Below, piece by piece: positions 1 through 39,758 of a DNA stretch of 39,758 bases. The first letter of the stretch is position 1. Each line of letters begins with the position of its first letter. The translations under genes were made by a program, and so were the position numbers. The notes beneath the pieces are model-generated. The model was not told where the DNA came from. It did no database searches and was given only the letters and a program-made list of their open reading frames with translations. Origin of the DNA: Anaerolineae bacterium (GTDB lineage: Bacteria; Chloroflexota; Anaerolineae; Anaerolineales; Villigracilaceae); contig JASJYH010000014.1 in the NCBI GenBank assembly GCA_030123675.1, forward strand, positions 1 to 39,758, written 5' to 3'.

Positions 1-131
1 GCGGTAATTTTAGCAGCCAGATCATTGGTTACATTATTAACTTATCCGGTAGTGGTGGTATGTATATTGATTATAATGCTGATACAAGTTATTCCGGCGG
101 CATACCCCCCAAACTTGAATTCGTAGAGTAA
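1..131 (+). CDS. C-terminal end of a Tad/TadG-like protein (partial, 5' end outside window)
   Basis: An open frame runs in from the left edge, with its first complete codon at base 3, and stops with TAA at 129-131. The tail contains SQIIGYIINLSG, which matches SQIIGYRIDVKG near the C-terminus of the next gene, so the two are tandem paralogues. The stop overlaps the next start by one base (TAATG), which suggests translational coupling. Only about 42 residues are visible, so the N-terminal domain is inferred from the neighbour. Confidence 0.7.
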   Translation, partial: GNFSSQIIGYIINLSGSGGMYIDYNADTSYSGGIPPKLEFVE

Positions 132-1384
132 TGCCAATTAAATCTAAGCGTACAGAAGGTGGCCAAGTGTTGGTCATAATTGTGCTTAGTATGGTAGCCT
201 TGGTCGCTATAGTCGGTTTGGCAATTGATGGCGGCAATGTATATGTAGATCTACGCAAAGCTCAAAATGCTGCCGATTCCGCGGCCCTAGCCAGCGCCCT
301 GGCTAGAATTCGGGGCGAGAATTTTGTGCTCAAAGCCTATGAAAGTGCTAAAATAAATGGCTACGATAACGACCGTACGACCAACAATATTTTTGTGTTC
401 AGCCCTCCAATCGAAGGCGAGCACAAGGAAGATATTGAGTACATCCAGGTAATAATAACTTCCCATGTAAAAACCTACTTTGCTGGAATAATTGGCCGTG
501 ATACTATTGACAACCGCGTCACTGCTGTAGCGAGAACACAATACATGGAGATTACCGAATTACTAAAGGGATATGCAGTTGTCAGCTTGGCCCCGCTCAG
601 TGACTGCAATAACAGGAAAGGGTTTTGGGTCCATGGTGAAGCAACCCTGGATATTACCGGCGGGGGCATATTTGTAAACTCCAACAACCCCGATTGCGCC
701 CTTATTGAACAAGGCGGTGGCAGCATCCGCATCCGAGACGATCACCGCATCACGGTTGTAGGTGGCGCGCAAATTCAAAAGCCGAAATTACTTACTCCCT
801 ATCCGCCTGATACGGGCGCGCTCCCATTACCTTATCCACCGCCCTTCTTCTTGCCGAAAGTTGGTTGCAACAAAGATGCAAAAATAATTGTTGATGAGCT
901 CACCGGCGAACCCACCGACACCATGACTGCTGGTCATTGGAGTGGAGACTTCCCACCCGCTGGTATTGAAATATTGAATAAGGGAATTTATTGTGTCGGT
1001 GATTTTATAATCAACGGCGGCGATAAATTATCTGGGTCGAATGTGACCATCGTCGTAGATGGTACCTTGCGCTGGAGTGGAAATGCCAAAATTGGGTTGA
1101 GCGCCTCGAAAAGTGGAAAATTTGCCGGATTATTGATTTACCTGCCCATCAAAAATGGAAACAAGGTTGTCTTGAATGGAAACGCAGAATCCAGAATTCA
1201 AGGCACTATTCTAGCGCCCGGAGCCAATATTCATATCAATGGCAATGATTCAAACTATGGATTTCACAGCCAGATCATTGGATATCGCATTGATGTGAAG
1301 GGGAACAGTAATATAATCATTAAATACCTGGATGAGCAAAACTATGACGCTTACAACATGCCCGAGATTGAGTTGACCCAATAA
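131..1384 (+). CDS. TadG-like (Flp pilus-assembly TadE/G-type) membrane-anchored surface protein
   Basis: This is a 417-residue protein. Residues about 1-60 have the Tad/TadG signature: a short basic lead, GGQVLVIIVLSMVALVAIVG, then AIDGGNVYVDLRKAQNAADS. The family anchors in the membrane by this single helix and exports the rest. The C-terminal half, about 290-410, is rich in short G/N/I repeats such as GTILAPGANIHINGN. That pattern fits a right-handed beta-helix or polymer-forming domain of the kind found at the end of TadG-like proteins. The ATG overlaps the stop of the upstream paralogue by one base, and only a weak purine run precedes it. No tad secretion ATPase or pilin gene is in view. 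The exact role, pilus assembly or cell-surface protein, is not settled. Confidence 0.75.
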   Translation: MPIKSKRTEGGQVLVIIVLSMVALVAIVGLAIDGGNVYVDLRKAQNAADSAALASALARIRGENFVLKAYESAKINGYDNDRTTNNIFVFSPPIEGEHKEDIEYIQVIITSHVKTYFAGIIGRDTIDNRVTAVARTQYMEITELLKGYAVVSLAPLSDCNNRKGFWVHGEATLDITGGGIFVNSNNPDCALIEQGGGSIRIRDDHRITVVGGAQIQKPKLLTPYPPDTGALPLPYPPPFFLPKVGCNKDAKIIVDELTGEPTDTMTAGHWSGDFPPAGIEILNKGIYCVGDFIINGGDKLSGSNVTIVVDGTLRWSGNAKIGLSASKSGKFAGLLIYLPIKNGNKVVLNGNAESRIQGTILAPGANIHINGNDSNYGFHSQIIGYRIDVKGNSNIIIKYLDEQNYDAYNMPEIELTQ

Positions 1385-1420
1385 TCCACGAATAAATAAA
1401 GATTCGCATCAAGCCGGACC

Positions 1421-1451
1421 TTGAAATTGCTACCCTTAAATGGTGTATAAT
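1421..1451 (+). promoter_or_regulatory. Candidate sigma70-type promoter for the glmS transcript
   Basis: A perfect TATAAT lies at 1446-1451, with TTGAAA at 1421-1426 and a long 19-nt spacer. The predicted start near 1458 would place about 50 nt of RNA upstream of the ribozyme cleavage site. The position between the TadG-like stop and the ribozyme fits a dedicated glmS promoter. The spacer is longer than ideal. Confidence 0.45.
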
Positions 1452-1507
1452 TTTCCCATTAGCAATATATAACTAGGAGGCGCCTGACAAATTTCAAAGG
1501 GAAAGAC

Positions 1508-1737
1508 AGCGCATGATCCCATCCCCTTCAGGGCTGGGATGACGAGGACGAGGGTTCTTCATCGCAAGATGGAGCTAACCCCGTAACCTAATAAGCACAA
1601 TTAAAGGTCACGGGCAAAAATCGAATGATCAGCGGAAGCCCTCCGGGTGAGCCACACCCGATCACCTTTCCCTCCGAGAATAATCTTTGCCACAAGGCCG
1701 GGATGGTAACATCCCGGACAAAATGCAAAGCATGGCA
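1508..1737 (+). ncRNA. glmS self-cleaving ribozyme (GlcN6P-responsive)
   Basis: The core elements of the glmS ribozyme are present in order. AGCGC at 1508-1512 carries the scissile A1508|G1509. P1 is ATCCCA (1516-1521) with TGGGAT (1535-1540), directly followed by the invariant GACGAGG (1541-1547). P2 is GAGGG (1550-1554) with CCCTC (1639-1643). The conserved ATCGAAT starts at 1620 and GCGGA at 1632. P3 is CGGGTG (1644-1649) with CACCCG (1655-1660). P4 is CTTTGC (1685-1690) with GCAAAG (1725-1730), enclosing P4.1, CCGGGATG/CATCCCGG capped by GTAA. Members of the family cleave their mRNA when bound to glucosamine-6-phosphate and so repress glmS. A 63-nt insert at 1557-1619 is unlike the Bacillus and Thermoanaerobacter forms. 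A second cleavage-like motif, GCGCCTGA at 1480-1487, lacks a matching P1. Confidence 0.9.
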
Positions 1738-1859
1738 ATAAGAGAATAGAGCTTAGAGAGTAGAACGAACAGAGCAGGAAATCGAGAATAAGATTCTTTC
1801 TGTCACTAATCATCTAAGCTTTATTTATCGAATCACTAGATTTCGGAGGATCCCTAACA

Positions 1860-3701
1860 ATGTGTGGAATCGTCGGATATATCGGCCCGCGGGATGCGAC
1901 GCCGATTATCCTGAATGGACTTAAACGGTTGGAATACCGCGGCTACGACTCGGCTGGATTGGCTGTAATAAACGGCAACAAGATCGAGGTCCGGCGTGAT
2001 GCGGGCAAGCTTAATAGCCTGACCGAGTTGGTAAAGAAATCCCCTCTTACAGGTGCGCCTGGTATCGGGCATACACGCTGGGCTACTCATGGCGAGCCGT
2101 CTGGGCGAAATGCTCATCCGCATATGGGCGCATCTGGTCGGGTGGTGGTTGTCCACAATGGCATCGTTGAAAATTTTCTCGACCTAAAAAACGAATTAAT
2201 AGCCGAAGGAATCGAGTTTAAATCTGATACAGATACCGAAACGATCGTGCATTTGGTTGAGCATCATCAAGCTGTCGGCTTAGATCTGACTGAGGCAGCC
2301 CGTCAAACGTTTAACAAAATTCAAGGGGCGCATGGGATTGTGTTGATGTCGGCAGACGAGCCGGATAAAATTGTGTGCGCAAGGATAGGAAATGCCGGCG
2401 GTGTGGTTATCGGGCTTGGCAAAGATGAGAATTACATCGCCTCTGATATCCCCGCTATTTTAGAACACACACGGGATGTTATTTTTCTTGAATCGCACCA
2501 GCTGGCCGTGATTACACGCAATACGGTACATATTGAAACGCTCGATGGCCAGGCCGTGACTCCGGAGATACACAGCATCTCCTGGGACGCTGTTTCTGCA
2601 GAAAAAGGCGAATACCGTCATTTTATGCAGAAGGAAATCCACGAACAAGTCAGAGCTATCACCGATACTCTGGCCGGGCGCGTGGATTTTAGTAAAAGCC
2701 GAATTCGTCTGCCCGAGCTCAAGCTCACCCCCGAGATAGCGAAACGCATCCAGCGAATTTATATAACAGCTTGCGGTACTGCTGCCTATGCTGGAATGGT
2801 TGGAAAAATATTAATTGAGAAAATTGCGCGGGTGCCCGTTGAGGTAGTAATTGGCTCTGAGTTTCGTTATAGCGACCCGATTGTGGATGAGAACACTGTC
2901 GTTCTGGCAATTTCACAATCTGGCGAAACCGCCGATACCTTAGCCGCCATGGAAGAAGGACGTAAAAAGGGCGCACTAATTTGGAGCATTGTCAATGCCA
3001 TCGGCTCGGAGGCTATGCGCATTTCGGATGGATATATCTCAATGCAAACTGGGCCCGAGATCGGAGTGGCTTCAACCAAAGCATTTACCGCCCCACTTGT
3101 GGATCAATACATGTTAGCGATTTTGCTGGCCGATTTAAGGGGCACGCTTGACGATGAGGCCCGCAAATCTCTTGTCGCCGACTTAAGGCTAATTCCGGAC
3201 CTAGTCAGCCGCACCCTTAACAGCGAACCGGAAATCGAAAAAGTAGCACTTGTTCTAAAGGATATTCAGCATTGCCTTTATTTAGGGCGCGGCATCAATA
3301 TGCCCATCGCTTACGAGGGCGCCCTAAAATTAAAGGAAATATCCTACATCCATGCCGAAGGCTATCCGGCGGGTGAGATGAAACACGGTCCAATTGCCTT
3401 GATCGATGAAGAGATGCCAATATTTTGTATAGCGCCGAAAGACCCCTGGCACGAGAAGATGGTTTCACAGATCCAACAAGCCAAGGCTCGCGGAGGCCAG
3501 GTAATAGCTATTGCGACCGAAGGTGATGAGTTGGTCCAAGGGTTAGCCGACCAAATATTATGGGTCCCAGATACACCTTGGATGTTGAGCCCGGTTGTAA
3601 CTGTTATCCCGCTTCAATTGCTAGCCTACCATATTGCGGCCTTGCGCGGTTTGGATGTGGACCAACCTAGAAACTTAGCAAAGAGTGTAACTGTTGAGTA
3701 A
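1860..3701 (+). CDS. glmS: Glutamine--fructose-6-phosphate aminotransferase (isomerizing), GlmS
   Basis: This 613-residue protein has the normal family length. It makes glucosamine-6-phosphate from fructose-6-phosphate and glutamine, the first committed step toward UDP-GlcNAc for the cell wall. The start MCGIVGYIG supplies the N-terminal nucleophile Cys after Met removal, followed by the Ntn glutaminase domain (about 1-230). Two SIS isomerase domains follow, at about 290-430 and 465-600. SQSGETADT and GVASTKAFT lie in the first, and the protein ends in the typical DQPRNLAKSVTVE tail. The start is fixed by the MCGIVG consensus and by GGAGGA at 1845-1850, nine bases upstream. It is the direct target of the ribozyme at 1508-1737. 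Confidence 0.98.
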   Translation: MCGIVGYIGPRDATPIILNGLKRLEYRGYDSAGLAVINGNKIEVRRDAGKLNSLTELVKKSPLTGAPGIGHTRWATHGEPSGRNAHPHMGASGRVVVVHNGIVENFLDLKNELIAEGIEFKSDTDTETIVHLVEHHQAVGLDLTEAARQTFNKIQGAHGIVLMSADEPDKIVCARIGNAGGVVIGLGKDENYIASDIPAILEHTRDVIFLESHQLAVITRNTVHIETLDGQAVTPEIHSISWDAVSAEKGEYRHFMQKEIHEQVRAITDTLAGRVDFSKSRIRLPELKLTPEIAKRIQRIYITACGTAAYAGMVGKILIEKIARVPVEVVIGSEFRYSDPIVDENTVVLAISQSGETADTLAAMEEGRKKGALIWSIVNAIGSEAMRISDGYISMQTGPEIGVASTKAFTAPLVDQYMLAILLADLRGTLDDEARKSLVADLRLIPDLVSRTLNSEPEIEKVALVLKDIQHCLYLGRGINMPIAYEGALKLKEISYIHAEGYPAGEMKHGPIALIDEEMPIFCIAPKDPWHEKMVSQIQQAKARGGQVIAIATEGDELVQGLADQILWVPDTPWMLSPVVTVIPLQLLAYHIAALRGLDVDQPRNLAKSVTVE

Positions 3702-3815
3702 ACACTATATTGCCGGTTTTTACCCCAGTTACGAATTACTAGTGTTAGATATTTCTCGCCCAAAATACGTCAATTATTTTTCCTCCAAGTCTAGTTTAAT
3801 TAGGTATTATTCCCA

Positions 3816-4865
3816 TTAATCAATGGTTATGCATTCACAAGTATCTGGAATCCAAAGGTCACAATATCCCGGATCTTGGCACGGACCATTTTCACCATTT
3901 CCACCACCCTCACTCTGAGGAATTAACGTTTTACAGAGCCCCGGCTCATTTCCTGTAGGTGCAAAACCAACCGCCATTCGGCAGGCGTTATCGAGTTCGT
4001 ACACGAAATTAATCGGATAGAAAAATGGAAGGCCGCGATCAGCTGCCCCCGCCTCTTCGTGTGTAAAGTGATCGTTAATGTCGAACAACACCGGATCCAA
4101 TAAAGTGGTGCCTGCCCACATGCCGATCAGATATTTGTCTGGGTTTCCAAGCAGCGAGCGTTTAACAGCGATCTCAACTTTGGGCTCACTGCCACCCGTG
4201 ACACGTACCCAGCCACTATCCGGATCATCCCCATGACCCGAGTTAAAAACCTCCACCTCAAACCCGTCTCCGTCCTTTGCATTTTCGTCAGTATACATAG
4301 CGGTTTTGTCGCCCACGTCCTTGTTTTGATCCCAAAATATACTCACGCCCTCAACTGTCCAATCTGTAGTCGAAGGGTCGGACGTTATATCTAGAGCAGC
4401 TACGATCAAATAGTCGCCCCTTCCGTCGATATCCAGGTCAAGTTCCATGGCGTATTTACTGATATTTATGTTATCAGAATCGCTCCCCTTCAGAAATATC
4501 TGTCCATAGATCCAGGTATCATCCTGAAAAACATATGTATCCACAATATCCAAATTTTCGAAATATATATCCATGCTGTTGGCATTGAAAGAACGTTCAA
4601 CTTTTCCAAACGTATGACGGTCTCCCCCTGCTGCTTCCTGGTTAGCGGCGCTTATGGATGAGTCGAAATCGCCTGCATGACCGCTGCGTTCAGCCGGCAA
4701 CTCATTCGGTTGAGTCAGGTGAAGGATGCTTGCTTCTCCTGAAGTTGCGATAGACCGAAGAGTTGGTGTTTCAGCTAGCTTCTCTGGTGTAGGTTCCGCC
4801 CCAGGAAAATTACAGGCTGATAACAATATGACAAATACAAGGTAAATAATAATTAGGCGTTTCAT
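3816..4865 (-). CDS. Secreted lipoprotein of unknown function
   Basis: This 349-residue protein has a classical lipoprotein signal peptide. It runs MKRL, then a hydrophobic stretch, then the lipobox LLSAC with Cys18 as the lipidation site, followed by a Thr/Pro/Glu-rich linker. The rest is a soluble, Asp- and Gly-rich beta-type domain (about 80-310). A short Cys-rich tail has five cysteines in the last 30 residues (CQDPGYCDLWIPDTCECI). GGAGGT lies three bases before the ATG on the minus strand. The gene is opposed to glmS and lies between glmS and the fossil glmS tail, so it may be inserted cargo. I do not recognise a named family. Confidence 0.75.
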   Translation of the reverse strand: MKRLIIIYLVFVILLSACNFPGAEPTPEKLAETPTLRSIATSGEASILHLTQPNELPAERSGHAGDFDSSISAANQEAAGGDRHTFGKVERSFNANSMDIYFENLDIVDTYVFQDDTWIYGQIFLKGSDSDNINISKYAMELDLDIDGRGDYLIVAALDITSDPSTTDWTVEGVSIFWDQNKDVGDKTAMYTDENAKDGDGFEVEVFNSGHGDDPDSGWVRVTGGSEPKVEIAVKRSLLGNPDKYLIGMWAGTTLLDPVLFDINDHFTHEEAGAADRGLPFFYPINFVYELDNACRMAVGFAPTGNEPGLCKTLIPQSEGGGNGENGPCQDPGYCDLWIPDTCECITID

Positions 4866-5000
4866 AAGACCTCCAATAAAGGATATAGTTAGGTTTGTAT
4901 AAATTTATCAATATAAAAAGTTATACCGGAATTTACACCAATATTTCAAGTTATATCAGTGCTGCATAATTTATCCAATTTACGAAAGAATCATCCCGGC

Positions 5001-5105
5001 GTGGTTTGTGATTTGGACTTAGGGTTGCCTTATCATAACATTGCTGTGCGCATTCTGAATGTAGATCAGCCTAGTAATTTGGCGAAGAGTGTAACTATTG
5101 AGTAA
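5001..5105 (+). pseudogene. Fossil of a second glmS 3' end
   Basis: A 34-codon open stretch ends in NVDQPSNLAKSVTIE followed by TAA at 5103-5105. It matches the true GlmS C-terminus DVDQPRNLAKSVTVE. Over the last 48 bases (5058-5105 against 3654-3701), 39 are identical. Six of the nine differences are synonymous third-position changes, so the copy diverged while still coding. Homology fades upstream of about 5000, and no glmS body is present. The copy is too short to function. It may be the remnant of a tandem gene or of an insertion at the glmS 3' end. Confidence 0.8.
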
Positions 5106-5224
5106 TCTATATCCGGAACGCCAAATAACCCCAACCTATTTTGCAGCATTACCCATCCGAAGCCAGACTAAGCCCGTCTAACAATGTCGGCCAAAGAGCC
5201 TTAAATCCCCCAGCAAAATCTTAA

Positions 5225-5244
5225 TTATTCTTTACAAAGAATAA
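5225..5244. repeat. Small AT-rich inverted repeat
   Basis: TTATTCTTT (5225-5233) and AAAGAATAA (5236-5244) form an almost loopless palindrome just beyond the stop of the sortase-like gene. It could act as a weak transcript end on the minus strand, but there is no G+C-rich stem and no clean T-run. Nothing else is recognisable in 5106-5264. Confidence 0.3.
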
Positions 5245-5264
5245 ACTAAAAATTGTATAGAATT

Positions 5265-5933
5265 TTAATTGCCCGTTGAGGCCATCCAACTTAAAATTGG
5301 GTGATATTTCGGTTCTGCGATGACAAAGAGCCGGCCCCAATTAATATTTCCTTCGGCCTCAATACAAGTTTGAAATGTCACATGCCTATCCCCACTATAC
5401 ACTTTGCGAAACACATCTTGGGCTGTTGTAATAATATCAGTGTCTAAATCTCGAAAATCACTATGGACACTGGATGGCTGAAGAGCTTGGTATTGCAGTA
5501 TCTGCTTGACAATAAAATACTCAACTCCTCCATCCCCAAATATAATTCGAACCTCATCCCCACGTTTCATGCCGGCATAATGGCTACCAGCCAAATAATT
5601 ATGCGCCAGTAGTCCGATAATACCAGCTTCTTTTGCCATCCCAAATTGAGTTATTGACTCTGGGTCCCGAGATACGAATCCAGGCTCATCCCATGGTTGC
5701 TGGACAACTGCCAAAGCCAGCAAACCAGGTACATAGACACCTCGCAGATCATCCGGGTTTCCATTTTGTACATTTTTGATAAAACTTGAAAAATCAGGCT
5801 GATCCTTATTCGCGATCCCCTCTGCCAAGGCTGGATTGAGCACAATGAATAACGAAAGGATGATAATACCAATAAAAACAATTAGGATAATTAACTTACT
5901 TGATAATGATATTTTTGCGGGTGCCATTGTCAT
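5265..5933 (-). CDS. Membrane-anchored sortase-like protein under c-di-GMP riboswitch control
   Basis: From the ATG at 5933 the protein has 222 residues. A single N-terminal hydrophobic segment (about 13-35) is followed by an extracytoplasmic domain. This domain has the sortase His-Cys-Arg layout: LLAHNYLAG (His111), FQTCIEAEG (Cys190) and NWGRLFVIA (Arg201). Sortases are transpeptidases that attach or polymerise surface proteins at a sorting signal. The spacing and lack of extra domains are closest to small class E/F-like forms, but the class is uncertain. The open frame extends upstream to a TTG at 6005. I chose ATG 5933 because the upstream part reads into the riboswitch leader and is not signal-like. 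The next in-frame ATG at 5927 is equally possible. No obvious LPXTG-type substrate is in the window. Confidence 0.75.
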   Translation of the reverse strand: MTMAPAKISLSSKLIILIVFIGIIILSLFIVLNPALAEGIANKDQPDFSSFIKNVQNGNPDDLRGVYVPGLLALAVVQQPWDEPGFVSRDPESITQFGMAKEAGIIGLLAHNYLAGSHYAGMKRGDEVRIIFGDGGVEYFIVKQILQYQALQPSSVHSDFRDLDTDIITTAQDVFRKVYSGDRHVTFQTCIEAEGNINWGRLFVIAEPKYHPILSWMASTGN

Positions 5934-6009
5934 TGCATCCAAATTGACAAGGGCGCCAAATAACTCCCCTTTCCGACCAAAATAAATTTGGCAGAGAGTA
6001 AACAAGCAT

Positions 6010-6106
6010 CACGTCTTCGGCAGTCTGGCTATCTTGGTCATGTTTGGCATGACTTTAGACCCATGACTTTGCGTTCCCGTCTTTCAACGGGTTTGCCCTT
6101 ATCGAA
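6010..6106 (-). promoter_or_regulatory. Cyclic-di-GMP-I (GEMM-I) riboswitch
   Basis: Read on the minus strand, the leader shows the GEMM-I consensus in order. GGGCAAACC comes first, then a stem CCCGT/ACGGG (plus-strand 6076-6080 and 6087-6091) capped by the GAAA tetraloop. ACGCAAAG, then GGGTCTAA, follow. Next is a hairpin GTCATG/CATGAC (6037-6042 with 6048-6053), and finally AGATAGCC and CTGCCGA. These are the ligand-pocket and tetraloop-receptor elements of this class. It lies about 80 nt ahead of the sortase-like start. No strong intrinsic terminator is visible between it and the gene, so control of translation is a reasonable guess. The direction of regulation is not evident. Confidence 0.92.
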
Positions 6107-6120
6107 CGAATTAATTTTAG

Positions 6121-6126
6121 ATTATA
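6121..6126 (-). promoter_or_regulatory. -10 element for the riboswitch/sortase-like transcript
   Basis: The minus strand reads TATAAT here. A start about 7 bases downstream, near 6114, would begin the RNA almost exactly at the riboswitch. The -35 region is poor. The rest of the gap up to 6379 is AT-rich and shows no gene. Confidence 0.5.
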
Positions 6127-6296
6127 GGCTGGTATAACGGTTTTAAGCTTTACAAAAATGCAAGTCTGAAATCGTAATAATCAATAAAATAATAAAATTT
6201 AAGGCAGATTTTATTAATAAACTTTGCGGGAAATCGCGGGATGGCAATATCACAAAACAAACTGGGTTAAGAAAGCTTTCGAATAATCCTTAATGA

Positions 6297-6326
6297 TTGA
6301 GAAAGGGATAAAGGCATTCATGATAC
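6297..6326 (+). promoter_or_regulatory. Possible dinG promoter
   Basis: TTGAGA at 6297-6302 and TGATAC at 6321-6326 are separated by 18 bases. This gives a plausible but imperfect promoter about 50 nt ahead of dinG. No GAACNNNNGTTC SOS box was seen here. Confidence 0.3.
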
Positions 6327-6379
6327 ACTTGTTCTAATAATATAAACACTATATCCCCAACCAATTAATAATACATTTC

Positions 6380-9178
6380 ATGACAACTTTTGTAGCCCTT
6401 GACATTGAAACAACTGGCCTTAATACTGAGCGCGACGCAATTATTGAGATTGGTGCCGTCCGATTCAACGAACGCCGGGTGGAAGATGAGTGGTCCTCTT
6501 TAATCAATCCCGGCCGTCATATCCCCGACTTTATATCAAACCTGACAGGCATTGACGATGCGATGGTGCGCCAGGCACCAAAACTGAATTCTGTGATCCA
6601 CGAACTCGAAGCCTTCATCGGGGATGCGCCAGTCATAGGCCATAATGTGCGCTTCGACCTAAGCTTCTTACAAAAAGCGGGCATACTACATTCAAATGAC
6701 ATCATAGACACTTATGAACTGGCGGCAGTGCTCATGCCATCTGCACCGCGCTACAACTTAGGCTCATTGGGCCAGCAATTGGGCATATTGATGCCTGCCA
6801 CCCACCGTGCACTAGAAGACTCTAAGGTCACTCAAGGGGTATTCATGCGTCTGTTTGAACGTGCCAAAGAATTGCCCCCAGAACTACTCACTGAATTTGT
6901 ACGGCTTTCCGAACCCCTAACTTGGGATGCCCGTTGGGTATTTCAGCATGTGTTAACCTTATCCACCAAAAGCAAAAAAGGGGAAACAGGAAAAAACGGT
7001 GTGGGAGATTTTCCATGGTTCAAACCCGAGCGGAAAAAGAACAATCTTGCCCCAATTGAACAGGTTGAGACTGTGGTTCCCTTAAATAATGAAGAGGTTG
7101 CCTCAATTTTAGAACATGGCGGACCATTCTCGCAATATTTCACTTCCTTTGAACAACGCCCTGAACAAGTCGAAATGCTGCGGGTTGTGGCCGATTCACT
7201 CTCAGTTGGCCGGCACATGATGGTCGAAGCGGGAACAGGAGTCGGGAAGTCGTTCGCTTACCTCATCCCTGCCACCCTGTTTGCGATTGAAAATAACACC
7301 CGCGTTGTGATATCAACCAATACAATAAATCTGCAAGATCAGTTGATTAAGAAAGATATTCCTGACCTGCTGGCGGCGCTTAATATTGACCTTCGTGCTT
7401 CAGTTTTGAAAGGGCGCTCGAACTATCTCTGTCCAAGGCGTTTGTCTTTTGCACGTCAACGGTTTCCCGCGAATAACAATGAAATGCGGGTCTTGGCAAA
7501 AATATTGGTTTGGCTACGCGAAAATAAATCTGGGGATAGAAACGAGATCAACTTGACGGGTCCGGCAGAACGAGAAATATGGTTGAGATTTTCCGCAGAG
7601 GACGATGCATGTGGAGCCGAAACATGCGTTAAGTCCACTCAAGGCGCATGCCCATTTTACAAGGCGCGCCAAGCGGCAGGAACTGCGCACGTGCTGGTTG
7701 TCAACCATGCCCTGCTCCTTGCGGATATAGCCTCTGGCAGCCATGTCCTGCCCGCTTATGATTACCTAATTGTTGACGAAGCCCACCATTTAGAATCAGC
7801 AACCACCAAAGCGCTTTCATTCCGGGTAACTGAATTTGATTTGGGACGAATGCTCAAGGAAGTCGGCGGGACAACTTCGGGTGTATTGGGCCGGCTTTTG
7901 GGTGAGACAAATGAAGCGCTGCGTCCTTCGGAATTCGGCTTGCTAAAACAAAAAGTCAATCGTGCCACCGACATGGCTATCCGTTTAGAAAACCTCAACC
8001 GCGAGTTTTTCAAGGTGTTGGCCGAATTCGTGGCCTTTCAACGTGAAGGTAAGCCCCCCAGTAATTACTCTTGGCAGGCTCGTATCCTTCCTGCTACACG
8101 GACCTTACCCGGTTGGGATGAGGTTGAAATAAGCTGGGACCAAATCGGCGAAACCTTTCGTCATCTGCTGACAAATTTGAGCGACTTGTTTAAAAATGCC
8201 AGTTCTCTCTATGCAGAAGGCTTGGACCGTATTGAAGATGTCATTAGTGATTTGGGAAACGTCTACCGCAGACTCGCAGAGGCGGAAACCAATATGACCG
8301 GCATGATTTCCGATCCAAATGCCGGAACCGTGTATTGGATCGAAGTTAATCCGCGCGGTGAACGTTTGTCATTAAATGCTGCACCGCTCAGTGTCGGTTC
8401 ATTGATCGAAAAGCATATTTGGAACGAGAAAACCAGCGTGATTCTCACATCTGCTACGATGACGACCCACGGCTCATTCGATTACATTCGGCGCACATTG
8501 GGCGCTGAAATAGCCGATGAATTGGCATTGGGATCACCCTTTGATTACGAGAGTTCCACCCTTTTGTATTTGCCTGAAGATATCCCAGAGCCAAACCAAC
8601 CAGGCCATCAACCAGCTTTAAATCGAGCATTGATTGCAACCGCAAAGGCAACCGGTGGACGCATGCTGGTTCTGTTCACATCCTACGCAGCCCTCAAACG
8701 CACCTCACAAGGTATTACTTCCCACCTAGCAAAGGAAGATATCTATGTTTTGGAACAAGGGGAAGGCGCATCTCCCAACACACTTTTGGAGTCATTCAAG
8801 TCGACGGAACGGGCAGTTTTATTAGGCACACGCTCCTTTTGGGAGGGTGTTGACATTCCTGGTGAGGCCCTCCAGATAGTGGTCATTACCAAGCTGCCAT
8901 TCGACGTACCGACTGATCCCCTTATCGCTGCCCGGTCTGAGATGTATGAAAATTCGTTCAATGAGTATTACTTGCCGGAAGCAATCCTAAAGTTCCGTCA
9001 GGGATTTGGCCGGCTAATCCGTTCGGCCTCCGATCTTGGTGTAGTTGCTATCCTCGATAAGCGTGTCTTGACCAAGCAGTATGGGCGACTTTTTATCGAT
9101 TCTTTACCTCAGTGCACTCTCCGTCAAGCTCCGCTAAATAACATGGCCAAGGAGGCCAGCGCATGGTTGGGGTTGTAA
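6380..9178 (+). CDS. dinG: DinG-family helicase with N-terminal 3'-5' exonuclease domain
   Basis: This 932-residue protein fuses two domains. The N-terminal DEDDh exonuclease (about 1-170) has FVALDIETTG (Asp8, Glu10), GHNVRFDLSF and HRALEDSK. The rest is an XPD/DinG-type superfamily 2 helicase with Walker A AGTGVGKS (about 283-290) and the DEAH box VDEAHH (about 464). Four cysteines near 351, 410, 415 and 423 (NYLC, DACGAETC, GAC) lie where DinG/XPD proteins hold a 4Fe-4S cluster. The late motif FRQGFGRLIRS supports the helicase fold. This arrangement matches the Gram-positive-type DinG. It probably resolves DNA or DNA-RNA structures during repair. The start follows the family N-terminus, and no clear Shine-Dalgarno precedes it. 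It converges with the HD-GYP gene, 29 bases apart. Confidence 0.93.
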   Translation: MTTFVALDIETTGLNTERDAIIEIGAVRFNERRVEDEWSSLINPGRHIPDFISNLTGIDDAMVRQAPKLNSVIHELEAFIGDAPVIGHNVRFDLSFLQKAGILHSNDIIDTYELAAVLMPSAPRYNLGSLGQQLGILMPATHRALEDSKVTQGVFMRLFERAKELPPELLTEFVRLSEPLTWDARWVFQHVLTLSTKSKKGETGKNGVGDFPWFKPERKKNNLAPIEQVETVVPLNNEEVASILEHGGPFSQYFTSFEQRPEQVEMLRVVADSLSVGRHMMVEAGTGVGKSFAYLIPATLFAIENNTRVVISTNTINLQDQLIKKDIPDLLAALNIDLRASVLKGRSNYLCPRRLSFARQRFPANNNEMRVLAKILVWLRENKSGDRNEINLTGPAEREIWLRFSAEDDACGAETCVKSTQGACPFYKARQAAGTAHVLVVNHALLLADIASGSHVLPAYDYLIVDEAHHLESATTKALSFRVTEFDLGRMLKEVGGTTSGVLGRLLGETNEALRPSEFGLLKQKVNRATDMAIRLENLNREFFKVLAEFVAFQREGKPPSNYSWQARILPATRTLPGWDEVEISWDQIGETFRHLLTNLSDLFKNASSLYAEGLDRIEDVISDLGNVYRRLAEAETNMTGMISDPNAGTVYWIEVNPRGERLSLNAAPLSVGSLIEKHIWNEKTSVILTSATMTTHGSFDYIRRTLGAEIADELALGSPFDYESSTLLYLPEDIPEPNQPGHQPALNRALIATAKATGGRMLVLFTSYAALKRTSQGITSHLAKEDIYVLEQGEGASPNTLLESFKSTERAVLLGTRSFWEGVDIPGEALQIVVITKLPFDVPTDPLIAARSEMYENSFNEYYLPEAILKFRQGFGRLIRSASDLGVVAILDKRVLTKQYGRLFIDSLPQCTLRQAPLNNMAKEASAWLGL

Positions 9179-9207
9179 TTTTCTCCTTGAATTTAATCAC
9201 CGCAATC

Positions 9208-10512
9208 TCAAATGATCTGTGAGTCCTTTGGCCGGGGGGGAATCGGTAAATTATCAATATCCAAAAACGAATCCACGACCTTGGGGTCAAAATGAGATCC
9301 GGATTTTTCACGAATGATGCGCCGAACTTCTTTGGGTTGCATAGGTTTGCGGTAAGGTCGATCAGATGTTAACGCGTCCCAGACATCTACAATTGCAAAT
9401 ATACGAGCAGAAAATGGGATTTCTTCGCCCATTAAACCCTGAGGATAGCCGCTGCCATCCCACTTTTCGTGGTGGTGATAAGGGATATCAATTGCGGGAA
9501 GTAAAAAGTCTATTTTTTCAAGCATTTCTTTCGCGTACTTCGGATGGTATTCCATAATTTTACGTTCCGCGCTTGTCAGATCACCACGCTTCAGCAATAT
9601 GTTGTCAGTGATTGCAAATTTACCGATATCATGCAACAAAGCCCCCTGTTCAATGTGCTCAAGGTCATTTTCCTTTACACCAATTTTTTTGGCTAGTTTT
9701 AACGTTAGGGCAGTGACACGGGTTGTATGCCCCTCTGTCTCCCGATCTCGCATTTCAAGCGCCAAGGCCCATCCCTTCAGCGTGTTGATATACGCATCCT
9801 TTAATTCCTTGTTCGCCCCTTGCAAACTATCAAACAAGCGTGCATTTTCGATAGCTACAGTAGCCTGATTAGCAAAAGCAGATAACATTTCCAAATCATC
9901 TGCTTTAAAAAGGCCGGTTTTTACTCGGCTGTCCACAAAAATTACACCGATAACTTCATCCTTCGATTTTAAAGGAACGCATAAGACCGAGCGTAAATTA
10001 TGTTCTAAGACACTCTTTTGTGATTCAAATCGTGGATCTTCCTGGGCATTTGTGGTCAATACCGGTTCACTCGTTTCCGCAACCTGATGTACGATTGTCT
10101 TGCTGAGCGAAAAATTATCCCACTTCAAGTCAATCTGGTCGATGGCTCTTGCTGCCTCAATTGTTAATTCACCCTCATGGTCGCGTAACATAAGAAAACC
10201 GCGTTCCGCCCGCATCAGGTCAATGACAGTATCCATAACTTCATCCAACACTTTACTTAATCCCAGGGACGAATTAATAACATGTCCAATCCCAACCAAA
10301 GCCTTCAATTGGCGTTTTCCAGTTTGTATTTTTCCAGATACTCTTGCTTCCAAAATTTGTAGTGAATTTTTAATGGCGCTTATATCTTGTACTGTAATGG
10401 AAGCTATAGGGTTTCCCGCTCCTGATAACTGATCCATCACATTAAGAATCGCATCATGCACTTCTTGGAATTCGTCTTGTAAAATTTGTATATCTGCTGA
10501 TGGTTCAGCCAT
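9208..10512 (-). CDS. GAF and HD-GYP domain protein, probable c-di-GMP phosphodiesterase
   Basis: This 434-residue protein starts with a short helical region (about 1-65). A GAF sensor domain follows (about 75-225; VLCVPLKSKDEVIGVIFVDS), then an HD-GYP domain (about 235-425). The HD-GYP hallmarks are intact: HTTRV, the metal motif LLHDIGKFAI, HHHEKWDGSGYPQGL with the diagnostic GYP, and DVWDALTSDRPYR. Such proteins hydrolyse cyclic di-GMP, and the GAF domain probably sets activity by a small ligand or redox state. There is no DNA-binding or receiver domain. AGGAAA seven bases before the ATG supports the start. It fits a c-di-GMP circuit with the riboswitch at 6010-6106 and the GGDEF protein at 33099-34583. 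Confidence 0.92.
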   Translation of the reverse strand: MAEPSADIQILQDEFQEVHDAILNVMDQLSGAGNPIASITVQDISAIKNSLQILEARVSGKIQTGKRQLKALVGIGHVINSSLGLSKVLDEVMDTVIDLMRAERGFLMLRDHEGELTIEAARAIDQIDLKWDNFSLSKTIVHQVAETSEPVLTTNAQEDPRFESQKSVLEHNLRSVLCVPLKSKDEVIGVIFVDSRVKTGLFKADDLEMLSAFANQATVAIENARLFDSLQGANKELKDAYINTLKGWALALEMRDRETEGHTTRVTALTLKLAKKIGVKENDLEHIEQGALLHDIGKFAITDNILLKRGDLTSAERKIMEYHPKYAKEMLEKIDFLLPAIDIPYHHHEKWDGSGYPQGLMGEEIPFSARIFAIVDVWDALTSDRPYRKPMQPKEVRRIIREKSGSHFDPKVVDSFLDIDNLPIPPRPKDSQII

Positions 10513-10852
10513 TATTCATTTCCTGGTAATGTTTTTCTAATTTTACTCGCTTATCGCCCAATTGCGTTATGGATCGGGAAATTTTTCAGAAAGGGTCAAT
10601 TTTCTCAGAAATTTGCTACCGTTTATCAGCTTAAAACCGAACCTAAAAACTATATCCGCTAATCCAGGCCTTCCGAAAAATGTATGAATAAGCCAGAGTT
10701 CCTTGTCAGCACTGATTTTATACATTATCCTCAAGAAGCCGTGTCAAATGATGAGTCCTCACTGAATGCATTCATATCCTCTATTTATCCTCCGGACGAA
10801 CAAGAAATCATAAAATAATTATTGCAAGAAGAGTGTGGTTCCGTCAAAATAA

Positions 10853-11020
10853 GGAGTTCCAATCCAGACTCATTTGAACGCCTACAATTTGGCTGTACTC
10901 AAATTAAGTTCTGGTGCGATGGGTAAATTCCTGGAGGCTGTTGAATTGAGCCAGGTAGATTAACAGGATGTACTCATAGCGGTTGGGTTTGGTCACGACC
11001 TAGAAGCACATTTAATATAG
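10853..11020 (+). pseudogene. Remnant of a small conserved hypothetical protein gene
   Basis: One frame reads LNAYNLAVLKLSSGAMGKFL and continues, after an in-frame TAA at 10961-10963, with QDVLIAVGFGHDLEAHLI and a TAG at 11018-11020. I recall this as a small family with an AVLKLSnG...DWRDLL-AAGF...H pattern. The stop would replace the Trp. This reads as a decayed gene, but the family match is from memory. The surrounding gap 10513-11094 also holds an unassigned 44-codon ORF at 10684-10818 without a ribosome-binding site. Nothing else is recognisable there. Confidence 0.4.
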
Positions 11021-11094
11021 GCCAAGTAACAATTAAATAAATATAACTGACATTTTCCTGACCATTAAATCGTTCTCATATACAAGGAAATTTA

Positions 11095-12486
11095 ATGCTA
11101 AACCCTCATCTCCCTTTAGACCAAAAGATTACTGGCGATATCTATACCAGCGATGAAGCAATGAAGAATCTGTCCAAATTATGCGATGAATTCGGTTCTC
11201 GCTTTGGGGGCACCAAAGGAGAACGATTGGCTGCCGAATTCATTCAATCAAAGCTCGAAGATTATGGATTAGATAACGTGCATACAGAAAATGTTGAGTA
11301 CCTTGGATGGACACGGGGTAAAGCCAGCTTAGAAATTATCACTCCGATTATGAAGAGCATACCCTGCATCAGTTTGCCGCATTCGCCGCCTGTTGATTTG
11401 GAAGCCGAAATAATAAATTTAGAGGACGGCGCGCCAGCTGACTTTGACTCGAAATCTGATAATATTAAAGGCAAAATTGTATTGGTTACCAGTGTTTTTA
11501 GCCCAAAAGATATAAAGCGCTGGGTTCACCGAAAAGAAAAATATGGCCGCAGCCTGTTAGCCGATGCCAAAGGATTCATCTTTATAAATCATTATCGCGG
11601 CTATGGGCCGGCTACAGGCGGTATAGGTTTTGAGGGTCAAGCCGGACCAATTCCGGGCATCTCAATTAGTTTGGAAGATGGAGAGTTTATTAAGCGTCTG
11701 CTTGAAAGGCAAGGTTTGATTAAAATACGGATTAAAACCAGCGACTCACTTTCACATATGATCTCTTGGAATATCATTGGCGATCTGCCTGGAAAGGTTT
11801 TCCCAAAGGAGGTAGTAATGCTCGGCTCACATTACGATGGGCATGATATCTCGCAAGGCGCGGTTGACCCGGCTTCTGGAGTAATTGCTGTACTCGAGGC
11901 AGCCAGAGTTTTGGCGAAATATGGGGGTGCCCTTGCTCGCACAATTCGATTCGCTTTTTGGGGTGTCGAAGAGATCGGTCTGCTCGGCTCTAAATCGTAT
12001 GTCAAAGAACATTTTGATGATTTGAAAAACATCCGCTTTTACCTCAATATGGACGCTGCAGGTAACGGATTGCCAAAAGATATTAATCTTCATGGCTGGC
12101 CTGAATTGAATGCAACCTTCGAGCGTTATCAGAAAGAAATGAGATTAGATTTTGCCATAGGACAAAATTTTCACGATGCTTCAGACCACTACCCGCTCTT
12201 GTTGGCCGGTATAATCACAGGAGGCATTGAAGCTGTGCGCGCCACAAGCACTGGTCGTGGCTATGGTCATACGAAATATGACACATTTGATAAGGTGAAT
12301 CAGACCGATGTCCGTGCTGCCGCGGCATTGGGTGCCAGGTTAGCCCTGCGGATTGCATCGGAAGATGTATGGCCTGCCAAACAACGCAACCAGGCTGCAA
12401 TTACAAATTTGCTTAACCAACCTGATCAAAAAGACCTTAACGATTTCAATCAAAAAATTAGTGCATATTTTGAGAAACTAACCTAA
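11095..12486 (+). CDS. M28-family zinc metallopeptidase (aminopeptidase-like)
   Basis: This 463-residue protein has the M28 cocatalytic di-zinc pattern. It shows LGSHYDGHD (His246), GAVDPASG (Asp258), WGVEEIGLLGS (Glu292/293), LNMDAAGNG (Asp320) and GYGHTKYDT (His392). A PA-like insert occupies about 100-215. There is no signal peptide, so it should work in the cytoplasm, trimming peptides from the N-terminus. The stop TAA shares one base with the ATG of the histidine ammonia-lyase gene, so the two are probably translated together. This suggests linked peptide and amino-acid catabolism. The natural substrate cannot be read from the sequence. Confidence 0.88.
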   Translation: MLNPHLPLDQKITGDIYTSDEAMKNLSKLCDEFGSRFGGTKGERLAAEFIQSKLEDYGLDNVHTENVEYLGWTRGKASLEIITPIMKSIPCISLPHSPPVDLEAEIINLEDGAPADFDSKSDNIKGKIVLVTSVFSPKDIKRWVHRKEKYGRSLLADAKGFIFINHYRGYGPATGGIGFEGQAGPIPGISISLEDGEFIKRLLERQGLIKIRIKTSDSLSHMISWNIIGDLPGKVFPKEVVMLGSHYDGHDISQGAVDPASGVIAVLEAARVLAKYGGALARTIRFAFWGVEEIGLLGSKSYVKEHFDDLKNIRFYLNMDAAGNGLPKDINLHGWPELNATFERYQKEMRLDFAIGQNFHDASDHYPLLLAGIITGGIEAVRATSTGRGYGHTKYDTFDKVNQTDVRAAAALGARLALRIASEDVWPAKQRNQAAITNLLNQPDQKDLNDFNQKISAYFEKLT

Positions 12487-14051
12487 TGGCTGCTTCAACG
12501 ATCACTCTAGACGGCAAATCCTTAACTATTGAAGATGTTATCCAAGTTGCATATGGAGCGCCTTCAAATCCTAAAGTAGAATTAAGTAGTGATGCCATAA
12601 AACGTGTCGAACGTGCTGCGCAGGCGGTTAAGGATCTGCTTGCTCGGGGCGAGGTAGCGTATGGCATCACAACAGGATTTGGCGCTTTTAAAGATAAACT
12701 CATATCAACCGGTCAAGTTGAGACGTTACAGCGCAACATTCTCATGAGTCACGCAGTAGGCACAGGCAACCCTTTTGATCTCCCAACCACCCGCGCAATT
12801 ATTCTTATTCGAGCGAATACGCTTGCCAGTGGATATTCTGGCATACGATTAATCACCTTGCAATTATTACTTGAGCTGCTTAATCGAGGTGTACATCCTC
12901 GAATTCCTGAAAAGGGCTCTCTGGGCGCCAGTGGGGACCTGGCGCCTCTGGCCCATATGGGATTAGTGCTGATCGGGGAAGGAGAAGCCGAATACCAAGG
13001 GCAATTAATCTCTGGTAAGGAAGCGCTACAAAAAGCTGATTTGCAACCAGTGGTGCTAGCTGCCAAAGAGGGCTTAGCATTGACCAATGGCACCTCCGTC
13101 ATGGGTGCATTGGGTACGTTAGCTGTGCATCGTTCCGAAAGACTGAGCAACACGGCCGATGCAGCTGGATGCCTCAGCCTTGAAGCCCTGCATGGCACAA
13201 CCCTAGCGTTCGACGAGCGCATCCACAAAGTGCGCCCCCATCCGCGCCAGCAAAACTGTGCGTCTAATTTACGAAAATTGCTGGCCAAAAGTGAATTCGT
13301 ACGCGGGCATGACTCATCCAATGTCCAAGATGCGTATTCGTTACGCTGCATTCCTCAGGTGCACGGTGCTGTGCAAGAGGCAATTGCCTACACACGTTGG
13401 GTCATGGAGATCGAACTCAATTCTGTTACAGATAATCCGCTCATCTTTTTTGATGATGACACAGGAAAAGTTACCATCTTATCCGGAGGCAATTTTCACG
13501 GGGAACCGTTATCTATCGCGATGGACTATCTTTCTATTGCTTTAGCAGAGCTGGGTAATATCTCTGAACGGCGAATTATGCGTCTGACAGACGAGGCAAG
13601 TAATGCCAATGTTTTACCAGCCTTTTTGACGAAAAATGGCGGGTTGAATTCAGGCTTCATGATTACACAATACACGGCTGCCGCTTTAGCCACAGAAAAT
13701 AAAATTCTGGCACACCCAGCAAGTGTGGATACAATTCCGACCTCCGCTAATGTCGAAGACCACGTTAGTATGGGATGCACCGCTGCATTAAAAACACATC
13801 AAATCTTAGAAAATGTGGAGCACATACTGGCCATTGAGCTCTTGGCTGCTGCACAAGGGATTGATTTCAGACGTGAATCGCTCGGCCTGACAGCATCCCT
13901 AGGAGTAGGCACAGAACCTGTTTATACACTCATCAGGCAAAAAGCCCCATTTATAGAAAAGGACACCATACTTTATCGCTACATCGATGCGGTAAAATTG
14001 CTTGAAACCTCCGGACAAATAGAACGAGCCATAATTAATGCCATCAAGTAG
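12486..14051 (+). CDS. hutH: Histidine ammonia-lyase
   Basis: This 521-residue protein has the family's usual length. The Ala-Ser-Gly triad that cyclises into the MIO prosthetic group is at 148-150 (GSLGASGDLAPLAH). The catalytic Tyr lies in AYGITTGFG near residue 59. His89 in LMSHAVGTG is the position where histidine-specific enzymes carry His. SVDTIPTSANVEDHVSMG near the C-terminal third is typical of HutH. The enzyme deaminates L-histidine to trans-urocanate. No hutU, hutI or hutG is in the window. The next region is a transposase relic, so the rest of the pathway may be elsewhere or absent. A related aromatic ammonia-lyase specificity is less likely. Confidence 0.9.
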   Translation: MAASTITLDGKSLTIEDVIQVAYGAPSNPKVELSSDAIKRVERAAQAVKDLLARGEVAYGITTGFGAFKDKLISTGQVETLQRNILMSHAVGTGNPFDLPTTRAIILIRANTLASGYSGIRLITLQLLLELLNRGVHPRIPEKGSLGASGDLAPLAHMGLVLIGEGEAEYQGQLISGKEALQKADLQPVVLAAKEGLALTNGTSVMGALGTLAVHRSERLSNTADAAGCLSLEALHGTTLAFDERIHKVRPHPRQQNCASNLRKLLAKSEFVRGHDSSNVQDAYSLRCIPQVHGAVQEAIAYTRWVMEIELNSVTDNPLIFFDDDTGKVTILSGGNFHGEPLSIAMDYLSIALAELGNISERRIMRLTDEASNANVLPAFLTKNGGLNSGFMITQYTAAALATENKILAHPASVDTIPTSANVEDHVSMGCTAALKTHQILENVEHILAIELLAAAQGIDFRRESLGLTASLGVGTEPVYTLIRQKAPFIEKDTILYRYIDAVKLLETSGQIERAIINAIK

Positions 14052-14138
14052 CAATAAATTAATCTACCTAAATTGACAATGTCACATTAGAGAAAATGTG
14101 ATAAAAAATACAGGAATGAGCACAGTAAAAAAAATGTA

Positions 14139-14663
14139 GTTGACCTGGAGAGATGGGGACTTTCTAGAGAAAAGGTTGCCAAACTTGGCGATGATTTGAA
14201 AGAACATAGGGAAAGATAGCGTGCATGTTTTCTAACAAATACTCGAGCTATCTGTCGGAATGAATATGATTAAATGCGAGGGCAGTTGATCATGAATGCA
14301 AATCGGCATTTTGCTGGGAATTGGTCGACAGGTTCGTAGTCATGATGGTCAACCAGTTGCAGAACTTTGTCACCAATTCACCTTAGAATGAAGCAAGTGT
14401 GTACGAGGAGATCCAGGCAGCGATCTGCGAAACACCGCAACTGGGATCTTACCAGCATACTGCTCTTGGACGAAAGTGCTAACGAGAAAGCAGGTACAAA
14501 CAATGCTGGGGATTCTCGGCAATTCAATGGTCAAATGGGCAAGACAGATATTTGCCAAGTTGGGGGTAATGTTGAGTCTTTTCAATTGGAAACAGGGCCA
14601 TTGCCAATCCGGACATTCATGGATGATTTGCTATTCATTCCAGGAGAGTGGTCGCACACCTGA
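14139..14663 (+). pseudogene. Decayed IS701-like (DDE) transposase gene
   Basis: Fragments in different frames match an IS701-type transposase in the right order. Near 14139 one frame reads DLERWGLSREKVAKLGDDL, followed by an early stop and a piece resembling the family's CF-TRTRD region. In the frame open from 14367 it reads SILLLDESANEKAG, the family's catalytic-Asp motif. SRQFNGQMGKTDICQVGG and DDLLFIPGEW follow. Several stops and frameshifts break the gene, and much of the C-terminal domain is missing. No terminal inverted repeats could be paired. It lies in the otherwise gene-free 14052-14737 gap. The family call is from remembered consensus patterns. Confidence 0.7.
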
Positions 14664-14720
14664 GTTTGGGCACAAACGGGAGAAATTACAGAAATATTTA
14701 AGCCCCTCCCCAATATTTTC

Positions 14721-14752
14721 TTTACATCTTAACTGCAATGCTCATGTATAAT
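14721..14752 (+). promoter_or_regulatory. Promoter abutting the 14759 start
   Basis: A perfect TATAAT lies at 14747-14752 and TTTACA at 14721-14726, with a long 20-nt spacer. The expected transcription start, 14758-14760, coincides with the ATG at 14759. The mRNA would then be leaderless. The placement also argues against the more upstream ATG at 14738. Confidence 0.5.
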
Positions 14753-14758
14753 AAATAC

Positions 14759-15241
14759 ATGACAACATCCTCACATAAATCACAACAACTGACTGATTCT
14801 AGATCCGGCAAAAAAGAGCAAACACCCGCCGATCGCAAAGCCCAGCGGCGTCAGCGTACAATCTTGGTCTTTGCTTCACTAATTGTCATTGTTTCTCTCG
14901 TAGGGGTAGGGGTAGTTGCTGGACTATTCTATTTATTCAATCCAAATACAACTTTAGATCAGGTCGCCCGAATTCGGGATATTTTCATCATCGTTATGGC
15001 ACTTGAATCGCTTCTTATCGGGGTATCGTTAATTGTTCTCATCATACAGTTTGCAAGTTTAATAAACTTGCTACAAAATGAAATCCGGCCAATTTTGGAG
15101 GCCGCTGATGAAACGATCAAACACTTGAGAGGCACCGCAGAGTTTTTGGGAGAAAATGTTATAAAGCCGGTCATGAAGCTGAGTAGTTATCTGGCCGGAA
15201 TACAACGTATGTTAGAATTATTAGGCCTAAAGAAAAAATAA
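14759..15241 (+). CDS. Small two-helix membrane protein of unknown function
   Basis: From the ATG at 14759 the protein has 160 residues. It has a polar, Lys/Arg/Gln-rich head (about 1-35), two hydrophobic helices (about 38-60 and 78-105), then an amphipathic tail with ETIKHLRGTAEFLGENVIKP. The tail pattern resembles small envelope proteins found next to YtxH genes, including DUF948-like ones. The family is not assigned. The YtxH gene follows after 27 bases on the same strand, so they probably form one operon. The upstream ATG at 14738 is disfavoured because it overlaps the promoter. Confidence 0.65.
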   Translation: MTTSSHKSQQLTDSRSGKKEQTPADRKAQRRQRTILVFASLIVIVSLVGVGVVAGLFYLFNPNTTLDQVARIRDIFIIVMALESLLIGVSLIVLIIQFASLINLLQNEIRPILEAADETIKHLRGTAEFLGENVIKPVMKLSSYLAGIQRMLELLGLKKK

Positions 15242-15268
15242 TTATCCTAGTGAAAGGAGATAAATAAT

Positions 15269-15646
15269 ATGTCTGATCGAGACGAATTTGGCGCATTTCT
15301 GGTCGGGTTTATCGTCGGTGGATTAACCGGCGCGGTGGTATCTTTATTGATGGCCCCGCAAACCGGTGAAGAGACTCGCGCCATAATTAAAGATAAAAGT
15401 ATTGAGTTACGCGACCGGGCTCAAATGACCGCCGAAGAAGCGCTTGCCAAAGCTGAAGGCATTGCAGTTGAATATCGCGCACGAGCTGATGAACTAGCCA
15501 GAGATCTCAGAGATCGAGGAAGCGAAGTAATCAGCACAGCCAGAGCTAAAAGCAAAGAAACTGTTGAGAGTGTCAAGAAGGCTGCCACGCGCAAACCGAC
15601 CAGCAAGGCCTCCGCTAAGAAAACCAGCGGCCCTGGAGCAGCATAG
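15269..15646 (+). CDS. YtxH-domain protein
   Basis: This 125-residue protein begins with a short hydrophobic glycine-rich segment (LVGFIVGGLTGAVVSLLMAP) followed by QTGEETRAIIKDK. That is the standard YtxH signature, APxTGEETR. A long charged helical region and a Lys/Ala-rich tail complete it. Such proteins are small membrane-associated, stress-linked proteins of unclear biochemical role. AAAGGAG about ten bases before the ATG sets the start. An intrinsic terminator at 15673-15703 ends the operon with the upstream membrane protein. Confidence 0.85.
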   Translation: MSDRDEFGAFLVGFIVGGLTGAVVSLLMAPQTGEETRAIIKDKSIELRDRAQMTAEEALAKAEGIAVEYRARADELARDLRDRGSEVISTARAKSKETVESVKKAATRKPTSKASAKKTSGPGAA

Positions 15647-15672
15647 AAAATAACAAACCAATATCTAAGCAA

Positions 15673-15703
15673 GGGTTTGATCATAAAAGATCAGACCCTT
15701 TTT
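15673..15703 (+). terminator. Rho-independent terminator after the YtxH gene
   Basis: GGGTTTGATC (15673-15682) pairs with GATCAGACCC (15689-15698) with one mismatch and a six-base loop, followed by five T residues. It ends just seven bases before the first ATG of the methyltransferase gene. Confidence 0.85.
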
Positions 15704-15710
15704 CAATCCC

Positions 15711-16361
15711 ATGCAGGTCATCACCATTTTTATGAGGCTATTTTTCTATTTGTTATATCATCCCTTCGCCTGGGCATATGATCTGGTTGCTTGGTCCGTC
15801 TCATTTGGGCGCTGGAAGGACTGGATCGTACAGGTGGTCCCATTTATTGAGGCAAAACAGGTGCTCGAACTTGGTCATGGACCTGGACATTTACAACGCC
15901 TCCTGCATGGCCGCAACCTGCTACCATATGGATTGGATAAATCTCGTCAAATGGGTCATCACGCCAAAAGGCGGTTAATTAGAAATGGGTATGCGAACAT
16001 TAATTTGACGCGCGGAGTTGCCCAATTCCTTCCTTTTCGTTCTAATTCATTTAACACGATTGTTAGTACTTTCCCAACTGAATATTTTAGTGATCAACGC
16101 ACCTTAGCTGAGGTGAGGCGCGTTCTGATAAACGGTGGCAGGTTCGTGGTCCTGCCCCTTGCGTGGATAACCGGAAAAAACTTTATTGATAAATCTTTGG
16201 CGTGGATATTCAAAATTACCGGCCAAGCCCCTCTTGATCCAATTGAATCAATTGTGAACAAATTCAAATTTCTCTTTCAGAATGCCGGCTTCGAAGTAGA
16301 AATTCAAAAGCTTAAAGTTAAATCGAGCCTATTATTAATAGTGATTGCGACAAAAGGATAA
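15711..16361 (+). CDS. Class I SAM-dependent methyltransferase
   Basis: This 216-residue protein shows the class I Rossmann methyltransferase motifs. Motif I reads VLELGHGPGHLQRLL, followed by the acidic end of strand 2 (GLDKS). NSFNTIVSTFPTEYF and EVRRVLINGGRFVVLP are motifs II and III of the UbiE/Methyltransf_11 type. The substrate is unknown. The N-terminal stretch is hydrophobic and aromatic, which may mean membrane association. The first ATG (15711) is directly behind a terminator and has no Shine-Dalgarno. An in-frame ATG at 15732 is an alternative start. Confidence 0.8.
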   Translation: MQVITIFMRLFFYLLYHPFAWAYDLVAWSVSFGRWKDWIVQVVPFIEAKQVLELGHGPGHLQRLLHGRNLLPYGLDKSRQMGHHAKRRLIRNGYANINLTRGVAQFLPFRSNSFNTIVSTFPTEYFSDQRTLAEVRRVLINGGRFVVLPLAWITGKNFIDKSLAWIFKITGQAPLDPIESIVNKFKFLFQNAGFEVEIQKLKVKSSLLLIVIATKG

Positions 16362-16387
16362 TTAAACCAAGCAATAGGAATAATTCC

Positions 16388-16717
16388 ATGAATACTATAA
16401 GAACAATCAGCTTACTCCTAATTGCTGGTTTGGCTGAAATTATCGGCGTATACCTTATATGGGGTTGGATCCGCAACAGCAGACCGGCTTGGTGGGCATT
16501 GCTTGGAATTGGCGCCTTATTCGTGTACGGACTAACCCAAACACTTCAAGCCCTAAACTTTGGCCGCGTTTTTTCCGCCTATGGGGGCATCTTTATTGTA
16601 TTGGCTTTGGTATGGGGCTGGCTAGTGGATGGTCAGACACCTGATCGCTGGGATTGGATAGGTGTGAGTTTTGCCTTATTAGGCGCATCTATTATTCTGT
16701 GGGCACCCCGTCCATGA
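16388..16717 (+). CDS. YnfA/UPF0060-family membrane protein
   Basis: The 109-residue length and four predicted helices match the family. Conserved landmarks include GLAEIIGVYLIWGWIR near the first helix, ALNFGRVFSAYGGIFI in the third, and DRWDWIGVSFALLGASII in the fourth. The family is small-multidrug-resistance-like, with unproven transport roles in most species. The gene starts 26 bases after the methyltransferase and is followed by the hemolysin-III gene in the same direction. Confidence 0.9.
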   Translation: MNTIRTISLLLIAGLAEIIGVYLIWGWIRNSRPAWWALLGIGALFVYGLTQTLQALNFGRVFSAYGGIFIVLALVWGWLVDGQTPDRWDWIGVSFALLGASIILWAPRP

Positions 16718-16765
16718 TATTCATTTCGAGGCACATTTGCCATCATAGTGATATATGAGGAAATC

Positions 16766-17407
16766 ATGTCAATAAATCTTCGCGAACCGGTTAATGGGCT
16801 CACACATTTCTTCGCTGCCCTCGCAGCTTTAATTGGGTTAATTATTATGCTCGTAATCGTCCGGGATAGCTTCAATAAGACTCTCGCCCTTACAGTTTAT
16901 GGCCTCAGTTTGGTGCTGCTTTTCTCCGCGAGCTCTGTTTATCATTTGGTAAAAGCCGAACCAAAAGTGATGGAAATCCTGCGAAAGTTTGATCATTCTG
17001 CTATTTACCTTCTTGTAGCAGGTACATACACACCTTTCTGTATGATTATGTTCACCGGCTTCTGGAAGTGGGGCTTGCTTACGATGATTTGGTCACTTGC
17101 GCTGATAGGTATCGGCGTAAAAATATATATTATCAAGGCGCCGCGCTGGCTGAACGCGGTGATTTACCTCGTGATGGGTTGGTTAAGTATGGCCGCAATC
17201 GAAGAAATGTTAGCAACTCTCCCCATGTGGTCGCTGACCTGGTTGGTAATAGGCGGCGTGATTTACACACTCGGGGCGTTGGTCTACATTACAAAATTCA
17301 TGAATTTTTGGCCGGGCAAGTTTGGCTTTCATGAAGTATGGCACATCTTTGTTATTTTGGGCGCGATGGCACATTTTATCGCGATCTTTTTCTTTATAGC
17401 GCCCTGA
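16766..17407 (+). CDS. Hemolysin III/YqfA (PAQR-like) integral membrane protein
   Basis: From the ATG at 16766 the protein has 213 residues with seven hydrophobic helices. The family's conserved zinc-site residues are present: FSASSVYHL, KFDHSAIYLLVAGTYTPFC and FGFHEVWHIFV. It belongs to the bacterial branch of the PAQR/hemolysin III group, whose activity is mostly unproven. GAGGAAA lies just before this ATG, whereas the earlier in-frame ATG at 16748 has no such signal. It closes a plus-strand run of small envelope genes. The gap after it holds no gene until the receptor at 17976. Confidence 0.88.
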   Translation: MSINLREPVNGLTHFFAALAALIGLIIMLVIVRDSFNKTLALTVYGLSLVLLFSASSVYHLVKAEPKVMEILRKFDHSAIYLLVAGTYTPFCMIMFTGFWKWGLLTMIWSLALIGIGVKIYIIKAPRWLNAVIYLVMGWLSMAAIEEMLATLPMWSLTWLVIGGVIYTLGALVYITKFMNFWPGKFGFHEVWHIFVILGAMAHFIAIFFFIAP

Positions 17408-17940
17408 GAAAGCGTCTAAAATTTCCCATTTGTGGAATTCTCCCAATAAAAACTCGGGAGGATGTGAGTGCTGGGGGCCGTCCGCCTCACGAGTGCGTCA
17501 TCCCGTTGTTCGTCGCGAACGACCGAGATCCTGTCCAGTTAGAGTAACGGTGTTACGCGAAGAGGGAGGGAGCGACACTTGTTCCTCACTGCGTTCGGCT
17601 CAGTGCCGGTGAAAGTCCCACTTTTAGGTAGAGAAGTTCCTTACATATCTGAGATTATTCGCCGCTCTCCCGCCATATACAAGACCCTACAATCCCGGTT
17701 GCCTGGATAGAAGGATATTTTCGGCTATACTAAGTCTAATGGAGCGAGGTAAGAATTCTTAATATGTGAGTAAGATTTCCTCCCTATGGTCGAAATACCA
17801 ACGGGTACAACGTCCCGGCGTCTAGGGATACCCTTGCGGTATAAGAAGATTCCCTGCAGTGTCATGCCTGTCGGGAGCACTCAGATATTGTAGATTCGTT
17901 TCAAATAAGTGCAAATTTCTCGAAAAAATCCCGGGAACTC
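17408..17940 (+). other. Gene-free structured stretch, possible decayed group II intron or unknown RNA
   Basis: No convincing ORF occupies this gap. The stretch is richer in G+C than nearby gaps and full of short complementary runs, for example CACTG with CAGTG around 17587-17604. GCCGGTGAAAGTCCC near 17605 resembles a domain I element of bacterial group II introns. Later motifs (GAGCGAGGTAAG near 17743, GGTCGAAATACC near 17788, TAGGGATACCC near 17823) fall in an order seen in such introns. No reverse transcriptase and no domain V were found. The strand is a guess from the motifs. Confidence 0.3.
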
Positions 17941-17969
17941 AAAAAAAAACGAGAGCAAATTTGCTCTCG
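17941..17969 (-). terminator. Rho-independent terminator of the HAMP receptor gene
   Basis: Read on the minus strand, CGAGAGCAAA and TTTGCTCTCG (17950-17969) form a perfect ten-base stem with the AT centre acting as loop, followed by nine T residues (17941-17949). It sits six bases after the stop of the receptor gene. Confidence 0.92.
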
Positions 17970-17975
17970 CCTAAT

Positions 17976-19046
17976 TCATTTATTGCCTTCGCTTTTCTTC
18001 TTTTTGGGAGCTTTATCGCGATCACGCATATTTTGTGCTTTTTCTTGTATATCCTTGAAGAAGTCACTATCAACGATATCTTGCACTTGCTTCTCCCGTT
18101 TTCCTTCGTCAATCATGATTTCCAATTGCTGAACACGGGAGCGTAAGGTTTGTTCTCGCTTGGCAACTTTGCTGATCATAATCTTAAAAGTATTTATCAG
18201 GGTGTCTATCTCGTCTTCCGATTTTCCTTTGCTCCTAAATGTGTCCAAATCCTGATCGTAATTCCCATCACCTATATCTTGTGAAACGCTCGCTAATTTC
18301 ACTATTGGTTTAGTGACAATACCCGCCATAATATAGACAAGCCAGGAAATTAGCCCATAAGATACAACAAAGGCGATTAAACCACTGCGAAGGATTTCAT
18401 CCTGCACTTCATCCACGTAACTCGCAAGTATATCCACCCCAATTGCTCCGATAATTACTCCCTTATCCTCAATTGGCATGTATGTTGTGATCCACCTTCC
18501 AAATGGATCGCTATATGATTCATCCCAGACATCAACCCGCTTGGTTAAGCCCTGGTAAATTTGGGTGTTTTCTGAAATATAACTCTCACAAAACTTGAAA
18601 CCTCCTTGTGGGTCATGAAGTGCGCCTGAACTGCCAATACCAAATACCTCGCCTGGTTTTTCACCCTTAACATATGTATACAATCGAGCTTCAGGTTCTA
18701 GATTCTCAATTGTCTTCAACCACCTAACATGCTCCCAATATAAAAAGTTGTCTTTTTCATCTGGGTAATATCCGCTCTTTGATTCAGACCCAGGCAGGCA
18801 GCGCGGATCGTTGTCTCGTTCATCTGCGTATAGTTTCACAAACCCATCTTTATCCATACCTTCGACTGCACCATTAATAGTTTGAATGAGATCATTAGTT
18901 ATGCCTAATTGGACTTGCTCACTGGTGTATGTAAAAAACCAATAATAGCTGGCAACAAATACTGGTGTGAAGATTAATATAAATACCACCGTTATCTTTA
19001 TACGCAAACTTAGAAATCGCTTATTCTTAAGAGGGGCCTCCGTCAT
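17976..19046 (-). CDS. Membrane receptor with extracytoplasmic sensor and HAMP domain, no output domain
   Basis: This 356-residue protein has a helix at about 17-39, an extracytoplasmic ligand-type domain (about 40-220) with two cysteines (DPRC, FKFC), and a second helix at about 222-245. A HAMP region (about 245-305; VTKPIVKLASVSQDIGDGNY) and a coiled coil (about 300-335) follow. It ends in a Lys-rich tail, KAPKKKKSEGNK. The sensor contains FGRWITTYMPIEDKGVIIGAIGVDI, typical of Cache folds. There is no histidine kinase, GGDEF, EAL or chemotaxis signalling domain. It may pass signals through a partner protein or be a truncated receptor. The stop is followed by a strong terminator, so this is the natural end of the transcript. 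Confidence 0.8.
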   Translation of the reverse strand: MTEAPLKNKRFLSLRIKITVVFILIFTPVFVASYYWFFTYTSEQVQLGITNDLIQTINGAVEGMDKDGFVKLYADERDNDPRCLPGSESKSGYYPDEKDNFLYWEHVRWLKTIENLEPEARLYTYVKGEKPGEVFGIGSSGALHDPQGGFKFCESYISENTQIYQGLTKRVDVWDESYSDPFGRWITTYMPIEDKGVIIGAIGVDILASYVDEVQDEILRSGLIAFVVSYGLISWLVYIMAGIVTKPIVKLASVSQDIGDGNYDQDLDTFRSKGKSEDEIDTLINTFKIMISKVAKREQTLRSRVQQLEIMIDEGKREKQVQDIVDSDFFKDIQEKAQNMRDRDKAPKKKKSEGNK

Positions 19047-19156
19047 AATTTCTGTCTCCTTAAAATCTAAATAGATTTATTAAATATTCGTGGCTGGTTA
19101 TTATAAATTAACTTTATCCAGAATTTTCCTTCCGGCCCCGAAGATTTTCTCATGCC

Positions 19157-20167
19157 TCATAATTTTACCCGCTGTCTCGCGTTTTTGGGATTTATCGAAG
19201 GATCTGACAAATTTGCGATTTCTTCTGACTTCAAAATCAGGTTGACCGCAAACAGACTGTCTTTCAGTTGATCAAGCGTTCGGCTGCCTATTATCGGTAT
19301 GGTGACAAACGGCTGAGAGATAAGATAACTTAAGACAATGTGCGACACTGGAACATCGTATTTTTTCGCCAACCGTTTAATTTGCGTACTACGATGGTTG
19401 TTTAGGTCGTTGATGAAGCTGTCCCGATCTGTGTCATTCAATCCCTTTTCCCCCAGTTTGTCCAATTTGGAGAAAAATCCTTTCCCCTGGGTTGAGTATG
19501 GAATAACCGCCATCTCAGATTTGCGATGAAACTCAGCCTCTTTAATCCCAAAAACTACTTGAGATTCCGGAGATGTGAGTGCCGCACGATTAGGTTGCGC
19601 GAGACTCCACCACAGCTGGCTGGCAACAAAGCCTTGCAAATCATTATTCTGAGCATAGCTATTGGCAGCGCTTATTCGTTCAACACTCCAATTTGAACAA
19701 CCAAAATAGCGTATCTTTCCTGCCTGAACTTGATCATTGAATATTTCAATGATATCTTCCACCGGCACGTCGGTAGCATCACGGTGCAACCAATATAGGT
19801 CAATAACTTCAGTTTGTAAATTAGTGAGGCTATCATTTAGATCTCGGGTGATCTCGTCTTTAGACATCCGGTGAAGATGGGTTGTTGATAGGCTGGGATG
19901 GCCCCCTTTAGTTGCTAAAACCACTCGATCTCGGTTTCCGCTGCGCTTCAACCATTTTCCAATGGTTTTTTCGCTAGCGCTTTTCTGAGCACCTTTAATC
20001 CAATCTGCGTAAATATGGGCAGTGTCTATGAAATTGGCGCCCATCTCCAAAAAGGTATCTAATAAGGCAAATGCATTTGGCTCCTTTATAAGCGTACCAA
20101 AACGATTACTTCCTAAGCACACGCGCGACGGATTTAATTCCGTGTGGGGAATATTAACGTATCTCAT
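19157..20167 (-). CDS. Aldo/keto reductase
   Basis: This 336-residue protein has the AKR (beta/alpha)8 layout with the catalytic tetrad visible. Asp and Tyr lie in FIDTAHIYADW, Lys in VVLATKGG, and His in DLYWLHRD. IPIIGSRTLDQL near the C-terminus binds the NADP phosphate in the family. It reduces carbonyl groups, and the substrate is not evident. The gene begins four bases after the stop of the dehydrogenase at 20172, which suggests one operon and a shared pathway. Confidence 0.9.
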   Translation of the reverse strand: MRYVNIPHTELNPSRVCLGSNRFGTLIKEPNAFALLDTFLEMGANFIDTAHIYADWIKGAQKSASEKTIGKWLKRSGNRDRVVLATKGGHPSLSTTHLHRMSKDEITRDLNDSLTNLQTEVIDLYWLHRDATDVPVEDIIEIFNDQVQAGKIRYFGCSNWSVERISAANSYAQNNDLQGFVASQLWWSLAQPNRAALTSPESQVVFGIKEAEFHRKSEMAVIPYSTQGKGFFSKLDKLGEKGLNDTDRDSFINDLNNHRSTQIKRLAKKYDVPVSHIVLSYLISQPFVTIPIIGSRTLDQLKDSLFAVNLILKSEEIANLSDPSINPKNARQRVKL

Positions 20168-20171
20168 CGGT

Positions 20172-21077
20172 TTAATTTTCAGTCAGGTTAACACCAGCTA
20201 ACTCTTCCATCAAAGTTACCATACTTATCAGGTCAAGATCGCCTTTCCCACGGGCCTGCATTGAGCGCATAAATTCCCGTCCCAATGCGGTAAATGGCAT
20301 CGGAATGTTTAGTTCTTTGGCCGCGGCCAATGCCAGGTCAATGTCCTTGGCAGCCACATCGATTGTTGATTGCGGGTTGCTATAATTTCTGTTTTTCAAC
20401 AACGGCACTTTGTAATCAAAAAATTCTGAGTTTAATGCGCTGTTATTAATAACATCAATCATCTGCTCCCAATCAACTTCACCTCTCTCACCAAATGTAA
20501 AAGCTTCACCTATCATTCCAATCGTCAAGCCAACCATAATACTGTGGACAAGTTTTAAATAAATGGCCTGCTCGCCCGTTCCAACATAGTAGATATTTTT
20601 GCCCATCGCCTTGAAAATGTCCAAACAACTCTCATATCCATCTTTTGGCCCGGAAGCAAAAATAGTCAGCGTTCCCTCAGTTGCCGGTTGGATGCTGCCA
20701 GATACTTTCGCTCGCAAATATTTAACGTCTCGTTTCTCGGCCTCTTTCGCCACTTGTTTAGAGATCATTGGACTGACTGTGCTCATATCGGCATAAATTA
20801 TTCCGGACTGTGCTGCGGAAAAAATACCGTCTGGGGCGAACACAATCGCTTCTAAGGCAGCATCATCCAGAATCATCGATATGACAACTTGAACCTCGGT
20901 GGCAACATCAGCAGGAGAATCTGCAGCTAAGGCCCCATTTTCAACCAAAGCCGTTATTTTTTCCGGAATGATGTCGTAAACTTTGAGTGAATACCCGGCC
21001 TTGAGCAGGTTCTGAGCCATCGGGGTTCCCATGCGTCCCAACCCAATAAATCCGATAGTTTCCTTTTTAACATTCAT
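20172..21077 (-). CDS. NAD(P)-dependent beta-hydroxyacid dehydrogenase (6PGDH/HIBADH type)
   Basis: This 301-residue protein begins with the Rossmann motif GFIGLGRMGTPMAQNLLKAG. The substrate-binding signature GSIQPATEGTLTIFASGP has Ser where most relatives have Gly. The catalytic Lys is in AIYLKLVHS, where the usual following Asn is His. These two changes could alter substrate choice but leave the core intact. It is the first gene of a two-gene unit with the aldo/keto reductase. Confidence 0.88.
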   Translation of the reverse strand: MNVKKETIGFIGLGRMGTPMAQNLLKAGYSLKVYDIIPEKITALVENGALAADSPADVATEVQVVISMILDDAALEAIVFAPDGIFSAAQSGIIYADMSTVSPMISKQVAKEAEKRDVKYLRAKVSGSIQPATEGTLTIFASGPKDGYESCLDIFKAMGKNIYYVGTGEQAIYLKLVHSIMVGLTIGMIGEAFTFGERGEVDWEQMIDVINNSALNSEFFDYKVPLLKNRNYSNPQSTIDVAAKDIDLALAAAKELNIPMPFTALGREFMRSMQARGKGDLDLISMVTLMEELAGVNLTEN

Positions 21078-21168
21078 AATATATATCCAACCATATTAAT
21101 AAAATTCCGCATTTTTAGATAGCCATTGAAATTAAAAGGGCAGCGAAGTATTTATTTATCTTCTAATA

Positions 21169-21882
21169 TTAAATTATTGAATTTGTGACAGAATTGACAA
21201 TTTCATGATCTTCGGGCAAACCATAATGGTCAACAAGAAATGCAAGGGCAAAATCTCTTAAGACATTGTTAACATAATTCCGAATTGAGACTTTGGGGTT
21301 TGGAATAATGCCCAATATTGCAACTTTAAATTCAACGGCCTCTAATCTATCTTGTGGACTTTTTCCATTAGACTCAACAGGAAAAATCGGTTCATAATAT
21401 TTAATCGGAAGTTCAATCATCCCGGTGCGTTTGTAATGCTCCATCAGGTCACGATGCTCAACTTCTGTAACCAATCCCCAGAAATCGGGTGCCCCGAGCA
21501 ACTCACTATCCCTCTCAAGTTGGCCCATTACTTCCGATGTCACAAATGTCGATAAGCGTTGATCATGAATATTTTGCTTGCGTGCTTCAGTTTCTATTCC
21601 AAATGCAACCCCAATGGCGCATTTTCGTTTGTGTAGGTATCTAAAGGTAGTAAAGCCTATTGGCTTATTATTTTGTTCGACAAGCCAATAGTGGGCTATC
21701 TGGCCTGAACGTCTTTCAGGGGGGAAAGCAGTTCTCTTCTCCATCCGCTTCGTATAATGTGCATATTCCGGAAACAATTGCCGGTACAACCTCATCATCG
21801 CCTCGATCCTTTTGGTATCCCCTGAACCGAGCAATTCAAATATCTTTATTTGAGAATCTTCATAAATGGCGTTTTTTGGCAT
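21169..21882 (-). CDS. GNAT-like acetyltransferase-fold protein
   Basis: This 237-residue protein has PIGFTTFRYLHKRKCAIGVAFGIETEARKQNI-type strands and a basic turn in the centre (about 70-115), as in the GNAT core. Acceptor substrate and activity are unknown. The usual Q/RxxGxG/A acetyl-CoA loop is not clear, so the call rests on fold-like pattern. Its ATG is three bases after the stop of the transporter gene on the minus strand, indicating an operon. Confidence 0.55.
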   Translation of the reverse strand: MPKNAIYEDSQIKIFELLGSGDTKRIEAMMRLYRQLFPEYAHYTKRMEKRTAFPPERRSGQIAHYWLVEQNNKPIGFTTFRYLHKRKCAIGVAFGIETEARKQNIHDQRLSTFVTSEVMGQLERDSELLGAPDFWGLVTEVEHRDLMEHYKRTGMIELPIKYYEPIFPVESNGKSPQDRLEAVEFKVAILGIIPNPKVSIRNYVNNVLRDFALAFLVDHYGLPEDHEIVNSVTNSII

Positions 21883-21885
21883 GCA

Positions 21886-23235
21886 CTAATCGTTGTCTCC
21901 AGAATCAGAAAAATCCAAACCATCTAAGATACTGGCGCCCCGTGAGCGCCTTTTTAATAACGGATTTAATAAACTTTTATCGTACGCCGACCGCATTAGG
22001 AAGAACGTAATTACTCCAATAACACCCCCTAAAATCGCCAGACCAAGATAAATCGAAGTGTAAGTCTGACGTGTTAATGAAAGAGAGATTCCTAATGATA
22101 TTATTCCGAAGGTTATTAGACTTCCAAATATCGTTCCGATCGAGGGAAGATAACTATCAATAAAAATACTGACTCTACCGCGCTTCCCATCCGGGACCAA
22201 GGCTTGATACGCTTTCCGACTGGATTGGTCTACCGTTTGAACAGTTACCCGGGCAACTCCTTGAGCGGCAGCACTGCCCCAATATCCAGGTACAAAAAAG
22301 GTAACGAGTGACCCGATTAACATGGAAAATGGCAAAAACAGGAAGCTGTTTTTTAAGCCCCACTTTTCAATAATCTTTCCGGACATAAACTGGATCAGTA
22401 CCGAAGATACAGCAATTGCGAGACTATATAGTGCGAAAAAGCTTTGAAATCCAGCCCCCAACTCCAAGCTGGCGTCTGAAAGCACATCGTATAATAAAAC
22501 CGTTAACGAAACCCCTGCAGCAAACATTCCTATTGATAAAAACCGGAAAGAAGGAACCGCCCGAATAAATTCCCATCCTCCTGAAAGTGCCTCTGAGAAA
22601 GAAGCCATATTCGCTGAGGATTGCCGAATTTTTGCTTTTCGAAGTACTGTAACAACTAGCAGCCAAGCTAGAACGAATAATCCGGCGTTGAATAATAATA
22701 AATTGGTAGTGCCAAAATTTACAGTTACATCAAGATGAGCGATGCCAAGACCGACAATTGCACCAAGGAATGCAAATGTTCCAATTACCGGAATCAACCG
22801 TCTGCCCTGCCCTGGATCGAATATATCATTTATCAGTATCCAAAAGACAATTGGGAAAACCAGCCATTGTTGATCGGTTAATAAATATAAGAGTGTATAA
22901 CTAATTTCGAGCGGAAAGCCATCAATTGCGAATGTATAGGGCAGGAGAGCATAGGCACCAGCTAATATTAGGATAATTCCACCGAGCAATTTAATCCGAT
23001 TATATCGGTCAATAATCAGAGATTGCAATCCTGTTGCCAAAATCAACAAGCACATGTCAACAGCCCATACCAATAATATGTAATAGTCCTGAACTTCTCT
23101 GAGGAAACCACTAACAGAAACAACCCTAGATATACCCATTGTCGCATCGTTAATAAAAAGAATCGCCCCCAATCCGAAAACAAGTCTAGCTTCCCCAGGT
23201 CGAATACGGAGCAATTGATATAGGCGTTTTCGCAT
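21886..23235 (-). CDS. Major-facilitator/TLC-like membrane transporter
   Basis: This 449-residue protein has about 12 hydrophobic helices and a short charged C-terminal tail. FWILINDIFDPGQGRRLIP between helices 4 and 5 resembles the loop of the ATP/ADP translocase-like (TLC) branch of MFS proteins. The substrate is not predictable. GAGGAGA upstream of the ATG supports the start. It is the first gene of a pair with the GNAT-like protein, so the pair may act on one small molecule. Confidence 0.75.
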   Translation of the reverse strand: MRKRLYQLLRIRPGEARLVFGLGAILFINDATMGISRVVSVSGFLREVQDYYILLVWAVDMCLLILATGLQSLIIDRYNRIKLLGGIILILAGAYALLPYTFAIDGFPLEISYTLLYLLTDQQWLVFPIVFWILINDIFDPGQGRRLIPVIGTFAFLGAIVGLGIAHLDVTVNFGTTNLLLFNAGLFVLAWLLVVTVLRKAKIRQSSANMASFSEALSGGWEFIRAVPSFRFLSIGMFAAGVSLTVLLYDVLSDASLELGAGFQSFFALYSLAIAVSSVLIQFMSGKIIEKWGLKNSFLFLPFSMLIGSLVTFFVPGYWGSAAAQGVARVTVQTVDQSSRKAYQALVPDGKRGRVSIFIDSYLPSIGTIFGSLITFGIISLGISLSLTRQTYTSIYLGLAILGGVIGVITFFLMRSAYDKSLLNPLLKRRSRGASILDGLDFSDSGDND

Positions 23236-23855
23236 AAACTATTTTCTCCTCGTACCATATAAAACATATTATAGGATATTATAACGAAAACTAACTAGTA
23301 CACGTGTATGTAAATAAAAATCAGCCTTGGAAGGTAAATCATTCAAGGCAATATGGTTTTAAGTAGAAATCGATGGCTTTGGAAGGAGGGTATTATGGGT
23401 TAAATTCAATTATCAAATCGATGATCAATCCATACTTATGAAATCTAGAATGAGATATCCTTACTGACAGAAAGTCACTCGCGGTTACGGGATACATATT
23501 GGCCCACCGCTGCCGCACATAAACGATTCTACCCGTGTAAGTTGCTGTGCAATCCTCAGGGTTGCCGCGGGGGAGGGGGGGGCAGATCCACCTTCTGATC
23601 TTCCGTTTTTCGATCCCTGGCAACGAACCGGGCCCAGCTCTAGAACAATCATTAGCGAAGTAGTTGGTGATCCTCTTTACTTAAAAACCTTTCCCCGCAT
23701 ATGAGGAGCTCGGTTCAAGCACTATGAAACACCTTCCTTAAGTTTATATCTAACTTAGTTTCACTATTAACCCCGCCTTTCTAACAATTTTAATAGCCCC
23801 GATTATTGGATTTAATGATAGAAGAATTTATTACAAGGCTGAACAAATAATCCGA
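23236..23855. other. 620-bp gap without a recognised gene
   Basis: Nearest the transporter is an AT-rich stretch with TATAAT on the minus strand, likely its promoter. GCCTTG and CAAGGC near 23322-23346 form a small hairpin. A G+C-rich island at about 23470-23660 includes a run of G residues near 23570-23580. On the minus strand it contains an open frame of about 76 codons that matches nothing I recognise and lacks a ribosome-binding site. It could be a decayed gene or mobile-element debris. Confidence 0.4.
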
Positions 23856-25895
23856 TCATTCCTCCCCGGTCATCAACTTTATGCGTTCCCAGGGTTTTAA
23901 ATTTTCATCATCGGCCATGATCGATTTCAACTCATACATCTCATCCCGCATCGCCGCGGCTTTTTCAAATTCTAAATTTTGGGCGGCGACGTTCATTTGC
24001 TCTTTCAAGCCATCAATAATTTTCTTGAGTTCGCCACGCGGCATGCCACTGCCTTTAACCTTATATGCTCCCTGGCGTTCTGCCACGGCACGGGCCTCTA
24101 ATGAGAGTTCGTCAGTTAAATCCCGGATGACTTTGTGAATACTTATCGGCACTATATTATGCTCTTTATTATGTTTGATCTGCTTTGTTCGCCGGCGCTC
24201 AGTCTCTTTGATAGCTCTTTTCATCGAGTCAGTTTCTCGATCAGCGTACATGAAAACTCGGCCATTTATATGTCTGGCAGCCCGACCGATGGTTTGAATG
24301 AGAGCCTTATCTGAGCGCAGAAATCCTTCTTTGTCTGCGTCGAGGATTGCAACCAAAGATACCTCTGGCAGATCCAGACCCTCTCGCAACAGGTTGATCC
24401 CAACGACCACATCGAAGACGCCCAAGCGTAAATCGCGCAAGATGGCAACCCGTTCCAGCGTATCAATTTCCGAGTGTAGATATGTTACTTTGATACCCAA
24501 CTCCATCAAATAATCGGACAGGTCTTCTGACATACGTTTTGTCAATGTTGTCACAATAGTCCGTTCAGCTCTCTCCACCCTTTTTCGAATTTCACCTACC
24601 AGATCATCCACTTGTCCTTTGGTAGGGCGAACTTCAATCTCTGGATCTACCAAACCCGTTGGGCGGATGATTTGATCGACCAATTGGTCTTTTATCTCCA
24701 ATTCGTATGGCCCAGGTGTAGCTGATGTGTAAATCGTATTTCCCATCAGCTGTTCAAATTCAGAAAACTGGAGTGGGCGATTATCCAATGCAGACGGCAG
24801 GCGGAAGCCATATTCCACAAGCGTTTCTTTTCGAGAGCGGTCGCCGTTATACATGCCTCGTATCTGCGGAACAGTCATGTGGCTTTCATCTAGTATCAAC
24901 AAATAATCGCTTGGCAAAAAGTCGATCATCGTCCAGGGATGTGTGCCCGCTGCACGTTGGTCGAGGTGCCGGGAATAATTTTCGATGCCCGAGCAATATC
25001 CCACCTCCTTGAGCATTTCTAGATCGTAGCGGGTGCGTTGTTCTAGACGTTGTGCTTCTAAATGCTTACCTTCTTGTTTGAAGAGCGCCAATCTCTCATC
25101 AAGCTCGGTTTCAATATCAATGATGGCCTGCTTGAGTTTGTCTTGTTCTGTCATGTAGTGTTTGGCCGGGAATATCGAGACCTCCTCGTGCTCTTCCAGT
25201 ATCTCTCCGGTTAACGGTACAAATTCCATAATGCGTTCAACTTCATCACCAAAAAATGCGATCCGGAATCCACGCTTTTCTTCATGAGCGGGGATAATTT
25301 CGAGTGTGTCACCCCGCACTCTAAAGGTACCAGGCCGCAGGTCCAGATCGTTGCGCTGATACTGAGATTCGACCAATTTTCGGATGAGGGCATTCCGTCT
25401 ATAAATTTCACCAACCCGCAGGGTAATTGTCCCCTTGCTAAATTCCTCGGGGCTGCCCAAGCCATAAATACAGGAAACCGAGGCTACAATTATTACATCT
25501 TTGCGGGAGAGTAGGGCCGTTGTCGCCGCCAAGCGCATTCGTTCGATCTCTTCATTAATATCGGTCTCTTTCTCAATATACAAATCCTTACGAGGCACAT
25601 AAGCCTCAGGTTGATAATAATCGTAATAAGAAACAAAATACGAGACAGAATTTTCTGGGAAAAAGTCTTTGAATTCTGCATAAAGTTGCGCAGCTAAGGT
25701 CTTGTTATGCGCCATAATTAATGCAGGTTTTTGCAATTCCTGGATAACAGACGCTATTGTAAAAGTCTTTCCTGTTCCGGTCGCGCCAAGCAACACTTGG
25801 TGGCGATAATTATTTTTTACACCCCGAACAAGCTGAGCGATTGCCTCTGGTTGGTCACCAGTCGGTTGAAAGGGAGCTTTAAGTTTGAATTCCAT
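23856..25895 (-). CDS. uvrB: UvrABC system protein B (excision nuclease subunit)
   Basis: This 679-residue protein has the full family length. Walker A is [10 protein letters not shown] (about 39-48). The damage-probing hairpin [12 protein letters not shown] and the DESH box (LILDESHMT) follow. The late helicase motif is QTIGRAARH, and the C-terminal UVR motif is [18 protein letters not shown] (about 635-655), which contacts UvrC. It loads onto damaged DNA from UvrA and forms the preincision complex in nucleotide excision repair. The start follows the conserved N-terminus [18 protein letters not shown] LexA-type box lies 26 bases upstream. Confidence 0.98.
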
Positions 25896-25920
25896 ATGAA
25901 TCTGTGATTAATAAACAAGA

Positions 25921-25939
25921 GAACAGCCGTTCTATTATA
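25921..25939 (-). promoter_or_regulatory. LexA/SOS box overlapping the uvrB promoter
   Basis: GAACAGCCGTTC at 25921-25932 fits GAACNNNNGTTC, the Gram-positive LexA (DinR) operator, and is extended to a palindrome by one flanking A/T pair. The minus-strand -10 TATAAT (25934-25939) abuts it. LexA bound here would block the uvrB start site. The -35 element is weak. Confidence 0.8.
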
Positions 25940-26016
25940 GTACAATGGCAAGCAAAAGACTAGTAAAATAAGTTTATTGAGTAATAGTATAATAGCGCGC
26001 GGAGGATCTAGAGGTT

Positions 26017-26664
26017 ATGGAAATTACCTGGTACGGACATTCTTGCTTTCGGTTGACGGAACGAAATCTTGCAACAGTAGTTACAGATCCGTACGACAGT
26101 ACAAAAATTGGATATAAGCCTTTAAAATTAAAAGCTGATATTGTGACTGTTAGCCACAATTCACCGGGCCATAACAACACCAATTCAGTTAAAGACGTTG
26201 CCCACGTAATCGCTGGCCCTGGTGAATACGAGATTGGCAATGTTTTCATTACCGCGGTACAAACCAATGGGCAAGATGATAATGACAATGGAAACTTGCG
26301 AAATATCTTATATGTATTTGATTATGACGGGGTCACAGTTGCGCATTTGGGCGACTTAATACGGGTCCCGACTCAAATGGAGGTAGAAGCTTTAGGTTCT
26401 GTTACAGTTGCACTTGTACCGGTTGGTGGCGGCGGTGGATTAAACGCTGCCAAAGCAGCCGAAGTAATCAGTTTGATTGAACCGAATATTGTCATACCCA
26501 TGCATTATGCCACCGAGGACACTTCACTGAATCTTAACTCCCTTGATAAATTCATGAAAGAAATGGGAATTAGTGCATCCACTCCAGAACCCTCTTTAAA
26601 AATTACTCGGACAGGACTCCCCCAAGAAACGCATGTTGTTGTACTTAATTATCAGCAAAAGTAG
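26017..26664 (+). CDS. UlaG-like metallo-hydrolase-fold protein with altered metal motif
   Basis: This 215-residue protein resembles the COG2220 UlaG-like branch of the metallo-beta-lactamase fold. MEITWYGHSCFRL at the N-terminus, AGPGEYEIGNV, HLGDL and PMHYATE match that family. The hallmark HxHxDH is replaced by His47-Asn-Ser-Pro-Gly-His52, so two metal ligands are missing (His to Ser, Asp to Gly). It may bind a single metal or be inactive. GGAGGA precedes the ATG. A 100-residue protein gene follows nine bases later. Confidence 0.8.
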   Translation: MEITWYGHSCFRLTERNLATVVTDPYDSTKIGYKPLKLKADIVTVSHNSPGHNNTNSVKDVAHVIAGPGEYEIGNVFITAVQTNGQDDNDNGNLRNILYVFDYDGVTVAHLGDLIRVPTQMEVEALGSVTVALVPVGGGGGLNAAKAAEVISLIEPNIVIPMHYATEDTSLNLNSLDKFMKEMGISASTPEPSLKITRTGLPQETHVVVLNYQQK

Positions 26665-26673
26665 GAGCATTAA

Positions 26674-26976
26674 GTGGCTGTAAAAATCGTAATGACCTGG
26701 GATATCTCTCCTGACCGAGACCAGGAATATTTTGAATTTGTTATTGGAGAATTCGTACCAGGAGTACAAAAACTAGGTTTACAACCGATTGAAGCCTGGG
26801 CAACCGTTTATGGTCATTACCCTCAAATTCAAGTTGGTCTATTAGCAGATGACGCAAATCGCGCACATGATGTGCTCAACTCACCAGAATGGGTACAGCT
26901 CCAAGAACAACTTTTCGGATATATCCGTAATTTTTCTTATAAAATAATACCAGCTCGTGGAGGCTTTCAATTTTAG
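26674..26976 (+). CDS. Small conserved protein, possible dimeric alpha-beta barrel
   Basis: This 100-residue protein starts with GTG (GTG GCT GTA) nine bases after the upstream stop, with TAGGAG as ribosome-binding site. The alternating strand/helix pattern, with VKIVMTWDI and FVPGVQKLG, suggests a ferredoxin-like alpha-beta barrel of the NIPSNAP/EthD sort. That is a fold guess only. It sits in a plus-strand row with the UlaG-like gene and the glycosyltransferase. Confidence 0.6.
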   Translation: MAVKIVMTWDISPDRDQEYFEFVIGEFVPGVQKLGLQPIEAWATVYGHYPQIQVGLLADDANRAHDVLNSPEWVQLQEQLFGYIRNFSYKIIPARGGFQF

Positions 26977-26983
26977 CCGCATA

Positions 26984-29458
26984 ATGAGTAACCAAACATC
27001 CCGATTGCCGAGTTACTGGCCGCTGTTCTTCCTGTTAACAATCTTGGAAGCAGCGGTCGCTTTATTTGCCCTCATCCGGATTCCTTCTGAAGGCGTTGGA
27101 TTTTCATTCATGCGCTGGCTGTTACTATTACCCCTGCTCGTGGTTTTTTCAGCAGGAATTTACGGGTTTTTCCTATCCAGACAAAACACAAATTTTCAAG
27201 TAAATTGGCTAAATAGCAACAAGTACCCAAAATTGTACGATTCATTATTAATGGGGTTGCCACTCCTCGCGAGCGGATTAATTATTGGGACATTTCTTCT
27301 GCGCTGGTGGGATCCCGCCCAGCTCCTACCTTTCTACGAAAGAGCCAGCCCTTTACTTGTCTTCATTATTGTGTTTAGTCTCCAGTCAACGCTTTGGTTA
27401 CTGATCCTGAGATTTGGTATCCCAAAATTAAAAGTTGAAGAACCCAAACCAGTACTGATCGCATTTTTATCATTAATATTTATTTTTATGATTATCAGTC
27501 TTACAAGGTTAGGATTGAGACCCGATGTTGGCTATTGGAGCGAACCAGGCATAGCAATTCAGGGCTGGCAACTTGGCTTGACATTAATTCTCAGTACGCT
27601 TCTTTTTCTCCTCAGCTTGCTACCGATAATCAAACGAGCCTTTCGTCGACCAGATTTATTAATTGGCCTGCTGGTTTGGATGTTGGCTGCAATTGTCTGG
27701 GTGAGTGTCCCAAATAGCGTATTGAAAAACAGCTTCTATTTCCCGATTGATCCACCGGCCAATATACCACTCCCTTATTCTGATTCGGCCTATTATGATT
27801 ATATGGCCCACAGCCTGATGATCGGTACAGATTACACCGGGGGAATTCCCACGCGACCTTTGTACATCATATTTTTGACAGCTCTGCATCTGATATTTGG
27901 AGAAAACTACAACTTGATTATTCTCGGCCAAACCTTGGTTTTGGCGTTGATTCCGGTCATATTTTATTTTTTGGGGAAAATGCTACATAGCCGTGTTGCA
28001 GGAATAACCATCGCGCTGTTAGCAATATTTCGCGAATGGACCAGTTTTATGGTGTCGTCAGATACGCGGGTCTCCAATTCCAAGATTTTACTAGTGGATT
28101 CTCCAACATTACTTCTTATTCTGTTGTCTTGCTTTTTTGCCTTCCGCTGGCTGAATTATAAAGACAAACGCAGTGCCTTCATAGCTGGTGGGGTATTCGG
28201 AATTCTGTTACTGATTCGGACCCAGTCGATGCTGATCTTGCCCTTTATTTTTATCGTAGCGATTTTGACTTTCCGTTCGGAGAAACGAGCCTGGCTAGTG
28301 CCATTGCTTGTATTTATCCTTGGGGTCACTCTCAGCGTCGCCCCGTGGTTAACACGTAACTACCTTGCTTCAGGAAAGTTTACTTTCGATGCGCCCTTCC
28401 AAGTCCAACTACTGGCCAGCCAATATGCGTACACTGGCAATTTAGATATCGGGGCCATCAACCTCGAAGAAAAAAGTTTGAGTCAAATACTAATAACTTT
28501 TGCGCTCAAAGACCCCGGCTTCGTTGCAGGCTTTATCTCAAATCATTTTCTCGCCACCGAAGTGGGTGCACTGTTGGCTCTACCATTATTTTTTCCTTTT
28601 AATGGTTTGCAGGCCCCAATAAATTTGTATTGGATACCCTTCGATGGCATCCTAGGTTGGCAAAATATCGGTTTGATAATCGGGTATCTTCTGATTATAG
28701 CAATAGGGTTGGGCGCAGCCTGGAAGCGCTGGCGCTGGGTAGGATTACTGCCCTTGGCTTTCAATTTAGGCTATGCAACCGCCAATGGAGTTGGTCGATT
28801 TTCAGGTTGGCGCTACAACTTGCCTGCAGATTGGATTGCATATTTCTACTTCGGATTGGGCTTTGCTAGTATTTTAATAACCTTGGCAATATCATTTGGC
28901 GCTAAAAATATCAATTTAGCTCAAGTGAAAAATCCAAAAACCAGTGATGTCAAACATATATCCTGGGTCCAATATGCATACCTGGCAGGCGTATTTTCAC
29001 TGCTTGGCTTCCTACCATGGATGGCTGAAACCATTAATCCCTCGGCGCGCTATACAGACCAAAGCACGGCTAGCCTGCAAACCCAAATTACCGAATTGCA
29101 ATCGGAATTTTCCGCCGATGAAATCCAAGAGTTTTCTTCTGATTCAAAAGTTGTTACACTTACAGGCCGATTATTATATCCACGCACTTTTAGCAAAAAC
29201 TCCGGGTTGAGCTCAGCTACGCCCTGGCCCTCGTATGCCCCACGTGATTACCCACGGCTCGGCTTTAAGCTGCTTAATCAAAATGTGCGTGAGGTAGTAT
29301 TCCCAAATAAAGGCGTAAAAATTGAAAATGTACATGCTCAAGATGTACTCATCTTAGGTTGTGAACGCGGTGATTATATCGAGGCCAGATTGTTAATTTT
29401 TCCGGAGATTAATTTGAATTACCTATCCGATCTCGGACTTGATCCGTGCTCTCCATAA
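26984..29458 (+). CDS. Polytopic membrane glycosyltransferase (GT39/PMT-like)
   Basis: From the ATG at 26984 the protein has 824 residues, with at least a dozen hydrophobic helices and a soluble C-terminal domain (about 680-824). Residues near 265-300 read LPYSDSAYYDYMAHSLM, then GIPTRPLYIIFLTALH. This resembles the first periplasmic loop with a catalytic Asp and the following region in lipid-linked-sugar transferases of the PMT/ArnT group. The acceptor is unknown, and cell-surface protein or polymer glycosylation is likely. A GTG start at 26957 would overlap the previous gene. Confidence 0.75.
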   Translation: MSNQTSRLPSYWPLFFLLTILEAAVALFALIRIPSEGVGFSFMRWLLLLPLLVVFSAGIYGFFLSRQNTNFQVNWLNSNKYPKLYDSLLMGLPLLASGLIIGTFLLRWWDPAQLLPFYERASPLLVFIIVFSLQSTLWLLILRFGIPKLKVEEPKPVLIAFLSLIFIFMIISLTRLGLRPDVGYWSEPGIAIQGWQLGLTLILSTLLFLLSLLPIIKRAFRRPDLLIGLLVWMLAAIVWVSVPNSVLKNSFYFPIDPPANIPLPYSDSAYYDYMAHSLMIGTDYTGGIPTRPLYIIFLTALHLIFGENYNLIILGQTLVLALIPVIFYFLGKMLHSRVAGITIALLAIFREWTSFMVSSDTRVSNSKILLVDSPTLLLILLSCFFAFRWLNYKDKRSAFIAGGVFGILLLIRTQSMLILPFIFIVAILTFRSEKRAWLVPLLVFILGVTLSVAPWLTRNYLASGKFTFDAPFQVQLLASQYAYTGNLDIGAINLEEKSLSQILITFALKDPGFVAGFISNHFLATEVGALLALPLFFPFNGLQAPINLYWIPFDGILGWQNIGLIIGYLLIIAIGLGAAWKRWRWVGLLPLAFNLGYATANGVGRFSGWRYNLPADWIAYFYFGLGFASILITLAISFGAKNINLAQVKNPKTSDVKHISWVQYAYLAGVFSLLGFLPWMAETINPSARYTDQSTASLQTQITELQSEFSADEIQEFSSDSKVVTLTGRLLYPRTFSKNSGLSSATPWPSYAPRDYPRLGFKLLNQNVREVVFPNKGVKIENVHAQDVLILGCERGDYIEARLLIFPEINLNYLSDLGLDPCSP

Positions 29459-29466
29459 GGTACAAT
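29439..29466 (+). promoter_or_regulatory. Candidate mutY promoter
   Basis: TTGATC (29439-29444) and TACAAT (29461-29466) are separated by 16 bases and lie inside the end of the glycosyltransferase gene. The start would fall only a few bases before the mutY ATG at 29478, giving an almost leaderless mRNA. No Shine-Dalgarno is visible there. Confidence 0.45.
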
Positions 29467-29477
29467 TAACTCATTGT

Positions 29478-30536
29478 ATGGCTACACGAAAGAAAGAGTG
29501 CCTCTCCACTAGACTTCTGACCTGGTACCGAAAAAATGGTCGGACTCTACCCTGGCGGGGACTTCACGATCCATATGCAATTTGGGTTTCCGAGATTATG
29601 TTGCAGCAGACCCGCGTTGAAACGGTAATCCCTTATTTCAATAAATGGATGCAACGCTTCCCTAATATCAAGACCCTGGCCAGAGCCTCAGAGACTGATG
29701 TGCTTAACGCCTGGGAAGGTCTTGGGTATTACAGTCGTGCCCGAAATTTGCTCAAAGCTGCCCAGCATGTCCTCGAACAACACCACGGAGAACTTCCTCA
29801 AGACGTGGATGAATTACGAAATCTGCCAGGCATTGGACGGTACACTGCCGGCGCACTAGCCTCGATCGCGTTCAAGCTTGATCAACCAACCTTAGACGCC
29901 AATTTACGGAGAGTATTTACCCGTTTGTTCAACATCGAAGTACCAGCAGACTCGGCAGCGGGTGAAAAGATCCTATGGGATTTAGCTGCTGAGCATCTCC
30001 CTAAGGGTCATGCCGGTGATTACAACCAGGCCTTGATGGATCTAGGGGCAAACATTTGTATCCCCAAAAATCCAAAATGCGAACTCTGTCCCTTAACCGA
30101 AATTTGTCAGGCACTTGCTAAAGGGGTGCAAGAACTCCGGCCTGTAATGAAGCCTAAGAAAGATAGACCCCATTATTTTCAAGCCGCCGGCGCGATCATA
30201 GAAAACACCAAAGTGTTACTTGCAAAGCGGCCAGCCAAAGGGCTCCTTGGGGGGATGTGGGAATTTCCAAATGGGCGGATTGAGGCGGAACCAGCAAAGG
30301 AATTAGAAAATACACTGGAAAGGGAATACAGTCTGAGGGTCCAAAGAGGCGCTGCTCTGGGAGTCATCCGTCACGCCTATACTCATTTCAAAACAACAGT
30401 TTATGCTTTTGAATGTAAACCGATATCAATATCCACTAGTGATACCTTAAAATGGATTCACCTTTTAGAATTGGATAATTTTCCAATGGGAAAGGTTGAC
30501 CGGCAAATCGCCAATATATTATATGGGAAAATTTAA
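29478..30536 (+). CDS. mutY: A/G-specific adenine DNA glycosylase
   Basis: From the ATG at 29478 the protein has 352 residues. The catalytic Glu39 is in VSEIMLQQTR. The HhH-GPD motif LPGIGRYTAGALASIAF is followed by the conserved Asp in TLDANLRR. The 4Fe-4S site CIPKNPKCELCPLTEIC has C-X6-C-X2-C-X5-C spacing. The C-terminal part (about 225-352) is the NUDIX-like 8-oxoG recognition domain (GGMWEFPNGRIE). It removes adenine mispaired with 8-oxoguanine. The frame is open up to a TTG at 29439, but the upstream part lies inside the previous gene and is not family-like. Confidence 0.95.
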   Translation: MATRKKECLSTRLLTWYRKNGRTLPWRGLHDPYAIWVSEIMLQQTRVETVIPYFNKWMQRFPNIKTLARASETDVLNAWEGLGYYSRARNLLKAAQHVLEQHHGELPQDVDELRNLPGIGRYTAGALASIAFKLDQPTLDANLRRVFTRLFNIEVPADSAAGEKILWDLAAEHLPKGHAGDYNQALMDLGANICIPKNPKCELCPLTEICQALAKGVQELRPVMKPKKDRPHYFQAAGAIIENTKVLLAKRPAKGLLGGMWEFPNGRIEAEPAKELENTLEREYSLRVQRGAALGVIRHAYTHFKTTVYAFECKPISISTSDTLKWIHLLELDNFPMGKVDRQIANILYGKI

Positions 30537-31176
30537 GCGCGCACGCAAGCGCATGATAAAAAATCAAATATTCAAGCGCGGCTTAACTTCACCACGATTA
30601 TTGCAGGCTTTTGAATCCATCCCACGGCACAAGTTTGTACCTGAAGAACATATTAATTCAGCATATAAGGACATGCCCTTGCCTATTGGGCATTCACAAA
30701 CCATTTCCCAACCTTATATCGTCGCATTGATGACAAATTTACTAAATTTAAAAGGGGATGAGCGCGTTTTAGAGATTGGAACAGGATCAGGCTATCAGGC
30801 CGCTATTTTGGGTCTGATGGCAAGTGAAGTGCACACTGTCGAGTTAAATCCTGAGCTTGCTTCAAATGCGGAAAAAATACTTAAAGCACTGAACATCACT
30901 GGAATTCATGTCCACATTGGTGATGGTTCTTTGGGCTGGCAAGAAGAAGCACCCTACAATGGAATCCTCGTAGCTGCAGCGGCTCCAACGGCACCAAAGG
31001 CATTACTGGACCAGTTAGAGGAAGGTGGACGGCTTGTATTGCCAATTGGAGCTCGTGGCCATCAACAATTACAAGTATGGATTCGAAAAAGTGATGCTAT
31101 CGAAAAAAAAATCATCTCTTCGGTCGCATTTGTCCCATTAAGAGGGAAATTTGGATGGGATCCGAACAAGTGGTAA
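30523..31176 (+). CDS. pcm: Protein-L-isoaspartate O-methyltransferase
   Basis: This 217-residue protein has the family pattern. It shows PRHKFVPEE, then YKDMPLPIGHSQTISQPYIVA, then the SAM-binding motif VLEIGTGSGYQAA, and later GGRLVLPIG. It repairs isoaspartyl residues in aged proteins. The start overlaps the end of mutY by 14 bases. An in-frame ATG at 30553 is an alternative, and neither has a clear ribosome-binding site. It converges with the RNase J gene, nine bases apart. Confidence 0.93.
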   Translation: MGKFKRARKRMIKNQIFKRGLTSPRLLQAFESIPRHKFVPEEHINSAYKDMPLPIGHSQTISQPYIVALMTNLLNLKGDERVLEIGTGSGYQAAILGLMASEVHTVELNPELASNAEKILKALNITGIHVHIGDGSLGWQEEAPYNGILVAAAAPTAPKALLDQLEEGGRLVLPIGARGHQQLQVWIRKSDAIEKKIISSVAFVPLRGKFGWDPNKW

Positions 31177-31185
31177 AAAGTGCGA

Positions 31186-32829
31186 TTAAGCCTTACTCAA
31201 GGTTACAAAAACCATCGGTCTGCGTTTGGTCTCATTGTATAAAAATGATTTAACGGCACTGGCAATATCTTTATCAGCGTCTAACCCGCCACCATTAACT
31301 AAATCCATTATTCTTTTTTTCACTTCTGGAAGCAATTCATTTGCATCCTCAGGAGAGAGAAATCCGCGGGTTAATATCTCTGGTTCTCCGAGCAAACGAC
31401 CGGAGTATTTATCTACATTTAAATCAACTAGAAATATACCATTTTGCGATAATTTCTCACGCTCACGCATGACCCCAGGATCGATATCGCCAATACTTTG
31501 ACCATCAACAAAGACATACCCGCCAGGGATTCGTTCTCCATTCTTAAGTTTTCCGGATACGAACTCTATCACCTGGCCATTCTCAACAACTAAGATATTC
31601 TCGTTAGGAATTCCTAATTGAGTGGCCAAATACGCGTGCCGTTTTAATTGACGCAATTCACCATGAATAGGGATGAAATTTTTGGGTTTGAGAATATTTA
31701 TCAGAAGTTTTTGTTCTTCCTGGCTGGCATGCCCCGAAACATGGATCGGTGCAATTGCATCATAGATTACATTTGCGCCTCTGCGGATCAAACTATTAAT
31801 CGCACGGCTTACACTTTCTTCATTTCCCGGGATAGGGTGAGAGGATAAAACCACGGTGTCACCCGGCTTCAGGTCGAAGGTCCGATTAGTCCCAGTCGAC
31901 AAGCGTCCAATAATCGATGAGGGCTCGCCTTGCGACCCAGTACACATCAGCACAACCTGTCTTTTATCAAGGTTTAGGGCTTGTTCTATTGGAACGATTA
32001 TTTTTTCTGGTATGTTTAGGTAGCCCAGGCGACGTGCGATCTTGGCATTGTCCACCATACTTCTGCCCACAAACGCTAACTTACGCTTGTGGCGTGCTGC
32101 GGCATCCGCAACTTGTTGCATTCGTGAAATCAATGACGCGAACGAAGCTATGATAATTCGGCCTGAAGCAGACTCAAACACATCATCCAGTGCCGGACCG
32201 ATGATCATCTCTGAAGGCGTCCAACCGGGTCGCTCGGAATTTGTAGAATCTGACAACAACAAATCTACGCCACGATTAGAAAACTCAGCCAACTTGGCAA
32301 AATCTGTTGGCCAACCGTCGACGGGGGTATGATCAAATTTGAAGTCACTCATATGGACGATCAGACCGGCAGGCGTTGTGATACCAAGGCCAACAGCATC
32401 TGGGATCGAATGGCAAACATGGAAGAATTCGATTTTGAAGGCCCCCAAATTGATACTTTGGCCTGCTTCCACTGTATGGAGGGAGGCTTTACTCAGGACC
32501 TTATTCCGTTTCAACTTCCCTTCGATCAATCCCCGGGTCAAAGGAGTTGCATAAATTGGTGCAGGGATATCCTCGATTACATGTCGGATTGCACCGATAT
32601 GGTCTTCATGTCCATGCGTGATGACAATCCCAACCACGCGATCAACTTTGTCCAATAGATATTGGTAGTCAGGGATGATGTAATCAATCCCCAACATGTC
32701 ATTTTCAGGAAACATGATGCCGGCGTCAACGATCAAAATATTTTTGCCGTATTCATAGGCTATCATGTTTTTTCCGACTTCCCCTAAACCACCCAAGGGG
32801 ATTATTCTTAGTTTTTTATTCTTACTCAT
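31186..32829 (-). CDS. rnj: Ribonuclease J
   Basis: This 547-residue protein is a beta-CASP metallo-beta-lactamase nuclease. IIPLGGLGEVGKNM at the N-terminus and the metal motif THGHEDHIG (about 74-82) are typical. HMSDFKFDHTP, then CTGSQGEPSS, and HVSGHASQEEQ complete the MBL and beta-CASP set. RNase J processes and degrades mRNA and rRNA with both endo- and 5'-3' exonuclease activity. The C-terminal domain is of normal length. Its own promoter lies at 33003-33031, and an attenuator-like leader separates it from the start. Confidence 0.96.
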   Translation of the reverse strand: MSKNKKLRIIPLGGLGEVGKNMIAYEYGKNILIVDAGIMFPENDMLGIDYIIPDYQYLLDKVDRVVGIVITHGHEDHIGAIRHVIEDIPAPIYATPLTRGLIEGKLKRNKVLSKASLHTVEAGQSINLGAFKIEFFHVCHSIPDAVGLGITTPAGLIVHMSDFKFDHTPVDGWPTDFAKLAEFSNRGVDLLLSDSTNSERPGWTPSEMIIGPALDDVFESASGRIIIASFASLISRMQQVADAAARHKRKLAFVGRSMVDNAKIARRLGYLNIPEKIIVPIEQALNLDKRQVVLMCTGSQGEPSSIIGRLSTGTNRTFDLKPGDTVVLSSHPIPGNEESVSRAINSLIRRGANVIYDAIAPIHVSGHASQEEQKLLINILKPKNFIPIHGELRQLKRHAYLATQLGIPNENILVVENGQVIEFVSGKLKNGERIPGGYVFVDGQSIGDIDPGVMREREKLSQNGIFLVDLNVDKYSGRLLGEPEILTRGFLSPEDANELLPEVKKRIMDLVNGGGLDADKDIASAVKSFLYNETKRRPMVFVTLSKA

Positions 32830-32891
32830 TTATTTCCTTTATTTTATTAAACCTTTTCCCACCGCTAATAACGAAGAGCTCGGTTGTATAG

Positions 32892-32920
32892 AAAAACCCC
32901 CCGAGATATAGCTGGCGGGG
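32892..32920 (-). terminator. Intrinsic terminator in the RNase J leader
   Basis: On the minus strand CCCCG (32920-32916) pairs with CGGGG (32903-32899), followed by a five-T run (32896-32892). It lies downstream of the rnj promoter and about 60 bases before the start codon, so it would end rnj transcripts early. A second, smaller hairpin CTGCC/GGCAG at 32964-32977 is followed by TTTTA. A direct repeat CTTACTAAAA occurs twice at 32943-32962. Confidence 0.7.
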
Positions 32921-33002
32921 TAATCTGTCGATATTTATCTGGCTTACTAAAAGCTTACTAAAACTGCCTTATGGCAGGTAAATTCATCAGGCAACTGCCT
33001 TC

Positions 33003-33031
33003 AGTATAGCAGTCTCGCATCCTTTTGTCAA
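33003..33031 (-). promoter_or_regulatory. Strong sigma70-type promoter of the RNase J gene
   Basis: On the minus strand a perfect TTGACA (33031-33026) is followed after exactly 17 bases by TATACT (33008-33003). The predicted start near 32996 gives a leader of about 165 nt before the rnj ATG. It lies just past the stop of the GGDEF gene. Confidence 0.88.
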
Positions 33032-33098
33032 AGTAAGTTATTCAGGGATTAACGAGGGATCAAAATTAATTTGAATGAGGCCAAAGCCTCAGAGGTAC

Positions 33099-34583
33099 TC
33101 AGCTAGTCTGTTTCTGTACAACACCTAAAGTAACTACCTGATTTTTCCCCATCCGTTTGGCTTTATAAAGGGCCTTATCCGCTTTAATAAGAAGTTCCTC
33201 AGCGGTTGAGCCGTGTTTAGGAAAAATAGCAATTCCAATTGATACGCTAATATTCACATTTTCATTTCGATGAACAATATTTTGTTCTAAAATGTTTTGT
33301 CTTAAATTTTCTGCTTTTTTATGGGCTGATTTTCCTGTTACATTATTCATTACAACCACAAATTCATCCCCGCCATATCGGCAAGCAATATCACCATGAC
33401 GAATATTTTTCCTAATTTCTTTTGCTATTATCACCAGGAAATCATCTCCAGCTTTATGCCCAAAATTATCATTAATTCCCTTTAAGTTATCGCTATCCAT
33501 CATCAATACTGCAGTTGGCTTATCAGAGCGTTTCGGATTGGAAAATTCCAAGTCCATGGCTTTTTGAAGGTATCGACGGTTATACAATTCCGTAAGGGGG
33601 TCCTTGATCGCCAACTCTTGCAGTTTCTCTTGCAACACTTCGATTCGTTCAATTTGAAGCTGCAATAACTGATTCGTGTTGCGTAACTCCATCTCAGTTC
33701 TCGTCCGCACTTTAATTTCATTTTGGGCCTTCTTGAAAAGAGTGGCATTTTGAAATGCAATTAGGGCAAGGTCAGCAAATTTCCTCAAGGACAATACATG
33801 GTCTTCGGAATATTGGGCTTTGCTCTCAGCACCCCGGGCAACACCTATCACGCCGACGACTTTATTATCCAAGAGCAAGGGAACTCCAACAATTGATCGG
33901 ATAACTCCGGATGGAAATTTTGCGATTCTCTCAGGCCAGTCATCATAATCTGGGACAACCACGGGTTCACCTGTTTTCCAAACGATGCCTCCTATCCCCT
34001 TTCCTTTTTCAACTTTGTACTTATTTAACTGAAAAAAATCACCAATTCCGATAACAGGTTCGAGCTCACCAGTTTCTTGTAGGAGGTCGAGAAATCCATG
34101 TTTTGAATCAAGCAATTCGCAAGCACGTTCTACAACACTTTTTAATACAACATCTAATTCCAGGCTTGAATGTAAATCAAAAGTAGTTTTGTGCAGCGCA
34201 TTTAAAATGACATTTTGGTTTCTAAGTAATTCTTCTTGCGCAATGCCCTTTTCACTTAGCTTTGTGCGGTTGCGATCTTGTATGATTAGAACCCGCCCAC
34301 TTTTATTCCCCTCATTACCATGAAGCATTGATACTGAAAGTTCCGCGTATATTGTTTTCCCATCTCCGCGGCTTATGCTAACTTCTTTCCTGCCTGGAGT
34401 TAAGAGTTCATTGCGATACGCTTTTGTTGATTGACTGGGAAATAATTCATTCACAGATTTTCCTAATAAATCAGATTGCTTAATTTTTAATAATACTTCC
34501 CCAGGCGTATTGACCCCAACGATGCAATCTTGGGTATCCAAAATGATAACCGCTTCAAGATATTCCTTTGTTTGGCTTTTCAT
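33099..34583 (-). CDS. PAS-GAF-GGDEF diguanylate cyclase
   Basis: This 494-residue protein has a PAS-like domain (about 10-115), a GAF domain (about 145-290; GVPLLLDNKVVGVIGVARG) and a coiled-coil linker (about 290-330). The GGDEF domain (about 330-490) follows. The active site CRYGGDEFVVVM is intact. Five residues before it RHGD gives the RxxD product-inhibition site, so the enzyme should make c-di-GMP with feedback control. No membrane segment is present, so sensing is cytoplasmic. It pairs with the HD-GYP protein at 9208-10512 and the riboswitch at 6010-6106. Confidence 0.94.
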   Translation of the reverse strand: MKSQTKEYLEAVIILDTQDCIVGVNTPGEVLLKIKQSDLLGKSVNELFPSQSTKAYRNELLTPGRKEVSISRGDGKTIYAELSVSMLHGNEGNKSGRVLIIQDRNRTKLSEKGIAQEELLRNQNVILNALHKTTFDLHSSLELDVVLKSVVERACELLDSKHGFLDLLQETGELEPVIGIGDFFQLNKYKVEKGKGIGGIVWKTGEPVVVPDYDDWPERIAKFPSGVIRSIVGVPLLLDNKVVGVIGVARGAESKAQYSEDHVLSLRKFADLALIAFQNATLFKKAQNEIKVRTRTEMELRNTNQLLQLQIERIEVLQEKLQELAIKDPLTELYNRRYLQKAMDLEFSNPKRSDKPTAVLMMDSDNLKGINDNFGHKAGDDFLVIIAKEIRKNIRHGDIACRYGGDEFVVVMNNVTGKSAHKKAENLRQNILEQNIVHRNENVNISVSIGIAIFPKHGSTAEELLIKADKALYKAKRMGKNQVVTLGVVQKQTS

Positions 34584-34722
34584 TTCCTTACCAAAAATTA
34601 TTTTTCAATCGATCGGTATGGTAAACCATCAAACTCATTATATCGGATAATTTCAATCACTATGAACCGATAAAAAAAATTATACAGACGAATATTTTAA
34701 GGTAATTATACCTTTTAACCTC

Positions 34723-34778
34723 TTGAGTGGCCTTAACATATATGATAGAATTCGACCCGTATTAGCCATATAGATGGG
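34723..34778 (+). promoter_or_regulatory. nrdR promoter with two possible NrdR boxes
   Basis: TTGAGT (34723-34728) and TAGAAT (34746-34751) are 17 bases apart. Inside the spacer lies TTAACATATATGATAG (34733-34748). About 30 bases on is TAGCCATATAGATGGG (34763-34778). Tandem NrdR boxes are 16-bp AT-centred near-palindromes about 31 bp apart, so the pair fits in position. The match to the consensus flanks is weak. Confidence 0.4.
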
Positions 34779-34841
34779 GAGGTTTTGAGTATACCACCAT
34801 ATGTGGCGGCAACAAACGTTCTAGTAATTAAAGGGCCATAT

Positions 34842-35291
34842 ATGCGATGTCCGTACTACCAACATAATAACTCAAAGGTCTTAGATACTACCCATGACAG
34901 CCAAGGTGGTATCCGACGAAGACGTGAATGTCTCGAGTGTGGACAACGATTCAGTACATACGAGCGGGCCATTCTGGCAACTCCATTATTGATAAAACAA
35001 AATGGTGCCCGAGAGGAGTTCGATCTTGAGAAATTGGCACGTGGGGTACGAATCGCGTGTGCTAAACGACCTGTTTCTGCAGCAGACATTGAGCGACTTT
35101 TGGGTCAAATCGAAGCGCAACTTCAAAAGCTTGGGAAAGCTGAAGTTTCTTCCCGTGCTGTAGGAGACATGGTAATTAGTGCATTGAAAGAACTCGATCA
35201 GATTGCTTACATTCGTTACGCGATCGTATACCTTGGATTGGATGATTTACATGCAATCCGAGATGAGATAGATCTATTATTAGAAAATTAA
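34842..35291 (+). CDS. nrdR: Transcriptional repressor NrdR with a missing zinc ligand
   Basis: From the ATG at 34842 the protein has 149 residues, the usual NrdR length, and starts with the family's MRCPY. RRRRECLECGQRFSTYER and the ATP-cone domain (about 50-140) are clear. The family represses ribonucleotide reductase genes when bound to dATP/ATP. The zinc ribbon normally uses CPxC and CxxC. Here the first pair reads Cys3-Pro-Tyr-Tyr6, so one Cys is replaced by Tyr (TAC at 34857-34859), while Cys30 and Cys33 remain. The open frame extends to a TTG at 34785, but AAAGGG six bases before 34842 and the family start favour the ATG. nrdJ follows on the same strand. Confidence 0.93.
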   Translation: MRCPYYQHNNSKVLDTTHDSQGGIRRRRECLECGQRFSTYERAILATPLLIKQNGAREEFDLEKLARGVRIACAKRPVSAADIERLLGQIEAQLQKLGKAEVSSRAVGDMVISALKELDQIAYIRYAIVYLGLDDLHAIRDEIDLLLEN

Positions 35292-35376
35292 TCACCTTTA
35301 AGACAATCCTCACAAGGGGCAGAGGATAACTTTGAGATGGTAATCAAGTAAAAATAAATTAGAGGAGAGAATACAT

Positions 35377-37947
35377 ATGGCCATGAAAACAACATTGCAT
35401 CGGAAGAAAACTCTACTGCCTACACCCGCATTGCCAAAAAGTCTACCTAAGGTAGAACTGACTGATAACTCGAGGCAGGTGTTGATGCGACGTTACGTGC
35501 GCCGTGGTGAAGATGGTAAGCCGGCCGAGACCGTCGATCAAATGTTTTGGCGTGTGGCTTATCATGTCGCTAAAGTCGAAAAGGCCTGGGGTGGAGATGC
35601 AAAGGAACGGGCGATTGAATTTTATAAATTATTAACAAGTAAAAAATTCTTTCCAAACTCTCCTACGTTTACCGGTGCAGGCACTCCCTTAGGACAACTG
35701 GCGGCCTGTTTCGTATTGCCAATTACTGATGATATGGGCCGCGATAGCGCCGGAATTTTCCAGACTCTTCGGGACGCTGCTTTAATTCAGCAGACCGGGG
35801 GTGGCAATGGATTCTCATTCTCGAGACTGCGACCAGCAGGTTCATTGGTAAAAGCCTCTGCCGGCCAAGCCACTGGGCCAGTTGGATTCCTACGTGTATA
35901 TGACAACTCTTTCGGTGAGATTGCACAAGGAGGGACCAGGCGAGGCGCAAACATGGGGGTCTTGCGTGTGGACCATCCAGATATCGAGGCTTTCATCACC
36001 TGTAAAACAGACGAAAACCAAATCACAAACTTCAACATATCGGTTGGCGTCACAGATGACTTCATGCAAGCAGTGAATGATGATGCTGAATGGGATTTAC
36101 GTTTTCCAGACGTGAACGATTCAAAATACCGCGAATACGGCAAAGGCACTTTAGAACAAGCCGAAGCCGCGGGGGTACCGATTCGCTCATATGGCAAGCT
36201 CAAAGCACGTGAATTATTCCAGAAGATCGTCGAGCAAGCACACCATAACGGCGAACCGGGCTTATTATTTCTGGATGCGGCCAACCGCGAAAATCCGGTT
36301 CCACATTTGTACCCCCTGGAAGCGACAAATCCATGCGGCGAACAATGGTTGGGACCATATGAGAATTGCTGTTTGGGCTCGATCAATTTAAATGAGCACT
36401 GCAATAATGATGACAGTGTCGATTGGGAAGGCTTGCGCCAGTCGGTTGAAACATCCACACGATTTTTGGACGATGTTATTGAGGTCAATGCCTATGTCCC
36501 TGCAGTGCCCCAATTGAAGGAAGCCGCCTATCGTGCCCGGCGGATTGGGTTAGGAATCATGGGGCTGGCAGACCTTATGTATCACGTTGGAGTCAGGTAT
36601 GGATCAGATGAAGGTCAGGAGTTTGGCGCGCAAGTAATGGAATTCGTTCGCTACCACACTATGCTAACAAGTATCGACCTGGCAAGGGAGCGAGGATCCT
36701 TTACCGCAATTCAAGGAAGTATTTATGATAAAGACAACTTGACCTGGAAAGCGCCGCAGCCGCTGAGGCCTTTCAAGAATAACTGGAGCAGGCCGGAGCT
36801 TCAATGGGATGCGATCGTTGAGGGCATCCAAAACCATGGTATTCGTAATGCCGCCCAAACCACTATCGCTCCGACCGGCACTATTGCTACTGTCGCAGGC
36901 TGCGAGGGCTACGGTTGTGAACCGGTCTTTGCGCTGGCATATGTCCGGCATGTCAATGATAATGGGGTAGATTTGCAATTGACTTATACCAGCCCACGCT
37001 TTGATCAGGCCTTGAAGGCGGCTGGGTTGGGCGAAGAAAAACGTCAGGAAATAATTGAGCAAATCATGCGCGAAGGTACTTGTCAGGGAATTGCTGATGT
37101 ACCTGAATCACTGCGTGACACATTTGTTGTTTCCGCTGATATTTCTGCCGAGGAGCATGTGCATATGCAAGCTGCCTTGCAGGCTTTTGTAGATAATTCG
37201 CTTTCGAAAACAGTCAACTTCCCTGAGACAGCTACGGTGGATGATGTAGCCCAAGCTTACATGCTGGCCTGGGAACTAGGCGCAAAGGGCATTACTGTGT
37301 ATGTAACTGGCTCACGGGACAAAGTGGTGTTAGAGACTAAGGCTACGGCAGACAAAAAAGCTGAGGCAGTACAAGTCCCACTCTGGAATAATGAATCCAA
37401 GAAGCCACGCCCGCGGGCACTGATTGGAAAAACGTATAACGTGGATACTCCCTTAGGGAAAGCGTTTATAACTGTCAATGAAAACGGTGACCAGGGACCA
37501 TTTGAAGTATTTATCAATACAGCCAAAGCAGGCTCAGAAACCGCTGCTGTTTCTGAAGCGATTGGACGCATGATTTCCTACATACTACGCATATCCTCCC
37601 CTGTAGAGCCCTTAAACCGGCTGCGTGAAGTGGTGCGTCAGTTGGGTGGGATTGGCGGTGGGCGCTCAATGGGCTTCGGACCTAATCGGGTGCGTTCATT
37701 ACCTGATGGGGTGGGACAGGTGATCGATATGTACCTGCGTGAGAAGGACGGTTTGCTTGAACCCACAACAGAGAAGAAAAACGGTGGTAATCCACATTCA
37801 GCGAAAGTTGACGAGCATAACAGCGACCCACAATCAAACCAACAATCACTCAAGATTGGGGATCTATGCCCTGAGTGTGGCCAGGCTGCTGTCGTGAACG
37901 AAGAGGGCTGCCGCAAGTGTTACGCCTGTGGGTTTAGTGAGTGTTAA
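35377..37947 (+). CDS. nrdJ: Adenosylcobalamin-dependent (class II) ribonucleotide reductase
   Basis: This 856-residue protein reduces ribonucleotides to deoxyribonucleotides using a B12-derived thiyl radical. [12 protein letters not shown] and the first redox Cys in QLAACFVLP are followed by [15 protein letters not shown]. The active-site motif NPCGEQ comes next, with its radical Cys and Glu, then [21 protein letters not shown]-terminal Cys-rich tail (CPECGQ, then [12 protein letters not shown]) serves reduction or zinc binding. GAGGAG nine bases before the ATG supports the start. It lies 85 bases after nrdR, in the same direction. No R2 subunit is needed in this class, and none is seen. Confidence 0.97.
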
Positions 37948-38060
37948 TATGTTGTGCACCGATCTTAATAAGGGCCTAATAATATGCAGCAGAAAGGTTA
38001 ATTAAATAGCCAGGGAAAAATTTATCGACCGTAGATAATATCTGTAAGAAAGGATTAACA

Positions 38061-38318
38061 ATGGCCAAACTAATTCTCGCCGCTGAGCGCCTTGACCGAG
38101 CTCGTAAGTTGATCCAGGCTGCGCGTGATTTGCCACTGCCTGAGAGAATGGGAAAGTATGACCTATCCTACATAGCAGGGGTCAAGGATCTATTGCGTCA
38201 GGCCAGGGATCTTATTAAACTAATTCCAAAGAGGGCAGCAGTTACACCTGAGATGAAGGCAGATGTTAAACAAATACTTGAGGCAGCTGATCAGGCCAAT
38301 CAGGATATTTTGCATTAA
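38061..38318 (+). CDS. Small alpha-helical hypothetical protein
   Basis: This 85-residue protein is almost entirely helical and rich in Ala, Leu, Lys and Arg (AERLDRARKLIQAARDLPLP; DLLRQARDLIKLIP). No membrane segment or known motif is visible. GAAAGGA before the ATG gives a good ribosome-binding site, so it is probably translated. It follows nrdJ by 113 bases. Its function is unknown. Confidence 0.7.
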   Translation: MAKLILAAERLDRARKLIQAARDLPLPERMGKYDLSYIAGVKDLLRQARDLIKLIPKRAAVTPEMKADVKQILEAADQANQDILH

Positions 38319-38387
38319 ACAAAACTAGTCGCAATTGCACTTGAGTAAGGAGCGCGCTCATTTATTAAGTGGTTAAATTGAAATCGT

Positions 38388-39623
38388 ATGGATAAAAAAG
38401 TCCAGATCAACCGAAAGCGTTTGATCCAGAGACTGGATGAACTCGCCCAGATCGGCGCATTGGATGGCGGCGGAGTCAGCCGGCTCACATTCAGCGATGC
38501 AGACAAGGCTGGCCGTGACCTAACTGTCTCATGGATGAAGGCGCTGGAATTGACAGTTCACATCGATCAAGTTGGCAACCTCATCGCGGTGCGGCCGGGC
38601 GAAGAAGATTTACCGCCTGTGATGCTAGGCTCACATGTCGATACTGTCACCGTAGCTGGACGCTTCGATGGCAGCTATGGGGTCTTGTGTGCGTTGGAGG
38701 TTGTGCAGGTGCTTAATGAAAACAATATTGCAACCCGGCGCCCCATTGCTGTTGTGGCCTTCACCAATGAAGAAGGCGTACGCTACACACCTGGCATGTT
38801 AGGTAGCATGGCTTACGTAGGTGAGTTGAGCGTTTCTGATGCACGTGCTATCCAAGGTTTTGACGGCAGCAATTTTGGGGAAGAAATGGATCGCATAGGC
38901 TATGCAGGATCCATGGAACCCGGCGCTATCAAGCCTCACGCATTTGTCGAAATACATATTGAACAAGGCCCTGTGTTAGATCAAGCTGACCTACCGGTTG
39001 GCGTGGTACACACAATCACCGGCATCACTTGGCTGGAGGTAACTATTACTGGTACAGCCAACCATGCTGGTACAACCCCCATCAACCTGCGCAAGGATGC
39101 CGGGCTGGCTGCTGCGAAACTGATCGAGTTCTTACGAGATATCGCTACCTCCATTGGTGGGCAGCAGCGCGCCACATGCGGCATGATTGCCTTCGAGCCA
39201 AATGCCATCAATGTCATTCCCAGTAAGGCCGTTTTGACAGTTGATTTGCGCAATTCGGACGGCCAGGCCCTGATAGCAGCCGAGCAACGGCTGCAAGCGC
39301 GCGCCAAAGAGTTGGAAACCAGCGACGGCGTGACTATCACTATTCGCGACTTAGAACATGTGCTGCCTATGAAATTCGACCCCCTGATTGTAGATGCCAT
39401 CGGACAATCCACAAAAGAACTTAACCTACCAGCCCACCGGATGGTTTCAGGTGCCGGACATGACGCACAATTGTTGGCAAAGATGTGTCCAACGGCCATG
39501 ATCTTCGTCCGCAGCCGGGATGGGATCAGTCATAATCCGGCAGAACTTTCATCCCCAGAAGACTTGGAAAAGGGCGCAAACGTATTATTACAAACAGCCC
39601 TCAATCTGGCAAATCAAGACTAG
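38388..39623 (+). CDS. M20-family amidohydrolase (carbamoylase/allantoate amidohydrolase-like)
   Basis: This 411-residue protein has the di-zinc M20 layout of the hydantoinase/carbamoylase branch. It shows LGSHVDTV (His83), GRFDGSYG (Asp94), FTNEEGVRY (Glu128/129), EIHIEQGPVLD (His190) and GISHNPAE near residue 385. The mid-domain TANHAGTTP is the dimer-contact and substrate loop. These enzymes hydrolyse N-carbamoyl amino acids, beta-ureidopropionate or allantoate. The exact substrate cannot be set from sequence. No companion hydantoinase or dihydropyrimidinase gene is in the window. The ribosome-binding site is weak. Confidence 0.9.
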   Translation: MDKKVQINRKRLIQRLDELAQIGALDGGGVSRLTFSDADKAGRDLTVSWMKALELTVHIDQVGNLIAVRPGEEDLPPVMLGSHVDTVTVAGRFDGSYGVLCALEVVQVLNENNIATRRPIAVVAFTNEEGVRYTPGMLGSMAYVGELSVSDARAIQGFDGSNFGEEMDRIGYAGSMEPGAIKPHAFVEIHIEQGPVLDQADLPVGVVHTITGITWLEVTITGTANHAGTTPINLRKDAGLAAAKLIEFLRDIATSIGGQQRATCGMIAFEPNAINVIPSKAVLTVDLRNSDGQALIAAEQRLQARAKELETSDGVTITIRDLEHVLPMKFDPLIVDAIGQSTKELNLPAHRMVSGAGHDAQLLAKMCPTAMIFVRSRDGISHNPAELSSPEDLEKGANVLLQTALNLANQD

Positions 39624-39709
39624 CCGTAAAAATAAATTTATATTGGTATGATGTCGATTGTTATATGTAATTTGAGGGAGTGCCTAATTCCGAGGACACA
39701 AAAATTTTT

Positions 39710-39732
39710 GTCACCCTGAGAGGAACGAAGGG
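39710..39732. repeat. Possible copy of a dispersed GTCACCCTGAG-type repeat
   Basis: GTCACCCTGAGAGGAACGA and the following AGGG resemble a short intergenic repeat that I recall from many environmental bacterial genomes. Only one copy lies here. The rest of 39624-39758 shows no gene. Confidence 0.3.
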
Positions 39733-39758
39733 GTACCCCATGTTGGGCACACGTCCCA

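Follow-up and report, generated by a model that had tools for sequence, protein, structure and literature searches.

The sequence identifies the leader of glmS in the analyzed window (the whole stretch of 39,758 nucleotides) as a glmS self-cleaving ribozyme, predicted to be activated by glucosamine-6-phosphate (GlcN6P) and to cut at 1508/1509. It very probably represents a Chloroflexota subtype in which two hairpins replace the joining segment J2/2.1, the first of them would stabilize the core, and the cut would remove a Shine–Dalgarno (SD)-like stabilizer. Support for this explanation comes from the family match, the gene context, the covariation of the insert, the conservation of the catalytic motifs, the position of the SD-like element and the presence of RNase J. 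The ribozyme class itself is known, and the insert form of Chloroflexota is classed here as a variant of the glmS ribozyme.

Positions 1497–1741 of the forward strand match the covariance model RF00234 with 49.6 bits (E 1e-8), against a gathering score of 37; the match spans the whole model, but a long segment separating the P2 strands stays unaligned. The glmS ORF (1860–3701, +), encoding a glutamine-fructose-6-phosphate transaminase of 613 aa, starts 119 nt past the end of this match, which places the ribozyme in the 5′ leader of glmS. The ribosome-binding site of the gene is GGAGG at 1845–1849 (+); of 182 related loci, 166 have an SD-like site in front of glmS. Membership in RF00234 is supported by the score above the gathering threshold, the position in the glmS leader, the core motifs, the double pseudoknot and the P3/P4 domain. 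The RF00234 alignment places the predicted cleavage site A↓G at A(−1), 1508, and G1, 1509, and the core motifs ACGAGG, UCGA and GCGGA are all present.

Both pseudoknots are kept. In P2.1, CGA (1543–1545) pairs with UCG (1621–1623); these three pairs, as well as GCGGA, are invariant in an alignment of 37 relatives. P2.2, placed by the RF00234 alignment, brings together C2, G3 and C4, followed by A5 (1510–1513), and G54, C55 and G56, preceded by A53 (1631–1634). P1 forms a hairpin at 1516–1540, likewise seen in the sequence and the alignment, and P2 pairs GAGGG (1550–1554) with CCCUC (1639–1643). The P3/P4 support domain comprises the P3 hairpin CGGGUG/CACCCG (1644–1660), read from the sequence inside the RF00234 match, and P4 (1684–1730), aligned to RF00234, with an A-rich internal loop and a GNRA tetraloop L4, GUAA at 1706–1709. 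A preliminary description of this DNA had proposed a glmS ribozyme with all core elements and had named the RF00234 model as the check; the match in front of glmS bears the proposal out, and the coordinates given there for both inserted hairpins, GGGTT, AACCC, GCGCA, CAGCGG and the cleavage site are correct. Elsewhere in the window, a c-di-GMP-I riboswitch (6016–6107, −; 82 bits) lies just upstream of a sortase-like ORF (5265–6005, −), and the ORF at 131–1384 is TadG-like, both names being taken from the translations alone.

The insert occupies J2/2.1, the linker between P2 and P2.1, which is canonically 2–4 nt long and is filled here by 1557–1615. In the canonical core, these 2–4 nt connect the 5′ strand of P2 with UCG, which is the second P2.1 strand and helps to form the cofactor pocket (PMC7125110). 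Of 237 distinct cores, almost all of them chloroflexotal, 25 have a linker of 2–4 nt and 212 one of at least 22 nt, with no lengths in between. All fetched relatives with a readable core share one insert plan, consisting of GGUU, hairpin 1, YYAA, hairpin 2 and GAAAAUCGA. In the window, a near-invariant UU (1555–1556) opens the insert junction, followed by hairpin 1 with 7 bp and a GCAA loop of the GNRA type (CTTCATC-GCAA-GATGGAG, 1557–1574), by CUAA as the conserved YYAA (1575–1578), by hairpin 2 (1580–1614), and by a conserved A-run leading into the P2.1 strand UCG (1616–1623). The strands of hairpin 2, CCCGTAACC and GGTCACGGG, pair 1580–1588 with 1606–1614 and contain one A–C mismatch. With the insert joined in this order, the active fold would retain P1, P2, P2.1, P2.2, P3 and P4, and P2 would become a multi-helix junction.

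Covariation among the 37 relatives supports both hairpins. Compensatory changes were found in all seven pairs of hairpin 1, in all six outer pairs of hairpin 2 and in three of the five pairs of P2, the top two of which are fixed as G–C. Paired cells amount to 97.2% versus 73.2% in shuffles, and none of 500 shuffles scored as high. The preliminary description had suggested that an insert with two hairpins sets this RNA apart from known Gram-positive forms and had called for an alignment of relatives; both hairpins lie where it placed them, and both covary.

The two hairpins differ in constancy. Hairpin 1 was found in 208 of the 212 insert-bearing cores, including two relatives without hairpin 2, and the shortest inserts, of 22 and 24 nt (L160 and L027), consist of hairpin 1 only. 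Its loops (n = 208 relatives) belong to the GNRA type in 129 cases, to GNRG in 24 and to UNRC in 10, a preference that suggests a tertiary contact; no receptor for the loop was identified. Hairpin 1 with its GNRA-type loop would most likely stabilize the core by stacking or tertiary contact. Hairpin 2, whose length ranges from zero to more than 100 nt among relatives, behaves as a tolerant spacer, and this is the role it would have in the active fold. In several relatives it is filled by dispersed palindromes, TTTCGATACG...ACTCAACC, present in 6–30 copies per genome; the same repeats also occupy the P1 helix in a single glnA-linked copy, as though the hairpins served as landing sites (loci with these repeats: G105:C21:258, G113:C58:96811, G144:C22:195616 and G136:C1:2003268). 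Taken to its end, the variable length of hairpin 2 and its filling by dispersed repeats could mean that the whole insert is a decayed mobile palindrome, neutral and without a role. We consider this very unlikely given hairpin 1, which persists in nearly all insert-bearing cores, even where hairpin 2 is missing, covaries in every pair and keeps GNRA-type loops. Counted against the subtype explanation is the bulk that the insert adds beside a core sensitive to misfolding.

The preliminary description had further raised a second folded state, in which GGGTT (1552–1556) pairs with AACCC (1577–1581) at the expense of P2. With pseudoknots left out, the window sequence folds at −23.8 kcal/mol with P2 and both hairpins and at −18.2 kcal/mol in the alternative form, with hairpin 2 shortened and P2 absent, and both states are populated (P2 about 0.4–0.6, alternative about 0.13–0.5). 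In truncated transcripts, the alternative is near-complete before hairpin 2 is finished and common until the 3′ strand of P2 has been made, after which it falls. Since it dominates only before this strand exists, the competing helix is a plausible and, by this modeling, likely folding intermediate. In 32 of 37 sequences GG and YY are able to pair, a pyrimidine bias is limited to the two nucleotides following YYAA, and the GG at the top of P2 is fixed only in insert-bearing forms; this bias and the fixed GG keep a weaker version of the competing fold alive. Against a second, regulated fold that disrupts P2 stand the outer pair of the competing helix, broken in 23 of 37 relatives, its GG pairs, which show no two-sided change among the same 37, and its extension by at least five pairs, seen in 50 of 208 relatives versus 46.5 when the 3′ parts were swapped at random. 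The native P2, moreover, covaries, and the P2.1 and P2.2 pseudoknots would favor it further. Energy calculations, co-transcriptional truncation, covariation and partner swapping gave nothing beyond compatibility, and such a regulated fold is unlikely: the second state holds as sequence-compatible and energetically possible, but not as a conserved feature.

Co-occurring changes in the P2.2 region had been listed there as well. GCGCA (1509–1513) and CAGCGG (1630–1635), in place of GCGCC and CGGCGG, are indeed present, the pairs C2–G56, G3–C55 and C4–G54 are kept, and the fourth pair, C5–G53, is replaced by A5/A53. A coupling of these changes to the insert was dismissed, as all four combinations exist, C5–G53 or A5/A53, each with or without the insert. 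Since A5/A53 is seen without the insert and the insert with C5–G53, the two changes are separate, and this distribution makes A5/A53 a lineage trait distinct from the insert. Position 6 is mostly U where A53 is present, so that a U6–A53 pair may form with A5 bulged. The replacement of C5–G53 could lower activity, which speaks against an active ribozyme. One might go further and propose that the RNA no longer cleaves and serves only as a structured leader, pointing to the missing C5–G53 pair and to the low RF00234 scores in the subtype. Those low scores go along with the insert, however, and hundreds of genomes retain the A↓GCG site together with the motifs ACGAGG, UCG and GCGGA, which makes the loss of cleavage highly improbable.

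The insert-bearing form is widespread in the window's family. Of the 152 genomes examined from this family, RF00234 detects the ribozyme in 80; R1, a covariance model built on the insert-bearing segment, detects it in 138, among them 84 of the 88 good genomes. Close to half of the ribozyme copies in the family escape RF00234. R1 also gave strong matches in three more families outside the class (f70, f71 and f107), which belong to further classes of the phylum, and in other Chloroflexota families the ribozyme is present without the insert. A scan of named genomes with the pattern AAATCGANNNNTCAGCGGAWGCC listed at least 80 loci, all with the insert and almost all labelled Anaerolineae, Anaerolineales, Caldilineaceae, Ardenticatenaceae or Chloroflexi. 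Three insert-bearing copies (L116, L142 and L162) come from assemblies that carry the labels Spirochaetaceae, Paludibacter and Actinomycetes; binning or naming may have gone wrong here, or the copies may reflect transfer. Conservation of the insert in relatives, on which the preliminary description had made its reading depend, extends to the family genomes detected by R1 and to many other Chloroflexota. By this distribution, the insert marks an undercatalogued subtype of glmS ribozyme common to a large bacterial group, the Chloroflexota.

Upstream of the ribozyme, an SD-like element without a start codon, AGGAGG (1475–1480, +), lies 28 nt 5′ of the cleavage site and 23 nt after TATAAT (1446–1451, +), which was read from the sequence as the likely −10 element of the glmS transcript. 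Of 182 insert-bearing relatives, 108 have TATAAT, in most cases 15–25 nt before the SD-like motif, and a scan for consensus −35/−10 promoters and terminators found nothing. The transcription start is placed solely by TATAAT, on which the term 5′-proximal depends. Among the 182 insert-bearing loci, 124 have an SD-like motif (GGAGG or AAGGAG) 20–45 nt 5′ of the cleavage site, and the other 58 lack it in this interval; beyond 60 nt upstream, only 0–4 fall into each bin. The stretch from −62 to −8 contains the motif in 139 loci versus 17 in shuffles, the loci being related by descent and their counts representing non-independent events.

An SD-like motif could simply be the start of a leader peptide, and an ATG does follow 3–11 nt downstream in 13 of 141 cases, 11 of these ORFs having four codons or fewer (e.g., ATG-TAG). 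Start codons are not enriched after the motif, however (9% versus about 14.5% expected by chance), no reading frame is fixed in the spacing between motif and ribozyme, and the window itself has no ATG after AGGAGG; with neither enrichment nor frame, the leader-peptide reading was rejected as distinctly unlikely. Start–stop mini-ORFs such as ATG-TAG were noticed near the SD-like motif in some relatives. In sequence and position, the element resembles a STAB-SD, being a 5′-proximal SD-like sequence without a start codon. In Bacilli, a 5′-proximal SD without a start codon stabilizes mRNA, and in B. subtilis RNase J1 degrades the cleaved glmS mRNA (PMC3997798). An RNase J-type ribonuclease is encoded in the same window (31198–32808, −; TIGR00649, 583 bits) and is the likely degrader of the cleaved mRNA. 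In the uncut RNA, the 5′-proximal SD-like element would bind 30S subunits and protect the 5′ end. At high GlcN6P, self-cleavage is predicted between 1508 and 1509, which would detach the element from the mRNA and, by the precedent of B. subtilis, leave a 5′-OH end for RNase J. STAB-SD leaders such as cryIIIA likewise have a 5′-proximal SD that lacks an initiation codon, and their host also has RNase J (PMC3997798 and its reference 106). Unlike in those leaders, the putative stabilizer here stands in front of a self-cleaving ribozyme, by which it would be removed. The SD-like motif offers a testable reason why cutting at the 5′ end destabilizes the mRNA.

Descriptions of glmS ribozymes present them as uniform and nearly always tied to glmS. 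The Chloroflexota subtype shares with the RF00234 members of Bacillota, Fusobacteriota and non-insert Chloroflexota the position before glmS, the A↓GCG site, P1, P2, P2.1, P2.2, P3, P4, the core motifs and the GNRA loop L4. It differs from RF00234 forms in the two hairpins that stand in for the 2–4-nt linker and in A5/A53, and from three Bacillota/Fusobacteriota controls, in which no SD-like motif was seen by eye, in its upstream SD-like element. The glmS ribozyme variants of Deinococcus-Thermus reportedly carry additional stems in the catalytic core, as surveyed by McCown, Roth and Breaker in RNA in 2011, and the same survey is said to have counted only two ribozymes outside glmS mRNAs. Extra stems in the core would be a trait shared with the present case; if they sit in the same linker, the architecture would not be new, only its distribution and details. 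Among the matches listed for Deinococcus glmS in plasmid records, none was full-length, and among the papers searched none dealt with glmS ribozymes in Anaerolineae. Two covarying hairpins in the core provide a natural test of how far a ribozyme tolerates growth near its active site.

Many genomes contain a second R1 match, and 20 regions with second or related R1 matches were fetched. Copies with the site A↓GCG(G/A)CUG are followed by glutamine synthetase in 26 loci and by glmS in none, and those with GCGC(A/C) by glmS in over 160 loci, a single one being followed by glnA instead; the Pfam domains Gln-synt_N and Gln-synt_C confirm the assignment of the downstream glutamine synthetase. This ribozyme precedes glnA directly or as the head of an operon; within the family of the window, the two can be separated by an Ada/AraC-like gene and an EamA transporter. 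All glnA-linked copies have C5, U6 and G7 together with A53, which allows C5–G54 and U6–A53 to pair while the position-4 purine bulges out. Their hairpin 1 has 6 bp, all of which covary. The RF00234 cut-off is reached in two of seven glnA-linked regions scanned, a third scoring 35 bits. No glnA-linked copy was found in the window's own genome, which has a single R1 match below E 0.08, and a literature search, judged from titles and abstracts, returned no ribozyme before glnA.

The glnA-linked loci include L297, L301, L311, L312, L314:430 and L315; L314 has one copy of the glnA type and one of the glmS type, separated by 2 kb. In two genomes, a 6S RNA directly precedes the glnA-linked ribozyme (L297:74–249 and L301:3777–3954, −). 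The leader sequence ACAACUGAAUA recurs before the cleavage site (L092, L167, L303 and L309, also L174 and L194), in glnA-linked and in some glmS-linked copies.

We tentatively hypothesize, giving it slightly less than an even chance, that the insert-bearing subfamily of Chloroflexota comprises a glmS branch and a glnA branch, the latter with A↓GCG(G/A)CUG and the P2.2 bulge shifted from 6 to 4. GlcN6P or a changed ligand would then cut the glnA mRNA, and in the glmS branch the cut would remove a ribosome-binding stabilizer. The glnA-linked subtype would represent a new regulatory target for the glmS ribozyme class and, if the hypothesis is true, cutting of glnA would tie nitrogen assimilation to amino-sugar supply in these bacteria.
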